In this document: piece after piece, positions 1 to 64,000 of the stretch
Layout of the letters: every line of letters starts with the position of its first letter
Numbering within the stretch: position 1 is the first letter of the stretch
Virus record (IMG/VR): IMGVR_UViG_3300032893_000735
Coordinates: 1-64,000 of that record
Strand: one strand, 5' to 3'
From: a virus
DNA: 64,000 nt
Translations under genes and position numbers: made by a program
Notes under the pieces: model-generated
Database searches by the model: none
Told to the model about the DNA's origin: nothing
Seen by the model: the letters and a program-made list of their open reading frames with translations, nothing else

Positions 1-1
1 C

Positions 2-121
2 GAGAAGGCGTATTCGGAACCTGAAAAGTACGAACCTTGGGGTCATTCTATCGGGGAACTGTACTTGGAAGGGTACGAGGAAGTATCTCCAGGAGTCTTT
101 GAAATTTATGTAGGAAGTTAG
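2..121 (+). CDS. 3' end of an unidentified gene (partial)
   Basis: An open frame enters from the left edge and stops at TAG 119-121 after 39 codons. The residues are acidic and aromatic-rich (ending EIYVGS) and read like real protein, but no family is recognised. The last base of the stop codon is the first base of a GTCC palindrome (121-135), and a strong hairpin follows, as expected for the end of a transcription unit. It converges on the PhoH-like gene. Confidence 0.55.
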   Translation, partial: EKAYSEPEKYEPWGHSIGELYLEGYEEVSPGVFEIYVGS

Positions 122-140
122 TCCATTTTTCGGACATAGA

Positions 141-179
141 AAAGCCCCGCTCATCCGTAACCATCGGAGGCGGGGCTTT
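141..179. terminator. bidirectional hairpin terminator
   Basis: AAAGCCCCGC (141-150) pairs with GCGGGGCTTT (170-179) around a 19-nt loop. With the A-tract on one side and T-tract on the other it can stop transcription from both directions. It lies exactly between the partial plus-strand gene and the minus-strand PhoH-like gene. Confidence 0.8.
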
Positions 180-186
180 GTTTGTG

Positions 187-975
187 TCAATCGGAGTACA
201 AATCGTAGGCTTCGACCACCTTTTTAACGACCGGGTGTCTGACCACATCCTTGTCCGTAAAATGGACAACCGCTACCTCTGGAACGTGTCGCAGTATGTT
301 CAACGCTTCAATTAGCCCTGACTTCTGCGGGTTAGGCAAGTCGATCTGGGTAATATCCCCGTTGATAACCATTTTCGACCCTGGACCCAACCGAGTCAGG
401 ACCATCTTTAGCTGAGCCGAAGTGCAGTTCTGCGCCTCGTCAATAATCACGAATGAGTTTTCCAAAGTCCGGCCTCTGAGAAATCCGAGCGCCGCAATCT
501 CGATAGTCTTGGACTCAATCATATCCTTGACCTTCTCGGGCGGAAGCATCTTACCGAGGGCGTCGTACAACGCCATCATGTAAGGGTCTACCTTCTCCTG
601 AAGACTGCCGGGAAGGAAACCTAACTTCTCCCCCGCTTCAACTGCGGGGCGGACAAGGATTATCTTGCTTATTTCCCGGTCGCGGAGGGCTTCTACAGCG
701 GAGAAGACGGCTAGGAACGACTTCCCGGTACCGGCGACTCCGATTCCGAAAGTCATATCGTGGTCGCGGATAGCTTCCAGATACGCCTTCTGGTTTTCGT
801 TGCGAGGGGAAAGTTTGAAGCGGATTGGTTTAGTGGGGGCTTCCGCTGGATCGGCGGGTACGTTGCGCTTTAGTCTCTTGGACAAGTGGGCTCCGTTTGT
901 TAAAGTTTGGTTAATGAGGGTTGTTTTGGGCGACGGTATCACTCTATACAGTATAGGAACCTTGAAATAATCCAA
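187..975 (-). CDS. phoH: PhoH-like ATPase
   Basis: P-loop ATPase of the PhoH family, common in phages and of unclear role (RNA metabolism or phosphate stress has been proposed). Walker A GVAGTGKS is at about residues 79-86 and Walker B VIIDEAQ at about 176-182, followed by the conserved NGDITQ segment. The frame opens with TTG at 975. A second TTG at 885 has a better ribosome site (CGGAG, 7 nt before), so the first 30 residues are doubtful. A GTCC palindrome lies inside the coding sequence (253-267), encoding VHFTD. It ends against the hairpin at 141-179. Confidence 0.92.
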   Translation of the reverse strand: MDYFKVPILYRVIPSPKTTLINQTLTNGAHLSKRLKRNVPADPAEAPTKPIRFKLSPRNENQKAYLEAIRDHDMTFGIGVAGTGKSFLAVFSAVEALRDREISKIILVRPAVEAGEKLGFLPGSLQEKVDPYMMALYDALGKMLPPEKVKDMIESKTIEIAALGFLRGRTLENSFVIIDEAQNCTSAQLKMVLTRLGPGSKMVINGDITQIDLPNPQKSGLIEALNILRHVPEVAVVHFTDKDVVRHPVVKKVVEAYDLYSD

Positions 976-996
976 CAGGATACTTGAAGGAGTGAA

Positions 997-2211
997 ATGC
1001 TAGAAATTTACATGATAACTAATCTAGTTACTCGGAAGATTTACGTAGGAAAATCTATACCCGGAAGAGAGAAGAGATTCCGACGACATATTAATGACGC
1101 AAAAAATGGATCGAATCTTCCTCTTCACCGTTCTATGAGAAAACACGGCTTTGATAAATTCACCGTCTGTCTTTTAGATACCGCAAAAACCAAAGAAGAA
1201 CTCAATGAACTTGAGGTGTTCTGGATCAAGAAATTGCGGGCGAGAGACCCCGAAGTGGGGTACAACCTAACTGACGGGGGAGAAGGATGCGCCGGGGTAG
1301 TTCAGAGTGAAGAAACAAGAGCAAAGAGAAGTGAATCCCTGAAAGGGATGCACACCGGAAAATTTGTAGGGGAAAAGAGTTATCGTTTTCGCCACGATCT
1401 GTCTACTGAGCAGATGGTAGAAATGTATCAAAATGGGAAATCTAGCGGAGATATAGCTCGGGAATTAGGTGCTAGTAAAGAAACAATAAACAGTAGGCTG
1501 AAGTCGGCTGGTGTTGTTTTTCGCTCAAATAGTGATGCTCAGAAATTAAAATATTCTTCAGGCCACCATGCTGCGTCCTACCGAGAAGATGTGTCAACTG
1601 ATGATATGGTTTCCATGTTTTCTCAAGGTTTAACCCACCGAGAAATAGCCGATAAACTGGGGGTATCTAAGGCGTGCGTTAAGTCTAGGCTGGTTAAATT
1701 AGGGATACGCCGAACGCCACATAGATGCAATTTGGACAAGGGGAAGGTATCAGAAATGTACCAAGAAGGCTATACTGCTTACGAGATAGCGGATTTGTTC
1801 AACGTATCTCCTGGGGTTATATACAGATCCCTAGAAGAATCTGGGGTTCCAATTCGTCCGAAATCCAGCCAGCCGAAGAAGGCTCTCCGTACTGAGAAAG
1901 TGTGCTATGTGTGCAAAGTTCTTCTTCCTTTGACTTCCTACAATAAAGACAGAACCACCGTAGACGGACATATGGCAATTTGCAGGGAATGTTCAAGGGT
2001 CCTACGAAAGAAGAAATCGGAGGAGATTAAAGAATCTCGAATCTTTCCTCCTCCTTCTTTGGTATCGTATTTCACTGAGGAATCATGTTCAGAAAACGCT
2101 GAAACACAGGATCTTGCTGACGTTCTTGGGGAGTCAAGTCCTTCGACGCCTTACGAAGATATTTCTTCTGGTTCTGGACCAGAAGTGGTTGCAGAGCCTT
2201 CCGTTCTGTGA
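997..2211 (+). CDS. GIY-YIG homing endonuclease with three HTH repeats and zinc finger
   Basis: The only rightward gene in the first 58 kb. Residues 1-90 form a GIY-YIG nuclease domain (opening MLEIYMITN, with KIYVGKS and a later GYNLTDGG). Then come a NUMOD-like stretch and three repeated helix-turn-helix units at about 130-165, 195-230 and 245-280, each with an I-A-(D/R)-x-(L/F) core. A CxxC...CxxC zinc finger follows at about 300-330. Start ATG has AAGGAG 7 nt upstream. The last 140 bp lie antisense to the 3' end of the 1378-residue virion gene, so the tail of this protein may be accidental read-through. Homing genes of this type spread by cutting allelic sites. Confidence 0.9.
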   Translation: MLEIYMITNLVTRKIYVGKSIPGREKRFRRHINDAKNGSNLPLHRSMRKHGFDKFTVCLLDTAKTKEELNELEVFWIKKLRARDPEVGYNLTDGGEGCAGVVQSEETRAKRSESLKGMHTGKFVGEKSYRFRHDLSTEQMVEMYQNGKSSGDIARELGASKETINSRLKSAGVVFRSNSDAQKLKYSSGHHAASYREDVSTDDMVSMFSQGLTHREIADKLGVSKACVKSRLVKLGIRRTPHRCNLDKGKVSEMYQEGYTAYEIADLFNVSPGVIYRSLEESGVPIRPKSSQPKKALRTEKVCYVCKVLLPLTSYNKDRTTVDGHMAICRECSRVLRKKKSEEIKESRIFPPPSLVSYFTEESCSENAETQDLADVLGESSPSTPYEDISSGSGPEVVAEPSVL

Positions 2212-5200
2212 TATTTGCTTGATCCCAAACGTTCAAAAACTCTGCCGCCGGAAGTCGCGAGGATCGGGAGTACAGCCTCGCGATGTCCGTGGGCATATTT
2301 TGAGTTGCTTTAAAGTTGTTCTGAATTTTGCGAAGTTCACCTTCATTTAGCTGATTGGTGCTGTATGTTAGTTTCATCAACTCAGAGAACGGCAGGTCAC
2401 CAGAGCGAACTTGGTCCTCAAGATGCTGAATGTATCGGTGTCTAGCTTGTTGTGGCATAGAAACGGGGCCGTCCTCGTTATGGTTCGCGGCAAGTTCCAC
2501 GGCCATCTTCTGGGCAGGTGTTTGGTATTGTCTAGCTGTCCCGCCGACCCCCTTCCAAACTTGCCCGAGATTGCTAACCTCTGGCCCCGTATCGGTCATG
2601 GCTTGGCCTAGCGATTGTACTGGGATTGGTGCCAGTTGACTCAAAGCGTTAACCCAAAGATCATTAGGCTGCATCTTCCTGCCCATCTTGTCCCGCCCTG
2701 TAATTAACTGAGTAGCCAATCCTACTCCGGGTGACAAGCGGCCTTTGATGAAATCTGAGGGCGAACTCATCATATGAAGAATGTCAGTTGGCAGTACGCG
2801 AATACTCCACAATGTCTCCTTACCATCCTTCGACTTGGTAGCCAGAGAGAATGGGGCTTCGGGGTGCATGTTTCCAGTGGTCAGTTGGTTAAGAACACGA
2901 GCCATCAAGTACACACCAGCGGCCATACCGATTACCTGCTTACGACCAATTGCTCCTTCGTCTCGGTTGAATAAACGAGCACCTGAACGCATTTCGGATT
3001 CGAGCCAGTCCGGGGCGAGAAGAAGCGCGCGCGCGAAATCGGACGTGGTGGCATTTCGGCCCATTGCCCTATAATTCACGCCACCAAAAGAATCATTGGC
3101 GTGCTGCGCCGCCGCCCTAGCTACTTTTTCAGTAGACCATTCAGGGTACTTTGCGCGGTAATCGTCGAATAGTTTTTCGGCGGCAGTCATTTTCCAAGCG
3201 GGCATTGCCCTCTTAAATATGAAATCAGTTTGGGCCTGCATCGTATCAGCTAGAATAGGACCGATTCCGGGGATTTTACGGAGTAGATTATGCTCTCCCG
3301 AAGCTAGACCTTCGGTAAATTCCTGCTGACCCTTATAATCAATTCCGGTAGTCAGATTGTTTCTGACCATTGCCTTGATCTTAGTTTCTGAATTAGGATC
3401 GAGCGGGTCTATCTTTGCTCCGTTTTCAATATCGGGAGTGTGCAGTGAGAACGGATTTACTCCCGTCATGATGGATCTTAACCCGAGCTGCACCAAATGG
3501 AAGGGAGACAAACTAAGCAAAGTTTCCTTCGCCGCTTTTCCGGCCTTCAGAACCGCCCGTCCTACCGAACTCTTAGACAACGCCCCCTGTTCCAGTCCAA
3601 GCCGGTTCTTCAGATACTCAGCGTACTCCGGACTAGCCAAGATGTCCGAATTGACCAGAACTTGCGTCCCGTCTGGGGAGTTGGTTACGAAGTTCCACCC
3701 ACGCATCGCTGTGTGGTCCAGAGCGATATACCCTTGCGGATTCCAGGCATACTTCTTCGGAATCGCTTCGTTGAAATCTTTCAGGCCGGAGTAGTCTCCG
3801 GTTCTCTGCATTTCTTTCAACTGGGCAATTTGCTGGCGGAGGATGTTGTTTCCTTCGGAGTCGTATTTTGCTTCCTTCCGCATCGCTTCGTTTTCCATAC
3901 GTTCGATAGCGGCCTTGATGTTGTCTGGATGGACTTTCGGAGTCATGTCCTTGATAGTTCCGTCGTCCAGGAATCTTTGCAGGTCTCCCGAAGCGTCCAT
4001 TTTCTGGACTTCCGCATCCGCAATATTGATCTTCCGAACCCGAGAAGCGTCTACGAAAATCTTCGGGTCTTCCCCGTTTGGTCCGGACACAACGTTGCCT
4101 TCCCCCGACAAATATGCAATCGGGCGACCATACGAGTCTTTCAACCCGCTGGACATGAGGTTGGATATGAACTTCCGATTTGCTGCGGCTTTGATGATGT
4201 CTACGCGGTCCCCCGCCGTAGCTGCTGCGGGGTCAAATTTCATATCCTTGGGTGACTGTAAAAGAGCAGTCATCAACGTATCATACGTGCGGTTTCGGGC
4301 GGAAGTTACGTTGGTGGCAAATTTACCAGCCTTGGCGTTAGCTACGACTACTCTTCCTTCTGGATTATCTTCAAAGAACCTGTGTAGGTGGTTTTCTACA
4401 TACTCTTTGATGAGTGCGTTTTGATGCGCAAGTTCCCAGTTGCGGTCTTCTTCTGGCCGCATGTAGTCATAAGCGGATTTTACGTTATCAGGAATATCGC
4501 CTTGGGCTATTCTCTTCAAAGAGTCTAGTACAAGGTTTTTATACTCGGCAGAACGTCCTGAGAATTTGTTGTTTTCAATGAGTTGTTTGAGGTTAGCAGG
4601 CATTCCATTTTCTGGACGAGTTGCCCTTCCGACATCCCCTCGGGATGTTTCCACCCCCTCCTTTACTCCTGTATCTGATGCCTCAGCACCCAATATTCGG
4701 CCACCTGCTCCTTGCCCAGTACCTTCAATTCTCTCCTCCCTTCCATCTGCCTCCGACAGAACATTGTAGTATGAAGCGGCTTTGTTCTGGTCGTTCCCTA
4801 ACTCGTGCATAAAAGTCAACAGAGCTTTATCCGACCGTTTCTGCGCTTTTACTTCTTCTGAATCTCCCAGAATTCCCGGCTTATCATGGCCTAAACGCTT
4901 GTTGACTTCTTGTGCGACATTTATCCCTTGTGATTCGGCTACAGCATGTTCTGCCTCTCGAACTCCATTCAGATTATTCACCTTCAGAGTTTCGTCGCTT
5001 GGCTTGAGTTTCGTCCCGAGTACGGGCTCGGCCAGCTCCCCCCAAGAATGAAGGGCATGAGAAGCACCTGCAACTCCGAGTACAGAGTTTGCTGCCCATT
5101 CCGTTCCGTATTCCGCCGCCTTATCGTAGTCTCCTTCTTTCAGTGCATCAAAGAATCGGGGGGACATAGCCGCCGCGCCTTCTAATTGCTGGAGGGTAAA

Positions 5201-6208
5201 TCCAGTGTTCAAGAGCGTGTTGGCGGTCTTCGCCATCTTGACCGTAGTTCCGAGAGACATTTCCGGGGCGATATTGTGGATAACATGAAACGCCCCGCGC
5301 TCCAAAGCGTTTCCGCCGAGCAGGTCTTCTACGCCGAGTCCGTGTTGGTCGAGGACATCTTGTCCGCGCCTCCAAAGATCAGGGTCAACTCCGGCTTCTC
5401 GGACAGCATCTTCTACGGGAGTGAAACCTTCCTGGGCCTTCTTGATCGCATCGCCAGTTTGGGCTAGGTCTTTTAGTTCGGCTCGGGTGAACCCACCCTT
5501 CTCAGCGGCGATTGCGTCTCTGGCTTCTGGAGACAGTTCTCCCGCCTTTAGAGCCTCCCGCTCCGCTTTGTTCAGCCCCACATCCATAAGGCTTCTTTGG
5601 AATTCTTCTTCGCCCAGTTCCGCGTCGCGGCTAACTGCACCAAATACGTTCCTCGCCCTCTGGAGGAGTCCGAGGTCGTGCCCTCCAGCTTTAAGGGCTT
5701 CATCAATTACTGGTTTTACGTCGGGCAGACTTCGGGCGGTATCCCGAGCTATCTTAGCACCCTTGGCAATCTGCGCGATTTCGTCTGCGTTAAATGCAGC
5801 TTCGCCTCCCTCGGTTATAGCTTCTTTGAGGGCGGTTTCTCCGGCTGAAGCTAGCGGGGCACCTGTACCGAAAGTAGCGGCGGTAAGAGCTAACGACAAG
5901 GGACTCGTGAGAGACGAAGCTATATGTTCCACGCCCCTTTCGAATCCTGAAGCCCCTTCTCTTTCTTCTGGGAGACCGAATAAACTCTCGGTCAACGGAG
6001 TCTGCATCCAGTCAAAAGCTCTAGAGTACCAAGCAGCATTAGGATCTTGATATAGATGCTTAATAGGTGCTGGAGTTTCGGAGGGCTGTCTAGAAGTAAT
6101 ACTAGAGGGGCCACCGAAAATATCGCTGAGGTCCGGTCCTGAAGTTTGTTTCGGGGCGGTCGTGGCTGGGCTTCCGAAGATGTCACTCAAATCTGGAGTT
6201 TGCGGCAT
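2072..6208 (-). CDS. large virion protein, probably internal/ejection protein
   Basis: 1378 residues. Position in the late operon, size, an alanine-rich helical start and mixed central part suit an internal virion or DNA-ejection protein of a podovirus; no catalytic motif is recognised. The N-terminus carries two copies of PDLSDIFG(S/G), and a related DLTSIFGG ends the 67-residue protein at 34956-35159. Two GTCC palindromes lie in the gene (3995-4009 encoding VQKMD; 4603-4617 encoding PENGM). The start codon overlaps the stop of the upstream GIY-YIG gene (TAATG). Function is inferred from context only. Confidence 0.75.
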   Translation of the reverse strand: MPQTPDLSDIFGSPATTAPKQTSGPDLSDIFGGPSSITSRQPSETPAPIKHLYQDPNAAWYSRAFDWMQTPLTESLFGLPEEREGASGFERGVEHIASSLTSPLSLALTAATFGTGAPLASAGETALKEAITEGGEAAFNADEIAQIAKGAKIARDTARSLPDVKPVIDEALKAGGHDLGLLQRARNVFGAVSRDAELGEEEFQRSLMDVGLNKAEREALKAGELSPEARDAIAAEKGGFTRAELKDLAQTGDAIKKAQEGFTPVEDAVREAGVDPDLWRRGQDVLDQHGLGVEDLLGGNALERGAFHVIHNIAPEMSLGTTVKMAKTANTLLNTGFTLQQLEGAAAMSPRFFDALKEGDYDKAAEYGTEWAANSVLGVAGASHALHSWGELAEPVLGTKLKPSDETLKVNNLNGVREAEHAVAESQGINVAQEVNKRLGHDKPGILGDSEEVKAQKRSDKALLTFMHELGNDQNKAASYYNVLSEADGREERIEGTGQGAGGRILGAEASDTGVKEGVETSRGDVGRATRPENGMPANLKQLIENNKFSGRSAEYKNLVLDSLKRIAQGDIPDNVKSAYDYMRPEEDRNWELAHQNALIKEYVENHLHRFFEDNPEGRVVVANAKAGKFATNVTSARNRTYDTLMTALLQSPKDMKFDPAAATAGDRVDIIKAAANRKFISNLMSSGLKDSYGRPIAYLSGEGNVVSGPNGEDPKIFVDASRVRKINIADAEVQKMDASGDLQRFLDDGTIKDMTPKVHPDNIKAAIERMENEAMRKEAKYDSEGNNILRQQIAQLKEMQRTGDYSGLKDFNEAIPKKYAWNPQGYIALDHTAMRGWNFVTNSPDGTQVLVNSDILASPEYAEYLKNRLGLEQGALSKSSVGRAVLKAGKAAKETLLSLSPFHLVQLGLRSIMTGVNPFSLHTPDIENGAKIDPLDPNSETKIKAMVRNNLTTGIDYKGQQEFTEGLASGEHNLLRKIPGIGPILADTMQAQTDFIFKRAMPAWKMTAAEKLFDDYRAKYPEWSTEKVARAAAQHANDSFGGVNYRAMGRNATTSDFARALLLAPDWLESEMRSGARLFNRDEGAIGRKQVIGMAAGVYLMARVLNQLTTGNMHPEAPFSLATKSKDGKETLWSIRVLPTDILHMMSSPSDFIKGRLSPGVGLATQLITGRDKMGRKMQPNDLWVNALSQLAPIPVQSLGQAMTDTGPEVSNLGQVWKGVGGTARQYQTPAQKMAVELAANHNEDGPVSMPQQARHRYIQHLEDQVRSGDLPFSELMKLTYSTNQLNEGELRKIQNNFKATQNMPTDIARLYSRSSRLPAAEFLNVWDQANITERKALQPLLVQNQKKYLRKASKDLTPQERQQDPVFQRFLNMIPQ

Positions 6209-7134
6209 TATTGTACTCTCGTTTCTCCTCTTTTATTTCTAAGTATAACTCCTTCTTTTAACAGGCGAAGTCTAACCGCCGATGAAGTTATCTCAAACAT
6301 CTTCGCTACTTGGACTAAAGAGTTGCCTTGCTCATACAATTCCACAAGTTTTTTACTATCAACATCGATAAACTCTTCTTTGCCTTCTTTGATTAGTTTT
6401 TTCCTGTGGGCGTCTCTGGTATTTGGTCGGGGAGAAATTCCTAATTCCCTTAGCCTACCCCTTACCAAAGTTTTTTCAACTCCGAAAATACTAGCTATTT
6501 GTCGAGTAGACTTTCCAGATTCGTACAATCTAACAATTTCCTCTGAAGAAACTTCGTGATTGTAATTAGACGAATTAGGCCCCTCTCTTTTTACAATAAC
6601 TTTGTCTTCTTTGGTTTTTCTAATTTTACCGTTACCTCCTCTGCGCACAACTCCGGCCTCTTTTAGACGAGATAAAACGCAACTTCTACTTATCCCAAGT
6701 TCTTCTGAGATGGTGTTGCTTCCCTTATTTTCCAGATATAGCTTGATTATTTCTTCTGTGCTAACATCCCGTCTTCGATTTGAAGACTCTTTCATTTTCT
6801 CTATGGTTTCAAGGGATCGTTTCAGTCCGCTAAACGTATCTCCCCCGTCTCCGCCTTCTGTCATATTGTACCCATAGTCTGGATTATTGGAATCCATGAG
6901 AAAGATCCATACTTTTTCCAAATCGTTAAGCTCTTTCTTACTTGTCGCCGTATCGACAATTTCTATAAGAAAGGCGGATAAACCATATTTTCGCATAGCT
7001 GAGTATAGACGATTGACACGACCATTTTCACAATTGCTTATATGCTTCATCCACCTTACGAAAGGATTTTTCTCAGTCTTACCTATGTAAGACTTACCAT
7101 TGACGAGATTTTTGATTTGATATATGTAGAACAT
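6208..7134 (-). CDS. GIY-YIG homing endonuclease
   Basis: 308 residues. N-terminal GIY-YIG domain (MFYIYQIKN, KSYIGKT, GYNMTEGG), then three helix-turn-helix repeats (about 120-155, 190-225, 260-295) for DNA recognition. Same architecture as the genes at 997 and 38698. It has its own promoter (7143-7171) with TATAAT only 8 nt before the ATG, so its mRNA should be nearly or completely leaderless. Its TAA overlaps the ATG of the following 1378-residue gene, so the insertion sits exactly at a virion gene's start. Confidence 0.92.
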   Translation of the reverse strand: MFYIYQIKNLVNGKSYIGKTEKNPFVRWMKHISNCENGRVNRLYSAMRKYGLSAFLIEIVDTATSKKELNDLEKVWIFLMDSNNPDYGYNMTEGGDGGDTFSGLKRSLETIEKMKESSNRRRDVSTEEIIKLYLENKGSNTISEELGISRSCVLSRLKEAGVVRRGGNGKIRKTKEDKVIVKREGPNSSNYNHEVSSEEIVRLYESGKSTRQIASIFGVEKTLVRGRLRELGISPRPNTRDAHRKKLIKEGKEEFIDVDSKKLVELYEQGNSLVQVAKMFEITSSAVRLRLLKEGVILRNKRGETRVQ

Positions 7135-7142
7135 TTGAACTC

Positions 7143-7171
7143 ATTATATCACATAACTAGGTGTTTGTCAA
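7143..7171 (-). promoter_or_regulatory. sigma70-type promoter
   Basis: On the minus strand TTGACA (7171-7166), 17-bp spacer, TATAAT (7148-7143), with TGTGA just before the -10 box. The predicted start point is 1-2 nt from the ATG of the GIY-YIG gene at 7134. Confidence 0.8.
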
Positions 7172-7173
7172 TG

Positions 7174-8988
7174 CTAATAGAAAGCCGGAATAGACGCCAT
7201 CCCTTCCTCTGCTTTCTGCTGTTCTGTTTTTGTCGGTACAGTTTCCGTCGCCACCACTTTTAGATAAGGGGCGTCCTGAGGGTGATCTTTTTTCCATTGC
7301 TCCAAAGACGATCTAGTAGTTTGCACGGTGGAGCCGTCCCCCCTCTGAACAGTCACCTTATCGGAGGGATATTGGGGAGTTGGCTCTGGGATGTTGAGAC
7401 CTTTTCGAATAGCACTCTTTTGTTCGGGGGTAATGGGATAGGCCGACAGAGTAGTTTCTACTTGATCCGCAGGCAGTCCTTTTAGCCTAGAAATGGCAGT
7501 GCTTACTGCTGGATCATCTGACCCACTGGAAGACCCAAACCTATGGAACACGCTATGCGATTCCGCGTCGTCGAGTTTCTTCCGAGCATCTGTCCAAGTG
7601 CTTACTGCTTGCTTATACTCAGGTGAATTTTTATCTGCGTCTTTTATAATCGCCACCAAGTCTCTATCATTCAGAACCGCACGGGCATCTGCGATGTCTT
7701 TTTCAACTTTGGGTTGAACAGCAACTATCTCTGCCGGAGTTAAGCCAGCTTTCTCCCAATCTCCACCAGCTTTAGCTAATTTTGCTTGAGCGGAGTTAGC
7801 GGATTTTATTTGGTCCGCTTCGAGTCGGCGAAGCGCCGATTCATCACCAGAGGCACGTGCCGCCGCGTTGGCTTGGTTTATGCGAGCGTCTAGCTCTTTG
7901 AGTTCTTTTTGGTTCTTGGCCAGAGCATCAGTTTTAACTTGTCTATTGTATTTATCGGTTTCAGCATTCTGAACCTTAGTCATTAACCCGACAAACTGGT
8001 CGTAAGGAAGAGATTTTTGTCCAGTTTTCGTATCAGTTTTTAGAGTCTTATCGAGAGCGCCCTCTGGGTAAGAGTCAAGAACTCCTGAATCCTTCATTCG
8101 CTTCATGAGGTCAGGAGTAATAATCATGTCTTTTGTCTTGCTGTATTTGTTCCACACAGTCTGGTAATCAATGCCGTCTGTCCCGTCCGGATTTTTTACA
8201 GCGTATGGAATCACATCGACAGGTTCCCAATCCACGGTGGAATCACCGGGATGTTCCTGTAGCCATTTTGTGTGTTCTGTTTCTGGTACGTTTTGGGCAG
8301 TAGGATCGTTGCCTAGCGCTTTGTATCCTTCTACTATAGGGGAAGCGTCTTTAACCATCTGACGGTGGTCCGTATAGCTCTTCCCGTGAAGTTCGTTTAG
8401 GTACTTTAGTTTCTCGATATTCCACATACCGATTTGCGCATCGGTTTTTAGCTTTTCTTGTTTAGCGGTATCTTCCTCCCGCTGTTCTCTCTTCGCGGAC
8501 AACTGATTCTGCCACTGCTGTTGGGCCTGCTTTGCTTGGAGTGCTTTTTGTTGCGCCAAGTCTTGTCTTTCCGCACCGAATCCTTTAGAAAATGCTTCTG
8601 CTCCACTTTTTGAGTCTGTACTAGCAGCCGCGCCCATCATCGCTCCTGCCAAAATACTACGGAACAATTGTCCCGGCTTATTCGGAACAGACCGAGGTAC
8701 GGGAGGGCTATTCGGATTGGTAGGGTCAGACGGCACGTATTCAGTATGGTTTCCCATCAGAACGTCGTGAATATTTCCAATTACTCGGTGCCACCCTGTT
8801 GGACCTTGTACGGTAGGAGGAGTAGTACGAGGAAAAGAAGGAGTGGATTGAGGTAAGTTAATCGGGGTTTCCAAGTCCGCAGGAGGAGCCGCGTTTTGCG
8901 CAGCAGTTTGCGCGGCAAACTGAGTAGGAGTCGGAAGTTGAGAGACAGCGTTTGCGGCGGCGGGATTTGGTAAAGTAGGACTGGCCAT
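7174..8988 (-). CDS. internal virion protein (predicted)
   Basis: 604 residues. Proline/alanine-rich first 70 residues, a small hydrophobic glycine/alanine stretch near 110-120, then long charged helical segments with heptad character (about 130-190 and 330-430). This composition and the position beside other late genes fit an internal or ejection protein. No family recognised. The ATG overlaps the stop of the previous gene (TAATG). Confidence 0.7.
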   Translation of the reverse strand: MASPTLPNPAAANAVSQLPTPTQFAAQTAAQNAAPPADLETPINLPQSTPSFPRTTPPTVQGPTGWHRVIGNIHDVLMGNHTEYVPSDPTNPNSPPVPRSVPNKPGQLFRSILAGAMMGAAASTDSKSGAEAFSKGFGAERQDLAQQKALQAKQAQQQWQNQLSAKREQREEDTAKQEKLKTDAQIGMWNIEKLKYLNELHGKSYTDHRQMVKDASPIVEGYKALGNDPTAQNVPETEHTKWLQEHPGDSTVDWEPVDVIPYAVKNPDGTDGIDYQTVWNKYSKTKDMIITPDLMKRMKDSGVLDSYPEGALDKTLKTDTKTGQKSLPYDQFVGLMTKVQNAETDKYNRQVKTDALAKNQKELKELDARINQANAAARASGDESALRRLEADQIKSANSAQAKLAKAGGDWEKAGLTPAEIVAVQPKVEKDIADARAVLNDRDLVAIIKDADKNSPEYKQAVSTWTDARKKLDDAESHSVFHRFGSSSGSDDPAVSTAISRLKGLPADQVETTLSAYPITPEQKSAIRKGLNIPEPTPQYPSDKVTVQRGDGSTVQTTRSSLEQWKKDHPQDAPYLKVVATETVPTKTEQQKAEEGMASIPAFY

Positions 8989-9383
8989 TATTTAGACTCC
9001 TGATAAAAATATGTTAAGGGGGTTTCAACACTAATGTCACCAGTATGCAGTGCCTTCTTCAGAAACATCACTACTTTTTCTTGGTCTGACCGCTTTCCGA
9101 CACCGTATACACGGAGAAGGTTTTCCAACTTGTCTTCTTTCTTCAAACCGGCGCGGGATTCCCCCTTGACTTTTAGTGTCAGGTCATACAGGCAAGAATG
9201 TAGACCACTGATCTCCGTTTTGAAAACGCGATGGCCTTCTGAGTCAATCTCATTCTTTCCGGGCAGGGAGAAGCTCTGTATTAAAAGTGGATTGCGGATT
9301 TGGTATGCTACAGATGAAGGGTCAGACCATCCGCGAAGATTTGCGATTGCGTCAAGTAATGATTCTAGTTTATCAACAGACAT
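8988..9383 (-). CDS. conserved late-operon protein, unknown
   Basis: 131 residues, mixed charged, no signal peptide or membrane segment, no recognised motif. It starts one base after the stop of the preceding gene and its stop overlaps the next start. The tight coupling inside the internal-virion-protein cluster suggests a virion or assembly role. Confidence 0.65.
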   Translation of the reverse strand: MSVDKLESLLDAIANLRGWSDPSSVAYQIRNPLLIQSFSLPGKNEIDSEGHRVFKTEISGLHSCLYDLTLKVKGESRAGLKKEDKLENLLRVYGVGKRSDQEKVVMFLKKALHTGDISVETPLTYFYQESK

Positions 9384-9384
9384 T

Positions 9385-10161
9385 CTACCCGCCTATAGCG
9401 CCCAAAGCAAAGTTTCCTAGTTGTTCGAGACCAGTAGAGCCGCCAGTTGTATCTAGGTTTCCTAGCCCAGCGCCCATAATGCCCCCACCACTGCCTAGCA
9501 ACATCTTGCCGAAAGAAGGAGCAGCAGCGTCTAATTCTTGGATTTTGGATGCTTGGTTGAAAGCCTGGGCTCCCGCAGTATTAGCTGCATTTGCGTAGGA
9601 TGAAGGATTATACAACCCGGCTAAACTGCCCATCTGCCCCATCGCATTCATATAATTCTGTCGGCCTTGCGCGTACCCTTGCTCCGTAATCCCGAGTTGC
9701 TGTCCCGATTCTTGCTGCGCTGCGGCTTGAGCCAAACGAGCTTGATTAGCCGCCTGAACTCCTGAACCTATGAATTGGTTTCCCCCGCCTTGCGCCGCTT
9801 GAGCCTCTTGACTAGCAGTCTTGGCGGCTTGGTACGCTCCAGAAGTTCCAGCAGTCGCTTGAGTCCTCATCGCGGCGTCTTCGGCGTTTGTGAATCCATA
9901 CTGTCCGATACCTTGGTTGATGATCGGTTGAAGAGAAGATTTTAATCCGCTGATGATATTATTCATCCCAGAGAAACTCTGCTCGTAGTCGTTCATCAGA
10001 GTGGATGTGAACGCCTGCGATTGGTCCGCTTCTGTCCTCTGTTGCCCAGACGCGCCTTTACAAGAGGCAACTTCTCCCGTCCAGAAAATGGACGAGCGGC
10101 GGAGTAGAATGTACCGATTCTGGCGGTCGCTCCAAACGTATTCTGTTTTTGAGTAGATCAT
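9385..10161 (-). CDS. alanine/glutamine-rich internal virion protein (predicted)
   Basis: 258 residues, about 50-200 rich in Ala, Gln, Gly and Ser with helical repeats, and a glycine-rich C-terminus, similar in style to podovirus ejection proteins. The GTCC palindrome at 10079-10093 falls in the N-terminal codons and encodes SIFWT. The ATG overlaps the upstream stop (TAATG). Role inferred from composition and neighbours. Confidence 0.68.
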   Translation of the reverse strand: MIYSKTEYVWSDRQNRYILLRRSSIFWTGEVASCKGASGQQRTEADQSQAFTSTLMNDYEQSFSGMNNIISGLKSSLQPIINQGIGQYGFTNAEDAAMRTQATAGTSGAYQAAKTASQEAQAAQGGGNQFIGSGVQAANQARLAQAAAQQESGQQLGITEQGYAQGRQNYMNAMGQMGSLAGLYNPSSYANAANTAGAQAFNQASKIQELDAAAPSFGKMLLGSGGGIMGAGLGNLDTTGGSTGLEQLGNFALGAIGG

Positions 10162-10571
10162 TACTGCCTCTCTAGGTCTTTGATTTTTGCGCGATAAACT
10201 TTGTACGGAAGTTCTTCGAAGGCGTGATTCTTGGTGAGGTTATCCGTTCCCGGTTCGGTGGACAAGTAGTAAATCTCCCCGACACCCTTAACGTGAGCCT
10301 GTGTAACCGTAGTCTGAAACAGAGTCTCAAGTGCCTTTGCGTTCTGGAATTTGGTGGCCCCCGGACGACTAGCGAAGGAGTCCATCATGAACACTTGCTG
10401 TACTGGCTGGTAGGCCAGTGGTCCGTCTTTGTCATACGCGCACAACACAAACGTTGAAGGAGTCCGAGCTACTTCTGGGTCAAACTCATTGCTCGGGTTT
10501 TCCATGCTCCAGTCGTAGAAAGCCTTGGCATCTTCCGGTTTAGCAGGTCTTACGTAAACAAGTCCTCTCAT
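10161..10571 (-). CDS. GNAT-like acetyltransferase-fold protein
   Basis: 136 residues. The opening VRPAKPEDAKAFYDW and the later strand-helix pattern resemble GNAT N-acetyltransferases, but the acetyl-CoA loop (R/QxxGxG/A) is not clear (RPGATK may replace it). Such proteins are often found between podovirus tail and internal virion genes. Enzymatic activity is uncertain. Confidence 0.6.
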   Translation of the reverse strand: MRGLVYVRPAKPEDAKAFYDWSMENPSNEFDPEVARTPSTFVLCAYDKDGPLAYQPVQQVFMMDSFASRPGATKFQNAKALETLFQTTVTQAHVKGVGEIYYLSTEPGTDNLTKNHAFEELPYKVYRAKIKDLERQ

Positions 10572-10578
10572 AAATCTC

Positions 10579-10887
10579 CTAGGGCATCCTGGTCAGAACA
10601 AGCCGAATGTCGTCAGACAACCGGCCAATCTCCGTTTTCAAATCTTCCCGAAGCCCAGAAATATTCTCATTAACCTTTTCCAACTCCGCCTGAATATGCG
10701 GAAGATGGTTAGTCATAATCAACCTCGTATCATCCCTGGTGGACTCTATGCCCTCTCCAAAGCTGACTAACTTTCGTAGCCACGTGTAAAATCGGTACAT
10801 AAAGGTTGCGACTGCGGACCAGCCGATTAACTGCGCCCAATGCGCAGCCATCCAATCCATAGGGTTATACGTAGGGGTTGATTGCAT
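10579..10887 (-). CDS. small membrane protein with coiled coil
   Basis: 102 residues. One hydrophobic segment near 14-36 (LIGWSAVATFMYRFYTWL) followed by a charged helical region (about 60-100) with heptad spacing. Could be a lysis accessory or a virion membrane protein. Start overlaps the previous stop at 10887. Confidence 0.62.
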   Translation of the reverse strand: MQSTPTYNPMDWMAAHWAQLIGWSAVATFMYRFYTWLRKLVSFGEGIESTRDDTRLIMTNHLPHIQAELEKVNENISGLREDLKTEIGRLSDDIRLVLTRMP

Positions 10888-12176
10888 TAGCCTAATCTCT
10901 CTAGAATAATTGATTGTGGGATATAGGAGGCCGTTCCGGTCCCCGATTTTGTGAAAACCAAAGTAGGAGTCGCGGAAGCCGATGCATTGTAAAACACCAT
11001 GGACCCGAATCCATACCCTCCGACTACACTTGGTATGATTGATAGATTATTTGTTTGCGCGCCGTAGGTATCCGTGTAGGACCAGACGACCCCGATTTGA
11101 GATGATCCCGACGCGGCGGTGCATACGAAATACGTCGAGATTCTATAGCATCCGACCGGAAGCGCGGGGCTTGTGTAAGTATATGTGCCGGATGTCGGGG
11201 TAGTGCTAAGTACCGAACTAATCAGAGTAGGTACGGCAGAGGTGTTGGAAATTGTTATGTTTTGGCCAGCCGGAGTGATTGTGATATTCGTCCCGCCGAC
11301 CAGATTAACTACTCCAGATTCTCCGTTCAAGTAGTTGACCACCTGCCCGTTATTCTGCGGGGTGACCGTGGAAGGAGCGAATACAACTTCCAGAGAGTTT
11401 CCGGATGTAGGGGCGGCGGCAAAAACAACCATCCAGGCCCCATTCAGATAGTTCAACGTGTATGCGTAAGACGATCCGACCATCTGGAATAATCCAGCTT
11501 TGTACACATCGATATATGGCGTACTCGGGACTCCGTTAATAATCGTAAACGAAGTTGTCGATCCGTCTGCGGCGGGCGTAAGTTGGTACGCCTGTCTTCC
11601 GCTGTTTACCGAAGGATCAAACACCGCGATAACCGGAGTAACTGGAGCGGAGGCAAACACCACTGAGTACGCACCGTTAGTGATGTCCAGATTATACTTG
11701 GTAGAAGGAGCCTGGAAGACACCGTTCCCGTCGTATATATCCGCGTAGATACCCTGCGGAGTGACAGTCGGAAACGTAAACGTGGTCGGGTTTTGCTGGG
11801 CCAGCGTGAACTGCTGGCGGCTGTCTGTAGGGGAAGAGAAAGCTACGAAGACATTCGCCCCCGCAGACGGGGCTGTATTCAGAGACAAGGTGCTGCCGGT
11901 CAGTGTGAAAGCAGACGCCTGCTGTAGATACCCATTGATGTAAACATCCGCGTATGATACGTTTAGTCCAGTCGGAGCGTTTACTATCGTGAAGTTTTGA
12001 ACCGTCCCGTCCGGTGAGGGGGAAACCGTATAGGCATTCCGGATTGAGTTATTGCTTGTGGACAGTCCGAGAGTAACCGTTCCACCCGGTCCGACCTGCC
12101 CGCCCCCTGTGATAGGAGAGTTGGTTACTACGTTTACCGGGAGTCCGGGGGTAGCTTGCGGATAAATTTGCGGCAT
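10887..12176 (-). CDS. tail fibre-like beta protein
   Basis: About 429 residues, low in charge, rich in Thr, Ser, Val, Gly and Asn. Three related units of about 75 residues (about 45-110, 120-185, 195-265) share YxDVYxxG...F...SxYxL and VVFxxAP patterns, and the C-terminus ends in beta-rich sequence (SIILERLG). This fits a trimeric fibre with repeated beta domains. A TTG lies one codon upstream, but the ATG at 12176 overlaps the previous stop (TGATG) and is preferred. Confidence 0.75.
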   Translation of the reverse strand: MPQIYPQATPGLPVNVVTNSPITGGGQVGPGGTVTLGLSTSNNSIRNAYTVSPSPDGTVQNFTIVNAPTGLNVSYADVYINGYLQQASAFTLTGSTLSLNTAPSAGANVFVAFSSPTDSRQQFTLAQQNPTTFTFPTVTPQGIYADIYDGNGVFQAPSTKYNLDITNGAYSVVFASAPVTPVIAVFDPSVNSGRQAYQLTPAADGSTTSFTIINGVPSTPYIDVYKAGLFQMVGSSYAYTLNYLNGAWMVVFAAAPTSGNSLEVVFAPSTVTPQNNGQVVNYLNGESGVVNLVGGTNITITPAGQNITISNTSAVPTLISSVLSTTPTSGTYTYTSPALPVGCYRISTYFVCTAASGSSQIGVVWSYTDTYGAQTNNLSIIPSVVGGYGFGSMVFYNASASATPTLVFTKSGTGTASYIPQSIILERLG

Positions 12177-12919
12177 CAATCCCCCAGAGGCAAGTAGAAT
12201 AATGTGACGGTTATAGGAACAGTCGTGGCATTCAGATTAGTTACGGTTATGTAAATCGTAGAGGAAACTGGATTATCACCGTTATACCCAACCGCGACTG
12301 GGGAGCATATCCAAGGAGACTCGGTACTCAGCGCCAAACTAAAATCCCCGATGATTCCGTTTTCTGCCCCAAGAGAGACATATGTACTTGACGGCCTGCC
12401 TTGGTCCATAGTCTGAGATGCCGAAGTAGCATACAATTCGACTCTTGCCGGGGAGCTAACTGCGACCTTGTAAAGCAAGAACAACGGAGACATAGCCACT
12501 GAGGCCAAGTACGGAACTGATCCGCTAATAGCTGGGGTAACAAACCCGATATTAGTCGGAGTAGTTTGTATTGTCGTCGTGTTTGATGTACTTGCCCCCG
12601 AGGAAACAATTGTTGAGGTAGACCCTCCGCCGGAAACTACCGTTGTCGTTGTCGTACTAGACGAGCCTGTTGTTGCTTCTTGAAACAACGGAAGAGTTGC
12701 TATGATACGCGCCTGCGGAGTCAAACCGGAAGCATCATATGTGGACAGCGAATCAGGTGAAATTGAAAATGGCGGAACAGGACAACGTGAGTTCTGCGTG
12801 TTGTTTCCGAACAACGGAGCGGGCGGGGCAGTTGTCCGAAAAATGGACGGCTGTGTAGGAACTCTACGCGCCCCCAATTGCTCAAGAGACAAAGAAGTAG
12901 CTTGAGTAAGTGTGGGCAT
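12176..12919 (-). CDS. tail/virion surface protein (predicted)
   Basis: 247 residues. A proline-rich first third, a Ser/Thr/Gly linker (about 85-115), then a beta-rich C-terminal half. A GTCC palindrome (12834-12848) lies in the N-terminal codons, encoding IFRT. ATG overlaps the upstream stop (TAATG). Probable structural protein by context only. Confidence 0.65.
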   Translation of the reverse strand: MPTLTQATSLSLEQLGARRVPTQPSIFRTTAPPAPLFGNNTQNSRCPVPPFSISPDSLSTYDASGLTPQARIIATLPLFQEATTGSSSTTTTTVVSGGGSTSTIVSSGASTSNTTTIQTTPTNIGFVTPAISGSVPYLASVAMSPLFLLYKVAVSSPARVELYATSASQTMDQGRPSSTYVSLGAENGIIGDFSLALSTESPWICSPVAVGYNGDNPVSSTIYITVTNLNATTVPITVTLFYLPLGD

Positions 12920-15900
12920 TAGAGTTCACCTGTGTCGCCGCCGAATATAGTCATAGCCAAAAGTTCGTTGGCATAATTCTCTGCGGGCCAAGAGAACTTC
13001 AACTGAAGGTGTCTGCAAACGGCAGGCTGTTGGGTTTCCGAGAAATAGAAACGGTCGTTGTACAGAGTAGAACTCGCCGGTAGCTGGGTCGGGTCCGGTA
13101 CGAACGTAGAAATCGTCTCGAATGGTCCGGAGATTTCGTCAATCAAAACGCCCACGGTCGGATGCGAACCTACCGCCATGCTGTCCAGAGTCACGAAGAT
13201 CAATTCCGCGAGTTGTCCCGGCTGTGCTAGAACAATGTTTCCAATAGTCCCGTATGCAGAGTAAGGAGTACCATTGTCCGTATGGACAGAATAATCCCTC
13301 TGCAAGATTGGCCCGGAACTAGCGGGTCCGATAAGAAGTTTATGTACGCCCGGAGTTACTTCGACCGATTGAACTGCTTGGCACCCACCCTGGATCGTAG
13401 CAAACGGTGACCAAGTTTCCCCAGATTCAGGAGCTGGAGTGGTCATCAAACGATACCACCCCGTCGCGCCGTCACTTACATAGACAGCTTGATCCTGGGT
13501 TCCGGCGACGTGCCAAGTTACGTAGGCAGAAGCGGGGTTGAAGTTCTGGAGTTTGTCACCGATAGCAACCCCCACTTGATTGACTCCAGCGTGTGGATTC
13601 AACTGTACGAACTGCCCGTCGGAAGTCAGGAAATAGATCAACGTACCGTTCATGTCCAGAGCATTGTATGACAGCAAACCAAGACCCTCGACATACGGAG
13701 TAGCAAAAAATGGACTAGATGCTGTTCCCTTCCCGGCGATAATGTAGATGTCGGACACGGTGAATACCAGCAGTCCGATGCTTGTAGGAACTAGACGCTT
13801 CACCAGAGACGGGAAAGTGAAAGAATTAGTCGGGTCCCATCCTTCATTCCCGTTGCCTGACGGTGTGTCTGGACCAGTGCTCCAATAAACTACATTACCA
13901 ACTGAGGCGAATAAACGGTTCAGGTGGTAAGTGAAATTTATAGCCCCAGACGGAGGCGGAGTGTTTTCGGACGCGAGAGAAGGAGAGATAAGGAAATTCA
14001 GGTCAGCATCTGCTGTGGTATCTGTGTATCCACTTTCCAAATACGTCGAGAGCGGGAGAGTATACGGCGTGTTCTGGTTGTACGTAGAAGGAATGAGATA
14101 GTAGGTAGCCCCGCCGTCCTTTGTCCGGAAAATGGCTACGTAATCTGCTTGTGAGTCGATCACAGAAGGAAGACCACCGCCTAAAGACACGCCAGACGCC
14201 CCGACGAAACTTCCCGTAGATGTTGTAGTAGGACCCGCCACGGATACGGTATCTGTCAGAGTATTGACCAAAGCAATACAGTAGCTCCAACCGCCCGCAG
14301 ACGTAGATATATTTCCGGCGGGAGGAACCAACGCTTTACCGTTGTTAATCCAACTTAGGTTTGGATTATCCGCCGTCAGACCATTAAGAGTCTTCGTAAA
14401 TGTTGGCGCGATTGTAGAAGTCGTGCCGGATTCAAACGGGACTTCCAAATACCCGTTCGCGTCCACGATACCAGCAGATCCGTTTGTGATGTAGTTGGTT
14501 TTGGTGTTCCAGGCAAAGTCAGTTACCGGCCCGATATTTGCCCACACCAATTGCCCAGACGTTTCGGTCGTAAGTGCGTAGCTAGGGGCGAAGGTCGAGC
14601 TGAACGGTTGCCAAGTCGGGGCGGACGCTCCGCTAACACGGGTCGTGGAAATAGTTCCGGGGACCGGGTTGACGCCGTTGACTGTGAGGGTCAGAACCTG
14701 CCCGGAGTGGTACCAATAATCGTAGTCAATTTCCAGTGGGTAAGTTCCAGCAGTCGGGATATTCACTACGAAGTTTTCGCTGAGGGTAGACCCTCCTGCA
14801 TTGGTGTTTGTCCCGCCTAAAACGGGGTACCCTTGAACCGCCGTAACCGTATTGTTGTTAGGATCATTTTTAGGCCCGCTTACATAGGTAGCCCCTCCCC
14901 CCATCCCCCAGAACATTCCGTCTTTGTGGGTGATGTTGATCGTGTAGTTACCAGCTTCGGGGAATACCAGATTTCCGAGGACCACCAAATCGTAAGTGTT
15001 TTTGTACGACGGGAATGGCGTAGTGTACCCAGTGGTATTACCCGACGAGTCCAGTGTCGCCCATTGGACAGGGTTTGCCCCCGCAGCCGACGTGTTCGGA
15101 GGATCGAACAAGAAACTGTTTCCGGTAGCCGAGGCTAAAGCTGACCCGGTAGACAATGGGTAGGAGTGGTTGAACCTAGTTACATTTCCGGTGCTGGTTC
15201 CTGTAAACAGGTACGCAGTCACGTTCCCAGAAATCTGGGTGGCCGCAAACGGTTCGAGTTGGTATACGCTCGGGACTCCGTTGGTCGGGGTAGCGGTAAC
15301 CAGCGCACCATTCGTGTAGCTGGTGTTTGGTTGCCATGTTGTGACGTTAGGAGTCGATGGATTCCACAACCCAACTTGCTTACAGGTCCAGGTTACGGTT
15401 CCGTCCGTGGTGGTAGCGTTTAGCGTGTTGGCCCAGGTAGGATGCCCTCCCGCCCCGTAGTACCCACTCTTTCCGCCAGTAGTTACCTTCTGTAAATTTC
15501 CATTGCTGTCGATGATCGAATCGAGCGGGGAGTAGTATGTAGTATCTGCCCACGAACTAGCGTTGGTGTTTACCTTTACGGACATGGATTGCTGGGTAGG
15601 TCCGGCTATCCCGAAGTTCTCAAGCGGCGAACCGCGATTTACCCACAGGTTCACGTTGTCCGTAGTTGTTCCGCCAACCGTGACGTTCCAAGTTGGTTGA
15701 GTCGCTCCAGAATACGGAGTTCCTCCGTCCACTACATAGCACGTACCGGTGTCAGAAGTTGGTCCATAATCTGGATAGACAAACGGGGCCTGAATCGTAT
15801 TCCCAGAGACGTTACTGATTGTAATGACTTGGTTCTGCGGGTTGTATTGGTTCAGGAAGGTAGCGCCGGTCAACCCACTGAAATTGATATTCAGGCCGGT

Positions 15901-16548
15901 AGTAACGTAGTTAGTTACGGATTCCGAAAACTGGACAGTCAGAACATCGCCTGAAATCTGAATCGATGAAACGGGCATCGCGCATTGGATAAGCTGCTGA
16001 AGATTACCGTTTGAATCGACGACAAACGTGTTCATTCCCGCGACAGTATACTTGGTGTTTGCCTGCCATCCAACAGGGTTCTGTACCCACTTTTTAAGGT
16101 CTACGCCGTTTCCGAAATAAAGGGTGTTGGCAACATATTGCATGTACGTCTGACCCGCGCCAGCAGATTTACTCCAGACAGCGATTTGGTTCGACCCCGT
16201 AGCATCATACAGAGTCGAAGCGGTGTCGGCCATCACCTTGATTGTTTCGGTGTTGGTATTAAACAAACGGAAGGAGTAGAAGTAGTCAATCGCAGAGAAG
16301 GTATTTGAATTGTAGACAGAACTTCCTGGACGCCGGATGCAAGTCAGCTTCTGGCTAATCTCAATGTTGGACCCGTCGATGAAGCAGTCGTTTCGCGCAC
16401 CGATGTACCGCTGCTCCATACGGGTAACTGGACCCTCGCGGAGTGGTGATCGGTTCGACCAAAGTCCCGAGGTAAAAATAGAATTGTACACGGGCACATA
16501 TTTAGTTGGCTTCGAGGATTGGCTCCCCGCCATCTGGAACTGATTCAT
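12919..16548 (-). CDS. large tail protein (tail tubular B/stabiliser-like) with PA14-like insert
   Basis: 1209 residues. The opening (VYNSIFTSGLWSNRSPLREG, then RRPGSSVYN) is typical of large podovirus tail-tube or nozzle proteins. A region near 500-640 (GNYTINITHKDGMFWGMGG...GTYPLEIDYDYWYHSG) resembles a PA14 carbohydrate-binding domain. Repeated YxxAYVTW-like beta units fill the rest. It has its own promoter (16600-16628) with a GTCC palindrome between promoter and start. Weaker palindromes at 15922 and 14123 are in the coding sequence. A nozzle or hub role is inferred. Confidence 0.78.
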   Translation of the reverse strand: MNQFQMAGSQSSKPTKYVPVYNSIFTSGLWSNRSPLREGPVTRMEQRYIGARNDCFIDGSNIEISQKLTCIRRPGSSVYNSNTFSAIDYFYSFRLFNTNTETIKVMADTASTLYDATGSNQIAVWSKSAGAGQTYMQYVANTLYFGNGVDLKKWVQNPVGWQANTKYTVAGMNTFVVDSNGNLQQLIQCAMPVSSIQISGDVLTVQFSESVTNYVTTGLNINFSGLTGATFLNQYNPQNQVITISNVSGNTIQAPFVYPDYGPTSDTGTCYVVDGGTPYSGATQPTWNVTVGGTTTDNVNLWVNRGSPLENFGIAGPTQQSMSVKVNTNASSWADTTYYSPLDSIIDSNGNLQKVTTGGKSGYYGAGGHPTWANTLNATTTDGTVTWTCKQVGLWNPSTPNVTTWQPNTSYTNGALVTATPTNGVPSVYQLEPFAATQISGNVTAYLFTGTSTGNVTRFNHSYPLSTGSALASATGNSFLFDPPNTSAAGANPVQWATLDSSGNTTGYTTPFPSYKNTYDLVVLGNLVFPEAGNYTINITHKDGMFWGMGGGATYVSGPKNDPNNNTVTAVQGYPVLGGTNTNAGGSTLSENFVVNIPTAGTYPLEIDYDYWYHSGQVLTLTVNGVNPVPGTISTTRVSGASAPTWQPFSSTFAPSYALTTETSGQLVWANIGPVTDFAWNTKTNYITNGSAGIVDANGYLEVPFESGTTSTIAPTFTKTLNGLTADNPNLSWINNGKALVPPAGNISTSAGGWSYCIALVNTLTDTVSVAGPTTTSTGSFVGASGVSLGGGLPSVIDSQADYVAIFRTKDGGATYYLIPSTYNQNTPYTLPLSTYLESGYTDTTADADLNFLISPSLASENTPPPSGAINFTYHLNRLFASVGNVVYWSTGPDTPSGNGNEGWDPTNSFTFPSLVKRLVPTSIGLLVFTVSDIYIIAGKGTASSPFFATPYVEGLGLLSYNALDMNGTLIYFLTSDGQFVQLNPHAGVNQVGVAIGDKLQNFNPASAYVTWHVAGTQDQAVYVSDGATGWYRLMTTPAPESGETWSPFATIQGGCQAVQSVEVTPGVHKLLIGPASSGPILQRDYSVHTDNGTPYSAYGTIGNIVLAQPGQLAELIFVTLDSMAVGSHPTVGVLIDEISGPFETISTFVPDPTQLPASSTLYNDRFYFSETQQPAVCRHLQLKFSWPAENYANELLAMTIFGGDTGEL

Positions 16549-16599
16549 TCTGTACCTATAGGAGGGCCGTCCAGAAAATGGACTTTAGTTTATAAAGCT

Positions 16600-16628
16600 A
16601 TTGTAACACACAGTGTCAAGTCCGTCAA
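16600..16628 (-). promoter_or_regulatory. promoter with nested N17 and N8 -35 boxes and downstream palindrome
   Basis: Minus strand: TTGACG (16628-16623), 17 bp, TACAAT (16605-16600). A second TTGACA (16619-16614) lies only 8 bp from the -10 box, matching a recurrent N8 arrangement seen at 42805, 55707 and 56086. The GTCC palindrome (16583-16569) follows about 17 bp downstream, a normal operator position. Confidence 0.78.
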
Positions 16629-16653
16629 TTATGAGTTGACAACTTATGATCTG

Positions 16654-17049
16654 TCAAGACTTCTTGCTAAGTGCTTTCGCGTCGGCTTTAAGCGCGTCGT
16701 CTTTCGTCTTCATAACCTCTTTGTCGGGATGGTTCAGAGGGGAGTACACCGTGTAGAACTTCAGGGCCGAGGTCTTGGACTTGTTAATCACGTTATGCTT
16801 CATTCCAGCGGGCACTACAAAGGCATCCCCGTCCCGCCCGATATACACATTATCCCCGTCAAACACGAATATCCCGACGCCCTGCTCAACCCGGAAGAAC
16901 TGATCGACGGTATGGACCTCTTCGCCGACTTCTTCTCCGGGTTTGAGGGACATCAGAACTAGCTGGGAATGCTTGCCCGTGAAGAGGACTTTTCGGTAGG
17001 AGGAATTTTCACGAGTTAGTGTTTCTATGTCACCGTGGAAGTGTTTCAT
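16654..17049 (-). CDS. cupin-fold protein
   Basis: 131 residues, single cupin domain. The first motif GEEVGEEVHTVDQFFRVEQG (about 38-57) keeps the Glu and His metal-ligand pattern, and the second (PAGMKHNVIN) keeps Pro-Gly-x-x-His. Single-domain cupins bind a metal and small acids or sugars; the substrate is unknown. A GTCC palindrome (17054-17068) is directly upstream of the start. An unusual metabolic passenger inside a tail gene cluster. Confidence 0.85.
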   Translation of the reverse strand: MKHFHGDIETLTRENSSYRKVLFTGKHSQLVLMSLKPGEEVGEEVHTVDQFFRVEQGVGIFVFDGDNVYIGRDGDAFVVPAGMKHNVINKSKTSALKFYTVYSPLNHPDKEVMKTKDDALKADAKALSKKS

Positions 17050-17075
17050 TGGCGTCCATTTTGTGGATAAAGCGT

Positions 17076-18173
17076 TTAGAATCCTGCACCTGGAGAATAG
17101 AACGCAGGCCCGTACGGCATCGCCGCCGTACCAAGCGCCTGGTATGGTGAGTAACTTCCCCCTAATATGCTCTGCTGGGTGAAAAACGCGAACTCCTCTG
17201 CCTGCCTATCTGCGCCACGTAAGGACTTCTCTAGTTGTTCCTCCCACTCCGCGTACATCGCATTACCCTCTGCTAAGTCGTTTTCACGAGTAAGGGCCGC
17301 TCTGCACCCGGCGCGAAGCAGGTAGTGCATGTAGTCCGGAATTTGTGATATGGGAGTTTGCAGCGTCGGAAGAATCTGAGGTGCGTGCTGCGCCTGAACC
17401 ACAACATACCAACAGAGTCCGTTCAAAGCAGGTAATGGGGAAACTCTCATGCAGTACGCCTCGGGGTCCGCTACCGACCACACAACCGACCCGTCCTGAA
17501 CCATAGTTCCCGGAGTCGCATCAGGCGGCGCGGCTGGCTGCGTGCTTCCAGATACGCCATACGGAAAGAATCCCGGAGGCGTGATGGTAGTTCCGGTATA
17601 CCCAGGTGACTCGATATTCAAACCTAACTGGGTCGAGTCGATGTACAGAATATTTCCGTTGACATCCTTGAACTGCTGGATTGGAGACTTAGGAAGAGTA
17701 GCTACTCCGTATCCGCAACCATAAGCCGTATTCGCCTGCCAAATCCCCATAAACGCCTGATAATTAGGAATATACGAAATACTCATCGGGATATTCTGGA
17801 TGGAGATTTGGGTTAGGTCTCGGACAGTTTGTAACTGCCTGATTGGTTTTGGTGCTCCGTTGGAGTTGGAGGTGGAGTTGTTAATATCCACGATCCAGGC
17901 ATTTTCCAGCCAGCCAATGTCCGTGACCTGGGTGCAATAGTCCTGTTGCAACGAGACGGTCAGGAACGGAGGGATTTGGAACCTGTTCCACTTCCAGGGA
18001 AGAGACTCATCGAGGATGCGTGAGATCGTCTCGTTGAGCAATGTGAGGAACGGCTCAGTTGAGTATCCCGCCGCTCCGCCCAGAAGATTGTAAAACTCTG
18101 GCTGGGCTTTGAGCTGATTGGCCATTGCTTGCCCGGTTATAGTGTTCGTCTGTGCGCCATTCAGGGTAGGCAA
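17076..18173 (-). CDS. head-tail adaptor/tail connector protein, copy 1
   Basis: 365 residues. The N-terminal pattern (LDESLPWKWNRF, DIGWLENAW) is shared with the 236-residue protein at 22064-22774 (FAWRWNR, NFGWMEKA), and both end in IPDY-x-x-x-L followed by helices. The family looks like podovirus head-to-tail adaptors. Start is TTG at 18173, preceded by AAGGAG that lies inside the 3' end of the HNH gene; the two genes overlap by 13 bp. Confidence 0.72.
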   Translation of the reverse strand: MPTLNGAQTNTITGQAMANQLKAQPEFYNLLGGAAGYSTEPFLTLLNETISRILDESLPWKWNRFQIPPFLTVSLQQDYCTQVTDIGWLENAWIVDINNSTSNSNGAPKPIRQLQTVRDLTQISIQNIPMSISYIPNYQAFMGIWQANTAYGCGYGVATLPKSPIQQFKDVNGNILYIDSTQLGLNIESPGYTGTTITPPGFFPYGVSGSTQPAAPPDATPGTMVQDGSVVWSVADPEAYCMRVSPLPALNGLCWYVVVQAQHAPQILPTLQTPISQIPDYMHYLLRAGCRAALTRENDLAEGNAMYAEWEEQLEKSLRGADRQAEEFAFFTQQSILGGSYSPYQALGTAAMPYGPAFYSPGAGF

Positions 18174-18925
18174 GGTATTTCTCCTTCATATTTTGAGCCC
18201 TTTAACTGGTTATCTTCGTACCACAGAGGCTGTAGGTTTTTATAGTTGCAAGCGACTAGGAATTGTTCTCTATTTGTTAAGTCAAACGCAGCTAGAGGTA
18301 TTATGTGGTCGATGTTCCATTTACCACAACCACGACCCCAATTTTCCCCGGTCATTCCATCCTTGAACTTTAATTTAAGATGGGATTTCAACTCGTCGAT
18401 AGAACACCCCAAATCGCGCACGAAAGATCCAACTTTTGTTCTGGTCTTGATAGCGCGTCCTAGACGGGATCTTAGGTATGATTTTATCTTGAAATTAAGG
18501 TCTCTCTTTATCCGTTCTTTTTTACGTATAGTAGCCTTCTCTATTTGTTCTTCTCTGTGCTCCGCGTAGTAGGCTCGTGTCTCTAGAATTGTTTTCTCTC
18601 TGAATTTCTCATCAGTGTGATATTTGTTTCGCTGAGCTTCATTTATTTTATCTCTATTCTCTTCATGATATTTATGAAGTCCGTCTAAGCGTTTTTGTCT
18701 GTCTTCATTTGATTCCGATAGAAGTTTTTCCCTTCTCCTTTTGTTGTGCTTCTCTCGCAGTTCGGGGTTATTTCTACGTCGTTCATTTTGGAGTTCATTC
18801 TTGCATTTCTTGCATCGGGAAGATCTTCCATCCTTTCTGCTGTTGTCGAGACAAAACTCCTCCAACGGTTTTTCTACGCCGCATTTGGTGCAAATTTTCG
18901 TTAGAGGAATTTCGTCTGTCGGCAT
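18161..18925 (-). CDS. HNH homing endonuclease with zinc ribbon
   Basis: 254 residues. N-terminal CxxC...CxxC zinc ribbon (CTKCGVEKPLEEF...CKKC) shared with the gene at 28700, a long basic helical middle, and a C-terminal HNH domain (WNIDHIIPLAAFD...NLQPLW). It sits between the tailspike and adaptor 1, overlapping the adaptor start and supplying its ribosome site, the pattern expected for a free-standing homing gene inserted at a gene boundary. Confidence 0.9.
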   Translation of the reverse strand: MPTDEIPLTKICTKCGVEKPLEEFCLDNSRKDGRSSRCKKCKNELQNERRRNNPELREKHNKRRREKLLSESNEDRQKRLDGLHKYHEENRDKINEAQRNKYHTDEKFREKTILETRAYYAEHREEQIEKATIRKKERIKRDLNFKIKSYLRSRLGRAIKTRTKVGSFVRDLGCSIDELKSHLKLKFKDGMTGENWGRGCGKWNIDHIIPLAAFDLTNREQFLVACNYKNLQPLWYEDNQLKGSKYEGEIPCLP

Positions 18926-18998
18926 CTACTCTCCTCGTCCATTTTCTGGATTGCTCCTAGTTAATCCGGCTGGGCCGGGTATCGTCGTGCGAACAACA

Positions 18999-21758
18999 TC
19001 AATTCCAGATTGTGTATCGATACGTGCTTGTGTCCGATGCACCACACTGTTCTTTGAATCCTGAACCACTTGATGGAGTATTCATAAATGGCTGCGCTGG
19101 TGTTCCACCACTTGTCTCCATCGTCACTGTAACGTCTGATCCTGTCACGAAGTTTGAATTAGAGATTGAAATATTGCCGCCTGCCGTGCAGGTGAATGTC
19201 CCCCTGCGCGCTGCAGTTGGAGTTACAGCGCCGTCTGGAGATATGGTGAGGGCTAGGGTCCTGTTCGGTGCGATCAACACAGGAGAGGAATTGATTGTAT
19301 CCAGAACAAGTCCCCCGCCACTCGCGTTGGCTGATTCCACAACTATTGAATGATTTGGCCATGCGCCCACTGGAGACGATCCGCCGATAGCATAGATAGA
19401 TCCCTCTTGGGTGCCGCCATATAGATAGGCGCTCGCACTTGCACCTTCCGCTGGAGACGTAAACGAACTTCCATTGGAGGCCGTCATTGTATAGACGCTT
19501 ACTGCTCCAGCGGGTGTCACATAAAATGGATTGCTTGATGGGGTTGTGCTTGACCCCACACCAAATGATCCGCCAGAAAAAACCGCAGTCTGCATCCTAT
19601 CTGGGGTAAACAATATCGGTACATTGGTTTCTGTACTTAAAACGGTGCCTCCCGTGTTTTGACCTTCGATAACGGCAGAATTGTTCGGCCATACGCTAAC
19701 GGGGGATGAGGGTCCGACTGCAAGGATTGATCCCATCAAATCTGCCGTGATCGCCTGCCCGTAGTAGAGAGGGAGATTCGAGGCTCCTTCTGCCTGCGCG
19801 ACGGTGGCTAGATTTGGCGTTTGATTTATCGGGTTCGTGTTTCCTCCCTGCCCCACGTTGCCGTTAATAAACCCAAGCGATGTTAGACTCACAACGTTGG
19901 CAGGTGAGCAGAACGGCTGATTTGCCGTGGACTCAAACTCGCCGCCGATGATGATTACATTGCCATAGGTGCCGGTACTGCTGAAGTCAAAGGCGCACGT
20001 CGCAACCCCCTCGACCGAGGGATTGATAAATCGGATATTATTTATTGATCCCGTTCCGAACGTGACCTTGGACCCATTATTTGTTTTCAGATTTGTAAAC
20101 TCGGTCGTATCGCTGTTCTGGATGAAAACGCCTGTATTTGTGCCGGAAAGCTCATCATTGTCAAAATGCAAATCACCTCCCGGCGCAGGTACGTTATAGT
20201 AAATTCCGTATCCACCGATTAGGTTATCGATACGTAAATCTTCCACCCAACCTACAATCTCTCCGGTATCCATGTAGACCCCTCCCCAGAGGCCATTCAT
20301 GGCTATGTTTCGATAGCGGAAACCACTCGAACTTGTTGTGTAAATACCATATCCCGCCGTTGGAGTGATACTGCTGGACTGATAAATCTGGAAGTCTTCA
20401 AGAATAGGTCCATTGCTGTACTGTGTTGAGGTTCCGGTAGGAGCCGTATAATTTACGCTGAAAACGTGGTTTGTGGCTGATCGATTCCAAATCGTTGTGG
20501 TCCCGGCTCCTGCTCCGATAATAGAAATCGCGTTCGTTACTGAAAGATCGCTCGTGACATTGTAATTTCCTGGGCGGAGATAGACATTTGACCCTGAGTT
20601 TATCGCCGCTTGGATCGCCAGTGTGTCGTCGTGGTTTACAGTAGCCCCAGAAACCGTGGTAGAGGCCGAGGCGGCCAGTGTGAATGTGTTACCCAAAATA
20701 TTCGATACTGTTGTGATAAGCTCTGCACCGCCCCCTCCCGCACCATGAACTGCAATGCCCATTCCTACCAACCAACCGGATGCACTAACCACTGTAAGGG
20801 CGTTATTACCAGACGAGATGGACCCGGTTGTTGTCGTAATTACTCCTGCCCCGTTATAGATGGATACCGGATCGACCATACCCACCGTTCCAACCACAGA
20901 CCCGTTACTACAAATGCTTCCCGGCAAAGCGCCTAGGGGGCACGACCCTCCAGAGGTTATCCCATTGGTAGCCGCGACGGTACCTGCGTTCACCGTGCCT
21001 GTTGTCGTAATCGATCCCGTAGTATTTGCCGTAGGCAAAGTCCCGCTAGTTCCGCTCGAAATCGGCAAGGTCTGGACGTAGCTATTCGTGTTGCTGGCGA
21101 AATAACTAGATTCACCGCCGGAAGTAGACCCAACCCAAATCTGATACGAAACAGCGTTGGTAACCACAGCCCACGCCCAAGTAATGCTACTGGTAGAACC
21201 AGTAGTCGTGACTAATGCCGATTCGTTGGTAGCTGCCGTGTGATTGCCAGCCGCGTCTATAGCTACAATATAAGCGTAGTTACTTCCCGCCGCGACCGTA
21301 CCGCCGGTTGTAGACGGAGTTCCGGTTGGGGTTCCCGCGTTAGACAAAGCAACCGCAGTAAGCGCCCCAACAGTCAGACTTCCGTTGATCGTTCCGCCGC
21401 CGTTGAAACTGCCATTCGAGCAGACATTCGAAACGGTCTGCGACCCCTGACTGGGCGAGGAGATTGCTTCGTTTACACAGTACCCCAAGGCCATATAGTA
21501 ATCGTAGTTACCGTTCGGGTCGGCAGTCACCGTCGCCCCAGAAATAGGAGACGACAACCCTGGGTCAGAATAAATTGTAGCCGCCGAACCAGTCGAAGCC
21601 GAAGTTACGACAACTGTAGCGTAGGGCACAACCTCCGCCTTTACCCCGCCATTTGAGCGAGCGAGGACTTGGCTTACCCGGTGGTATCCCGTAGTAGCCT
21701 GAGACAGTCCGAAAAATGGACAAACGATAAGTAGTGCCGCGAGAATAAACTTCTTCAT
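18999..21758 (-). CDS. tailspike with N-terminal anchor and beta-helix (depolymerase-like)
   Basis: 919 residues. Sec-like signal sequence (1-20, ending GLSQA), then an anchor domain of about 95 residues (GYHR...ATIYSDP...NGNYDYY) shared with the proteins at 43248 and 21759. A fibronectin-like unit (about 140-235) and a right-handed beta-helix of pectate-lyase type (about 290-640) follow, then a C-terminal domain. Typical of host-polysaccharide-binding or degrading tailspikes. A GTCC palindrome (21707-21721) is in the signal-peptide codons. The 3' flank is shared with the other tailspike. An exported signal on a virion protein is odd. Confidence 0.85.
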   Translation of the reverse strand: MKKFILAALLIVCPFFGLSQATTGYHRVSQVLARSNGGVKAEVVPYATVVVTSASTGSAATIYSDPGLSSPISGATVTADPNGNYDYYMALGYCVNEAISSPSQGSQTVSNVCSNGSFNGGGTINGSLTVGALTAVALSNAGTPTGTPSTTGGTVAAGSNYAYIVAIDAAGNHTAATNESALVTTTGSTSSITWAWAVVTNAVSYQIWVGSTSGGESSYFASNTNSYVQTLPISSGTSGTLPTANTTGSITTTGTVNAGTVAATNGITSGGSCPLGALPGSICSNGSVVGTVGMVDPVSIYNGAGVITTTTGSISSGNNALTVVSASGWLVGMGIAVHGAGGGGAELITTVSNILGNTFTLAASASTTVSGATVNHDDTLAIQAAINSGSNVYLRPGNYNVTSDLSVTNAISIIGAGAGTTTIWNRSATNHVFSVNYTAPTGTSTQYSNGPILEDFQIYQSSSITPTAGYGIYTTSSSGFRYRNIAMNGLWGGVYMDTGEIVGWVEDLRIDNLIGGYGIYYNVPAPGGDLHFDNDELSGTNTGVFIQNSDTTEFTNLKTNNGSKVTFGTGSINNIRFINPSVEGVATCAFDFSSTGTYGNVIIIGGEFESTANQPFCSPANVVSLTSLGFINGNVGQGGNTNPINQTPNLATVAQAEGASNLPLYYGQAITADLMGSILAVGPSSPVSVWPNNSAVIEGQNTGGTVLSTETNVPILFTPDRMQTAVFSGGSFGVGSSTTPSSNPFYVTPAGAVSVYTMTASNGSSFTSPAEGASASAYLYGGTQEGSIYAIGGSSPVGAWPNHSIVVESANASGGGLVLDTINSSPVLIAPNRTLALTISPDGAVTPTAARRGTFTCTAGGNISISNSNFVTGSDVTVTMETSGGTPAQPFMNTPSSGSGFKEQCGASDTSTYRYTIWN

Positions 21759-22064
21759 TTAGCCCTCGGTGGTGTTGATTCCAATATTCGGAATGGTTAT
21801 ACTTGCCCCAGACGGGGTGGATATATTTTCAGTGACCATGTAGTTCAGAGGGATGTAATAGTCATAGTTCCCGTTCTGGTCGGAGGTCACTGTGGAGTTA
21901 GGAATCAGATGCAGCAGCAGAGGGTCGGAGTAGATTTTAGCTTGCGCTCCCGTTGCGGTTTCCGTGCAGTGAATCCTAGCTCCGGGGACGATAAGAAGGC
22001 TGCAATGTTCGCCCCTCGCCGTGACACTGTTTGTTCTGTAGAATCCTTTGGTTGCGTTTGCCAC
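21759..22064 (-). CDS. stand-alone tailspike anchor domain
   Basis: 101 residues, closely similar to the anchor domain of both tailspikes (FYRTNSV, AKIYSDP, DQNGNYDYYIPLNY, TIPNIG) but without signal peptide or beta-helix. Could be an adaptor that seats spikes on the tail, or a relic of a spike that lost its C-terminal part. It ends one base before the start of the 919-residue spike and its ATG overlaps the adaptor stop. Confidence 0.78.
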   Translation of the reverse strand: MANATKGFYRTNSVTARGEHCSLLIVPGARIHCTETATGAQAKIYSDPLLLHLIPNSTVTSDQNGNYDYYIPLNYMVTENISTPSGASITIPNIGINTTEG

Positions 22065-22774
22065 TATCGCCTCCCCTGCTGAACTGCCTGCATCTGCCTC
22101 ATACTATCCAGTTTGTCTTTCAGCCATATATTCTTTTGCGATTCTGATAGTCCTTCGGCAACGTCTGTTAGTTGCGTGTAGAACAACTGCATAGCTGGGC
22201 CGAATCGTGGATCATTCATGTATTCGTAACTCTTCGCCTGAAAACCTTGGTTGAAGAGAAAACTTAGATAATCCGGGATGGGTGTCCATGTCTGGCTTGT
22301 AGTTTCGAAAAGTTGGGCTGCGTTTTGATGCTCGACCACAATTTCGTAGACCTTATCCGGCGCGGGAAAGACCCTGAAAGTGATATTACCCAAACCGTCG
22401 TCGGCTACTGCCGAAATACGTGTAGGCTGGTTAGGAAGAGATTCCCCAGCAGTAATCAACTCGATCTTGAGTTCCTGAGCCGAGTATCCATTTTGTGGAT
22501 CATAGCAAGTCGCCTTCTCCATCCACCCGAAATTAGGCAGAGCGATTTTGTAATCCGTCTGTCCGATTACGGTCGTGAACGTAGGATTCTGTGGAGACGC
22601 AGTAGTCCGGTTCCACCTCCACGCGAACGGAGGAGCCAGGATAGTCTGCATCACCCAGTCCGCGTTAGAGAAAGCGGGGTCGTTGGCTGTGTTCGATGTG
22701 AACGTAAGCGGAGACAGCCTGATAAATTGTTGGGCGAGAGCTATCGTCCGTGATAGTTCAATCGTACTAGCCAT
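22064..22774 (-). CDS. head-tail adaptor/tail connector protein, copy 2
   Basis: 236 residues, paralogue of the protein at 17076 (PFAWRWNR at about 50, NFGWMEKA at about 82, IPDYLSFLFNQG near the C-terminus). Probably one ring of the connector between portal and tail. A variant GTCC palindrome (22486-22500) lies within the gene, encoding DPQNGY. Overlaps the upstream gene by 8 bp. Confidence 0.75.
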   Translation of the reverse strand: MASTIELSRTIALAQQFIRLSPLTFTSNTANDPAFSNADWVMQTILAPPFAWRWNRTTASPQNPTFTTVIGQTDYKIALPNFGWMEKATCYDPQNGYSAQELKIELITAGESLPNQPTRISAVADDGLGNITFRVFPAPDKVYEIVVEHQNAAQLFETTSQTWTPIPDYLSFLFNQGFQAKSYEYMNDPRFGPAMQLFYTQLTDVAEGLSESQKNIWLKDKLDSMRQMQAVQQGRR

Positions 22775-23186
22775 TTGCCGTCCTCGGTGGGAAGAGTTCT
22801 TCGGGGAGGTTCTTGAAAATTACTTGTGTCAGTCTTTGCGTCTGGGTTTCCAACATGTTCATAAAAAACGGAGTAGTAGTTTCGGATAAATGGGGTTGGG
22901 CGAAGACGTGAAACGGATCTAGGAAAAAATGCACAAGTTCGTGCGTCAGGGCGACCGCGAGTTTATCGTAACTGCCTTCCTCGAAATCTCGTTTCGCAGG
23001 CAAGAAAGTTATGATGTCCGCAAAAAGATAAACCGAGTTCAGATGGGTTTCCGCGTAGGTCATCCCGTCGTCCTCGTCCTTATGGCTAATCTTTATGCTC
23101 CAACTTTGCAGGTCGAAATACTCGGCAACGTTCTGCACAAATACTTCGACCCACTTTTCAAATGTAATTTCCGGCTTCTTAGCCAT
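22767..23186 (-). CDS. HExxH putative zinc metalloprotein
   Basis: 139 residues. HELVH (about 92-96) is the zinc-binding HExxH signature of metallopeptidases, in a helix preceded by LAVALT. No third ligand is certain. One of three small HExxH proteins in the window. Peptidase activity is not established. Confidence 0.7.
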   Translation of the reverse strand: MAKKPEITFEKWVEVFVQNVAEYFDLQSWSIKISHKDEDDGMTYAETHLNSVYLFADIITFLPAKRDFEEGSYDKLAVALTHELVHFFLDPFHVFAQPHLSETTTPFFMNMLETQTQRLTQVIFKNLPEELFPPRTANG

Positions 23187-23201
23187 AAGATCCTTAGAAT
23201 A

Positions 23202-23771
23202 CTAGTTATCGTCGCGCAAAAATGAATCGTGCTGTGCCTTGAGCGGGTCCATAAACTGACGGTCACCCGCGCGAGAAATCTTGTTGAATGAACCCTTGCG
23301 CCGCCAGTAGGTGTAATCGTGGCCCTGTTTATCGACCGGATCTTCTGGGTGGAACTGCCGACCACAAGTCGCGCAAATGCCGATGTCCACCTGAGCGTCT
23401 GTCCGGTGCCATACAATAGAAGTGCGACCGTGGACATCCTTGGTTTCTCCAAGACCACCTGCGATGTGTTCGCACCATTCCTCTTGCAGCTTCCGGGTAG
23501 CACGCTGCCGTCTGCGGGTTTCTGCGGCCTGTTCCAAGAACATCTTTTCGTTCGCTTCTCGGGCAAGTTCTTCTTTGGTCTTGATGACTTCCCGAGGCTC
23601 GGTTGTCTTCAGGATAGCCGCTGCTAGTTTTTCATTGGCTTCTGCTGCGGCCTTCTGAGACTCCAGCAACTGCTGCTTCATGGTTGCAATAAGGGTAAGA
23701 AGACCTTCGGAAGAAATAGGGTTTGCGGAAGTATCTACCGCTTCAGATTCATTATTAGTGGGCCGTGCCAT
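23202..23771 (-). CDS. coiled-coil protein with C-terminal zinc finger
   Basis: 189 residues from ATG 23771, chosen because GGAGAG lies 5 nt upstream; an ATG at 23813 falls inside a GTCC palindrome and has no ribosome site. Long charged helix at about 25-95, then CATCGRQFHP, a zinc-knuckle-like CxxC. Probably a virion-assembly protein; function unknown. Confidence 0.68.
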   Translation of the reverse strand: MARPTNNESEAVDTSANPISSEGLLTLIATMKQQLLESQKAAAEANEKLAAAILKTTEPREVIKTKEELAREANEKMFLEQAAETRRRQRATRKLQEEWCEHIAGGLGETKDVHGRTSIVWHRTDAQVDIGICATCGRQFHPEDPVDKQGHDYTYWRRKGSFNKISRAGDRQFMDPLKAQHDSFLRDDN

Positions 23772-23828
23772 ACGCTCTCCAAGTTTAATCCAAACTAACG
23801 GATGTTTGTCCATTTTCTGGACGGGTTA

Positions 23829-23874
23829 TTGCGCTCAAATTATTTAGATTGCGCGTAAAATATCGTAGTTGCGC
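23829..23874. promoter_or_regulatory. three GCGCAA iterons at 20-bp spacing
   Basis: TTGCGC occurs at 23829, 23849 and 23869, exactly 20 bp (about two helical turns) apart, in the AT-rich gap between two genes, beside a GTCC palindrome (23808-23822). Looks like a binding array for a regulator, all copies facing the same side of the helix. Confidence 0.45.
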
Positions 23875-23880
23875 GGAAAC

Positions 23881-24561
23881 TTATAGCTTCTTTGCGTTTC
23901 GGAAATCGTGCAGCTTCTTGTACCACAAGGAGTTAACTCCTCCAGACGGAGAGCCGAACTCGGTATTGCACTGTTCTTCCGTCAGGATCCCACCTTGAAT
24001 AAATCGAAGCAAGGCGGATCTCCACCCCATCTGGGTACAACGCTGTAAAACATCCCTCTCATTAAACTCATACTCCGAGTATTCGGGCATCATCCCGAGG
24101 GTTACGTACCCGCAATACTTGAAGGATTGATTCTGCCATTCTGGTTTGTTAGTTCCAGATGTGGCGTACAGAGCCAGATCGCCTTTGACTCCGCCTTCGG
24201 TTACGTAAAGCTGCGGGTAGACATGGAGTAGCTTCTGGAGGAATACGGAGCAATCCAGGTACTTGCCCGGACGCTTATCATAGAAGAAATCTTGGTCAGG
24301 ATGGCGTTGTCGCCTCGTACCTTCCGAGTTGTAGTTCATCTCTCGGAGGCGAGCAGTGTGCTCCGCCATGCTCAGCCGTGGGGCTTTCTGGCACAAGGAG
24401 CACTGAGGCTCATATCCTGTTTTATAGGAAGAATTTCGGTCAAAGAATTTCCACCGAAGCCAGCGAAAACATGAGACACATTCGGCCCCGAGAACCTCAT
24501 CAGAGACGCCCGCCTCATAGTCCACAATGTCGTAATCACTTTGGATCGTCGGGTTATACAT
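23881..24561 (-). CDS. zinc-finger nuclease-style conserved phage protein, unknown
   Basis: 226 residues from ATG 24561, which overlaps the upstream stop (TAATG). CxxC pairs at about 30 (CVSCFRW) and 55 (CSLCQKAP) with an R-L-x-x-MNYNS helix resemble zinc-ribbon endonuclease-like proteins, but no HNH core is visible. Late-operon neighbour of virion genes. Confidence 0.62.
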   Translation of the reverse strand: MYNPTIQSDYDIVDYEAGVSDEVLGAECVSCFRWLRWKFFDRNSSYKTGYEPQCSLCQKAPRLSMAEHTARLREMNYNSEGTRRQRHPDQDFFYDKRPGKYLDCSVFLQKLLHVYPQLYVTEGGVKGDLALYATSGTNKPEWQNQSFKYCGYVTLGMMPEYSEYEFNERDVLQRCTQMGWRSALLRFIQGGILTEEQCNTEFGSPSGGVNSLWYKKLHDFRNAKKL

Positions 24562-24842
24562 TAGTTCGGCACCCACAACTTAGGAGTCTGCGGTTTATTA
24601 GGATCGGGGAAGGCTTCGTTCAGTTTTTCTTCAATAGCCTTTACTGTGGCTTCTGCGAGTTCGTTGTCTTCGGCGTTGTCTGCGCTAACTGCAATGTCTC
24701 GTTCTAGAGTTACAGATCCGTCGCTCTGCCTGACCACCAAAGCGAGAACTCTGCCGATGACATTTTCTTGGGAGAACACGCAGTTTCCGTAGTAATCATC
24801 ATCCGGCTCTTCGTCTTTATATACATCTACCCAAACTGCCAT
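24561..24842 (-). CDS. small acidic protein, unknown
   Basis: 93 residues, acidic, starting MAVWVDVYKDEE, with a predicted beta-beta-alpha pattern. No family recognised. A GTCC palindrome (24854-24868) lies 12 bp upstream of its start. Stop overlaps the next start. Confidence 0.62.
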   Translation of the reverse strand: MAVWVDVYKDEEPDDDYYGNCVFSQENVIGRVLALVVRQSDGSVTLERDIAVSADNAEDNELAEATVKAIEEKLNEAFPDPNKPQTPKLWVPN

Positions 24843-24905
24843 TTGAATCCTCAGTCCATTTTTCGGACAAATCCGGTTTTTTACGAGACCCGGAAACTCG
24901 GTTGA

Positions 24906-25649
24906 TTACAGAGCGCTGAGCGAGAACTCGGTCGGAGTCACGCCGACCACAGACGTAGAGCCAGTGAAGGACATCGTGGCGAAGAAGTTCAAGTCTGAGT
25001 ATGCCGACACTGACAGACCAGTAGTATACGCACGAGTCGTATAAGTCGGGGTCGTATTGTACGCGGGACCGTAATGGATGCCCCAGAATTCTCCGCCCAC
25101 AATGGCCGCAGTAGAATCCCAGAACATAGAAGCGTTGCAGAAGAAATCATAGGTTCCTGTCGCCGCCGTGGTTGTGCCCGGAACAGCGAATACAGACTTA
25201 GCAGCGGATACCAACGCAGCGTTGCCAGACAAACCAGCCGCCATCGCCGTAGCCATCTGGGCTGCGGTAGCCTGATAAACCGTGATAGTGGGGGCAGCAG
25301 TAACCGCCAGAGTACCGATGGTGTATCGACCTTGGATCTGAATCGAGAACGGATGTCCGTCAAACGAAGAAGAGCTAAAGTACGGACGAGCGCCGCGATA
25401 GTCCTGACCAGGACGACCGAGGTTTCCGCCAAGAACTGCGGGGTTCTCGTTCACATCAATAGGTCCGTTGGAGCCGATAACTGCTGTCTGCAACGGAAGC
25501 GAAATGAAAAACGGAAGGTTGGTCCCTGAATCGGTAACGGTCTGGAATACGCCAGACGAAGCAGAACCGCTTGTAATTGCGCTTACGGTTGCGAGATTGT
25601 TCCTCTTTGAGCCGTAGACAGCGGAGGCAAAAGTATCACTATTAGGCAT
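24906..25649 (-). CDS. virion surface/decoration family protein A
   Basis: 247 residues. Shares with the proteins at 48932, 50727 and, more weakly, 50217 the blocks FDGHPFxI, FWDSTxxI and SDLNFFxTMSFTG...TEF. Ser/Thr/Gly-rich beta protein without charge clusters; probably a capsid decoration or head-fibre protein. Good ribosome site AAGGAG 6-8 nt before the ATG. The family link is seen in the sequence; the virion role is inferred. Confidence 0.72.
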   Translation of the reverse strand: MPNSDTFASAVYGSKRNNLATVSAITSGSASSGVFQTVTDSGTNLPFFISLPLQTAVIGSNGPIDVNENPAVLGGNLGRPGQDYRGARPYFSSSSFDGHPFSIQIQGRYTIGTLAVTAAPTITVYQATAAQMATAMAAGLSGNAALVSAAKSVFAVPGTTTAATGTYDFFCNASMFWDSTAAIVGGEFWGIHYGPAYNTTPTYTTRAYTTGLSVSAYSDLNFFATMSFTGSTSVVGVTPTEFSLSAL

Positions 25650-25695
25650 TTAAAGCTCCTTGTTGGTTGTGGGTTGGTCTTTGCCGCTACGGGCA

Positions 25696-26331
25696 TTAGG
25701 AAAGAGTTGTAGCTTTGTTGACTTTTTCAACTATCGGATTGAAGATCGCATCTGCGGCTAGTTTGCCGTTCTTGAGATAAATTGCAGCCATTCCGCCGGG
25801 TTCGACTAGGACGCATTTATGATCCCCGTACAGCCAATTTCCGGCCTCGTGTACGATGCTGCTATGAGCTACCACCATAGTAGGAACTCCGCATTCCATA
25901 GCAATTTCGCAGGCTTCGGCTAAACAGGGTTGGATGCGCCCCCTGAACTGGTTGATTGACTCTCCGCCGGGGATAGGTACATCGGGGTTGTCGGCGTAAG
26001 AAGCGACTTCTGCTTCTGCTTCGGGAGTCTTAGGTTTTCCAGAATAATTACCCACGTTCAGCGCCCGCAGATTTTCTGTCTTATGGATAGGCCGGTCGCC
26101 GTCCATTTTGGATATGATTTCTGCTGTTTGAACGGCCCTCTTTTTATCGGAGCAAAAAATATGGGAGATTTCAATATGCTTTAGAAGTTCTGCTACTTCT
26201 TTTGCTTGTTTGACTCCAGTAGCGTCTAACGGCGGATCGGCAGACCCACGAAATTTTCGGGCGGCGTTCAGCGCGGTTTGGCCGTGCCGGATGAGATAGC
26301 AAAGTATATTAGAGGAATCAGATAGCTGCAT
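25696..26331 (-). CDS. histidine phosphatase family protein
   Basis: 211 residues. Catalytic RHG at about 15-17 in LIRHGQTALN, SDKKRAVQTA at about 60-70 with the second Arg, PGGES at about 120 and the second His in VVAHSSIVH at about 155. This is the phosphoglycerate mutase/alpha-ribazole phosphatase branch. It hydrolyses small phosphate esters; the phage substrate is unknown. Overlaps the preceding gene by 14 bp. Confidence 0.9.
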   Translation of the reverse strand: MQLSDSSNILCYLIRHGQTALNAARKFRGSADPPLDATGVKQAKEVAELLKHIEISHIFCSDKKRAVQTAEIISKMDGDRPIHKTENLRALNVGNYSGKPKTPEAEAEVASYADNPDVPIPGGESINQFRGRIQPCLAEACEIAMECGVPTMVVAHSSIVHEAGNWLYGDHKCVLVEPGGMAAIYLKNGKLAADAIFNPIVEKVNKATTLS

Positions 26332-26728
26332 TTTTCTCTCCGGATTTCTTCCGCTTCTTAGGCTCCGGAGCAGCCTCTACGGGTTCGTCCATTTTCTGGA
26401 CATCGGAGTTGTCGATAACTTCCGGCTCTCCGAACATTGTTTTTGTGGTGACGCCTGCGGTAAGTGGACCCGACGATTCTGTCTCTTCACTCGGAGCCGG
26501 GAACTCGAACTGGATGCCTTCGAATTCGGCCTCCAGCTTTTCCCTGAAATACTTGAAGTCCTCGTGCTGGACATAAGGGGACTTCTTGTTGTAAAGGAGT
26601 TCAAACGCAAAAGACCGATAACCCATATCCGCTGATTCGTTACGGACAAGGTCTCGGAGTACGTGGTCTGGAAATGATTTGAGGTGTTGGTGCTTATCGT
26701 CGAAAGGGTCAGCTAGTTTACGGGGCAT
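26318..26728 (-). CDS. unknown protein with disordered basic tail
   Basis: 136 residues: a folded helical half (1-75), then a Pro/Glu/Ser-rich segment and a lysine-rich end (PKKRKKSGEK). The GTCC palindrome at 26387-26401 lies in the disordered part and encodes VQKMD. The region upstream (26729-27240) is gene-free and highly structured. Confidence 0.6.
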   Translation of the reverse strand: MPRKLADPFDDKHQHLKSFPDHVLRDLVRNESADMGYRSFAFELLYNKKSPYVQHEDFKYFREKLEAEFEGIQFEFPAPSEETESSGPLTAGVTTKTMFGEPEVIDNSDVQKMDEPVEAAPEPKKRKKSGEKNAAI

Positions 26729-27240
26729 AATCCTCTTTATAAATAGCAGGTCGTTTTATGTAAAGTTTTGGACGGGCGTTGCCCGGTTTGTTTTCTGGGT
26801 AACTTGGCTAAGAGATCGTCTTTCGCCGCTGTTGGCCCGTTGGAACAAACCTGCCAGAACGGCTTCTTCTCAGACTCAGGGCTAGTGAATCCTTGATTCG
26901 GCCACTTCACGGTACAACGACCTGCCTAAAGTCCAGAAACTGGACTAAACTTATGGGCCTCCGCAGAGCTTCTAGAAAGCAACTCCTAGCTCGCACGTCT
27001 AAGAGGGGAGAGGCCCAACTTGGGGCCGGGGAAGATGAAAGGAGAGGAAAATCTTCCCCGGCGGACGCGCCTGGATTTATCAAGGAGGCGGCGCGTCAAT
27101 CTAATTGTGCGGGTCGGTTGGTTATCCCATCCCGACTGCCGAGAGTCTTCCGCTGGTTTATTCACCTTCGTCAGTTGACCCCTACTTTATCTCGGCGGTA
27201 GTCATTGTCCCTGCGGGTCTATCCCCGCCGCCGCACAAAC
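26729..27240. other. gene-free region of strong inverted repeats
   Basis: 512 bp with no convincing gene. Perfect or near-perfect stems: 26954-26961 with 27010-27017 (8 bp), 27025-27036 with 27051-27062 (12 bp, 14-nt loop) and 27064-27071 with 27090-27097 (8 bp). A GGGC/GCCC hairpin near 26775 precedes TTTGTTTT, resembling a plus-strand terminator. A GTCC palindrome is at 26931-26945. Candidate structured RNA or replication/packaging element. Confidence 0.55.
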
Positions 27241-27456
27241 TTATCTAACTCTAGAGTGTTCAAACTTTCCGCGAATGTGTTCGTTGTAATACTTTCCGTG
27301 GCTAGGTGCGGCTTGCAATTCCAAAGCCTTTTGTACTGGAACTCCATGATGAGCTATCGTACCACCATTAAGCCGAAGAGTCAACCTTTCGGTGTCGGGG
27401 TCGTAGGACGCCTCGTGGACATGGGAGCTGGGCTTGAGTTTAAGTTTCTGGTCCAC
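27241..27456 (-). CDS. KTSC-domain protein
   Basis: 71 residues matching the short KTSC domain: SSHVHEASYDPDTERLTLRL early and a late APSHGKYYNEHIR. KTSC proteins occur in phages and next to tRNA-synthetase or RNA-binding domains; the precise role is unknown. Start overlaps the preceding stop at 27456. Confidence 0.85.
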   Translation of the reverse strand: MDQKLKLKPSSHVHEASYDPDTERLTLRLNGGTIAHHGVPVQKALELQAAPSHGKYYNEHIRGKFEHSRVR

Positions 27457-27623
27457 TACTTGGCCTTGCCCTTGACTTTCTTGAGCTTCGGATTCTTTGC
27501 TTTCGCCGCCTTACTAGCCCCACGAGTCGCACTCGCAAGAATTGCGCCAGCGGACTCCTTGCTGTATCCACTCTTCTGGATCTTCTTTTGGACCGCTGCA
27601 AAACCCGGATGTTTCTCTGCCAT
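27456..27623 (-). CDS. small lysine/alanine-rich phage protein
   Basis: 55 residues from ATG 27623 (GGAGGAAAT just upstream); a GGAATG further out is not needed. Pattern HPGFxAVQKKIxxxGYSKExAGAILASATRxASxxAK with a basic end (PKLKKVKGKAK), a type often seen beside phage structural genes. Role unknown. Confidence 0.75.
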   Translation of the reverse strand: MAEKHPGFAAVQKKIQKSGYSKESAGAILASATRGASKAAKAKNPKLKKVKGKAK

Positions 27624-27638
27624 ATTTCCTCCGTCCAT

Positions 27639-28030
27639 TCTGAATTAAATTTGCCGGTTTGACTCCCGTCGGAGCAGAGGACCGGCGGCCTCCGACCACG
27701 CGATTTGAGGACTGTTAGTAGCCTTGCGCGGGCAATATGTTAGGTTCAGGAGAGGGATTTTACTCTCATTCCCCACTAAATCGGGGTCTTAGTTAGATGA
27801 TCCTGACCTCTTCGATACGTAGGAAACACAACTACGCTCGGTGAACTATTGCCGCCGAAGCCACATTAGATGCTCCGGTTTCTCCTGCAAGAGCGGATGA
27901 TTTGTGGGCAGAGGTTGCAGCCTTCTGCTTTTTGTCACCCCTTTAATCGGCAAAACTTGGGAGCCTGACATCGTTCCGCTTCGGCTCCCTAAATCGCCGG
28001 GAAACGATAAAAACCGGCGAACTAAACAAC
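27639..28030 (-). ncRNA. structured leader or small RNA downstream of a strong promoter
   Basis: About 390 nt between a sigma70-type promoter and the 55-residue gene, with no convincing gene. Stems on the transcribed strand: 28019-28014 with 28000-27995 (CGCCGG), 27989-27983 with 27965-27959 (GGGAGCC), 27696-27690 with 27674-27668 (GTCGGAG), and a loosely tRNA-shaped fold at about 27730-27815 closed by GGTCAGG/CCTGAACC. No known riboswitch recognised. Either a long 5' leader or a free RNA. Confidence 0.45.
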
Positions 28031-28037
28031 TAAAAAC

Positions 28038-28066
28038 AGTGTACCATTACTTTTTCGGTTTGTCAA
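28038..28066 (-). promoter_or_regulatory. sigma70-type promoter
   Basis: Minus strand: TTGACA (28066-28061), 17 bp, TACACT (28043-28038). It overlaps the 3' end of the 38-codon gene and drives the structured region and the KTSC operon. Confidence 0.75.
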
Positions 28067-28163
28067 GGGGTTTCATGAAAATTATACTATCAGTCTTGAC
28101 TACGATACCAGAATGTGATGGGCACGGCTTGAAGTCACCGGGAAACTTAACCAACTTGTCCAT
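28047..28163 (-). CDS. 38-residue protein starting inside a GTCC palindrome
   Basis: ATG 28163-28161 lies within the palindrome 28158-28172 and overlaps the upstream stop (TAATG); AAGGAG is 8 nt before it. Residues run MDKLVKFPGDFKPCPSH and end MKPLDKPKK. Unknown function. The palindrome here sets the first two codons (Met-Asp). Confidence 0.6.
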   Translation of the reverse strand: MDKLVKFPGDFKPCPSHSGIVVKTDSIIFMKPLDKPKK

Positions 28164-28291
28164 TATTTGGACTCCTTTGGGGTGATATTCTTGACCCGCC
28201 AGACCAAACCAGTTCGGTTGTTAACTGGGAACGGTGGGATAACAACTCCTTGAGTATAAATCCTCGGAACACCATCTGTCAAGAGCTTCAC
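28163..28291 (-). CDS. 42-residue protein, unknown
   Basis: GTG start at 28291 overlapping the previous stop (GTGA), with GAGGAAAAAG upstream. Sequence begins with KLLTDGVPRIYTQGVV and ends in a charged tail (VKNITPKESK). Reads like a small folded beta protein. Stop overlaps the next ATG. Confidence 0.55.
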   Translation of the reverse strand: MKLLTDGVPRIYTQGVVIPPFPVNNRTGLVWRVKNITPKESK

Positions 28292-28395
28292 TTCTTTTTC
28301 CTCGGCTTCTTGGCTTTCTTCGGCTTCGGCTTACCATAGTAGGTCGCGGTTGTGTTGGGCATTCCTGTTGTCACTGATGCGGGGCTGGTAGGCAT
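28288..28395 (-). CDS. 35-residue basic protein
   Basis: ATG 28395 with GAGG 9 nt upstream; ends in a run of Lys/Pro (GKPKPKKAKKPRKKK). Overlaps the preceding frame by 65 bp. Tiny basic proteins of this type occur in other phages, possibly nucleic-acid binding. One of the two overlapping frames may be spurious. Confidence 0.5.
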   Translation of the reverse strand: MPTSPASVTTGMPNTTATYYGKPKPKKAKKPRKKK

Positions 28396-28534
28396 GTATT
28401 TTATCCTCTTGGTTTTGGGCAAGGAACGGGAAAACATTCTTAATCGCCGCTAGTATTCCGTCACTATACCCGGTCCAGTAGTCCTCGCCTCCGTGTTGTG
28501 TTGGTTTACGGCTCGGCGGTTTCGTTTCGGGCAT
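28331..28534 (-). CDS. 67-residue protein with YWTGYSDG motif
   Basis: ATG 28534, AAAGGAA upstream, overlapping the end of the preceding gene by 29 bp. The block GEDYWTGYSDGILAAIKN resembles PDYYDGYEDGQTVLARNL of the upstream neighbour, so the two are probably diverged duplicates. Function unknown. Confidence 0.55.
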   Translation of the reverse strand: MPETKPPSRKPTQHGGEDYWTGYSDGILAAIKNVFPFLAQNQEDKIHAYQPRISDNRNAQHNRDLLW

Positions 28535-28700
28535 AAGATTCCTTTTCCAGACCTTCGATGAAAGTGAGGAGGTTTCGGGCGAGGACCGTCTGGCCGTCCT
28601 CGTACCCGTCGTAATAATCGGGGGAGGCGTCGGAAATATCATCGACGCAGAAATCGCGGGTGCTAAGTTCGGACATCCAGGTGGTTAGTTTAGAGAGCAT
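28506..28700 (-). CDS. 64-residue acidic protein with YYDGYEDG motif
   Basis: ATG 28700 overlaps the stop of the HNH gene (TAATG). Acidic, with a motif shared with the next gene. No family recognised. Confidence 0.6.
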   Translation of the reverse strand: MLSKLTTWMSELSTRDFCVDDISDASPDYYDGYEDGQTVLARNLLTFIEGLEKESYARNETAEP

Positions 28701-29230
28701 TATGCGGCCTCCTTGAGTTGGGCGTCCATCCAGTCTGCTATGCGTCGGTGTTGTTCGGCTGTGCCTTCGTTCTTAATCCTATTTGCTTTGTATGAAATAA
28801 CTGCAACATTGCCAGGAACATAACCTAGTTCTGGAAGTATTCTGTCAAGGCTCGGGGAACTGTCTCTGTCTTTCATGTCCCCGAACTCTAGCTTAATTCC
28901 CAAGATCGGACAAAATTCCGGAATCACAATGTCCTCTTGTGTTATCGTACATTTGACTCCTGACTTCTTGCAACGTTGTTTGGCCAGTTTCAGAAGACCT
29001 CTTTCGGGGTTTTCTTTCAGAGACTTTTTCATCTGCTCCATGATTCTTAAAGAATGTTCAGCATAATATTGATTCTGAACTTTTCTGACCTCTTCATGGT
29101 TGGCGGCGTATCGTTCTCGATCTCGTTGGCGAGTACATTCTAGGCACAACGCAGTCCTACCACTTAATTTCTTGCCAAACTCTTCTATGGGTTTTTCTAC
29201 CCCACACTTCTTGCAAATCTTAGTTTTCAT
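28700..29230 (-). CDS. HNH-type homing endonuclease with zinc ribbon
   Basis: 176 residues. The start CKKCGVEKPIEEF...CLEC is the same zinc ribbon as in the gene at 18161. The C-terminal half has a CPILGIKLE segment and the SLDRILPELGYVPGNVAVIS pattern of phage HNH-fold nucleases; the first His of the motif is not obvious. Placed between the intron-rich capsid gene and a small-gene operon, driven by the promoter at 29318-29346. Confidence 0.82.
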   Translation of the reverse strand: MKTKICKKCGVEKPIEEFGKKLSGRTALCLECTRQRDRERYAANHEEVRKVQNQYYAEHSLRIMEQMKKSLKENPERGLLKLAKQRCKKSGVKCTITQEDIVIPEFCPILGIKLEFGDMKDRDSSPSLDRILPELGYVPGNVAVISYKANRIKNEGTAEQHRRIADWMDAQLKEAA

Positions 29231-29317
29231 TTTGGCTCATCTCCACATGAGGTTTAGGTCTCCGGGGACCGTGGTGGAGCACGATCCCCTTCAACCGTTG
29301 ATTCGAATCTGACTACA

Positions 29318-29346
29318 AGACTATCACGATATTTTGTGTTTGTCAA
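29318..29346 (-). promoter_or_regulatory. sigma70-type promoter
   Basis: Minus strand: TTGACA (29346-29341), 17 bp, TAGTCT (29323-29318), placed 30 bp after the capsid gene stop and 90 bp before the HNH gene. Confidence 0.7.
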
Positions 29347-29376
29347 GAGTTATTTTCGAATATGTCAATGACGACC

Positions 29377-32300
29377 CTAGCTGCTGGAAGTCTCTGATTG
29401 CAAACGTCTTAGCGTCATAGTGCTGCCAGGACGTAGCGTATTTGTGTACCTGCTCAGACTCCCTTCGGTCAGAGAGTCTTGTTTGTTACAGTCCATTTTC
29501 TGGACAGGGTAGATCATTTCTGTCTACCTCTCATGCTTCTTATTCGCATGAGGACGGACTATCGCATACTCTTTCGAGTCCCTCTCGCTTAGTCTCTCAC
29601 GGCGCCTTTCGGCTTCCGCCTTGTTCCCATTCACAGGATTCAAGTCGATCAGAGAAGGTTTAGACAACGCCATCAGGAACAACGTTGTAGCTGACCCCTG
29701 TTGCTACATAAGGTTAGACGGTGGACGGGTCATGCTGCTTTAAATCCACCGATTTGACGAGCCGGGTCTGATACTGAACCCTGCTCGGGTGCTGACTGGA
29801 TAAAGAGCTTCGACGTTTGTTACTGTCCATTTTCTGGACGGGCAGATCGTTTCTTGTTCCGTCTGCCTCTCTATGTCGCCATAGAGTTCGGACCATCTCA
29901 TCACCCTCAAAAGAGGGGCGCGGTATATGGCCTCTGCACGTTCCTGATTTCTCAGGCTTCGCTCAGGATTGTCTACGAGAGAGTTTCCCTGAATTAGCCG
30001 CGTGTTCGACAGCAGTTACCCGCTGAAGCTACAAGCAATATAGTTCTTTGATCCGTCATTGGGGTTCTTCCCGCGTATGTTACTCATTCTAAACAACTTA
30101 GAACGGGATGAATCATTTCTGTTCATCTCACTTGGTTACTATTCCCAAGTGTCCAGACTATTGCATCGCCCACAAAATGGACGCCACTTCGCTTAGTCGT
30201 TCACGGTGCTTTTCAGCTTCCGCCTCGTTGGCATTTCAGCGTTCGAGTCAATCAGAAGTGGTTTTCCAACGCAGATTACGCTGCGTGGTCCCCAGAGTTA
30301 AGGAAAACAGAGAAGATCGCGTCATCTCCAAAGATATACGTATTGTACAGTTATGTTACTCATTCTAAATGACTTAGAACGGGCTAGTGTATTTCTACCT
30401 AGCTCTGCATGTCGCCATGCAGCTCGGAGCACATCATCATCCTTTTCAGGAGCGCCGTCTATGCTCTCTACACACTTCCTGCTTCCAGGTTTGGCTCGGT
30501 ATTGTCTCAGAGAGATGTCCACCGAATTAGCGGCGTTATTCAAGAAGGATTACTCCTTCAGGCTACTAGACTTTCAGGTCCATAGGTATTTCCGGAGATC
30601 GTCACTGTAGGCGCAGTGCTGGTTTGTTTGAACGTAACACCCGCGAACGAAATGGTATCTTCGTTCCCAGGGAGGTCCATCAGCATACTGGCCTTGCTCG
30701 GGTCGCGCTTGAGGATATCCGTGAGGCCGTTGAACGAGGTATCGTTCAGGACATCGCGGACCACGTTCGGATGGATGACTCCGCCGAACTTGTTGTCCAC
30801 CAGCGGACGAGCGTTAACGCTAACCAGCGACTGAGCAGCCGACCGGATGTTATTCGCGGTCAGATACGAGCCGTTAGCAAGCTGAGAGTTGACCAAGCTG
30901 TCAACCGCAACTGCCGAGTCAGCGGTAATCTGGACAAGGCTGTTGAGGGTGAGGGCTAGGCGGTAGTTGAGTTCGTTTGCGAGGTTCTGCAAAAGACCCG
31001 GATCATCGATTGCGACATCGAGTGCCAGATCTGAACTGTTGATAAAATCGGCGTATTGGCCGCGTAGATGTTTTGGTTATCGATGTCACCATCGTAACTC
31101 TCTCATAGTCTCCTACGAGTTCGGGCTCTATCATCTTGTCCATTATTCAGACAAGTTCGGCATATTAGTCTCTATGGGTTCTGGTTTCCCAGTCTTCCCT
31201 CGGTATTGCCTCTTGGAGGTGTTCACCGATATAGCCGAATTTTACTACCACCGACGTTGCCGACATGGTAGCAACTATTTTGTTACTAGATTCAGAAATA
31301 GGAGAACCGCATTTGAGTTTAGGAGTCTAGCATCACTGCTAGATCGCGCCCGACATCACTGTCGGGATCGGACTCTATCATGCCCTCTTCTTCAAGAGGT
31401 CTCGGTGTATTAGCCTCTGAGGAGATTCCTCGAAAATTTAATTTCGCCATCTTCTCGAAGTAGTCAAGTTTCTGCTGCTTAGTCATGCTGTGGTTATTTC
31501 TAATCCACTCCAGCAGGAGAATAGCACGTTCTCTTTTAACTATAAGATACGGCAAGATCGCTAGGAGTTTGATTTCTCTCTGTTTTCGACCCGCTAATCC
31601 TCTAGCTTCAGACATCCTCCATGTCCCTTCGTCTCGGTTATCTTCCTTACGTTTTGACGTAGAGAAGGTTCCTCCGAAGCGGGACATTATCCAAGGAAAC
31701 ACAGTGTTGTCTGTGTTAGAGATACGAACATTTGAAGTATAAGCGCCGTTGCCCTTCTTCTTGCGCTTATCTATAGAGAAACTTCCTTCCGCGTCGATCA
31801 TACCGGCTAAATAAGCCCAATCTAATTTTGTAGGCTCAACCGGAATTATAGATTCTCTGACTACTTTTTTAGAAACAGGAACAAATGCGCCATTCGCTGT
31901 CTGCAAAGACCACATCAAATCATTTCGCCCTTCTGGATTCCTTTCGGAAAACATGGACAAGAATTGGTGCGATATATTTGCCTGCTTCTGTTTAAGAACG
32001 ATGTAAGGGAGTAGATTTCGAACAATGTCTCGACTGGACGTATACCAAGCATATTTTTGCTTTCGATTACCTTCTGTGGGTAATTTTCTCCACATGCCCC
32101 CAAACACCTGTACTAACCACTTCATAAGTGGCCTGTGGGAGTTGTAGACGTAAAGGGTGAATTGGTGCCCAGTTCCCTCTACTGATCGTATGCAAAAACT
32201 GCCGTCTCCGTCAATGAGACCCGCCAAATATGCCCATCTCTTTGGGCTGATTTTATCTTTATCCCTCAAGGAATTTTCCTCCGTCTTGTCTAGTCCTGCC

Positions 32301-33003
32301 GCCAGATATTAACGGATTTGACCGAGTTTAAGGACCGCAAGTGGTTTGTTTCCAATAACATGCGGCACGGTCCCTTCCGCGGCCTGATTCAAATTGGCCG
32401 CCAGAAGTGCGTAGGTATAGACAGTTTGTTTTTGGTTGACCGCATCTCTGCGGACTCGCTCTCATGGTTTCCCAAGAGTTCAGGCTGTGTCTTCAGTCCA
32501 TTCTGGACTGCCCGGCATGTCAGTCGTTCGGGAGCCTATTTCTAGGTTTCCTCGGCGTTGCCCTGTTCATTTATCATACTATCACGCCTGATAGTACGCG
32601 TCAACAGGGTTTTCGTCGATATAGTCGGGTTTGAATTCAGCGCTTTACCACTGAATCTGGTTGCCCTGCCGAAGCGGGAGCGGACGTTGCTTTGTCATGC
32701 TCAAGAACGGCGTCTGGGCTTTGAGGTTAGGGACTGCTTCGCGTTCATCAATGTGTTTTGGGTACTAGCATCTCTGCTAGTTCGCTCTGCATATTCCTAT
32801 GCAGTTCAGGCCGTGTCTTCAGTCCATTTTTCGGACTGTCTGGCGTCTCGGTCGTTACGGAGCCTATTTCTAGGTTTCCTCGAAGTTGCCCGGTCTGGGC
32901 CTCCTTCGATATAGCCAGATTTGAATTCACCAAGATTTTAGTGAATAGCTACCAAGTTCGGAAGCGCCCCGGATGTAACAATTGATGCAGGAGAGTAACT
33001 CAT
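29377..33003 (-). CDS. major capsid protein, split into 8 exons by 7 group I introns
   Basis: No single frame covers the gene. Joining 33003-32940, 32748-32650, 32421-32311, 31060-30582, 30347-30301, 30073-30034, 29813-29744 and 29477-29377 gives 1011 nt, 336 residues plus stop. Exon ends were set by the U.G pair of the P1 helix and introns ending in G. Every junction restores codon phase and the capsid pattern of the P22/N4-gp56 type: LPNLVAIH+Y+EREAVPNLKAQTPFL, GNQIQ+F+YTYALLAANLNQAAEGTV, LDVAIDD...NELNYRLALTLN, GVIHP...NGLTDILKR, then TYIFGDDAIF, GSVSDPARQIGG and a C-terminal TMTLRRLQSE. Starts with AAAGGT before ATG, 19 bp after the scaffold gene. Alternatives: intron 6 could begin 3 nt later. 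Without splicing only fragments such as exon 4 can be translated, so splicing should be essential for the virion. Confidence 0.88.
29478..29743 (-). other. group I intron 7 of the capsid gene (266 nt)
   Basis: Best P1: exon CGGUGGAU pairs over 8 bp with guide GUCCACCG, U.G at the splice site. Core GGAACAAGGCGGAAGCC and CCGUGAGAGACUAAGC with the AGAGACUA element. The terminal hairpin is the GTCC palindrome (29491-29505). Ends GUAACAAACAAG. The downstream exon completes a Tyr codon. Confidence 0.85.
29814..30033 (-). other. group I intron 6 of the capsid gene (220 nt)
   Basis: The most canonical core: AAUUCAGGGAAAC, GACAAUCCUGAGCGAAGCC and ACGUGCAGAGGCCAU. The 5' splice site is either after GCU (30034) or after UGU (30031); both keep the frame. 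The terminal hairpin before the 3' splice site is the GTCC palindrome (29825-29839). Ends GUAACAAACG. Confidence 0.8.
30074..30300 (-). other. group I intron 5 of the capsid gene (227 nt)
   Basis: P1: exon UUCCU with guide GGGGA, then an ACGCAG/CUGCGU stem. Core CCAACGAGGCGGAAGC and CCGUGAACGACUAAGC. A GTCC palindrome variant (30168-30182) sits in a side stem. Ends GUAACAUACG. Closely similar to intron 7. Confidence 0.8.
30348..30581 (-). other. group I intron 4 of the capsid gene (234 nt)
   Basis: Core: AAUUCGGUGGAC, GACAAUACCGAGCCAAACC and GUGUAGAGAGCAU, a clear P-Q-R-S set. P1 is the weakest of the set: exon CUAU with GUAG plus a GGAC/GUCU extension. Ends GUAACAUAACUG. The P9-like hairpin is GUUCUAAGUCAUUUAGAAU, in the place where introns 6 and 7 have the GTCC palindrome. 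This intron lacks a palindrome. Confidence 0.75.
31061..32310 (-). other. group I intron 3 of the capsid gene (1250 nt, carries a LAGLIDADG gene)
   Basis: P1: exon CCGUU with guide GGCGG. The nuclease gene occupies the region after P1; the catalytic core follows or overlaps its end: GGCAAUACCGAGGGAAG and AUAGAGACUAAUAUGCC, the latter with the classical AGAGACUA element. A GTCC palindrome (31138-31152) forms a peripheral hairpin with extended flanks (CUUGUC...GACAAG). Ends in G at 31061. Confidence 0.85.
31319..32269 (-). CDS. intron-encoded LAGLIDADG homing endonuclease
   Basis: 316 residues with two LAGLIDADG helices, YLAGLIDGDGSF near 14-25 and YLAGMIDAEGSF near 155-166, the two-domain monomer form that cuts asymmetric sites. 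Start TTG at 32269 with GGAGG 7-8 nt upstream. The C-terminal end overlaps the start of the intron's catalytic core. It would spread intron 3 into intron-less capsid genes; some such proteins also help splicing. Confidence 0.93.
   Translation of the reverse strand: MRDKDKISPKRWAYLAGLIDGDGSFCIRSVEGTGHQFTLYVYNSHRPLMKWLVQVFGGMWRKLPTEGNRKQKYAWYTSSRDIVRNLLPYIVLKQKQANISHQFLSMFSERNPEGRNDLMWSLQTANGAFVPVSKKVVRESIIPVEPTKLDWAYLAGMIDAEGSFSIDKRKKKGNGAYTSNVRISNTDNTVFPWIMSRFGGTFSTSKRKEDNRDEGTWRMSEARGLAGRKQREIKLLAILPYLIVKRERAILLLEWIRNNHSMTKQQKLDYFEKMAKLNFRGISSEANTPRPLEEEGMIESDPDSDVGRDLAVMLDS
32422..32649 (-). other. group I intron 2 of the capsid gene (228 nt)
   Basis: P1: exon AUUCAGU with guide GCUGAAU. 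The core repeats that of intron 1 (GGGCAACGCCGAGG, CCUAGAAAUAGG, GAACGACUGACA), so the two are close relatives. Contains a 13-bp GTCC palindrome (32496-32508) at the same place as in intron 1. An ACUAUCAGGCGUGAUAGU hairpin sits in another peripheral region. Confidence 0.85.
32749..32939 (-). other. group I intron 1 of the capsid gene (191 nt)
   Basis: P1 pairs exon end AUUCACU with guide GGUGAAU (U.G at the splice site). Core shows GGGCAACUUCGAGG, a CCUAGAAAUAGG hairpin with GAAA loop, and AACGACC. Ends in G (CACAUUG). A GTCC palindrome (32822-32836) forms a peripheral stem extended by flanking A/T pairs. No nuclease gene. Confidence 0.85.
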
Positions 33004-33021
33004 AGGTTACCTTTGTGTTGG

Positions 33022-34221
33022 TTAGTTAGAGCGCCGACTCTGGGCGCGATGGCGGAGCATTTCAGCCCACAACTTCTGGTGCTGCTCGTCCGACATGTTG
33101 TCCAGGTCCTCGACTGAGGGCGCGTTGGGAGTGTCGGGAGTCCTGACGGGTGTTACGTCATTCCTTCCGATTCCTGTAGCCGCTCTCGGGCGCACCACCT
33201 GACTCACAATCCGTGGATCGGGGCGCGGCGCAGGTGCCGGTTCGACATCTTGAACCTTTACCGGCGGAGGTGTTTTGGGTTGCCGTTTCACAGGAGCTTG
33301 CAGCATAAGTCCATCACTGTTAAGATCCTCGAAGGCTTCCTCAAGATTTTCGACGGTATAAACTCCCGCCGATACAAGCTGGTCGTAGATGCTGTACGCA
33401 TTCTCTAAACTTACTGTCTGACCTAGCTTAAACTTTGCAATCCACCGGATTAGCTGTCGGTGGTTTTGGGCACCTTGATTATCAGGGTAATAATCAGGGG
33501 TGTTAGCCAAAAATGTTTTGTTGACCATTTCCGCCGTCAGTTGGTTGCTGGCGTATTCTGCCTTCTGCGAACCCTGTTGGGCGAGTGATACTAGTTGCTC
33601 AATGGTCAATCCAGTCTTCTTCTGGAATAGCGTATCAAGAGCGAGAGCCGGGTCCGACTCCAACTGCGTCTTGATCTCAAAAACTTCGTCTGCCGTAAGC
33701 TGGCGGTTCTGTGGCGTCGGCACGTCCATTTTCTGGACAGCAGGTGCAGGAGTCTTCGCGAATTTCAACTTCGCGTTCTGCTCGCGGATCTTCTTAGTCG
33801 CGTTAGCCTGAGCCTTGAGCAAATTAGCGATCAATCCGTCCTTCGTCTTACCCCAAAATACCTGCGGACTTCCGCCAGTTGGACTGATGATCGTGCCCTT
33901 CCACTGGCCCTTTTCCTTTTCGGTAATCAACTGTGTGCCGTCTTCGAGTTCGGTTACAGTAGGCTCGTCAGGCTCAGGAGCGGGGGCAGGTTCCGGTTCC
34001 GGCTCGGGCTTATCTTCGAGGTTCGGATGATCTTCAACGACTTCTGGCTTCATGCCGGGATGCGCGTCTAGAGCCGGATCTACGAACTGCTCTTGGTTAT
34101 CCGGTTCGACCAAATCGGGGTCTCGGAGGTCTGCGTAATTCGCGCCCCAGTCTACGTTGTTTGCGAAAGGATCAACCGATCCATCAGGGTTAAGCAACCA
34201 CGGGTCTGTTACGTTTGACAT
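33022..34221 (-). CDS. scaffold-like capsid assembly protein
   Basis: 399 residues directly upstream of the capsid gene and downstream of the portal, the usual scaffold position. Acidic Pro/Glu repeats at about 70-92, a helical charged middle (145-300), a Pro-rich linker and a basic helical end (HQKLWAEMLRHRAQSRRSN), as in scaffold proteins that bind coat through a basic C-terminal helix. A GTCC palindrome (33724-33738) encodes VQKMD within a Pro/Ala linker. Confidence 0.75.
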   Translation of the reverse strand: MSNVTDPWLLNPDGSVDPFANNVDWGANYADLRDPDLVEPDNQEQFVDPALDAHPGMKPEVVEDHPNLEDKPEPEPEPAPAPEPDEPTVTELEDGTQLITEKEKGQWKGTIISPTGGSPQVFWGKTKDGLIANLLKAQANATKKIREQNAKLKFAKTPAPAVQKMDVPTPQNRQLTADEVFEIKTQLESDPALALDTLFQKKTGLTIEQLVSLAQQGSQKAEYASNQLTAEMVNKTFLANTPDYYPDNQGAQNHRQLIRWIAKFKLGQTVSLENAYSIYDQLVSAGVYTVENLEEAFEDLNSDGLMLQAPVKRQPKTPPPVKVQDVEPAPAPRPDPRIVSQVVRPRAATGIGRNDVTPVRTPDTPNAPSVEDLDNMSDEQHQKLWAEMLRHRAQSRRSN

Positions 34222-34274
34222 TAATCATTCTCCAAATCCTAATCCAGGATTTCGGGGTTTGTCCATTTTATGGA

Positions 34275-34613
34275 TTATTTATCGTATTTAGGGGTAGGTA
34301 TTCTGTTCACCGACCAACGCCACATGATCTCGTGCTGTCGGGCGTGAGCAAACATTTCGTGAACTAAGGGGATCGGAACTCCCGTATCTCCGTAGGGCCA
34401 TTCCGATTCGTCCGCAGAAGATGTTCGAAATATATCGTCTATCTCTCCGCCTGCCGAAGAACAACCCAGACAAACATAGTGATACGTGTCTCTGTCCCAA
34501 TCTTTATTCAAGCCGAATGTTAGGGGGACTTCTGAATCCTCCGAGTTACTTTCTACATACGGCGGTTCCCAAGAACTAGGTTTTGAAAGAAGGACTTCGA
34601 AGTGACTCTGCAT
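34275..34613 (-). CDS. acidic protein, unknown
   Basis: 112 residues, acidic, with CLGCSS and a C-terminal HARQHEIMWRW stretch. Ends against a GTCC palindrome (34261-34275); the last base of its stop-codon region is shared with it. Virion-operon member without a recognised fold. Confidence 0.6.
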   Translation of the reverse strand: MQSHFEVLLSKPSSWEPPYVESNSEDSEVPLTFGLNKDWDRDTYHYVCLGCSSAGGEIDDIFRTSSADESEWPYGDTGVPIPLVHEMFAHARQHEIMWRWSVNRIPTPKYDK

Positions 34614-34614
34614 G

Positions 34615-34956
34615 TTATGCCCCCTGCGCTTTCAAAACGTCTATAGAATCAATATACCCAGCCATGTACTTCCGAAGTTCCTCCGTCGGGTGGACTGCGA
34701 AGTCCATAGCAGAATTGATATCCGACAAGAAGAATTCCTCAAACTGGGTCATAGCGTATAACGCCGCTTGCGAGGCAATTACGCTCGGGTCGCCCGGTTG
34801 GATATGGCGAACCTGCTTGTCCAAATCTTCGACATACGAGTGAATCGTGGCTTTGATAACTTCCCACGCCTCGGTTGGTACATTTCGTAGGATTCGGCCC
34901 TTCTCGTAGACATCTACTTGCCGGTCGATCTCCTCTTGGTACACAGGATTGTCCAC
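34615..34956 (-). CDS. helical protein, unknown
   Basis: 113 residues, mostly amphipathic helices with many acidic residues. Lies between portal and scaffold genes, overlaps the upstream stop and is followed after one base by the next gene. Probably a minor head protein or assembly factor. Confidence 0.6.
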   Translation of the reverse strand: MDNPVYQEEIDRQVDVYEKGRILRNVPTEAWEVIKATIHSYVEDLDKQVRHIQPGDPSVIASQAALYAMTQFEEFFLSDINSAMDFAVHPTEELRKYMAGYIDSIDVLKAQGA

Positions 34957-35159
34957 TACAACCCTCCGAAGATGCTAGTCAGGTCTACGTGCTTCTTTTC
35001 GGGTGGCGGGGTAGTTGAGTGAATCCGACCCTCCCGGCCTGTCCTGAGTTTGTGGGCCTGATTGATTAGCTGCTGGAGTTGCTGCGGGGTAAGATTGTCG
35101 TATTCGGAACCGGGGATGGCTTGTTGGTTGCCTACTGTAAAGTTTGGTTGCTGCTGCAT
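34956..35159 (-). CDS. small protein ending in DLTSIFGGL
   Basis: 67 residues, Gln/Pro-rich, C-terminal motif DLTSIFGG resembling the two DLSDIFG copies at the N-terminus of the 1378-residue virion protein. The shared short motif may be a docking peptide for the same partner, for example coat or portal. Confidence 0.6.
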   Translation of the reverse strand: MQQQPNFTVGNQQAIPGSEYDNLTPQQLQQLINQAHKLRTGREGRIHSTTPPPEKKHVDLTSIFGGL

Positions 35160-35211
35160 ATTCTCCTCTGCTGTAATCCACAGCGACGAAGTTTGTCCAT
35201 TATTTGGATGG

Positions 35212-35406
35212 TTATTTTGCCTCTACAGGAATCACAATGTTGCTCTCATTCGGTGGCGGGATCAAGCACCACTTCCCGCGAACAAGTCCGTCTTCTGTCA
35301 TTTCCCCAGTCGGAGGAATGTACCCGAACAACCTCCCGTCATCTGTAAGAACAACTAAAGTAGTCGTGTTCTCTCTTATCCAAGTAGAAACTTGTACTAT
35401 TTTCAT
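35212..35406 (-). CDS. small beta-rich protein, unknown
   Basis: 64 residues, alternating hydrophobic strands (TTTLVVLTDDGRLFGYI). First gene after the promoter at 35514-35542; a GTCC palindrome is on each side (35195 and 35418). Confidence 0.62.
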   Translation of the reverse strand: MKIVQVSTWIRENTTTLVVLTDDGRLFGYIPPTGEMTEDGLVRGKWCLIPPPNESNIVIPVEAK

Positions 35407-35513
35407 TATGCACCCTTGTCCATTATCTGGATGGTGAAGTTAAGCTAGGCGGGAGGTCTTCGGGAAGGCGATAGGGCACTCTCCCTCTGACCGTTAGAAT
35501 CGATTCTTAAAAC

Positions 35514-35542
35514 ATTGTATCACACGTTTTGTAATTTGTCAA
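35514..35542 (-). promoter_or_regulatory. strong sigma70-type promoter after the portal gene
   Basis: Minus strand: TTGACA (35542-35537), 17 bp, TACAAT (35519-35514), with TGTGA before the -10. About 100 nt of leader precede the 64-residue gene, including a GTCC palindrome at 35418. It should boost the head-gene operon. Confidence 0.82.
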
Positions 35543-35550
35543 GCATTATT

Positions 35551-38500
35551 TTACAGAAGACTACCAAAACCTACTCCGCTAGTGTTCGGTGATCCAGTTA
35601 GTTCTTCTGGTTCGACTGCTCTCTTAAAGGATTCTCTCAACACGTCACGACTCGCACGGGCTATGTTCTCCTGGTCAGCCAACTCCTGCGCTTGCTGGAA
35701 CTTCTGTTGTTGCAACTGTGCTTGAGCTTGTGCCTGCGCTTGTATCTTCTGGTTCATCTGACCACCCTGCGACTGGGCCTGCTGACGGGCCAAATCTTGC
35801 GGGGTCATGTCAGTAATTATGTCGGACATACTCTTGCATTCCGCTGCTTCGAACCAGAGATGGAGAAGTTCAGTAACATCTATTTTCTTACCTTCAAGAG
35901 CCAGAGAGGATATGATTTCCGGATTGGCCAGCGTTTGCGAGAGCATCGGAAGGGCCTGATTCAGGTTTCTCCGAGTTTGCATTTTCGACCCAGCTAGGAT
36001 GTCAAACTTAACTTTCGCGTTCAGAATATCAACAAGATCCCCGCCGTTCTCAACATACTCATGTTTCAGTTCCTCGCTCATGATGAACTGGAGTTGAGAA
36101 AGTGGGAGCATCATTCGGTTCATTTCAGCCATATCATAAAGAAACGGCACAATAATCTGATTCGCCAGCTTGTCCACGCATTCGGAAATCACGTTGGACG
36201 CGCCCTGAGTCAGCGCCTGCGCCCCAGCGGAACTACGGGCCATATTGGAATGTCCGCTGGCCCCCGCGATACCCTGGGAGGTAATCGAGTTGTTCCCCGA
36301 CACTTCGCCCACCCTAGCTTGCGACTGAGTGAACAAATAACTGGCTTCTTGGACAGGCTCCCCGAACTTGAGCGGTTCCAGATCGCCCTTAGCGTCTACT
36401 TCAATAATCCGATTCGGACCAATTCGGATACTCTGCGTCGGTACCGACTTACCGCGAACCCGAAGCATCGGAGCGTTCAGCTTCAGGTTTGCGATGTTCA
36501 TAACCAGATTCGTGATGCCAGTTTGGACACGCTGTTCGGTTCCGATCGTGTTATGGGTGAGAATGCAGTCGTCAGTTACATACAGATGGTCAGGAGAATC
36601 GACCATGATGCACTGACACTGTTTCTGAGATACTAACTCTACTGACTTGATGAAGCGGGCCGGAAGATACTTTGTTCTAGGTACGTGCTTCTCCACTTTC
36701 CTAGTCAATCGGAAAGGATTAAAGGTAACACCTATAGTCAGAATAAACTGTCTGTCAGCAGGTTTTGCGAGACCTGTGTAATTCTTTTCCCAACCTTCTT
36801 TCCATCTCTTGGTGACGACAGTTACAGAACCTCCCAAAGACTGAACCAGAAATTTCACGTCATCCCGAAGTCTTTCTGAAGTTGTATAGAACTGACAGGC
36901 ACCGTTGCTCAGCGCAGAACCGTCTGTATCCATCAGACCAGCAAGAATTGCTTTTCTTTGAGCGACAGATCCGAACTTGTAGACATCGGGAATAAACTTG
37001 TAACGTGATGTGCAATTTACTCCGAGGTCACGAGTAACCCTACGGATTACATTACACTTTCCATCAAGAGAAGTAAACTTATAGTCATATTGACTTTGCG
37101 GAATTTTAGTGATCTTGGTATTTTCGGGCAGGACTTCGTTAATCCGATCTATGAGTTCTGGATCGGCAGTAGTAAATTTGGGAGTTTCGGTAGTCATACC
37201 CCCGTCGCCAAGAAGGAGCCCCATCAGGTACGGATCAAGAGGCTGTACCTTCTCTTCAAATTCTACTGGAGAAACTATAGGTATCCTGTACCGGCATTGG
37301 TGGTGGCCAGATTTTGCTTTTAAATCTCCCCAAATCTCCTGAAGTTCCAGAGTTCTAGTTTTCCACCCACGCTTCTGTTTGATTTTTGTCTTGGTTTGTA
37401 CTGTCCACAAATGTTCTTTGCAGCACTCAGTAGAAGAGCCGTCCGAAAAATGGACACGATAAACATCTTTCTCGCCTTGCGGATATATCCCAGTAACACA
37501 GTATGGCTTTCCATCAGAACCGATAACCTTGGTTCCAACTTCAACTTCTCCCATTGTAGTCCAACCATCTGGGGTCAAAATCTTAGCGTCAAGAGGCTGG
37601 GAGCGACCGAGCCCCAAACTCCAAAAACTTTGCGGAGAATCCCACCACCCAATCGAGTAAAACGGGATCTTGCCGTAGATATTCTTGTCGTTGTAAATTA
37701 CAAGTTTCTTCTGGAGGACTACGATGTACGTGTTGTTATCCCACCGTTCGAGGACTTCAAGCGGCTGCTGGAAAGGATCGATGGTCGTCTTTTCCCACGG
37801 AGAATCTGCCCGAGCGTCCCAAAGAGGATTACGCCCGCCTTCTTGCTGAGGGTTTGATTCGACAGGTTCTACAGGGGGGAGGAACAATTCAAGGAGTTTT
37901 TCACGTGACGGGATGTTGTAGCCTTCCCGTTCGCGGAGTCTGTCCAGGTCTTCCCAAGTCATGTACCGGCGGCGGATAACATACTTCGCTTTTCGAATAT
38001 CAGGAACGTCCAGACCGGGATCGACCAAGATTTCTCGCAGATTGACGATATGCTCGAATGTGGGCCTGTCTACGACCTCTTCTATTTCTTCGACTTCTAA
38101 TTCGTCATCCGTGATACTTGTAGCAGGCGCTCCGGGGATTGAACTGGGGATTACGATAGGAGGATTCTTGCGCTTGATGATTTTACGGGTACGAGTAAAT
38201 TTTTCCCATCCGGCTTGGAAGATGGCCGTGCCGAACAGCAGCATGTTCATGGTTCCCAGACGGATCTCTTCGCGGAAATTTATATCTTCTAATTGGTATC
38301 CGAGAAGTGCGGAAACGGCTCGGGCAGCTTGCGCCGAAGTTCCGCTTCGTTCTTGCGTCATAAAAGGAGGGTTCTCATAAAACAAACCGGCAAGAACTTG
38401 AGGGGTAAGACCGTTTACCGCAGTTGCAACCGTGTAGAAGTTTACAGAGGCCGCTTCCATCTGGGTTCCGGGCCAAAAATTCGGAGTCATGACCGCGTTG

Positions 38501-38697
38501 TAGAGGTCGCGGGCATTGTTCCAACCCATTAAATACTCGCGACGACGTTCTCCGCTGTCGGCCTTTTCCGCGTCCTGTAGTACAAGTTTTAGCGGAGCTG
38601 AATCAGACGAAGCCCAGGATTGATCGTTAAGAAACGAGAGCGCCTCTTCTTTTGTGAGGTCTTGGTAAGCGTTAACCTCTGGCTGATTTAGTATCAT
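35551..38697 (-). CDS. portal protein interrupted by an intein
   Basis: 1048 residues as encoded. Residues 1-365 and 717-1048 are portal: helical N-terminal part, WDSPQSFWSLGLGR at the junction, then TIGTEQRVQTGI, and a Gln-rich C-terminus (about 985-1015) typical of podovirus portals. The portal forms the dodecameric ring at the packaging vertex and binds the terminase. Splicing out 351 residues leaves 697 residues, a normal size. The ATG follows directly on the stop of a GIY-YIG gene. Only the intein interrupts it; no intron signs. Confidence 0.9.
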   Translation of the reverse strand: MILNQPEVNAYQDLTKEEALSFLNDQSWASSDSAPLKLVLQDAEKADSGERRREYLMGWNNARDLYNAVMTPNFWPGTQMEAASVNFYTVATAVNGLTPQVLAGLFYENPPFMTQERSGTSAQAARAVSALLGYQLEDINFREEIRLGTMNMLLFGTAIFQAGWEKFTRTRKIIKRKNPPIVIPSSIPGAPATSITDDELEVEEIEEVVDRPTFEHIVNLREILVDPGLDVPDIRKAKYVIRRRYMTWEDLDRLREREGYNIPSREKLLELFLPPVEPVESNPQQEGGRNPLWDARADSPWEKTTIDPFQQPLEVLERWDNNTYIVVLQKKLVIYNDKNIYGKIPFYSIGWWDSPQSFWSLGLGRSQPLDAKILTPDGWTTMGEVEVGTKVIGSDGKPYCVTGIYPQGEKDVYRVHFSDGSSTECCKEHLWTVQTKTKIKQKRGWKTRTLELQEIWGDLKAKSGHHQCRYRIPIVSPVEFEEKVQPLDPYLMGLLLGDGGMTTETPKFTTADPELIDRINEVLPENTKITKIPQSQYDYKFTSLDGKCNVIRRVTRDLGVNCTSRYKFIPDVYKFGSVAQRKAILAGLMDTDGSALSNGACQFYTTSERLRDDVKFLVQSLGGSVTVVTKRWKEGWEKNYTGLAKPADRQFILTIGVTFNPFRLTRKVEKHVPRTKYLPARFIKSVELVSQKQCQCIMVDSPDHLYVTDDCILTHNTIGTEQRVQTGITNLVMNIANLKLNAPMLRVRGKSVPTQSIRIGPNRIIEVDAKGDLEPLKFGEPVQEASYLFTQSQARVGEVSGNNSITSQGIAGASGHSNMARSSAGAQALTQGASNVISECVDKLANQIIVPFLYDMAEMNRMMLPLSQLQFIMSEELKHEYVENGGDLVDILNAKVKFDILAGSKMQTRRNLNQALPMLSQTLANPEIISSLALEGKKIDVTELLHLWFEAAECKSMSDIITDMTPQDLARQQAQSQGGQMNQKIQAQAQAQAQLQQQKFQQAQELADQENIARASRDVLRESFKRAVEPEELTGSPNTSGVGFGSLL
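36550..37602 (-). mobile_element. LAGLIDADG intein in the portal protein (351 residues)
   Basis: Begins at Ser (residue 366: SQPLDAKILTPDGW, block A with Asp at position 5) and ends ILTHN followed by Thr, the +1 nucleophile. Block B is the T-x-x-x-x-x-H pattern near GSSTECCKEHLW. Two LAGLIDADG helices (LMGLLLGDGG and AILAGLMDTDGS) give an active-looking homing endonuclease. Block F is DSPDHLYVTDD. A Ser rather than Cys at position 1 is normal but less common; Gln as first residue one position later is the alternative. A GTCC palindrome (37441-37455) is inside it. Confidence 0.92.
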
Positions 38698-39516
38698 TTA
38701 TACCCTCGTAATCCCTAGCTTTTTCATTTTAGATGAGATTGTGTTATGCGCTACACCCAATCTTCGTCCAATTTCCCGGAGAGATATATCCATTTTCAAT
38801 AGTTCTCTAAGAAGTGTTTCGTCTATTTTTCTGCGTTCCACTTTTTTAGCTTGTTCCGATTTGACTTCCCAAAACGGTCGGAAAGGAAGACCAGATTTCT
38901 TTATTCGTCTTCGAACTGTATCTGTGCTGATCCCGAAACGCTTAGATATATCTGTTGTAGTAACTCCGTTATTCCACAGAAACACAAGTTCCTCTGAACA
39001 AATATTTTTCAAGAAGTTATGAGAGCCTCGGCCTGTCATACGTTTTGACATTTTTTCGCAGGTTTCAGGGGATAACTTTTTACCTCGAACCCCCGTGTGT
39101 CTCCCCTCGGCCCACGCTATTCTGAGGCTTTCAGATGTTTTTCTTTTCGCTTCTTCAGTTCTCTTCGTCCCCAGTTTCTTTTGTCTGGCTTTTTCAATAG
39201 CTTCGGGAGTTGGTTCTCTCCGGTCCCCTCCGGAAGTCATGTTGTACCCGACTTTTGGATTCATAGAATCTAGAAGAATAATCCATATTGACTCTAAATA
39301 GTTAGCCTGCTCGGAAGTTTCGCACGTCATTACCTCTTTGATTACAAACGAGTCTATACCATACTTCCGCATAGCGTTGTACAGGTGCGCCGTGTATCCT
39401 TCGTTTCGCCTTGCTCTGCACTTGTGAAGAGTCCACCGACGTTCCAGAAATTGATTCGTCTGCCCAACGTATATCTTATCGTTTACGAGATTTGTAATCA
39501 GGTATATAGTGAACAT
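38698..39516 (-). CDS. GIY-YIG homing endonuclease upstream of the portal
   Basis: 272 residues: GIY-YIG domain (MFTIYLITN, KIYVGQT, GYNMTSGG), NUMOD3-like stretch, and two helix-turn-helix units (about 175-205 and 230-265). Its stop abuts the portal ATG and its ATG overlaps the upstream stop (TAATG), so it is inserted between two coupled genes without breaking translation. Confidence 0.93.
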   Translation of the reverse strand: MFTIYLITNLVNDKIYVGQTNQFLERRWTLHKCRARRNEGYTAHLYNAMRKYGIDSFVIKEVMTCETSEQANYLESIWIILLDSMNPKVGYNMTSGGDRREPTPEAIEKARQKKLGTKRTEEAKRKTSESLRIAWAEGRHTGVRGKKLSPETCEKMSKRMTGRGSHNFLKNICSEELVFLWNNGVTTTDISKRFGISTDTVRRRIKKSGLPFRPFWEVKSEQAKKVERRKIDETLLRELLKMDISLREIGRRLGVAHNTISSKMKKLGITRV

Positions 39517-39704
39517 TACTTCGCCCCCGAAAGTTCCACGCAGGTGTTTCGGGATTTTTCAAAGTAGTCCGCAGACATCTTTTTAGCGGCGCGATTCTGA
39601 AGTTTGTTGGGTACGGAGGCGTCAATTACCATCTGGATTTCTTTTTCCAGATTGTCGAGGATGGAAACAAAAAGAGGCTGGATAGGTCCTTGATTTACGT
39701 TCAT
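39516..39704 (-). CDS. small helical protein, unknown
   Basis: 62 residues from ATG 39704 (AAGGAA 9 nt upstream); a longer frame to 39797 would include a GTCC palindrome (39766-39780) and lacks a ribosome site. Helical, basic C-terminus. Possibly a small head protein. Confidence 0.62.
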   Translation of the reverse strand: MNVNQGPIQPLFVSILDNLEKEIQMVIDASVPNKLQNRAAKKMSADYFEKSRNTCVELSGAK

Positions 39705-39784
39705 TATATTATTCCTTGAATGAATTTTTTGTCGGTTGATTAAAGTGTTACCGACACCACTTGTTGTCCGAAAAATGGACGGGA

Positions 39785-40114
39785 TTAGTACCCGCAATCC
39801 GGCTCGATGGCATTAGGAATCATCGCCCCGGTAATCAAATCAACCTGATCCCTCTTCGCCTTAACACTAGTACCCGCCTCCGAAGAACTCTTGCCGACCT
39901 TCCAAACATCCTTACTCCAGTTGGAAGGCATCTGGTCCCCATCGTCTTGTACCCTGCGCGGAGATTCCTGTTCATCAGACAACTCTACTAGCTTACCCGC
40001 ACCGCTTGCCATACCAGCAGGGCCGGAGCCGCCAGTCATGGGGAAGTCAGAAGGCTTACACTGCCGAGGGGATTCGAGATTCCCGCCGAGCTTAATCAAA
40101 TCGCCGATTGCCAT
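39785..40114 (-). CDS. unknown head-operon protein
   Basis: 109 residues, Gly/Ser/Asp-rich with little predicted structure. Starts one base after the stop of the neighbour. No family recognised. Confidence 0.6.
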   Translation of the reverse strand: MAIGDLIKLGGNLESPRQCKPSDFPMTGGSGPAGMASGAGKLVELSDEQESPRRVQDDGDQMPSNWSKDVWKVGKSSSEAGTSVKAKRDQVDLITGAMIPNAIEPDCGY

Positions 40115-40115
40115 A

Positions 40116-40445
40116 TTATCCTCTTAATCCGGGCACTCGGCCCGATGTTGGTTTGTTGAAGTTCAGAGCAGACTTGCCCATAGGTTTCATGAAACTAGGT
40201 TGTCCATTTTCTGGACGAGGGGCAGGTTCTTGCCAGCCATTAGGCCGATCTACACGAAGATGTGGCTGGAAAGTGATACCGAAAAGTTCGTATGTTCCGT
40301 TGTTTGGGTTGTCAGAAATTTGTGGCATTTTTCCTTGCAACTTCTGACCCGGAGGAGGCATCCATCTGCTTGGTTGACAGGCGTCTGTGGTATGCTCCGC
40401 GATTACCTTGCCGTCGTCATCTATGATTTTGACTTGGAGTTTCAC
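40116..40445 (-). CDS. unknown head-operon protein
   Basis: About 109 residues from GTG 40445, which overlaps the preceding stop (TAGTG); an ATG at 40496 is possible but overlaps the upstream gene by 52 bp. Beta-rich start, Pro/Gly-rich end. GTCC palindrome at 40202-40216 encodes PENGQ. Confidence 0.58.
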   Translation of the reverse strand: MKLQVKIIDDDGKVIAEHTTDACQPSRWMPPPGQKLQGKMPQISDNPNNGTYELFGITFQPHLRVDRPNGWQEPAPRPENGQPSFMKPMGKSALNFNKPTSGRVPGLRG

Positions 40446-40690
40446 TAGTATACTACCGTCATCTTTTCTATATTGTGCCCGATGATATTCCAGCACGTTT
40501 TCGGGAGCCCTTTTTCGTCGTGGTCTTCATATCTTTGTTTCCCGTAGTTGGATAGTATTCTTGTAGTTGTTTCGTAAAGAATATCTTCTGCCCTACGTTT
40601 TGCGGACATCGCTTTGATCAATTCCGAGAACTCCTCGTCCGTAATCCTCTGGACTCCGAGTCTAGGAACGTCTTCATAAGGTGTGTACAT
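40445..40690 (-). CDS. small protein next to terminase, unknown
   Basis: 81 residues, helical with charged middle (ELIKAMSAKRRAEDILYE). Immediately downstream of the terminase large subunit. Not recognisable as a terminase small subunit. Confidence 0.6.
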   Translation of the reverse strand: MYTPYEDVPRLGVQRITDEEFSELIKAMSAKRRAEDILYETTTRILSNYGKQRYEDHDEKGLPKTCWNIIGHNIEKMTVVY

Positions 40691-40691
40691 T

Positions 40692-42779
40692 TTATCCCCA
40701 CATGCCAGCCCCGAGCACGTTTTGCATACCGTTCGGGGTGTAGCTTGATGCTTCGGGTTCAGGTTGGAACATATCCATCGGACTTGGTTCTGGTTCTGGG
40801 TACAGCGGAACCATCAACCCGTTTTCGTCTAGGGTATAGGCTGGTCCTAGCTTAGAATCGTAGTCCTCTTCGAATACTTCATGCCAGCCGAGACGGTCGA
40901 TACAAGAGAACATGTCACGGTTGTTTTCGATTAGGGCGATTGTGGCGGGCGGGGAGAATTTTCCGGCTTGGTATCCAAGATTGTCAGGTATGTCATCATG
41001 ATTATGATCGAACATACATTTTTCAAATTCGTTGTAGACAATCTCTATCTTGTTGAGCGGCGGAGGATTGTTCTCCATACAGAAATTAGCAAACTTGAAT
41101 CTTCCCTCTGAAATCCATGGATGCAGACTGCCCATTCGAAGTTTCTTGGCGTCTTTCTGCTGGTCTGGGGTGAACCAGTCGATTCCTCGAATAAGTTCTA
41201 TCAGCCAAGGATCTCCAGTTCTAACCGCAGCTTGCTCCAGAGAATCTCTTAGGTATGTAGCACCTTGGGCATTCTCAATAGCAACCACGAACGGATGTTC
41301 TTCCTGAGCTAACTTGATTATGTTCTGGACGATCTGGTGGGGCAGCATCCGATCTCTTACGATGCGGCGGACATAAGCGACGGTCTGCTTTTTATCTGTC
41401 CGTTTTCCGGACTCGTCTATAATTGGTTCTTCGCCCCAGATTACGGATGTTCCTACCGTGTAATCTCTGCCCTTCTTTTGGCTAGAAGCTAGATCCCAAA
41501 CCTGCGAGCACGGACCTTCCCGTGGAAGTTGAGAGTAAGGGACAGTGGCACGGAGAAGCATAGCCCTGTCGAACCCAACTTGACTTGCGTTTCGTGGGTT
41601 CTGGTTGCGTTGGCCTTCGAAAGACTTTTCGTCCTTAGTGAGGTCGCCCATGCACCAAGAGAAAGACATTAGGTGCGGCAGGAGTAAGGTGCATCCTTCC
41701 TCGCCAGCTTCCTGGTAGGTGACGGGACGGCCTTCTCGCTCCAACTTCTCTCGGACTTCCGGCTTGATCTGGATCGCCCGACCGATCAGGATGTTGGTGT
41801 TGGTGGTTTTGTTCTCGTAGAACTCCCAGCCTTGACCGGTTGTTGTGGTGATGTCGCCTACGTTTTTGTCGAGTAGGACACCGTAGTGGTCTTCGTCGGC
41901 ATACCTAGTCCCGATCAGGTCGATATATGAGCCCCCGAGCGCCAGTAGCTTTTCTGACAAGAAGAGGTGGTTAGATACCTTCTCGCAAAGCAGGGTAGTC
42001 TCCGAGTTGGTATCGGACACCGCGTCATCAGCTTTGATTAATTCGTAACGCCATCCTGCCTTACTCTTGCCGACAGATGAAGCGTAAACAGTAGGTTCTT
42101 TTCGACCAGTTTTCTTTGCCGCGTAAACTGGACAAGTAAACTCGTTCGCTGCGCCTGCCTTACCTTCCTCCACACAAAAGCTGGGCCAGAAGACGTTCAT
42201 CCATGTGGGGTCTTCCTTGATGTAGAAGTGGCCGCGAATCTCGTTTAAAAAACCCTCTGCGAGACTCTTTTCTGCGGTGAGGTACAGAATTCTAATATTC
42301 GGAAAGCAAAGAATCCAATTTACAGTATCTATATGGTCGAAACTTGATTTTGCCGCGCCGCGAGGGTACAGAAGAAGTCTAGTCTTGACATCGCTTTGTT
42401 TATTTATCGGCTTCGTAGGATCTTTCTTAATAAACAACTTAGTGAAAGGCCCGTAATACTCGTCACAGAAAATGTTCTCTTCGATTGGACGCGTTCCGTT
42501 GTCGGAGGCTGGGTTCGTCATCCAGCAGAAGAATTGAGCCAGCCACATCAAATCAGTTTGGCAACGGTGCCGAACTTCTTTGCCAAGTCGAGTGTTTGGT
42601 ATATGATCGGTGCCAAGTTGCATCATGTTTAGCAAATCTTGGCGGATACTAACTAGAAAGTCATACAAGGCCCTGTTGGGAATTTTCTCGGCATCTTTGT
42701 AGAACTCGTCGGGGGAATCCTCCAAAAGAGAAGGATTCCCTCCATACTCAATTATCAATTCATCAAAATTCGACGCCAA
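40692..42779 (-). CDS. terminase large subunit
   Basis: 695 residues. ATPase: Walker A-like YPRGAAKSS near 138-146, acidic pair ADD near 250-252, coupling motif IGTRYADEDH near 289-298. Nuclease: Asp in VWDLASSQ (429) and GRDYTVG (439), VVAIENAQG, and a late DHNHDDIPDN. It packages DNA through the portal. Start TTG with GAGG 8 nt upstream; own promoter at 42805-42824. A GTCC-type palindrome with altered arms (41398-41412) is inside the gene. No intein or intron seen here. Confidence 0.93.
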   Translation of the reverse strand: MASNFDELIIEYGGNPSLLEDSPDEFYKDAEKIPNRALYDFLVSIRQDLLNMMQLGTDHIPNTRLGKEVRHRCQTDLMWLAQFFCWMTNPASDNGTRPIEENIFCDEYYGPFTKLFIKKDPTKPINKQSDVKTRLLLYPRGAAKSSFDHIDTVNWILCFPNIRILYLTAEKSLAEGFLNEIRGHFYIKEDPTWMNVFWPSFCVEEGKAGAANEFTCPVYAAKKTGRKEPTVYASSVGKSKAGWRYELIKADDAVSDTNSETTLLCEKVSNHLFLSEKLLALGGSYIDLIGTRYADEDHYGVLLDKNVGDITTTTGQGWEFYENKTTNTNILIGRAIQIKPEVREKLEREGRPVTYQEAGEEGCTLLLPHLMSFSWCMGDLTKDEKSFEGQRNQNPRNASQVGFDRAMLLRATVPYSQLPREGPCSQVWDLASSQKKGRDYTVGTSVIWGEEPIIDESGKRTDKKQTVAYVRRIVRDRMLPHQIVQNIIKLAQEEHPFVVAIENAQGATYLRDSLEQAAVRTGDPWLIELIRGIDWFTPDQQKDAKKLRMGSLHPWISEGRFKFANFCMENNPPPLNKIEIVYNEFEKCMFDHNHDDIPDNLGYQAGKFSPPATIALIENNRDMFSCIDRLGWHEVFEEDYDSKLGPAYTLDENGLMVPLYPEPEPSPMDMFQPEPEASSYTPNGMQNVLGAGMWG

Positions 42780-42804
42780 GATATATCCTCTAATCTATAA
42801 CTCT

Positions 42805-42824
42805 ATTATACCACACTCTGTCAA
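42805..42824 (-). promoter_or_regulatory. promoter of the N8 type (TTGACA-N8-TATAAT)
   Basis: Minus strand: TTGACA (42824-42819), 8 bp ending GTGG, TATAAT (42810-42805). The spacing is too short for a normal -35/-10 pair, but the same N8 layout recurs at three other gene starts; the TG before TATAAT allows extended -10 use. Overlaps the upstream stop codon and drives terminase. Confidence 0.65.
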
Positions 42825-42825
42825 G

Positions 42826-42975
42826 TTACTTCTTCTTTGTGGCCTTCTTTGCCTGTTTAGCGGTCATGACTTTTTCGCCCTTTTCAACCTTAGCCATTCC
42901 GCCCTTCTTGACTTTGCCGCCCTTCTTATATGTAGAGGGAGACGCCATACTGCCCGTCTGTTTCATTCCAGTCAT
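42826..42975 (-). CDS. 49-residue lysine/glycine-rich protein
   Basis: Sequence pattern TGMKQTGSMASPSTYKKGG, then KVKKGGMAKVEKGEKVMTA and a Lys-rich end. A short basic protein of a type common in phages, possibly DNA-binding in the virion. Starts just after the stop of the DUF6496-like gene. Confidence 0.65.
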   Translation of the reverse strand: MTGMKQTGSMASPSTYKKGGKVKKGGMAKVEKGEKVMTAKQAKKATKKK

Positions 42976-42976
42976 A

Positions 42977-43162
42977 TTACCTTCCTTTTGATTTCTTTTT
43001 CTTGCTCACCCCGGCTTCACTGAGGGCGATTGCGATCCCTTGTTTAGGGTTGGTTACTTTCTGGCCAGAGCTAGACTTCAGCTTTCCCGACTTAAACTCG
43101 TGCATCACATCCGATACCGCTTTACGCTTACCGGCTTTGGTGGTTGGTTTTCTTGCTGGCAT
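42977..43162 (-). CDS. DUF6496-like small basic protein
   Basis: 61 residues from ATG 43162. Pattern VMHEFKSGKLKSSSGQKVTN followed by PKQGIAIALSEA is the DUF6496 core; function unknown. A GTCC palindrome (43168-43182) lies 5 bp upstream and supplies part of the leader. Confidence 0.75.
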   Translation of the reverse strand: MPARKPTTKAGKRKAVSDVMHEFKSGKLKSSSGQKVTNPKQGIAIALSEAGVSKKKKSKGR

Positions 43163-43247
43163 ATTTCGTCCATTTTCTGGATTGCTTCGTCCTGTTCTCT
43201 CAGTTGATCTGGCTAGGCCGGGTATCGTCGTGCTCACAGCGTCAGCG

Positions 43248-45953
43248 CTACTGGAAGCAGCGCACATTGTACGTTTTTGCTGTAGGCGTGGCGCTTGTTC
43301 CGCCGTAATTCCAAACGAGCACTGCCACTGTGTTTGTGCCGTTTCCATAAGCCTGAACGACGAATGGATAGCCAGGGCCGGCGGATCCATCTGTGGCGGT
43401 CGCAACACAATTCATGCCGGACGTTGCTCCAGTCACTGTGACAGCCGCGCTGGTATTGCTACCCGATGGAACGCTCGATCCGCCGATGCTTGAGCTGGTC
43501 CCCGTAAGAGGGGCGATGTAGTTATTCACGGCCACCCACGAGGATCCGTTGTAAATCCATCCGTAGGTTGTTCCCGCGCTCAAAGCGTCGCGAACAAAGT
43601 CGCCCTGTTGGTATCCGGTTCCCGAACTCGGAATAGATTGCCTAGTCTCAGTGCTGGAGAAAAAGACGCCTGTTCCTCCGCTCACGGTTTGCGCATAGGT
43701 ACGACCGGATATTGGATCAAAAATCGAGGACCCATGCGGAGGATAATTTGGCGATGACATGCTGAGCGTAATCGGGTTGGAGTAGCTGAAATTCGGAACC
43801 TTAACGCTAAAGAACGGCGAGGATGTGGAGAAAACAACATACGGGGTCAAAGATGAAGGGCTTCCCGTATAGCTAATATCATCACCATTGAATCGAAGGC
43901 CGCTCCCTGCGTTGTCTCCACTTGCTCCAAGAAAATATGTTCCATAAACCATCGTCGGCGTCGTTTGTGTGTCCGAAATTACGTTGTTCTCTGCTACCGA
44001 ACCAGACCATGCTGTCACGGTGCTGATCGTAATTCCAGACTGCCAAAGGGAAAAACAAAAGCTGGACGCGCTTCCGTTTCGCTGGCCGGGATTATGAATA
44101 TGGTTCCCCGAGATATCCAAATCAGTGACCGTCGAGAGTGGCTGAATCGTGATGCCTGAACACAGTGGGCTTTCGATGGTGTTTCCGATAATAGACACGT
44201 TCGCCAGCGGGGTCGCATTCGATCCCGACAGAGCGATGCCCGCAGAAAAGCTATTGGTCGCCAGCGTGTCTGCGACGAATCGAATGTTGTTGTTCTCGAT
44301 GTGGACATTCGTCAAACCGTAGGTGCTTGCCGGAAAGAGAGCAACTCCCGATTCGTCATTGGAAACCGACCAGGGATTGGCACCTCGGTTCACGCTGATG
44401 ATGTTTCCGGTTATGTTCAACCCGTCATAACTCCCGTCCGTAGCCCAGATCGAAACTCCTCGATTCACATTCGAGCAGGTGTTTCCGATCACATTGAGGT
44501 CATGAACGACGGATTCATTTGCACTCGTGGCAACGCATGCCCTGTAGTTTTGGATAACATTGCCGCTGACGATCTTCGAATCCTGGTGCACCTCGATTGC
44601 GGTTCGCACCCCAATTCCCGCGGCTTGAAACGTGTTTCCCTCCACGATCCCGCCTGTCCCCGTCAGATAAATCTCCGAGGAGTCATGGTCGTAGGTTCCA
44701 CCGATCCCCATGTTGGACCAATGATTGTTGATGATCGAACAGTTATTGCACAAGTTGAGCGAAACCGTCTGAACGTCGTTCCCATTGATGAACTTTACGT
44801 TTTGAACCGTGACATTATGCGCCGTCCCGCCATTTATCTGAAAGGCGATGTGCTCATTTGCGCCGATTGGGTTGCTGTTCACTGCGTTGTTCGCGGCGTT
44901 CCCATCGATGGTCAGGTTTTCGATGGTCACGTTTGCGGGCGAACCGCTGAAATCGAACAACGCCCGATAGTTGCCGAGTGAATTTCCAATCTTGATTGTT
45001 CCGCTTCCGGTGAAGCCGATATTGTTGTAAGGGATCGTGTAAATATAGCCGCCCGGTGAGGGATTTGAGCCGATGACACACACAGTGGAATCGGGTATGT
45101 AAATTCGCACCGGGACAGTATAGGCTCCCCCCGCCGTGATCGCTGCCCCAATCGCCGCGCGGTCGTCCGTTGAGCCGTCGCACTTCGCTCCATAAGCCGC
45201 GTTGCGAATGTCGATTACCGGCGTCACGGCAGAGATCGCATTCGCAGCCGCGACGGTACTAAAGTTGGCAGGTCCAGGAGTTCCCGTCTGCCCGATGCTG
45301 GAGGGGTTAATCGCGTTTCCATCTACGACGGCGGTAGCCGCGCCTTGAGCATTATTCTGCCCAGTCCCGCCTAAAGGAATCGAAATAGGGTAAGACGGGG
45401 CGGTTGAAGAATTGGCGCAAACATTCGGAATGACCTGGGACCCTTGCCCAGGCGCGGATATAGTCTCAGTTACACAATAGTTCAGAGGGATATAGTACCC
45501 GTAGTTCCCGTTCGAGTCAGTTGTCACTGAGCTAGAGGCGATAGGAACAGACAAAGCTGGGTCAGAATAAATAGTCGCCCCAGACCCCGTACCCGTAACC
45601 GTAACCCTAACCGTAGCATAAGGAGCCACCTGAGCGGTGATAGTATTCGTCCCGCGCATCAGGACTTGGTTAGTCCGATGGTAACCTCCTGTCGCTTGCT
45701 GGGCCAGTCCGAAAAATGGACAAAGTAAAATAAGTAGTAGTAAAAGTTTCTTCACAATCCCTCTGTCTAGTTCCGGAGTTACTTGTTCTGTGGACAAATC
45801 TCGGAGGATAATCTCCGCCAGTCTCGCTTCGTTCTCATGTTCAGCAGCTATTGCTTTGTACCCATTGTGTCGAGCCATCCCAGCTTCCCGTATTGATTTC
45901 TGGCGATGGCCCGAAACGAACAACCTGACTCGCTCCAAAACTTCGAACGTCAT
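43248..45953 (-). CDS. tailspike with anchor domain and beta-helix; two possible starts
   Basis: 901 residues from ATG 45953 (RBS GAGG), or 835 from GTG 45755 (GAGGG upstream). The first 66 residues are a charged helix. A Sec-like signal (KKLLLLLILLCPFFGLAQ) then follows, and the anchor domain (GYHRTNQV, GATIYSDP, NGNYGYY) shared with the spike at 18999. Residues about 235-640 are a right-handed beta-helix of pectate-lyase type with many N-x-I rungs. The C-terminal domain starts near 770. Probably host polysaccharide recognition. GTCC palindrome at 45707 is in the signal codons. Confidence 0.82.
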   Translation of the reverse strand: MTFEVLERVRLFVSGHRQKSIREAGMARHNGYKAIAAEHENEARLAEIILRDLSTEQVTPELDRGIVKKLLLLLILLCPFFGLAQQATGGYHRTNQVLMRGTNTITAQVAPYATVRVTVTGTGSGATIYSDPALSVPIASSSVTTDSNGNYGYYIPLNYCVTETISAPGQGSQVIPNVCANSSTAPSYPISIPLGGTGQNNAQGAATAVVDGNAINPSSIGQTGTPGPANFSTVAAANAISAVTPVIDIRNAAYGAKCDGSTDDRAAIGAAITAGGAYTVPVRIYIPDSTVCVIGSNPSPGGYIYTIPYNNIGFTGSGTIKIGNSLGNYRALFDFSGSPANVTIENLTIDGNAANNAVNSNPIGANEHIAFQINGGTAHNVTVQNVKFINGNDVQTVSLNLCNNCSIINNHWSNMGIGGTYDHDSSEIYLTGTGGIVEGNTFQAAGIGVRTAIEVHQDSKIVSGNVIQNYRACVATSANESVVHDLNVIGNTCSNVNRGVSIWATDGSYDGLNITGNIISVNRGANPWSVSNDESGVALFPASTYGLTNVHIENNNIRFVADTLATNSFSAGIALSGSNATPLANVSIIGNTIESPLCSGITIQPLSTVTDLDISGNHIHNPGQRNGSASSFCFSLWQSGITISTVTAWSGSVAENNVISDTQTTPTMVYGTYFLGASGDNAGSGLRFNGDDISYTGSPSSLTPYVVFSTSSPFFSVKVPNFSYSNPITLSMSSPNYPPHGSSIFDPISGRTYAQTVSGGTGVFFSSTETRQSIPSSGTGYQQGDFVRDALSAGTTYGWIYNGSSWVAVNNYIAPLTGTSSSIGGSSVPSGSNTSAAVTVTGATSGMNCVATATDGSAGPGYPFVVQAYGNGTNTVAVLVWNYGGTSATPTAKTYNVRCFQ

Positions 45954-45965
45954 GCGGCCTCTAAT

Positions 45966-46685
45966 CTAGTGAGTATTATGGTAGAGTTCAGATCCCCATA
46001 CGGCAGGTTCTATAAGCCGAGTTCCCATGCTAACTCCGTTCCAGGTTTTCTTCAGGGCACAGATAGTTCCTGAACAAGGGGCTGGGAACAGATAAGAATG
46101 GAACTTGGTTTGGAAATCCCCAGTGGTCTTCCCGAGATTATATGTAACGGTATTAGTGTTGTGTAGGGTTTGGGTTATGTCAGGCGAGGAGACTAATTTA
46201 TCGAAATCGTATATGGACTTGTGTAGCATGTCCAGGTTGTCGTCTAATCTATTTTCAGTTTGAGGCAGGTTAACCAGAGCCCGGTGGGCATCCCCGCCGA
46301 TAGTATTCATCTGGGTTTGGGTATCTTGGATCAGGCCAGTTGCGGTTTGAATGGTGCTTCGAAGGTCAACTACTCCGCCGTTCAGGTTGTCGAACAAAAC
46401 TTGGCCGTGACCGTCCCAAGTAGACATCTGCTGCTGTTCGTGTCGTGCGACCAAATCGGTATGGACGACCAAAGACCGAGACTCATTAATCAGTTTGTCC
46501 GCGAGAACAATCGTCTCGTCGGCCTTGCTGATCGTCGTGTCCATTTTCTGGACGACAGGCGCGGCTTCGGATACGATAGCCTTGGACCGCTGTCCGACTC
46601 CACCCCACTCCCAAGTGGCCCAGGTAGCCATCGCTACCAAGGCCAGCAAGAAGATTCCAATCGAATTTAAGATATATTTGTTCAT
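45966..46685 (-). CDS. membrane-anchored coiled-coil protein
   Basis: 239 residues: one N-terminal membrane helix (about 5-24), then a long coiled-coil-like region (about 35-190) and a Cys-containing C-terminal part. Topology resembles an i-spanin or a virion membrane-interacting protein. GTCC palindrome 46539-46553 encodes VQKMD just after the membrane helix. Confidence 0.65.
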   Translation of the reverse strand: MNKYILNSIGIFLLALVAMATWATWEWGGVGQRSKAIVSEAAPVVQKMDTTISKADETIVLADKLINESRSLVVHTDLVARHEQQQMSTWDGHGQVLFDNLNGGVVDLRSTIQTATGLIQDTQTQMNTIGGDAHRALVNLPQTENRLDDNLDMLHKSIYDFDKLVSSPDITQTLHNTNTVTYNLGKTTGDFQTKFHSYLFPAPCSGTICALKKTWNGVSMGTRLIEPAVWGSELYHNTH

Positions 46686-47023
46686 TACTTCTTAATGAGA
46701 GCCGTATACTGCGGGATGTCCTTAATCAAGGCTTCGACGGCCTGAATAACATTGATATCGAATCCAGTATTTTGCAGTTTGGCGGACGCAGCCGAGTCCC
46801 CAGCGTGCATAATAGCAGCTACATCGCCGAGAATAGCATACGCCAGTTTCTCAATAGGAAGTGCAATCGCACCATACGTAGGCACGGCTGCGGTCACTGC
46901 TTCAACCGTAGACTCAGTGGCCTGAACTTTCTGGATACCAGCCTCGACCTTGGGTTCGTCAGCCTTAACCTTCTCGAAAACTGTTGCGAAAAAATGTCCT
47001 ACTGTTTTAAACGGATTAGTCAC
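46685..47023 (-). CDS. alanine-rich helical protein, unknown
   Basis: 112 residues, helical, with a weak hydrophobic segment near 50-75. Start overlaps nothing upstream; the stop overlaps the next start region. Perhaps part of a lysis cassette with its two neighbours. Confidence 0.6.
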   Translation of the reverse strand: MTNPFKTVGHFFATVFEKVKADEPKVEAGIQKVQATESTVEAVTAAVPTYGAIALPIEKLAYAILGDVAAIMHAGDSAASAKLQNTGFDINVIQAVEALIKDIPQYTALIKK

Positions 47024-47037
47024 TTGTATCTCCTCTG

Positions 47038-47262
47038 TTACTTTTGTGTAGGGTCCGCTGTAGTCTGGACCTCGTTAGATTTGTTCCCGATAGCTTTGCC
47101 TGTCAATAGCCCGATGCCCGCTCCGATTACTCCAGAGGCGGTTTCCTGCCCGAGACCAAACTGCTTGGACATAAGAGAGAAGGCAATCCCGATAATCAGA
47201 ACGGTAATCGCCACCCAGGCGGTGTCCATCGTATTTAGAGCGTTAATTATTTTCTGTAGCAT
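47038..47262 (-). CDS. small membrane protein, possible holin
   Basis: 74 residues with a strong membrane helix (WVAITVLIIGIAFSLM, about 15-30) and a second Gly/Ala-rich hydrophobic stretch (about 40-58) plus a polar tail: a two-helix holin-like layout. The endolysin, however, lies 9 kb away at 56416. Confidence 0.55.
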   Translation of the reverse strand: MLQKIINALNTMDTAWVAITVLIIGIAFSLMSKQFGLGQETASGVIGAGIGLLTGKAIGNKSNEVQTTADPTQK

Positions 47263-47271
47263 TTGTTTTCC

Positions 47272-47592
47272 TTACATTCCAGGAGCAGCCGTCGGAGTCG
47301 CGGGGGCAGATTGAGGCACGGCGGCTGCGGCGGGAGGACCGGCTGGAGCGGCTTGTGCGGATTGGTCGGGAACATTCTGGTCTATATGAGCCAAAAGAGC
47401 TGCCTTATCTGGTAGAACATGTTCCTCATCTTCAGGAGTAGTACCGTCGTCAGCAGGGGCGAACTTGTGGCGGACAATGTGCCCGCCTGACTTGCCATGC
47501 CTAATGTGGATCTCGTGTGGGTGCTTACCCTTGCTGGACGACTTCTTACCCCCGCCCATTCCCGCCTTGCTGCGGCTTGATTCGTTCTTCAT
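47272..47592 (-). CDS. basic/Pro-Ala-rich protein, unknown
   Basis: 106 residues: Lys/Gly/Ser-rich basic start (1-40) with HEIHIRHGKSGGHIVRH, acidic middle, Pro/Ala-rich tail. GTCC palindrome 47605-47619 is in its leader followed by AAAGGA. Confidence 0.62.
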   Translation of the reverse strand: MKNESSRSKAGMGGGKKSSSKGKHPHEIHIRHGKSGGHIVRHKFAPADDGTTPEDEEHVLPDKAALLAHIDQNVPDQSAQAAPAGPPAAAAVPQSAPATPTAAPGM

Positions 47593-47622
47593 TGGTTATC
47601 CTTTGTCCAGAAAATGGACGGG

Positions 47623-47814
47623 TTACTTGATGGCCTTCTTCAGCATGTTTTTCGCAGATTCCGGAGTCGATCCCTTAACTTTGATCTTGATCTTCGTCTC
47701 CCCGAGTTTCTTGGCCTGCTTCTTATCCGACTTAGCATCGGCCTTCATGATCTTCTTTTCCAACTTCTTGTCAGACTTCGCGTCTTTCTTTGCTGCCTTC
47801 ATATCTTTTGCCAT
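47623..47814 (-). CDS. lysine-rich small protein
   Basis: 63 residues, about 40 percent Lys, Ala-Lys helical repeats in the first 35 residues. Possibly DNA-binding. Function unknown. Confidence 0.62.
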   Translation of the reverse strand: MAKDMKAAKKDAKSDKKLEKKIMKADAKSDKKQAKKLGETKIKIKVKGSTPESAKNMLKKAIK

Positions 47815-47832
47815 GATAAAATCCTTTGATAG

Positions 47833-48927
47833 TTAGTTACATGTTGAGCAATTCGGCCAAGTTCCGGAAGTACAATCCCCGAGTTGACCCGATGTTTTCC
47901 AACATACTCCGTGTCCAGCCGTGGGTGTTCCAGAGATCCCTGGGACTCCTAAATTCGTCCTCGCACCTGCCGCCGTAGTTGCTCCTGTGCCGCCGTTGTA
48001 AACTGCCGCAGATGTATTGACATTGGAACCTGACACATTAGGGGTGATCGAATCGGGCGAGATGTACGTGTAAGCGGCCCCCGCCGAGAGACCGTAGTTC
48101 ATATCCACGCCATTCAGAAGGTTTGGCGTGCCCGCTGTGTTCGTGTTCGTGAAGGCCACGTTTGCTGTGCCTCCGCCATTCGTCAACAAAGCTCCGGATA
48201 TAATCATCTGGCCGCTTTGATTCGTAAGGTTAGCCGTTGCCGATGCCGTGCTCAGTTCGGTGTTGATAAATACAGCCACGGAGCTAGCACCGTTCTGCGT
48301 GACAAGCGCCGTACCGGTTAGCCCGTTGAAATACGGCTGTCCTCCGGTGATCGTAATCGTGCCCGCTGCTTGAACGCTGATGAACTGCGGCGATCCTCCC
48401 TGGATCGTAAGATTCGTGTTCAGAGCCCCGCCAATCCTCGCCGATTGAACCGCACCGGTGTAGGCGTAAGTAACATTCGTGGCCGTGGTGGTGAAGTTGA
48501 ATAGCGTTGTCGGGCCATTTAGCGTGATGTTCCCTGTTACCGTTACCGCGCACCCATTCCCGTTGATCGTGGCCGCATAAGCAGGAAATGAAATGTTTCC
48601 CGTATACGTGTACGGAGTAGACGTGGGAGTGCAATTTATCACGAATGGTTCTGTCAGTGCCGATACGGCAGGAAGGAGAGTTGTCAGTGACTTGAACGGA
48701 TAGGAGATCGATCCATTTTCAGTGTAACTATCTGCCCTCGTGCCGTCAAGATAAAATGTCGCTACCGGAGTCGTACCAGTCCCTATTCCAGCTCCGTATA
48801 TAACACCACCCACATAAACATTCCCGACAACTCCGAGATTTGTGTATGGATAGTTCGTTGTCTGTCCGAATAATGGACTAGCCGCGAGAATCAGCAAGAA
48901 AAGAATAGATGCGAGAGTCTTTTTCAT
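47833..48927 (-). CDS. exported-type fibre protein
   Basis: 364 residues. Sec-like signal sequence ending SPLFGQ (1-22), beta-helical middle with N-x-T-V/I rungs, and a C-terminal YNGGTGATTAAGARTNLGV, the module common in phage tail fibres. A GTCC palindrome (48864-48878) lies in the signal codons, as in both tailspikes. Third virion-type protein with a signal peptide. Confidence 0.72.
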   Translation of the reverse strand: MKKTLASILFLLILAASPLFGQTTNYPYTNLGVVGNVYVGGVIYGAGIGTGTTPVATFYLDGTRADSYTENGSISYPFKSLTTLLPAVSALTEPFVINCTPTSTPYTYTGNISFPAYAATINGNGCAVTVTGNITLNGPTTLFNFTTTATNVTYAYTGAVQSARIGGALNTNLTIQGGSPQFISVQAAGTITITGGQPYFNGLTGTALVTQNGASSVAVFINTELSTASATANLTNQSGQMIISGALLTNGGGTANVAFTNTNTAGTPNLLNGVDMNYGLSAGAAYTYISPDSITPNVSGSNVNTSAAVYNGGTGATTAAGARTNLGVPGISGTPTAGHGVCWKTSGQLGDCTSGTWPNCSTCN

Positions 48928-48931
48928 TCCT

Positions 48932-49558
48932 CTACAGCCTCGTAATAGCGAATTCTGTTACGGTGACTGTGTTGCTTCCGCCACCTGAAAAAGTAAATGA
49001 TGGGATGAAGTTAAGGTCAGAGATAGACAAACCGGAAACACTAGCCGTGTTGCTGACGGCCACGACTGACCCGTTCATATACTGAGCAGCGGCTCCGAAA
49101 CTCAGGATCTTGGTTGTCGAGTCCCATAGGAATTGAGCCTTGAGCCAGAAGTTGATACTGGCTGACGACGTAATCCCAGAAGTTGCCGTACCTGTTACAA
49201 TATTTGTGCATCCAGTTCCCAAAGTTCCGATGGTATAGTTCTTAGAGTACGGACCTTCGGACCAAGTTGACTTCTTTGCGTTGTAAAGATTAACCAGACA
49301 GTTTGTAGTAGTGGCCCCCGAGATTGTACCCGCCATCTGGACCTCAAACGGGTGACCGTCGAAAACATCAGGAGAAACATCAGGCGGTACGCTGATAAAA
49401 AGTCCAACAGGGTAGGTAGTTGTAGACAGAGGGAACAATGGAGAAGGAAATCTAGAGTATACCCCGGATGCCGAAGGAGCGAGCAAAGGAGTCTCTGAAG
49501 TTCCCGAGACTACTTGCGTGTAGTTACGAATTCCGTAGGAGGTATCCGAGCGGCTCAT
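48932..49558 (-). CDS. virion surface/decoration family protein B
   Basis: 208 residues, clearly homologous along its length to the protein at 50727 (SETxLLAPxASGV, FPLSTTTYPVG, FDGHPFEV, LVNLYNAK, LGTGCT, SDLNFIPSFTF). Beta-rich, uncharged. Probably a decoration or head-fibre protein. Confidence 0.75.
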   Translation of the reverse strand: MSRSDTSYGIRNYTQVVSGTSETPLLAPSASGVYSRFPSPLFPLSTTTYPVGLFISVPPDVSPDVFDGHPFEVQMAGTISGATTTNCLVNLYNAKKSTWSEGPYSKNYTIGTLGTGCTNIVTGTATSGITSSASINFWLKAQFLWDSTTKILSFGAAAQYMNGSVVAVSNTASVSGLSISDLNFIPSFTFSGGGSNTVTVTEFAITRL

Positions 49559-49586
49559 TTATCCTTCAATCTGTCCACAAAATGGA

Positions 49587-49943
49587 CTAAACAGAATACC
49601 AAATAAACAATCTTGTTCCGGTTGCTGTAAGTCCCGTAACCGCAAAATCACGCCAGTTTACCCTGCCCATAACAGCAGGTTCCGAGTCTACAATAAGTTC
49701 CGTGTTGGCGGGGGAAGCAGAAGGAACGACCAACGGAGGATACAAAGTTGAACTGTCAGAGGGGGCGGTGATAGTTACGGTACCTGCGGTAGACGCTCCG
49801 CCGGGACCGACGGCCAGAACGAGCTTGGATACTCGGATTCCACAACCCTGAGTACAGTTGGTCGAAGTCACCGCAGCGGCATTCCGAAATGTCGTTATAT
49901 CTGTATCTATCACAATCGGTGAAGTATTCAGAGAGTTCGCCAA
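49587..49943 (-). CDS. beta-rich virion protein, unknown
   Basis: 118 residues, TVTI-type beta strands and a Cys pair (CTQGC). Sits between two members of the surface family; may be a further diverged member. GTCC palindrome 49573-49587 ends at its stop codon. Confidence 0.62.
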   Translation of the reverse strand: MANSLNTSPIVIDTDITTFRNAAAVTSTNCTQGCGIRVSKLVLAVGPGGASTAGTVTITAPSDSSTLYPPLVVPSASPANTELIVDSEPAVMGRVNWRDFAVTGLTATGTRLFIWYSV

Positions 49944-49952
49944 GGTGACTCC

Positions 49953-50171
49953 TTAGTCGTTTAATTTAAAGTGTTTACGAAGCAGAGTTTTGAGGCTGAA
50001 GACCTGGGCATCGAAGTGAACCTTGAGGTATGAGTCCGACACATCACGTGCGTCCATAACATCGCACAGGTATTTCTTTAGGTCAACTTCAATTTCTTTT
50101 ACCAGCAGGTGCCGATCAGCTCCCCAGATTACTACGAGAACGAATACTATAGCGCAGATAATTGCGATCAT
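49953..50171 (-). CDS. small membrane-anchored protein
   Basis: 72 residues, N-terminal membrane helix (AIICAIVFVLVVIWG, 3-17) and a charged helical remainder. A perfect hairpin stands immediately before its AGAGGAG ribosome site. Confidence 0.62.
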   Translation of the reverse strand: MIAIICAIVFVLVVIWGADRHLLVKEIEVDLKKYLCDVMDARDVSDSYLKVHFDAQVFSLKTLLRKHFKLND

Positions 50172-50183
50172 TTCGTCTCCTCT

Positions 50184-50201
50184 GGGGGCCTTTCGGCCCC
50201 C
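50184..50201 (-). terminator. hairpin upstream of the small membrane gene
   Basis: GGGGGCC-GAAA-GGCCCCC, 7-bp stem with stable GNRA loop, no U-run. It could terminate or protect RNA ends between the surface-protein genes. Confidence 0.5.
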
Positions 50202-50216
50202 GTGGGTTTAGTGATA

Positions 50217-50702
50217 TTACACGAGTTCTAGTTTAAACTCAGTAATGGTTAGAGTAGAAGTCGGGTCCCCTCCGCTTCCTTTCGCTCCGCCAACACAAAA
50301 AACCAAATCGGACTGCGAGGGGATGGAGTATAGAGTAGTGTTGTTCCCTGACTGGATAACTTGTTGAGAAACAGAGTCCCATACCAGATTCACTTCAGAA
50401 ACAAAATTACTTACCAGCGAACCGCTCCCCGAAGTTGTCCCTAGAGCTACGCCGGGTAAGTTAACCAAGATAGGGGATGAAGTCGAGGTTCCCAAGTATA
50501 TAGTAGCGTTCGGGTTCGCTCCTCCAGAAGAAATTTCAACCCGACCAGTTACGATCAGTCTTAAAAGTTTTCCAGAAAGAAGAGGCGCAGAAGGGGCGGA
50601 CAATACAGCGGTTCCTCCCGAAGCCAGTTGTACCAAAGAAGTAGTTGTGGATGTCTCGGACAAAACTGACAGTTGAGAGGGCTCTATTTTTGCTAAGAAC
50701 AA
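50217..50702 (-). CDS. virion surface/decoration family protein C (short, diverged)
   Basis: 161 residues. Shares the later blocks of the family (NLVWDSVSQQVI, QSDLVFCV, STLTITEFKLEL) but has lost the FDGHPF block. Beta-rich. Lies between two longer paralogues. Confidence 0.62.
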   Translation of the reverse strand: MFLAKIEPSQLSVLSETSTTTSLVQLASGGTAVLSAPSAPLLSGKLLRLIVTGRVEISSGGANPNATIYLGTSTSSPILVNLPGVALGTTSGSGSLVSNFVSEVNLVWDSVSQQVIQSGNNTTLYSIPSQSDLVFCVGGAKGSGGDPTSTLTITEFKLELV

Positions 50703-50726
50703 TTTTATCTCCTGTTTTGTGGTGAT

Positions 50727-51359
50727 TTACAGCCGATTGATGCAGAATTCCTTGATGTTCACGGTTGTCGTTGCTGCCGATGCGAAGGTGAACGAAGGAA
50801 TAAAGTTCAAGTCGGTAATAGCGACCGACGTTGCGTTGGCATTGGCGGCATTGGCTACGACCGCGCCGTTGATGTACTGGGTGGTTCCGCACCACGATAG
50901 GATCTTGGTGAGGCTGTCCCACATGAACGTGGTCTTCAGCAAACAGTTGATGGTCACGCTCGAAGTCAAACCAGCGGTTGCGGTTCCAGTAAGAACCTTG
51001 GTACAACCTGTGCCGAGAGTAGCCAATGTGTAGCTAGATGAAGCCGAACCACCAGAGAATGTTGAAGCCTTGGCATTGTACAGATTGACCAAAGTGTTCG
51101 TGGTTGCGGTGCTCGAAGCGGTGAAGGACAGGCTGACTTCGAAAGGATGCCCGTCAAACTGACTACCAGCAATATCTGCCGGAACGCCAATAAACACGCC
51201 AACAGGATAGGTGGTGGTTGAAAGCGGGAACTCCGGCGAAGGGAAATATGGAGAAACGCCAGAGGCGGTGGGAGCGAGCAGGGCGGTTTCAGAGGTTACG
51301 GATACGACCTGCGAATAGTTGAAATTGGGGTAGCCAAAGCTAGAGTCTTGACGCGCCAT
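50727..51359 (-). CDS. virion surface/decoration family protein D
   Basis: 210 residues, closest relative of the protein at 48932 (see shared blocks there). Starts MARQDSSFGYPNFNYSQVV. First protein gene after the tRNA array in the direction of transcription. Confidence 0.75.
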   Translation of the reverse strand: MARQDSSFGYPNFNYSQVVSVTSETALLAPTASGVSPYFPSPEFPLSTTTYPVGVFIGVPADIAGSQFDGHPFEVSLSFTASSTATTNTLVNLYNAKASTFSGGSASSSYTLATLGTGCTKVLTGTATAGLTSSVTINCLLKTTFMWDSLTKILSWCGTTQYINGAVVANAANANATSVAITDLNFIPSFTFASAATTTVNIKEFCINRL

Positions 51360-51470
51360 TTATTGATTCCTTTATAGTTGTGGGGTGATTTGTCTGGGGC
51401 CTAGAATCAGCCCCACGTTGCGCAGGCCCGAACCGGGTCTCGATTAGTGTCCAGAAAACGGACAAGATGG

Positions 51471-51549
51471 AGCGGAAGACGAGATTCGAACTCGCATGTC
51501 TAAGACGGTTGCTTGGAAGGCAACGGCTCTACCACTGAGCGACTTCCGC
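51471..51549 (-). tRNA. tRNA-Gly(UCC)
   Basis: Acceptor GCGGAAG closes, anticodon loop CTTCCAA in stem GTTGC/GCAAC, T-loop TTCGAAT. CCA is encoded (51470-51468). Last gene of the array; a GGGGC/GCCCC hairpin near 51396-51414 follows. Confidence 0.9.
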
Positions 51550-51557
51550 GAACTTGG

Positions 51558-51633
51558 TCCCCGAAGACGGACTTGAACCGCCCACCTAGCGGTTATCGAC
51601 CGCTTGCTCTTGTCAAGATGAGCTATTCGGGGA
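51558..51633 (-). tRNA. tRNA-Ile(GAU)
   Basis: Acceptor TCCCCGA, anticodon loop TCGATAA in stem AGCGG/CCGCT, encoded CCA. Confidence 0.88.
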
Positions 51634-51636
51634 TGG

Positions 51637-51708
51637 TGCCGAATAAGAGATTCGAACTCCTGTCTTCTGGGTGTAGACCAGAGGCCCTGCCTTTAGGCGA
51701 ACTCGGCA
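51637..51708 (-). tRNA. tRNA-Val(UAC)
   Basis: Acceptor TGCCGAG, anticodon loop TCTACAC in stem TCTGG/CCAGA, encoded CCA. Confidence 0.88.
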
Positions 51709-51715
51709 AAACTGG

Positions 51716-51787
51716 TGATCGCAGACAGAATCAAACTGTCATATCAGGCTTCGGAGACCTGCGCTCTGTTCTTTGAGCTATGCGACC
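51716..51787 (-). tRNA. tRNA-Arg(CCG)
   Basis: Anticodon loop CTCCGAA in stem CAGGT/GCCTG; acceptor GGTCGCA, encoded CCA. Confidence 0.85.
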
Positions 51788-51794
51788 AAACTGG

Positions 51795-51867
51795 AGATCC
51801 CGCCGAGACTCAAACTCGGGTCTGAAGTTTAGGAAACTACTGCTCTATTCTCCTGAGCTACGGGACC
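51795..51867 (-). tRNA. tRNA-Arg(CCU)
   Basis: Anticodon loop TTCCTAA; one mismatch in the anticodon stem. Acceptor GGTCCCG with a G.U pair, encoded CCA. Confidence 0.8.
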
Positions 51868-51876
51868 GAAACTTGG

Positions 51877-51949
51877 AACTCCTGGAGGGAGTCGAACCCC
51901 CGACCTAGACTTTAGAAAAATCCCGCTCTTCCGTCTGAGCTACAGGAGC
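51877..51949 (-). tRNA. tRNA-Arg(UCU)
   Basis: Anticodon loop TTTCTAA, acceptor GCTCCTG, T-loop TTCGACT, encoded CCA. Confidence 0.88.
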
Positions 51950-51956
51950 AAACTGG

Positions 51957-52028
51957 TAGACCGCCAGAGACTCGAACTCTGTCCAAGACGCGGTAAAAGC
52001 ACGTTATGCACCCTCACACTCACGGTCC
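51957..52028 (-). tRNA. tRNA-Lys(UUU)
   Basis: Anticodon loop CTTTTAC in stem ACGTG/CGCGT; D-arm is unusual. Encoded CCA. Confidence 0.78.
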
Positions 52029-52037
52029 AAAACTTGG

Positions 52038-52110
52038 TGCGTCCAGAGGGAAACGATCCCCCGACCTTCTCATTAAGAGTGAGTTGCTCTACCAACTGAG
52101 CTATGGACGC
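52038..52110 (-). tRNA. tRNA-Lys(CUU)
   Basis: Anticodon loop CTCTTAA, acceptor GCGTCCA, canonical D-arm (GCTCAGTTGGTAGAGC), encoded CCA. Confidence 0.88.
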
Positions 52111-52114
52111 ATGG

Positions 52115-52204
52115 TAGGCGATGAGTGAGTTGAACACTCCCGTTGCGCTAATCTGGCGCTTTCCCGAGTCTATAAGTCTCAGCCGCACACCGATGCTATC
52201 GCCC
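52115..52204 (-). tRNA. class II tRNA, identity unclear
   Basis: 90 nt with acceptor GGGCGAT, T-arm GAGTG/CACTC and a long variable arm (GCGC/GCGC). The anticodon arm CTGAG/CTCGG encloses nine bases (ACTTATAGA), so the anticodon cannot be fixed; Tyr or Leu by class, discriminator A. Tyr is otherwise missing from the set. Confidence 0.65.
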
Positions 52205-52214
52205 GTAAACTTGG

Positions 52215-52283
52215 TGCCAAAGCGGGGAATCAAACCCCTCATTCCGCTTTATGAGGGCAGATGCCGAATCATCGGCCTTGGCA
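52215..52283 (-). tRNA. tRNA with CAU anticodon (Met or Ile2)
   Basis: Anticodon loop CTCATAA, acceptor TGCCAAG, short (69 nt) with C.A mismatch closing the loop. CAU could be elongator Met or lysidine-modified Ile. Confidence 0.72.
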
Positions 52284-52290
52284 AAACTGG

Positions 52291-52363
52291 CGGGAGATGT
52301 AGGATTTTAACCCACAAGTTCCGGGTTGGAGCCGGACAGTTTGACATTGAGCTTAATCTCCCG
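52291..52363 (-). tRNA. tRNA-Trp(CCA)
   Basis: Anticodon loop CTCCAAC in stem TCCGG/CCGGA, acceptor CGGGAGA; T-loop TTAAAAT is atypical. Encoded CCA. Confidence 0.82.
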
Positions 52364-52366
52364 TGG

Positions 52367-52438
52367 AACCCGGTAGCGGAGTTCAACCGCTGTTTCGAAG
52401 TTCGTAGCTTCGCGCCTTATGCGTTAGACGAACCGGGC
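52367..52438 (-). tRNA. tRNA-Arg(ACG)
   Basis: Anticodon loop CTACGAA in stem CGAAG/CTTCG, acceptor GCCCGGT, encoded CCA. A34 would need editing to inosine. Confidence 0.88.
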
Positions 52439-52450
52439 ATTTTAAAATGG

Positions 52451-52522
52451 TCGGGGTAGAGGTAATCGAAACCTCGTCTTATGATCCCAAATCATAGGCT
52501 TGACCTTCCAGCTATACCCCGA
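52451..52522 (-). tRNA. tRNA-Pro(UGG)
   Basis: Anticodon loop TTTGGGA in stem TATGA/TCATA, acceptor TCGGGGT, encoded CCA. Confidence 0.9.
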
Positions 52523-52525
52523 TGG

Positions 52526-52598
52526 TGGGCAGTCGCAGAATCGAACTGCGCCGTGAGGCTTTTCAGACCTCCGTTCCAACCATGCAAACTCACTACCC
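52526..52598 (-). tRNA. tRNA-Phe(GAA)
   Basis: Anticodon loop CTGAAAA in stem GAGGT/GCCTC, acceptor GGGTAGT, encoded CCA. Confidence 0.88.
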
Positions 52599-52710
52599 AA
52601 AACTTATTCGGTTTTATCTGCATCATCATTCTCGGGCATATAAGAGGTTAGTCAAGCTAACGTAGGATGCTTGCAATGGCAGAGCGGGAAACCGAAAAAC
52701 ACCTTTGTAT
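52599..52710. other. gap inside the tRNA array
   Basis: 112 bp without a tRNA. CGGTTT and AAACCG close a possible 90-nt stem-loop with an inner GTTAG/CTAAC hairpin; no anticodon arm or T-arm is seen. Possibly a decayed tRNA or a small RNA. Confidence 0.35.
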
Positions 52711-52713
52711 TGG

Positions 52714-52786
52714 TGGAGCATGTCGGATCTGCCCCGACTGCCTCCGCGTTGCAGGCGCGGCGCTCTCCTAATTGAGCTAATGCCCC
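52714..52786 (-). tRNA. tRNA-Ala(UGC)
   Basis: Acceptor GGGGCAT/ATGCTCC contains the G3.U70 pair that marks alanine tRNAs. Anticodon loop CCTGCAA gives UGC but has C instead of U at position 33. Encoded CCA. Its 5' base is the last base of the HNH gene's stop codon. Confidence 0.8.
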
Positions 52787-53325
52787 TACTCGGGGTGCCT
52801 CCATTTGTAAGGCCCGTCCCGATTATTATAGTGGTCCAAATCATGACAATTAGGGCATAAGAGTTCCAAATTGTCTATCGTATTATTTGTTCGATCTCTA
52901 TCCTTATGGTGAACTTGCAAAATTTCCGGATGAAGATCATACCCACATCTGTTACAAATCTTATCGTAAGTTCGAAGTGCTATCGCTCTGTAGCTGTATC
53001 TTCCATCGCCATAATGACTTGGTCTGAGAATTTCATTATGCTTTCCCATTCTTTGGGCGTCATCTTTGCAGATTCTAGAACAAAATCGGAGTCCGCTCTT
53101 CGATTTCTTGAGATTAGATTGACTTCTGTAAAAGATCAACCCACAGTTGTCACACTTTAGTTCATGTATTTTAGACGGATTGGATGCTCGGAAACATTCA
53201 GGGCTACAGTATCTCCTACCTGCATGTTTTGGGGCATAGAAACTTTTTCCGCAAAAAGTACAGAACTGCAAAAACAACTTACGCTGCTTTCCATCATAGA
53301 TAGTTGAAACAATTACCTCTTCCAC
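52786..53325 (-). CDS. HNH endonuclease inside the tRNA array
   Basis: 179 residues from GTG 53325 (AGAGGA 8 nt upstream); the open frame extends to 53367 without a better start. Two zinc ribbons (CTFCGKSFYAPKH...CSPEC; CDNCGLIFYRS...CSRIC) precede a C-terminal HNH domain (CNRCGYD...LQVHHKDRDRTNN...LELLCPNCHDLDH). Free-standing homing-type nuclease; its TAG overlaps the first base of tRNA-Ala. Confidence 0.9.
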   Translation of the reverse strand: MEEVIVSTIYDGKQRKLFLQFCTFCGKSFYAPKHAGRRYCSPECFRASNPSKIHELKCDNCGLIFYRSQSNLKKSKSGLRFCSRICKDDAQRMGKHNEILRPSHYGDGRYSYRAIALRTYDKICNRCGYDLHPEILQVHHKDRDRTNNTIDNLELLCPNCHDLDHYNNRDGPYKWRHPE

Positions 53326-53443
53326 GTTTAGTCCTCTTCTGGGGGCGGGACCTACGCGAATCATCAATCCACCACCTGTAGAATTTCTATGCTACAGGAC
53401 ATTTACCACGCTTGAGTTTAGCATCCTCAAACACTTATTTTGG

Positions 53444-53520
53444 GGTGGCCGGAGGAAGTTGAATCCTCAAGAAGCAAATTCCACAGACTTGTCCGACATA
53501 CCCGTAGTCGGCACGGCCAC
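53444..53520 (-). tRNA. tRNA-His(GUG)
   Basis: Anticodon loop CTGTGGA in stem CAAGT/ATTTG; acceptor GTGGCCG/CGGCCAC with discriminator C, unique to histidine. CCA encoded; the extra G-1 is not encoded. Confidence 0.88.
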
Positions 53521-53550
53521 ACTTGTTGTCCATTATCTGGACGAAACTGG

Positions 53551-53629
53551 AGCCTAGTGAGGGACTCGAACCCTCGCGTTGGAATGGCAGTTTACAAAAC
53601 TGCTGCTGTCGCCGCTGAGCCAACTAGGC
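53551..53629 (-). tRNA. tRNA-Thr(UGU)
   Basis: Anticodon loop TTTGTAA in stem GCAGT/ACTGC, acceptor GCCTAGT, encoded CCA. A GTCC palindrome (53528-53542) lies between it and tRNA-His. Confidence 0.9.
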
Positions 53630-53675
53630 ATTTCACGTCCGCACTTAGGGAGGCGGAACTCCAACTTACAAAGAA

Positions 53676-53704
53676 ATACTACCACAACATTTCTTAATTG
53701 TCAA
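53676..53704 (-). promoter_or_regulatory. promoter within the tRNA array
   Basis: Minus strand: TTGACA (53704-53699), 17 bp ending TGTGG, TAGTAT (53681-53676), in the gap between tRNA-Thr(GGU) and tRNA-Thr(UGU). Confidence 0.72.
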
Positions 53705-53715
53705 GCGAAATCTGG

Positions 53716-53788
53716 AGCCGAATAGCGGCCTCAAACCGCTGTCTCATGCGTACCAAGCATGTGCTCTTTCTGTTGAGCTAATTCGGCT
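53716..53788 (-). tRNA. tRNA-Thr(GGU)
   Basis: Anticodon loop TTGGTAC in stem CATGC/GCATG, acceptor AGCCGAA, encoded CCA. Confidence 0.88.
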
Positions 53789-53791
53789 TGG

Positions 53792-53862
53792 AGCCCAATT
53801 GGGGAATTCAACCCCAGTCTTCTCTGTACGAAGGAGATGTACTGGCACTGTACTAATCGGGC
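53792..53862 (-). tRNA. tRNA-Thr(CGU)
   Basis: Anticodon loop TTCGTAC, acceptor GCCCGAT, encoded CCA; the last stem pair before the loop is mismatched. Confidence 0.8.
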
Positions 53863-53871
53863 ATTAGTTGG

Positions 53872-53943
53872 CTCCGCCGCGAGGTTACGATCCCCGTTTC
53901 CCGAGTTCAAAGCCCGGTGCCTTACCGATTAGACGACGGCGGA
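53872..53943 (-). tRNA. tRNA-Gln(UUG)
   Basis: Anticodon loop CTTTGAA in stem CCGGG/CTCGG, acceptor TCCGCCG, discriminator G, encoded CCA. Confidence 0.88.
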
Positions 53944-53952
53944 ATAACTTGG

Positions 53953-54028
53953 GGAGGTAGACGGGAATTGAACCCGCGTAACACGGTGTGAAAGACCGTG
54001 GACAAAAACCAGCGTTGTCGGCTACCTC
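53953..54028 (-). tRNA. tRNA-Glu(UUC)
   Basis: Anticodon loop CTTTCAC in stem ACGGT/ACCGT, acceptor GAGGTAG, T-loop TTCAATT, encoded CCA. Confidence 0.88.
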
Positions 54029-54048
54029 AAACTTTTTATCTAAAATGG

Positions 54049-54132
54049 CGGAAGTCGGAGGTAACGATCCCCCATCCCTTTCGGGAGCCACGGTTTTCAA
54101 AACCGTTTGTCTCACCATCGACGGCGACTTCC
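54049..54132 (-). tRNA. tRNA-Ser(UGA)
   Basis: Class II, anticodon loop TTTGAAA in stem ACGGT/ACCGT, variable arm CTCCCGAAAGGGAT, discriminator G. Confidence 0.9.
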
Positions 54133-54139
54133 AAACTGG

Positions 54140-54224
54140 CGGTTGGTTGAGAAATCGAATCCCCGTGCCTTACGACACTCCGACTGCTTTCGAAACAGTT
54201 TGCGAACCTTTCGCGGAACCAACC
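54140..54224 (-). tRNA. tRNA-Ser(CGA)
   Basis: Class II, anticodon loop TTCGAAA in stem ACTGT/GCAGT, acceptor GGTTGGT/ACCAACC, discriminator G. Confidence 0.88.
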
Positions 54225-54377
54225 TTAAACTAATTCGCGGAGAGAATTTCGGCGTCAGTACAATGTTTCTTTCGCTGGGCAGTTTCTCTCTGCCTCGGAT
54301 CGGGTTCTAGACCCCGTTAGCTAGTACCTGAAAAGCATCCCTCGTCTGCACACGACCTATTTCTAGCGCGAAACTGG
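54225..54377. other. unexplained 150-bp element between two tRNA-Ser genes
   Basis: On the minus strand TTCGCG near the start and CGCGAA near the end can close a long stem. Inside are CTAGAAATAG, GGCAG/CTGCC and GAGAGAA/TTCTCTC pairings and a palindromic GGGTTCTAGACCC (plus strand, T-loop-like). It does not fold as a normal tRNA. Candidate small RNA or intron remnant. Confidence 0.4.
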
Positions 54378-54460
54378 CGGAAAGCACAGGAGTTTAACCT
54401 GATACCTTTCAGTACGCATCCGCTTCCAACGGAGCCTCGGAACGTCCGAGTTTACTTTCC
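54378..54460 (-). tRNA. tRNA-Ser(GGA)
   Basis: Class II, anticodon loop TTGGAAG in stem TCCG/CGGA, acceptor GGAAAGT, discriminator G. Confidence 0.85.
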
Positions 54461-54464
54461 ATGG

Positions 54465-54550
54465 CGGAGAAGGTGGGTGCTGACCCCACGCGGCTCTTTC
54501 AAGTCCACTGGTTTAGCAAACCAGCCCGTTTACCGTTCCGGCACTTCTCC
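54465..54550 (-). tRNA. tRNA-Ser(GCU)
   Basis: Class II, anticodon loop TTGCTAA in stem CTGGT/ACCAG, acceptor GGAGAAG, discriminator G. Confidence 0.9.
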
Positions 54551-54561
54551 GTAAAACTTGG

Positions 54562-54624
54562 TTGAGAACGTGTGCTCTGGTCGGGTTGATTAAGCACGTT
54601 TACCGCAGCCGACCAGCGTTCTCA
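54562..54624 (-). ncRNA. tRNA-like RNA without D- and T-arms
   Basis: 63 nt with a perfect 7-bp acceptor TGAGAAC/GTTCTCA, discriminator A and encoded CCA, spaced like its neighbours. The interior is not a cloverleaf: CTGGTCGG pairs with CCGACCAG around a loop, and no T-loop (TTCnAnn) exists. Could be a truncated tRNA, an RNase P substrate or a decoy. Confidence 0.6.
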
Positions 54625-54631
54625 AACTTGG

Positions 54632-54706
54632 TGCGGATGGTCGGATTTGAGCCGACAGACCGAAAGGTTTGAGCTTTCGAGGTATTCCAATTCCCATCAC
54701 ATCCGC
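54632..54706 (-). tRNA. tRNA-Leu(CAA), short variable arm
   Basis: Anticodon loop CTCAAAC in stem GAAAG/CTTTC; acceptor GCGGATG/CATCCGC, discriminator A. Lacks the long variable arm expected for leucine. Confidence 0.75.
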
Positions 54707-54714
54707 AAACTTGG

Positions 54715-54793
54715 TACCCGCAGAGGGACTTGAACCCCCACCCCTAGAGAATGCATCCTAAGTGCATCGTGTCTGCCATTCCACCATGCGGGC
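54715..54793 (-). tRNA. tRNA-Leu(UAG)
   Basis: Anticodon loop CTTAGGA in stem ATGCA/TGCAT, acceptor GCCCGCA, encoded CCA. Confidence 0.85.
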
Positions 54794-54806
54794 AAAATTA
54801 AACTGG

Positions 54807-54890
54807 TACTCGGGAAGGGACTCGAACCCTCATCCCCTTTCGAGGATTAGCACCTCAAGCTAACGCGGCTTCCAATTTCGCCACCCGAGT
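54807..54890 (-). tRNA. tRNA-Leu(GAG)
   Basis: Class II, anticodon loop TTGAGGT in stem TTAGC/GCTAA, acceptor ACTCGGG, variable arm CCTCGAAAGGGG. Confidence 0.88.
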
Positions 54891-54968
54891 AAAACTTTGT
54901 CGGATTTGTCCAGGCGGGGTCCGACTGGCCTCGATACGTTTAAAGTGGTGTTTGTCATCCACTAATGG

Positions 54969-55040
54969 AGTACCGTGCTGGACTTCAACCAGCTAAAGAG
55001 GTTTTGCAGACCTCTGATTCGAGCCTTTATCTTACGGTAC
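54969..55040 (-). tRNA. tRNA-Cys(GCA)
   Basis: Anticodon loop CTGCAAA in stem GAGGT/ACCTC, T-arm GCTGG/CCAGC, discriminator U as in cysteine tRNAs. The gap 54891-54968 holds two hairpins (GTCGGA/TCCGAC, GTGG/CCAC) and no tRNA. Confidence 0.88.
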
Positions 55041-55044
55041 ATGG

Positions 55045-55117
55045 TAGGCGGCCCGAGATTCGAACTCGGATATCAACGATCTTAAATCGTTTGCCTTTGC
55101 CGTTAGGCTAGCCGCCC
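55045..55117 (-). tRNA. tRNA-Leu(UAA), short variable arm
   Basis: Anticodon loop TTTAAGA in stem AACGA/TCGTT, acceptor GGGCGGC, T-loop TTCGAAT, discriminator A. No long variable arm. First gene of the array, right after the promoter. Confidence 0.8.
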
Positions 55118-55126
55118 ACTAAAAAC

Positions 55127-55155
55127 ATCCTACCACGGACAATTGGGTTTGTCAA
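55127..55155 (-). promoter_or_regulatory. promoter of the tRNA array
   Basis: Minus strand: TTGACA (55155-55150), 17 bp ending CGTGG, TAGGAT (55132-55127), 10 bp before the first tRNA. Confidence 0.78.
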
Positions 55156-55700
55156 GCGAAAAGATAGGGCCTCCACCGTTCATCTTCTTCCAACCCAACA
55201 AGTCTCAGCAAAGCACGAGACGTATGAACAGTCAATCGACCAGGAGGATTTAGCAACTTCATGTCCGCCTCTTCGGGCGTCCTATCAGCCTTCTTGAGGT
55301 TGCAAAATTTGCAAGCGGAAGTCAGGTTCTCCCAAATAAATCCGCCGCCTCGACTCTCAGGCAGGATATGATCCAGCGTCAGTACAACCTTCTGTGGCTT
55401 CCCGTTAACGAGGATCGTCGAGCCTTCCTTAGCCCCGCAATACTGGCATCTATAACGATCCCTAGCGTAAATGTTCGACCGAGTAAGGATCGATATCCGA
55501 ACAGGAATCCGCTTGTAGTTCCTCAGCCGGATAACGCAGGGGAGCATGATGCCGGGATAGACCTCAACACCGTAGTCTTCTTCCGCAACCGCTGAACCCT
55601 TGACTAGCAACTTCAGGGCGTTCTTAGCCCGCGTGATGCTGACGGGCTCATACGAGGCGTTAAGAACAAGAACTGCTTTATTTACGAGTGATCCGCTCAT
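55152..55700 (-). CDS. HNH endonuclease (McrA-like)
   Basis: 182 residues. NKAVLVLNASYEPVSI start, then CQYCG (about 97) and the HNH core TLDHILPESRGG...ENLTSACKFCNLKK. This form is common beside phage packaging and DNA genes and may act in packaging or host DNA breakdown rather than homing. TATAAT lies 6 nt before the ATG, so the transcript should be leaderless. Confidence 0.9.
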   Translation of the reverse strand: MSGSLVNKAVLVLNASYEPVSITRAKNALKLLVKGSAVAEEDYGVEVYPGIMLPCVIRLRNYKRIPVRISILTRSNIYARDRYRCQYCGAKEGSTILVNGKPQKVVLTLDHILPESRGGGFIWENLTSACKFCNLKKADRTPEEADMKLLNPPGRLTVHTSRALLRLVGLEEDERWRPYLFA

Positions 55701-55706
55701 GAGTCT

Positions 55707-55726
55707 ATTATAGCATACCCAGTCAA
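55707..55726 (-). promoter_or_regulatory. N8-type promoter (TTGACT-N8-TATAAT)
   Basis: TTGACT (55726-55721), 8 bp containing TATGC, TATAAT (55712-55707); extended -10 TG present. ATG of the HNH gene follows after 6 nt. Confidence 0.62.
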
Positions 55727-55733
55727 ACCGTAC

Positions 55734-56078
55734 TCACCATAGCCCGTTGAACGCACCTTTGTTAGCAAGTTGCTTCATCCGTTTATTGAACAAACGACCG
55801 TGGCAGGACTTCTGTGTGACTCTATCCCATGTTTCCACATGTACGCATTCATGAAGGACCGTAAGGATCGTGATCGCCTTGAATTTCTTTATCTCTTCCG
55901 AAATCCAGATTTCGAACTTCCGCTCGTCTTTAGGAACCTTTCCATGTTTGGACAAGGTGTTCCCGATGGAGTGCGGTGGCATCTTTGACTTCTTCTGCCA
56001 CTTGATTTTCACATTCTTTAGTTTGTTCCGGAAGTACCGTGAGTTGGCCAGATGGAATATCTCTTCAAGTCTAGTCAT
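55734..56078 (-). CDS. SprT-like HExxH protein
   Basis: 114 residues. HECVH in LTVLHECVHVETW (about 75-79) followed by a distal His in KSCHGRLF, as in SprT-like zinc metalloproteases; basic N-terminal half. Preceded by an N8-type promoter with about 7 nt between TATAAT and ATG. Confidence 0.78.
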   Translation of the reverse strand: MTRLEEIFHLANSRYFRNKLKNVKIKWQKKSKMPPHSIGNTLSKHGKVPKDERKFEIWISEEIKKFKAITILTVLHECVHVETWDRVTQKSCHGRLFNKRMKQLANKGAFNGLW

Positions 56079-56085
56079 TTAATAT

Positions 56086-56105
56086 ATTATATCACGCAGA
56101 GTCAA
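56086..56105 (-). promoter_or_regulatory. N8-type promoter (TTGACT-N8-TATAAT)
   Basis: TTGACT (56105-56100), 8 bp containing GTGA, TATAAT (56091-56086). Overlaps the end of the upstream gene. Confidence 0.62.
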
Positions 56106-56419
56106 CCATTAAGATAAGCCAACAGATCTGGATTGTCCCTGAGAACCTGGAGCAGAACCGGAGCCACACAGTTCACGAAATCTTCCGCGTCCAGTTTTGG
56201 ATCAGTTTCATACGCTCCGGTAAACGACGGGTAAGTGCAACAATGCAGGGCCTCGTGCAATAAAACTTCTTTGGCTTTAGTCGCCCTGAGATTTTTCCGG
56301 ATACGTATCTCCGTCAGATCGAAGTCCGTTGAACCGAGTTCGTCAGGAAGTTCTTCAAGTGTCTTCCGGACAATCTTGTACGTATGAGGTCCGATCTTGA
56401 TTGTCCGTGGCATCTTCAT
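56102..56419 (-). CDS. HExxH putative metallopeptidase
   Basis: 105 residues from ATG 56419, which overlaps the lysozyme stop (ATGA). HEALH in VLLHEALHCCTY is the zinc motif; N-terminal beta segment IKIGPHTYKIV. Similar in layout to small phage HExxH proteins. Substrate unknown. Confidence 0.75.
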   Translation of the reverse strand: MKMPRTIKIGPHTYKIVRKTLEELPDELGSTDFDLTEIRIRKNLRATKAKEVLLHEALHCCTYPSFTGAYETDPKLDAEDFVNCVAPVLLQVLRDNPDLLAYLNG

Positions 56420-56877
56420 GTTCGCGCCTTGAATAATTCCGATTCCCACTGCCTACGTCTGGTCAGTCCATCAACCGGGGCCAGAACTCCCTTAACCCGA
56501 GACTTGTTATATTTCAGGATCTCAGAGGGAACAGCATCGTACTTCCCGTCATTAAGTCCAGTTTCGGACACTAGGGTTTTAAGGGTTCCGCAACCTAGAT
56601 TGTAACAGAAGCTGGACAGCGCGTCGAACTGGTTCTGGTTCAGAGGGGTTTTAATGAAAGCTACAATATATTTTTCTGAGCGATTCTTCAAGTCCTCCGC
56701 AAAGTCGGACATGGCTTTGTCCATAGTCTCGGGAACCTTCTCATTGTCCAGCAGCGGACCCTTGTGCATCAAGTGCCCGACGCCTTCCGTGGCATTCCCT
56801 GACAGGTCATTATATGGAACAAGTTTGACGCCTTCAAATCCGGCGATCTTCTTGACAGCTTCTGGGGAGGTGTTCAT
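56416..56877 (-). CDS. endolysin, GH24 muramidase (T4-lysozyme type)
   Basis: 153 residues with the GH24 triad at the expected spacing: Glu15 (GFEG), Asp24 (PYND) and Thr30 (GNATEGVGH). Later NQFDALSSFCYNLG is the usual helix. It cuts the glycan strand of peptidoglycan for lysis. No signal peptide, so a holin would be needed; the nearest candidate is at 47038. ATG overlaps the HNH stop. Confidence 0.93.
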   Translation of the reverse strand: MNTSPEAVKKIAGFEGVKLVPYNDLSGNATEGVGHLMHKGPLLDNEKVPETMDKAMSDFAEDLKNRSEKYIVAFIKTPLNQNQFDALSSFCYNLGCGTLKTLVSETGLNDGKYDAVPSEILKYNKSRVKGVLAPVDGLTRRRQWESELFKART

Positions 56878-57422
56878 AGGGGCCAGTGATAAACCTGGGG
56901 GTCAGTTTGTCTAGCAAATTTTCGCAAAAGATGGATAGGTACTTTATCTGCATCGGGGCGGAAGTCAATTATCTTGTAAGCACCCTTCCACAGATTGCAC
57001 CTGACGCACAGAGGCTGAATGTTATAGATCTGATTACTTCCTCCTAAAAAAAGAGAAAGGATGTGGTCTGGGACAAGACGATACTCGGATGATCCGCACC
57101 TCAGACATTCGTGATTATATTTTTCTTTAAGGGATTCCCATTCTTCGGGGAGAAATTTACCGTCAGCCTCTGCTTCTCTTTGAAGCCTGTGACGTTTCTT
57201 CCTCGCAGCGTAACTCTCTGTTCCGTCTTCGCTGTGTACTCTTCGAACTCTTTCTTTTCTGAAAGTCGAACGAGTCTCTCTAGGCTCTATTCTATCTGGG
57301 TCTTCGTCCCAGCGACTACTCCTACACCCAGCACATCTGACTGGAATCGAATAGGCAGACCATGCGTACCCACATAGGTTGCACTCACATTCATACATTG
57401 TTACTATGATTTTTTCAATCAT
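56874..57422 (-). CDS. HNH endonuclease with N-terminal zinc ribbon
   Basis: 182 residues. N-terminal CNLCGYAWSAYSIPVRCAGCRS ribbon is shared with the next upstream protein; the C-terminal HNH has CLRCGSS...LVPDHILSLFLGG...QPLCVRCN. RBS GAGG 6 nt before ATG 57422. Homing-type insertion ahead of the endolysin, overlapping its start. Confidence 0.88.
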   Translation of the reverse strand: MIEKIIVTMYECECNLCGYAWSAYSIPVRCAGCRSSRWDEDPDRIEPRETRSTFRKERVRRVHSEDGTESYAARKKRHRLQREAEADGKFLPEEWESLKEKYNHECLRCGSSEYRLVPDHILSLFLGGSNQIYNIQPLCVRCNLWKGAYKIIDFRPDADKVPIHLLRKFARQTDPQVYHWPL

Positions 57423-57445
57423 TCGTTTCCTCTTCCGAACAGTAA

Positions 57446-57793
57446 CTACTGCTTCGGCGGTTTACAGATATAGCAAGTGCAGGTAGCAGAATGTTTAGGT
57501 CTTCCAAGTTTTAAGGCCATCTGCGCCAAAATAGATTCAGCTACAGAAGATCCAGGTGGCTTTGGTTTCTCTGTTTGAGTCTCGTTCTTCAAAACTTCTA
57601 CACAGGAGAATTGGTCTAACTCCGAAGAGGAAAGTATTCGACTAACTTCTTGTTCTATCGGTACTGTTTTAGAATCCCTAGAATTCCAGTCTCGATGCTT
57701 CCCTTTTCCAGCACAACGCTTAGGAATGCTTTCGGATAGCCAAGTATGCCCGCACCAGCAAATACATTCGTTTACTTCTTTTCGTCTTATCAT
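57446..57793 (-). CDS. zinc-ribbon protein, unknown
   Basis: 115 residues from ATG 57793. CICWCGHTWLSESIPKRCAG resembles the ribbon of the following HNH gene; a CTCYIC pair is at the C-terminus. No HNH core, so perhaps a relative that lost the nuclease, or a regulator. A longer open frame to 57979 looks non-coding. Confidence 0.6.
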   Translation of the reverse strand: MIRRKEVNECICWCGHTWLSESIPKRCAGKGKHRDWNSRDSKTVPIEQEVSRILSSSELDQFSCVEVLKNETQTEKPKPPGSSVAESILAQMALKLGRPKHSATCTCYICKPPKQ

Positions 57794-57794
57794 C

Positions 57795-57864
57795 TGGTTC
57801 CATAGTACCAAGTTATTTGTCGTCCCATAGAACCCGATCTTTATCTTTTGGTTCCATAGTACCA
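57795..57864. promoter_or_regulatory. two copies of the imperfect palindrome TGGTTCCATAGTACCA
   Basis: Identical 16-bp copies at 57795-57810 and 57849-57864, 54 bp apart, with a half-like CCATAGAACC between them, directly upstream of the 57446 gene. Distinct from the GTCC palindrome; looks like a local operator pair. Confidence 0.5.
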
Positions 57865-58258
57865 AAACTTTTAAGGGAGGGTCGGGGTCGCTAGGTGAAG
57901 TCTCAGTCCTACGGCACAACGCGGGGGTCAGGCCCCCGGTGGGTGGGCCGCGTTTCGTAGGGTCCCCCGCAAGTCGCACATATCAAACGACTTAGCGCCA
58001 CCGTAGACAAGTCTCTTGGAGAATCTCCGCCGGACCGATACTGCATCTATTGCCACACTGTAGTCACAGCTTACCTGTAACCTATTGATTCTAAAGGGGC
58101 GATGCAAAACTAATGTTATCGGTCGATGGGTTTGGCCGATTCGGTGGCCGATGCCCGGTGAAAACTGTATGTTGATTCTAAACGACTTAGGCCATGTAAC
58201 CCCGCCGCTGTGTCCTGTTCTATGGCCGATAGCCTAAGGTAAACGTCTCAGTACTGAG
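57865..58258. other. gene-free region
   Basis: No convincing gene. Contains direct repeats AAACGACTTAG (about 57987 and 58179), TTGATTCTAAA twice (about 58084 and 58173) and clustered GGCCGAT. Close to the switch between leftward and rightward transcription, so possibly regulatory or an origin region. Confidence 0.35.
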
Positions 58259-58615
58259 TCATTTAGATCCTAATACAGACGTGCTACTTGCCTTGGACAC
58301 GTCTTTGCCTCTACCCTTGCGCTTTGCTCTAGTCTTTGGCTTAAGTCTTTTAAAGCCTTGCAGTTGCCTAGTCGCATCCAAGACTTGTTTAATGCTGGCC
58401 TTGGGGTCCTGGATAATACGGATTAGGGCTAGCTCTGCTATTTGAGATTGAGTCTTGGGCATTAGGTAAGCGATACTACGTAAGCGTATGGGTTGGTACG
58501 GGCCCGTGTGATCCATTGCGAATCTAGCAATAATTGACCGCGACTGAGGATAGCGCTTGCTGTGTGCGGGCCCGTCTATAGTGTATAGAGTGATTCGGGG
58601 CGCGAAAACGTGCAT
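58259..58615 (-). CDS. basic protein, unknown
   Basis: 118 residues; the C-terminal half (from MPKTQSQIAELALIR) is helical with a Lys/Arg-rich end and looks the more reliable part, so the true start may be internal. Rightmost leftward gene, diverging from the early region. Confidence 0.5.
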   Translation of the reverse strand: MHVFAPRITLYTIDGPAHSKRYPQSRSIIARFAMDHTGPYQPIRLRSIAYLMPKTQSQIAELALIRIIQDPKASIKQVLDATRQLQGFKRLKPKTRAKRKGRGKDVSKASSTSVLGSK

Positions 58616-58764
58616 TCCGTCCGTAAAATGGATTTTCGCAATGTTTTTCGGCCTTCATTATCAATCGTTTAGGGTAGTTTTCCACATTTTCCACAGACAG
58701 GGGAGATTGACACAAATTCGGGATAGTGGGAATCTAGGAATGTCAACGCAACAAAGGAGACGAG
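58616..58764 (+). promoter_or_regulatory. divergent control region with early promoter module
   Basis: Order: GTCC palindrome (58619-58633), TTTTCCACA at 58677 with a second TTTTCCACAG, TTGACA (58707-58712), 17 bp, GAATCT (58730-58735), then the first rightward gene. The TTTTCCACA element resembles a DnaA box and recurs at two other early promoters. Confidence 0.6.
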
Positions 58765-59256
58765 ATGGCACAGCAACCAAATTGGAAGAGCATCGGCACG
58801 GTCGGAGATGTTAACCCGTTGGACTATGACGGCGGATACGTATATGAGGATACGACTGGCGTCTATCCTGCCGAATTGGAATATGTCCGGAATGTATCGG
58901 GCACAGAAGACGAAAACGGACCGTGGGAAGTCTATCGCTGGCCATTGGACCGCTACGAAATGGTCGACGCGGGCGGTGATACGCTGCTAGTGCCGTTTGG
59001 GTTTGGCTCTCGTTCAGATCTTCCTCATCCGCTGGCCAATTACGACGCGTGGTTTAATGACGACATTTCGCAAGTAGCATCCTATGTTGGATCCAACGTT
59101 GCGGAGATGCGTGCTTCGCTGTGCTCCGACAATCCGATGGAGCGGGCCTGGGTATATTTGGACCTTGCGACCTGCCACGGTTTCGAGAATTTCGACTCTT
59201 ACCCTCTTGACTACTCGGACCGCGAAGAACTGGAGAAGCGGTACGCAACGTTATAG
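58765..59256 (+). CDS. early-region protein, unknown
   Basis: 163 residues, acidic, many aromatic residues; a C-terminal block HGFENFDSYPLDYSDREELEKRY recurs in plasmid and phage proteins of unknown function. RBS AAGGAGACG before ATG. Followed by a GTCC palindrome (59262). Confidence 0.72.
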   Translation: MAQQPNWKSIGTVGDVNPLDYDGGYVYEDTTGVYPAELEYVRNVSGTEDENGPWEVYRWPLDRYEMVDAGGDTLLVPFGFGSRSDLPHPLANYDAWFNDDISQVASYVGSNVAEMRASLCSDNPMERAWVYLDLATCHGFENFDSYPLDYSDREELEKRYATL

Positions 59257-59325
59257 AATCCGTCCAGATAATGGACAACTTACAGCGTAACCCATCCGCT
59301 ATATGATGGGCGGGGAGTTGAGACA

Positions 59326-59418
59326 ATGCCTGATTTTTCTATCGGATGTTTGCTGGTTATTCTCGGCGTAGTGTTGTGTTTAGTGGCGCAGTTTCTCGCC
59401 GAATGGATCAATGATTAG
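59326..59418 (+). CDS. 30-residue membrane peptide
   Basis: ATG with GGGGAG 7-10 nt upstream; a single membrane helix (CLLVILGVVLCLVAQFLAEW). Flanked by GTCC palindromes on both sides. Possibly an early host-takeover peptide. Confidence 0.6.
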   Translation: MPDFSIGCLLVILGVVLCLVAQFLAEWIND

Positions 59419-59515
59419 CGTCCATTTTTCAGACAACACCCTAGGGTAAAATCGCCAGTACTGCGCTGTTTTGCCCTACTGATCTGTACTCACGGCGCAA
59501 TGGAGGAGCTAGAAA

Positions 59516-59719
59516 ATGAATTCCTATGTGGTAATCTGCGGAAACATTGGAATGGTGTATTCCGGCGGAGTGTATCAATCCGCATTGGACGCGTTCACAG
59601 TCTACAAAAACAAGTCTATTCGGGGCGAGGGGCGCGCAAGCGGCGAAAGTGTTACCATGTTCCGGAATGGCGAAGTAATCAAGGAATTCATCGGAAGCAC
59701 GGACGAAAACGAAGACTAA
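59516..59719 (+). CDS. 67-residue early protein, unknown
   Basis: ATG with GGAGGAG 8 nt upstream. Beta-rich start (NSYVVICGNIGMVYSGG) and acidic end. Chosen over a longer overlapping frame because of the ribosome site. Confidence 0.68.
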   Translation: MNSYVVICGNIGMVYSGGVYQSALDAFTVYKNKSIRGEGRASGESVTMFRNGEVIKEFIGSTDENED

Positions 59720-59822
59720 TCGCAGAGTGGCCGTCCGGAAAATGGACGGTTAATGCGGCGGTCCCGTCACAAGCCGGGACAATCCAAACCGTATTCCGTG
59801 AAACTCACGGCGAAAGGGAAAC

Positions 59823-60341
59823 ATGTACGTCCCGAAGAATCTCAAGCTATGGACATTGCCGGATTCATACTTCGGCGAGCGCTGGACGGATTATTACGTG
59901 GTAATCGGTGCTCACCGGGACAGCGACACAATTTCTCGGTGCAACTTCGATTGCATCCTTGCCGACTTGGAAAAACTGGAATCTGAAACGTGCAAGGAAT
60001 GGGACAATGGGACGGATGACGAATCCGCCTTGCAGCACGTCACAGAGAATCATTGGGCCGTTGGATGGGTCGAATGGATCGGAATTCACAAGAATGCGCC
60101 CGATGAATTGTTGCGGCGAGCCGATGAAATAATTGGCGAGCTGGAAGATTATCCGGTGTACAACGATGACAAGCTGTCAGAATTCGAAGATGAACAGGCT
60201 TGTGAAGCTTGGAAGTCTTACAGCTTGCGGGACCGAATCGAACTATGTGCGGAGTATGGAGTCTCGATTTTCGCCGCGCGGCGCGACTATCCGCCGTATG
60301 ACGATCAAGGCGGAATTCAGCAAACCTTACTAGGCTACTAA
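59823..60341 (+). CDS. conserved early protein, unknown
   Basis: 172 residues, acidic. Core block TENHWAVGWVEWIGIHKNAP, then an acidic helix, occurs in unannotated plasmid and phage proteins. Follows a GTCC palindrome (59733) and precedes a variant copy (60342). Confidence 0.75.
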   Translation: MYVPKNLKLWTLPDSYFGERWTDYYVVIGAHRDSDTISRCNFDCILADLEKLESETCKEWDNGTDDESALQHVTENHWAVGWVEWIGIHKNAPDELLRRADEIIGELEDYPVYNDDKLSEFEDEQACEAWKSYSLRDRIELCAEYGVSIFAARRDYPPYDDQGGIQQTLLGY

Positions 60342-60362
60342 TCCCATTTTCCGGACAAAACA

Positions 60363-60545
60363 ATGAAACCAAATAATTGGATCAATCCTCGGGACGATTA
60401 CGCGATCTGTAGAGCAAAACAGGTCGTCGGGTACCGGACCGGCTCCGCCCTGCAATCACACATTAACACTTGTCACGGCGGGCAAGTTTCCGATACTTGC
60501 CCCGCGTGCAAAGAGATTCAGCGCAAGATGGAGGCAGCAAAGTGA
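60363..60545 (+). CDS. small zinc-finger-like protein
   Basis: 60 residues with C...HINTCHGG...CPACK, a possible Cys/His zinc site. Overlaps the next gene by 4 bp (GTGA). Confidence 0.62.
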   Translation: MKPNNWINPRDDYAICRAKQVVGYRTGSALQSHINTCHGGQVSDTCPACKEIQRKMEAAK

Positions 60546-60766
60546 CCATTCAGCAAGCCGCATGGCAAAAAAGAAGCGACGTTGTCGATGTAGACTGGAA
60601 GGAATTGTGGGAGCGGTACGACTACCCGCATGCTACGATTCTCGGAGGCTGCCAGAACGTCTCGCACCGCACGGCGCAACCGTTCTGGAGCACACTCAAA
60701 CGGGCGGCGGTTTTGACCGTGCTGTTTACGGCAGTGTTCGCCATTTTCACCGCAATTGTGTTTTAG
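60542..60766 (+). CDS. small C-tail membrane protein
   Basis: 74 residues from GTG 60542 (GGAGGCAGCAAA upstream). C-terminal membrane helix (AAVLTVLFTAVFAIFTAIVF). The last base of TAG is the first base of a GTCC palindrome (60766-60780). Confidence 0.62.
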   Translation: MTIQQAAWQKRSDVVDVDWKELWERYDYPHATILGGCQNVSHRTAQPFWSTLKRAAVLTVLFTAVFAIFTAIVF

Positions 60767-60801
60767 TCCATTTTCTGGAAAGTTTTCCACAATTTTCAGG
60801 C

Positions 60802-60830
60802 TTGACACGGAAAACAATAACAACTAATCT
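60802..60830 (+). promoter_or_regulatory. early promoter with TTTTCCACA and GTCC module
   Basis: TTGACA (60802-60807), 17 bp, TAATCT (60825-60830). Preceded by TTTTCCACA (60783-60791) and the GTCC palindrome (60766-60780). Confidence 0.7.
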
Positions 60831-60851
60831 TGAATCATTGGAGGGCAAGAC

Positions 60852-61166
60852 ATGGTCCTCGACCCGCGTTACAAAGCAATGGAGAACCCTACTATCCTAC
60901 TCATGCACGCTATTGGATGGCAGGGCGGAACGGTTCACCAAGTGGCGGAACATACAGGCTTGCCCGTGCCCGATATTCTTTCCTTACACAAGCATGAGCC
61001 GTATTCCGGCTTGAATTCTTCGGCGTGCTCCGGGTGGACCAGTGTAAGAACGTGTTCTCTCGAATGGAACCAGGAACGGATCTTCCCGAAGTACCACGGC
61101 AACATTGACTTTTGGTCCGGGGTTTTACAGGCTCAGTTCAGCATCGAGGTAATGGGCCTATCCTAA
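60852..61166 (+). CDS. early protein, unknown
   Basis: 104 residues, ATG with GGAGG 7 nt upstream. Mixed helical start with a possible HTH-like VHQVAEHTGLPVPDILSLH (about 28-46), then a Trp/Cys-containing rest. A DNA-binding role is possible but not shown. Confidence 0.62.
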   Translation: MVLDPRYKAMENPTILLMHAIGWQGGTVHQVAEHTGLPVPDILSLHKHEPYSGLNSSACSGWTSVRTCSLEWNQERIFPKYHGNIDFWSGVLQAQFSIEVMGLS

Positions 61167-61211
61167 CGGCACAATCCGAAAAATGGACAACTCACGGGGG
61201 GAAGGTGTACC

Positions 61212-61361
61212 ATGAAAACAATTTTCTGGGATGTGTTTCATAATGGGCGCAAGATTGACAGCGTACCATATTCGGCGGACTGTGATAAGGAATATGTGCG
61301 CCGCTCACTGATTGAACACGACGGGTATAACCCCGACATCCTTGTCCGCAAGGCGCGATAA
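61212..61361 (+). CDS. 49-residue early protein, unknown
   Basis: ATG 61212 with GGGGGAAGG upstream. Pattern KTIFWDVFHNGRKIDSVPYS then a charged tail. TAA overlaps the ATG of the glycosylase gene. Confidence 0.65.
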   Translation: MKTIFWDVFHNGRKIDSVPYSADCDKEYVRRSLIEHDGYNPDILVRKAR

Positions 61362-61696
61362 TGCGAATGTGGATGGTCGAACCCCGGCTAATGTGTCGCA
61401 AGCATCTGTTAGGTGAGCACGTAGAGCTGCACATGCTAGTCGGGAGCCTTCAGCGCGGAAAGTCAATAGCAGGTTTCTTGTCTAGGGGCCTGCTAGAACC
61501 TCAACACATACGAGAGCGTCACGCGATTTTAGTTGCGGAAATGGAACGGCGGGGATACTCTCATAACAGTGCACTCGCGGAATACGAAACCGATATAACC
61601 GGCAAGGTGGACAGACAAAAGTCATTGCAGGATCTTTCGGGAAGGTGTATCGAGTGTGCGGAACGGATCAAAGAACAAGGAGGCGCGGAAAAATGA
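61361..61696 (+). CDS. pyrimidine-dimer DNA glycosylase (EndoV/DenV-like)
   Basis: 111 residues. RMWMVEPRLMCRKHLLGEHV followed by ELHMLVG matches the Pyr_excise family related to T4 endonuclease V; the N-terminal Arg/Met region and the Glu in HLLGEHVE correspond to the catalytic N-terminus and acid. It would start repair of UV dimers. Overlaps its neighbours by 1 and 4 bp. Confidence 0.85.
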   Translation: MRMWMVEPRLMCRKHLLGEHVELHMLVGSLQRGKSIAGFLSRGLLEPQHIRERHAILVAEMERRGYSHNSALAEYETDITGKVDRQKSLQDLSGRCIECAERIKEQGGAEK

Positions 61697-61863
61697 TTTT
61701 CAGGACAAGGAAAGACGCGAAGTCGTGGGCGAAAGCGAATCTCCGAGGAAAATACTATCGCCTTGTGACATCTTACGTAAACGCAGAGCGCGGCTATGAG
61801 ACGAAAATCGCTCTCCAGTCCCGCCCATTTAGCCGAATGAATGATCCGAAAGTTTACGCCTAA
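61693..61863 (+). CDS. 56-residue basic protein, unknown
   Basis: ATG overlaps the glycosylase stop (ATGA). Basic helical start (FRTRKDAKSWAKANLRGKYY). Unknown function. Confidence 0.65.
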   Translation: MIFRTRKDAKSWAKANLRGKYYRLVTSYVNAERGYETKIALQSRPFSRMNDPKVYA

Positions 61864-61958
61864 CCGCTTAGCCGGAGCGTTATCCGGCCCCTCTACCGGG
61901 TTTAACGGTCCCGGCACTGATGAGCGCGAAAGGCGCGAAAGGGAGAATCCAAAAAAAA

Positions 61959-62786
61959 ATGGACAGAACGACGAATCGAGTGGACGTACCGAAACGGGTT
62001 TTAGATCGCGTCTACGCATCGAAACCTGAAGACTGGAAACAGCACGAAAACGGCGGCGGATGGGTGCATAAAACCGCTTATGTTGAAAAATCGGCTTATT
62101 TGCATCCTACGTCGATTGTGTCCGGCGATGCTCGGGTGTACGGCAATGCTCGGGTGTACGGCGATGCTTGGGTGTCCGGCAATGCTTGGGTGTACGGCAA
62201 TGCTCGGGTGTACGGCGATGCTTGGGTGTCCGGCAATGCTCGGGTGTCCGGCAATGCTTGGGTGTCCGGCGATGCTCGGGTGTCCGGCGATGCTCGGGTG
62301 TCCGGCGATGCTTGGGTGTCCGGCAATGCTCGGGTGTCCGGCAATGCTCAGGTGTCCGGCGATGCTTGGGTGTCCGGCAATGCTCGGGTGTACGGCAATG
62401 CTCAGGTGTCCGGCAATGCTCAGGTGTCCGGCGATGCTTGGGTGTCCGGCAATGCTCGGGTGTACGGCAATGCTCAGGTGTCCGGCGATGCTCGGGTGTA
62501 CGGCAATGCTCGGGTGTCCGGCGATGCTCGGGTGTCCGGCGATGCTTGGGTATTTTCGCCCCTCTACATCCAAGGCACAATGCACTCGCTCACCTTGTGC
62601 AGTTTTACGCAAATTGCTGTAGGGTGCCACGTCCATGATATAACCTATTGGATGAAGCATTACAAGGCAATAGGGCGGACCGAGGGGTACACGAAAGAAC
62701 AGGTAAGCGAGTACAAACGACATTTGGATTATTTGGCCGCAGAGTCTGAGCGGCTACTGGCTGCAAAAATCGAAACGAAGGAATAA
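61959..62786 (+). CDS. hexapeptide-repeat left-handed beta-helix protein
   Basis: 275 residues from ATG 61959 (GGGAGA upstream); an in-frame ATG at 61920 lacks a ribosome site. Residues about 54-197 are 24 hexads of V-(S/Y)-G-(D/N)-A-(R/W/Q), the spacing of a left-handed parallel beta-helix, about eight turns. The C-terminal part (LTLCSFTQIAVGCH...) is globular with a charged helix. Probably a trimer or adhesive scaffold rather than an acyltransferase, as no catalytic His is evident. A run of nine A precedes the start. Confidence 0.75.
   Translation: MDRTTNRVDVPKRVLDRVYASKPEDWKQHENGGGWVHKTAYVEKSAYLHPTSIVSGDARVYGNARVYGDAWVSGNAWVYGNARVYGDAWVSGNARVSGNAWVSGDARVSGDARVSGDAWVSGNARVSGNAQVSGDAWVSGNARVYGNAQVSGNAQVSGDAWVSGNARVYGNAQVSGDARVYGNARVSGDARVSGDAWVFSPLYIQGTMHSLTLCSFTQIAVGCHVHDITYWMKHYKAIGRTEGYTKEQVSEYKRHLDYLAAESERLLAAKIETKE
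62118..62549 (+). repeat. 24 tandem 18-bp repeats
   Basis: Units of the form GTGTCCGGCGATGCTCGG with T/A and A/G changes at fixed places. They encode the hexads of the beta-helix gene; all frames on both strands stay open here, giving false reading frames. Copy number can change by slippage without shifting the frame. Confidence 0.92.
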
Positions 62787-62877
62787 CCAACCGCCCGCCG
62801 GAGCGTATCCGGTAGGCTCTACAGGCAAGCCGTCACGGGGCAGAGCTGAGCATCTACTAATTGCCTAAAGGAGAACC

Positions 62878-63405
62878 ATGAGTAAGTACACGGAACAGGC
62901 GGAAAAGTTTCTCAAGGACCACGGCCTGACATTCACGGCGCAGCTTATCGGGTCTGATTGCCCGAAGTTTTGCGAAGATGCAGCCAAAATGCGGGAAATG
63001 GACAACCACGAATTCCTATCAGAAGTAAACGAAGCGGGCGAAAGTTTTGCAGAATCCGCCCAAGAAATGTTAGACGCACTCCGCGCGGCGCAAGAATCCG
63101 AGGACAATGAGGCTGAGGATGAAGCGCGGCGGACAATTGACGCGCACCCGCTTTCGGTCCAGGTTCGTGGCGGATGGCATACTCCGGGTTGCGGCGGCAG
63201 AGTGGCGGAGGAATTCGAGATTCTGCTAGGCACCGGTGGCCCCGCATCCAGGATCATCGGGGAACTGAACGAATACGCCGAACCCGATTCGGCGCGGTTT
63301 GAATATCAGGATTGGTTTAAGCCGTGGACTCCAGCGCTCAACTTGTCTGAAGATCAGAATGAAGCGATCCTAGAATTTGCCCGCCAGTTCTATTACGGCG
63401 AATAA
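62878..63405 (+). CDS. conserved early protein, unknown
   Basis: 175 residues, acidic. Blocks LSVQVRGGWHTPG, EEFEILLGTGGPASRIIGEL and a C-terminal RQFYYGE recur in unannotated plasmid/phage proteins. RBS AAAGGAGAACC before ATG. Confidence 0.75.
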   Translation: MSKYTEQAEKFLKDHGLTFTAQLIGSDCPKFCEDAAKMREMDNHEFLSEVNEAGESFAESAQEMLDALRAAQESEDNEAEDEARRTIDAHPLSVQVRGGWHTPGCGGRVAEEFEILLGTGGPASRIIGELNEYAEPDSARFEYQDWFKPWTPALNLSEDQNEAILEFARQFYYGE

Positions 63406-63478
63406 CTCACGGCGCAACCGGCCCGCCCATCGGCCTAAAGGTGGGGCAGAGAATCAGGAAAGGGGAGTAAAAAAAAAG

Positions 63479-63580
63479 ATGGCATACCCAACTCTTGAGC
63501 AATTTGAGCAAGCCCGCCGCGAACTAAGGCGTGCGGATAACACCGAACTGGAACAGAAAAAGCCAAAGAGCAACGAGTAA
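63479..63580 (+). CDS. 33-residue helical peptide
   Basis: ATG with GGGGAG upstream after a long A-tract; sequence opens MAYPTLEQFEQARRELRRAD. Ends next to a GTCC palindrome (63583). Confidence 0.6.
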   Translation: MAYPTLEQFEQARRELRRADNTELEQKKPKSNE

Positions 63581-63622
63581 CAGTCCAGAAAATGGACGAC
63601 AGAGTTTTCCACAGCTTTCGGC

Positions 63623-63651
63623 TTGACAAAAACAACCAAACGAAGTAGTTT
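63623..63651 (+). promoter_or_regulatory. early promoter with TTTTCCACA and GTCC module
   Basis: GTCC palindrome (63583-63597), TTTTCCACA (63605-63613), TTGACA (63623-63628), 17 bp, TAGTTT (63646-63651), same order as at 60802. Confidence 0.75.
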
Positions 63652-63670
63652 TGATTGAAAAGGAGAAACT

Positions 63671-63823
63671 ATGTCACCAGCAACGAAAGGCCAGATCACC
63701 AAGGCGCGGAAGATCGAGGACAGCCGCGCACGTTTTAACGCCGTCCGGGCGGTGTTTGCCAAGTCGATGCCCGCCGAACAAGCAAAGCACGCGGCGCGAA
63801 AGGCACTCGTAACGTCCAAGTAA
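63671..63823 (+). CDS. 50-residue basic protein
   Basis: ATG with AAGGAG 7 nt upstream. Basic, helical (KGQITKARKIEDSRARFNAV). Its TAA lies inside a GTCC palindrome (63814-63828). Unknown function. Confidence 0.68.
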   Translation: MSPATKGQITKARKIEDSRARFNAVRAVFAKSMPAEQAKHAARKALVTSK

Positions 63824-63902
63824 TGGACACGGCAGACTTGCTCTGCCCAGATAGCTAACCCCGATTATCTGGAGAGGGCAAGAACCGAAATAGGGAGAAT
63901 TT

Positions 63903-64000
63903 GTGATTGAAACCACAATCAAGTGTGACGTGTGCGGGGCTGTCAAGGGCCAAACCAACCATTGGTTCGACTTGTGGCGGAGCGACGAAGGTTGTATCAT
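63903..64000 (+). CDS. 5' end of a zinc-finger-like gene (partial)
   Basis: GTG start with AGGGAG 6 nt upstream. CDVCG near the start is half of a zinc site; the frame is open to the window edge. Confidence 0.55.
   Translation, partial: MIETTIKCDVCGAVKGQTNHWFDLWRSDEGCI

Follow-up and report, generated by a model that had tools for sequence, protein, structure and literature searches.

How does a phage obtain its major capsid protein from a gene whose coding sequence is broken nine times, and how might an insert of 46 nt, one of the nine, be taken out of the message? The DNA that raises these questions, referred to here as the window, is a stretch of 64,000 nt, positions 1 to 64,000 of the IMG/VR virus record IMGVR_UViG_3300032893_000735, and forms part of a record of 105,825 nt. 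Its major capsid gene occupies the minus strand from 33003 to 29377, and the 327-aa product is readable only once nine inserts have been removed. We think it likely that eight full group I introns, together with a 46-nt group I derivative that has no core of its own, are removed from the mRNA to yield this protein, and that the derivative, which we call a 'mini', would be removed by a borrowed core. In what follows we describe the gene and its full introns, the relatives in which such introns abound, the minis, and the ways in which these might be dealt with by the phage.

Relatives and mapping of junctions

Seventy related viral contigs were gathered with the largest exon of the gene as query, and more were gathered with an alignment. 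Junctions were located by a spliced-alignment script that compares protein with DNA and permits inserts in any codon phase. The script gives a small bonus to a terminal G, and most junctions are fixed by the codons; the uninterrupted genes of relatives served as the reference for every junction. Calls in L008, L026, L039, L054 (at 71.1), L058, L070, L071, L092 (at 279.2) and L128 were discarded as artefacts of contig ends or of distant references. Some insertion-site numbers differ by one residue between genes because the reference proteins vary in length. The phage host is probably an acidobacterium, since two capsid relatives, L136 (Ca. Sulfotelmatobacter) and L137 (Acidobacteria fen_180), are found in contigs assigned by binning to Acidobacteriota, and a single annotated phage, Tunturiibacter phage Tunturi_3, has a relative of the protein ('major head protein', 44% identity).

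A capsid gene in ten exons

Aligned, with splicing allowed, to the 327-aa gene of the relative L001, which is uninterrupted, the capsid gene (29377..33003, minus strand) falls into ten exons and a TAG stop codon (29379-29377). Exons 1-5 lie at 33003-32940, 32748-32650, 32421-32367, 31309-31265 and 31062-30582, and exons 6-10 at 30347-30301, 30073-30040, 29810-29744, 29697-29682 and 29452-29380; their sizes are 64, 99, 55, 45, 481, 47, 34, 67, 16 and 73 nt, respectively. Each 5' exon ends in U, each insert ends in G, and the reading frame is kept throughout, as a preliminary description of the locus had reported for a gene broken between these same positions. That description was also right that an essential capsid gene holds many group I introns. 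It counted seven of them, where there are nine inserts, eight group I introns and the mini, and it gave the joined exons as 1011 nt encoding 336 aa, where they amount to 981 nt plus TAG, or 327 aa. The miscount concerns the gene's 3' end: there the 46-nt insert is followed by an exon of 16 nt and then by an intron of 229 nt.

The joined exons do encode a coherent capsid protein, as had been proposed. It aligns without gaps to the uninterrupted L001 protein (94% identity over residues 89-249) and matches phrog_1357, 'major head protein' (E=6e-16); a Pfam search with it gave no match. Portal and terminase genes are found near the capsid gene. A separate intact capsid gene, which the preliminary description had named as an observation that would count against it, is absent from the 105,825-nt record, the part outside the window having been searched by query. 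L001 is intronless and has no intron-bearing twin. Directly downstream of the capsid gene in the window is a free-standing gene for an endonuclease, probably a homing endonuclease (28700..29230, minus strand; phrog_3322 endonuclease, E=6e-35; phrog_1035 endonuclease VII, E=4e-26).

Eight full introns

The eight full inserts range from 191 to 1057 nt, and all are on the minus strand with the gene. Five are matched by the Rfam group I model RF00028. These are intron 1 (site 22.1, 191 nt, 32749..32939; 44.5 bits, E=2.9e-9; P1 of 7 bp with U.G), intron 2 (site 55.1, 228 nt, 32422..32649; 34.7 bits, E=2.6e-6; P1 of 8 bp), intron 4 (site 88.2, 202 nt, 31063..31264; 43 bits, E=8.5e-9; P1 of 10 bp), intron 5 (site 248.0, 234 nt, 30348..30581; 37 bits, E=1.5e-7) and intron 7 (site 275.0, 229 nt, 29811..30039; 61 bits). 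The site of intron 1 is occupied in 7 other non-redundant relatives. RF00028 finds nothing elsewhere in the window outside the capsid gene. A search of the minus strand with this model had been suggested as a check on the introns; it recovers the five, only the 61-bit match exceeding the Rfam gathering score, and it misses two.

The two that are missed belong to a group I family of their own: intron 6 (site 264.2, 227 nt, 30074..30300) and intron 8 (site 303.2, 229 nt, 29453..29681), the latter with the P1 ACAACGU/GCGUUGU. Both are members of A2, an alignment of 17 introns of this RF00028-negative class from eight sites. In A2, 96.4% of the cells in P3, P4, P5, P6 and the P7 pseudoknot are paired. 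Two-sided changes occur in 19 of its 27 pairs, a number reached by none of 500 shuffles, and when the partner is slid by one to three columns, pairing falls to 37-46%. A model of the same class, R1, which was built with introns 6 and 8 included, scores them at 115 and 110 bits and matches no other place in the window.

Intron 3 (site 73.2, 1057 nt, 31310..32366; P1 of 9 bp) is assigned to group I by its position and ends, and its 3' half gives a weak match to RF00028 (19.4 bits, E=0.098). Relatives hold introns of 1057-1060 nt at this site. The intron contains an ORF for a LAGLIDADG homing endonuclease of 316 aa (31319..32269, minus strand; Pfam PF00961, E=1.5e-11).

All eight full introns have a P1 of 4-10 bp with U.G at the cut, and all eight end in G. 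The preliminary description had seen such a P1 guide at each insert, and this is so for the mini, too. It had also credited each insert with a group I core. The P3-P7 core is supported in seven of the eight full introns, five by RF00028 and two by covariation, and weakly in intron 3; the 46-nt insert at codon 298 has none. By these features the eight large inserts are group I introns, the core of intron 3 being weakly supported, and self-splicing is predicted for them.

An intron hotspot

The window gene is one of many. Of the 63 non-redundant genes compared, 20 are free of inserts and the remainder carry from one to nine; the uninterrupted genes mostly encode 327 or 328 aa. Full introns occupy approximately 39 sites over these 63 relatives, a total in which a few singly observed sites may be alignment errors, and different relatives carry different subsets. 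Since the gene is uninterrupted in 20 relatives and is broken at differing subsets of sites in the others, the inserts are not a matter of chance. RF00028 scores above the gathering score in 11 of the 16 relatives scanned. One relative, L068, has eight full introns and a mini at sites that differ in part from those of the window gene, and L069, which is 97.5% identical to L068, has one full intron fewer. This pair apart, near-identical contigs share their inserts, and no cDNA-like contigs, with identical exons and no inserts, were found among the relatives. Judged from these sequences, the capsid gene is a hotspot for group I introns, common to a lineage of probably acidobacterial phages. The intron number had been called exceptional in the preliminary description; it is even higher than was stated there, and it belongs to a lineage-wide hotspot, not to a single oddity.

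A 46-nt insert with a guide and no core

The ninth insert, at site 298.1, is a core-less mini-intron of 46 nt (29698..29743, minus strand). It is the most unusual part of the locus and was overlooked in the preliminary description. The uninterrupted gene lacks it, and it introduces an in-frame stop. There is no P3-P7 catalytic core in the insert, and no room for one. What it does contain is a guide (29719..29732, minus strand), composed of UGACCC (P10), which pairs with GGGUCA in the 3' exon, and then GUCCACCG (P1), which pairs with CGGUGGAU in the 5' exon, with U.G at the cut. Guide and ligated junction (predicted to be GGTGGAT joined to GGGTCAGC) form 14 contiguous pairs (p=0.0005, from shuffles). 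A second helix, stem S (29686..29708, minus strand), is made by UGUAGC of the mini (29708-29703) and GCUACA of the next exon (29691-29686), and the 3' splice site sits in its loop; in L029 the same stem is UGUAAC/GUUACA. Intron 8 starts 16 nt downstream of the mini.

Minis are found in relatives also, 19 in all, of 32-59 nt, at eight sites (30.2, 32.0, 40.0, 92.0, 185/186.0, 297.0, 298.1 and 310.0); six phages have one at exactly site 298.1. Every mini ends in G, every one brings in an in-frame stop if read through (19/19), and every one has a guide that can pair with the ligated exons across their junction (19/19). The layout is constant: a G stands opposite the terminal U of the 5' exon, P1 pairs to one side and the adjacent P10 to the other. 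With the mini's own exons a guide pairs at 12.2 of 13 positions on average, versus 6.3 when guides are swapped between minis, and the combined p over minis is 6e-31. The mini of L034 was first cut at 309.2 and then re-cut by hand to 310.0 on the fit of its guide, and so its guide is not independent evidence.

At site 298.1 the guide changes with the exons. The Gly codon before the cut is GGA, GGT, GGC or GGG, according to the phage, and the guide tracks each, with A-U, U.G, C-G and G-C all seen at position -2; the Val codon after the cut is tracked likewise. When guides are permuted among exons, 1 in 720 permutations does as well as the true assignment.

Stem S, formed in most minis between their 3' part and the 3' exon on the far side of the splice site, gives weak results when minis are tested singly (p 0.006 to 0.76). 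Its support comes from the combined test (p=7e-9), from changes kept at site 298.1 and from folding. In energy folding of nine minis, the P1 hairpin and stem S appear together in most; the single-sequence folding energies of minis are only mildly better than those of shuffles (z -0.9 to -3.2). Guide and stem S take up nearly all of the 32-59 nt, no mini has a P3-P7 core, and no P7-like element was noticed in them.

Minis keep company with full introns. All 17 mini-bearing genes have full introns and none of the 20 intronless genes has a mini (Fisher p=0.0004). A full intron lies further downstream in 9 of 9 genes with a mini at 297/298 versus 15 of 34 others (p=0.002). These p-values are optimistic, because the sequences share descent; the in-frame stops, and the guide changes that track synonymous codons, are independent of them. 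From mini to next full intron the distance is 16 to 182 nt, and in 9 of the 19 minis stem S ends no more than 9 bases from the next intron. We considered a tie to a single class of full intron and rejected it on account of L060, L066 and L081, mini-bearing genes that have no R1-class intron. At four sites (185/186.0, 40.0, 32.0 and 310.0), some relatives have a mini where others have a full intron, and the 5' ends can be alike, as in the full intron of L057, TAACATTTGGGTGGATATAAAA, and the mini of L065, TAAATATTGGGTGGATGAATAAA. Since sites are shared and 5' ends are similar, the simplest reading would be that minis are introns that lost their core.

How a mini might be removed

Our proposal builds on features read directly in the DNA, namely the inserts and their junctions, seven group I cores, the guide with its covariation, and the association with full introns. 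What the mini would retain of a group I intron is limited to the parts turned towards the exons: the guide, to hold both exon ends (P1 with its U.G, and P10), the terminal G, and stem S, which would place the 3' splice site in a loop. The core of a neighbouring intron would then accept the mini's P1 and terminal G. We favour this because the mini has exon-facing parts without the chemistry, and occurs only in genes with complete introns. Most likely the donor would be the next complete intron downstream, before or after its own self-removal, and its core might act either in cis, within that intron, or in trans, from the freed intron. For the mini of the window, intron 8 would be the likeliest donor; in general no single donor stands out, because the distance from mini to intron varies and the downstream introns are of more than one class. 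That splicing occurs, and that a given core acts on the mini, we infer. The chances seem to us about even that this is a natural 'spliceozyme', in which a group I core in the same transcript would remove a core-less intron whose P1/P10 guide and 3' splice-site hairpin are its own.

The closest precedent for the minis leads to the chief alternative explanation. Degenerate group I introns of 56-81 nt occur in fungal rRNA, among them the PaSSU introns of Phialophora, of 63-75 nt (PMC3160393). The PaSSU type follows the same plan as the minis, having P1 with G.U, P10 and a helix (PM) between the middle of the intron and the 3' exon, features that in the minis correspond to guide and stem S, and no usual core (P3-P6/P8); one such intron, of 67 nt, is reported to splice in vitro (PMC3160393). 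A mini might, then, splice itself, tiny as it is, with no core from elsewhere. We judge this unlikely. At 32-59 nt the minis are shorter than PaSSU, and we noticed in them no P7-like element, whereas the PaSSU type has a reduced P7 with an unpaired base. They occur in phage protein genes, at eight sites and invariably next to complete group I introns, company for which a self-sufficient element would have no need, and their last base is G in all cases, versus U in the PaSSU type. In the open-access papers searched, tiny degenerate group I introns appear for fungal rRNA only, and we found no core-less intron in phages there.

It is far less probable that the RNA keeps the mini and the ribosome skips it, as in the translational bypass of T4 gene 60. 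The gap in that phage gene, approximately 50 nt, is similar in size, and at site 298.1 (6 minis) the take-off and landing codons are both glycine. At the other seven of the eight sites, however, these codons are mismatched (ACT/TTG and CAT/TTG, for example), and on this ground we reject bypass. The cuts of minis, moreover, are found in every one of the three codon phases and at positions where complete introns also occur, and minis bear the marks of group I: U.G at the cut, terminal G and P10. Finally, we give almost no credence to the idea that the gene is a pseudogene in decay or a product of faulty assembly. Chimeras can arise in metagenome assemblies, and contig ends did produce some spliced-alignment artefacts, but independent contigs (L017-L020, L024-L028, L060-L062 and L081/L084) show the same inserts, this is the sole capsid gene in the record, and its exons are, by their pattern of substitution, under purifying selection, with 641 synonymous versus 50 non-synonymous pairwise differences in codons 298-327, behind the mini.

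Comparison with other systems

Removal of the mini by a borrowed core, the reading we prefer, has an engineered parallel. The group I spliceozyme, derived from the Tetrahymena ribozyme, removes a separate short intron (64-100 nt) in trans and joins the exons (PMC4094466). As proposed here, too, one group I core would remove a separate short intron. The spliceozyme is engineered and carries its guides on the ribozyme, whereas here the guide lies inside the mini, in a natural arrangement proposed from sequence.

The full introns resemble those of Twort orf142 and the Bastillevirinae, in which group I introns interrupt protein genes, some contain homing endonuclease ORFs, and exon skipping is known; a survey of phages found up to three group I introns per gene (PMC11878797). 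Ours, likewise, are introns of the self-splicing type in a phage protein gene, one of them with a homing endonuclease ORF; in contrast, there are eight and a mini in a gene of 981 nt, and approximately 39 sites in the family. Intron splicing has reportedly been observed in the capsid gene of mycobacteriophages of cluster J, which are unrelated to the phages described here.

What the capsid gene may teach

A small, essential phage gene with eight group I introns goes far beyond the surveyed three per gene, and with approximately 39 insertion sites across relatives it offers a natural system in which to study how introns are gained and lost and in what order they are spliced. RF00028 and gene callers overlook introns and genes like these. 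Of greater weight are the core-less minis, which suggest that a group I intron deprived of its core can persist with the help of a neighbour's, and that a single RNA enzyme may excise an adjacent intron in addition to itself, an idea that is directly testable in vitro. Spliceosomal introns are thought to derive from group II introns, and the loss of a core followed by reliance on a borrowed one would be an analogue of that presumed origin. If the proposal is true, one ribozyme splices more than one intron in these phages, and a natural spliceozyme would parallel, among group I introns, the transition from introns that splice themselves to introns that depend on shared machinery.

Other elements in the window

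The minus-strand portal gene (35551–38697) appears to contain an intein, with Hint (PF05203) and LAGLIDADG_3 domains lying within the portal match; the former scores below the Pfam cut-off. A dense array of ~20 tRNA genes occupies 51471–55117, also on the minus strand; in addition there is a weak, tRNA-Sec-like match (54050–54132). A Type-P5 twister ribozyme lies on the plus strand (59721–59778; 57.3 bits, above the gathering score). A CyVA-1 RNA match on the minus strand (27950–28027), at 39.6 bits, falls slightly below the gathering score of 41.4.

Possible relationships and spread of the capsid-gene inserts

Some of the core-less, group I-like inserts ('minis') have a P1-loop sequence in common, even at different sites (298.1 and 186.0, capsid codon plus phase). 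Its form is AGCAGCAT in the window mini (29740–29732) and AGCAGCATAATTA in those of the related contigs L011 (298.1) and L066 (186.0), and certain full introns have loops that resemble these. The likeness hints at shared ancestry, or at a loop that has a function.

In L017, another related contig, the capsid gene contains two copies of the target ACACTGCGT (Thr-Leu-Arg), at 310.0 and 318.0. Both are intron-filled, and the introns resemble each other, a pattern that would fit the spread of one intron from one copy of the target to the other within the gene.

A free-standing endonuclease gene (28700–29230) lies directly 3' of the window capsid gene; in L001, whose capsid gene is intronless, an ORF (1382–2025) likewise occupies this position. 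The window endonuclease could drive the spread of the endonuclease-free introns.
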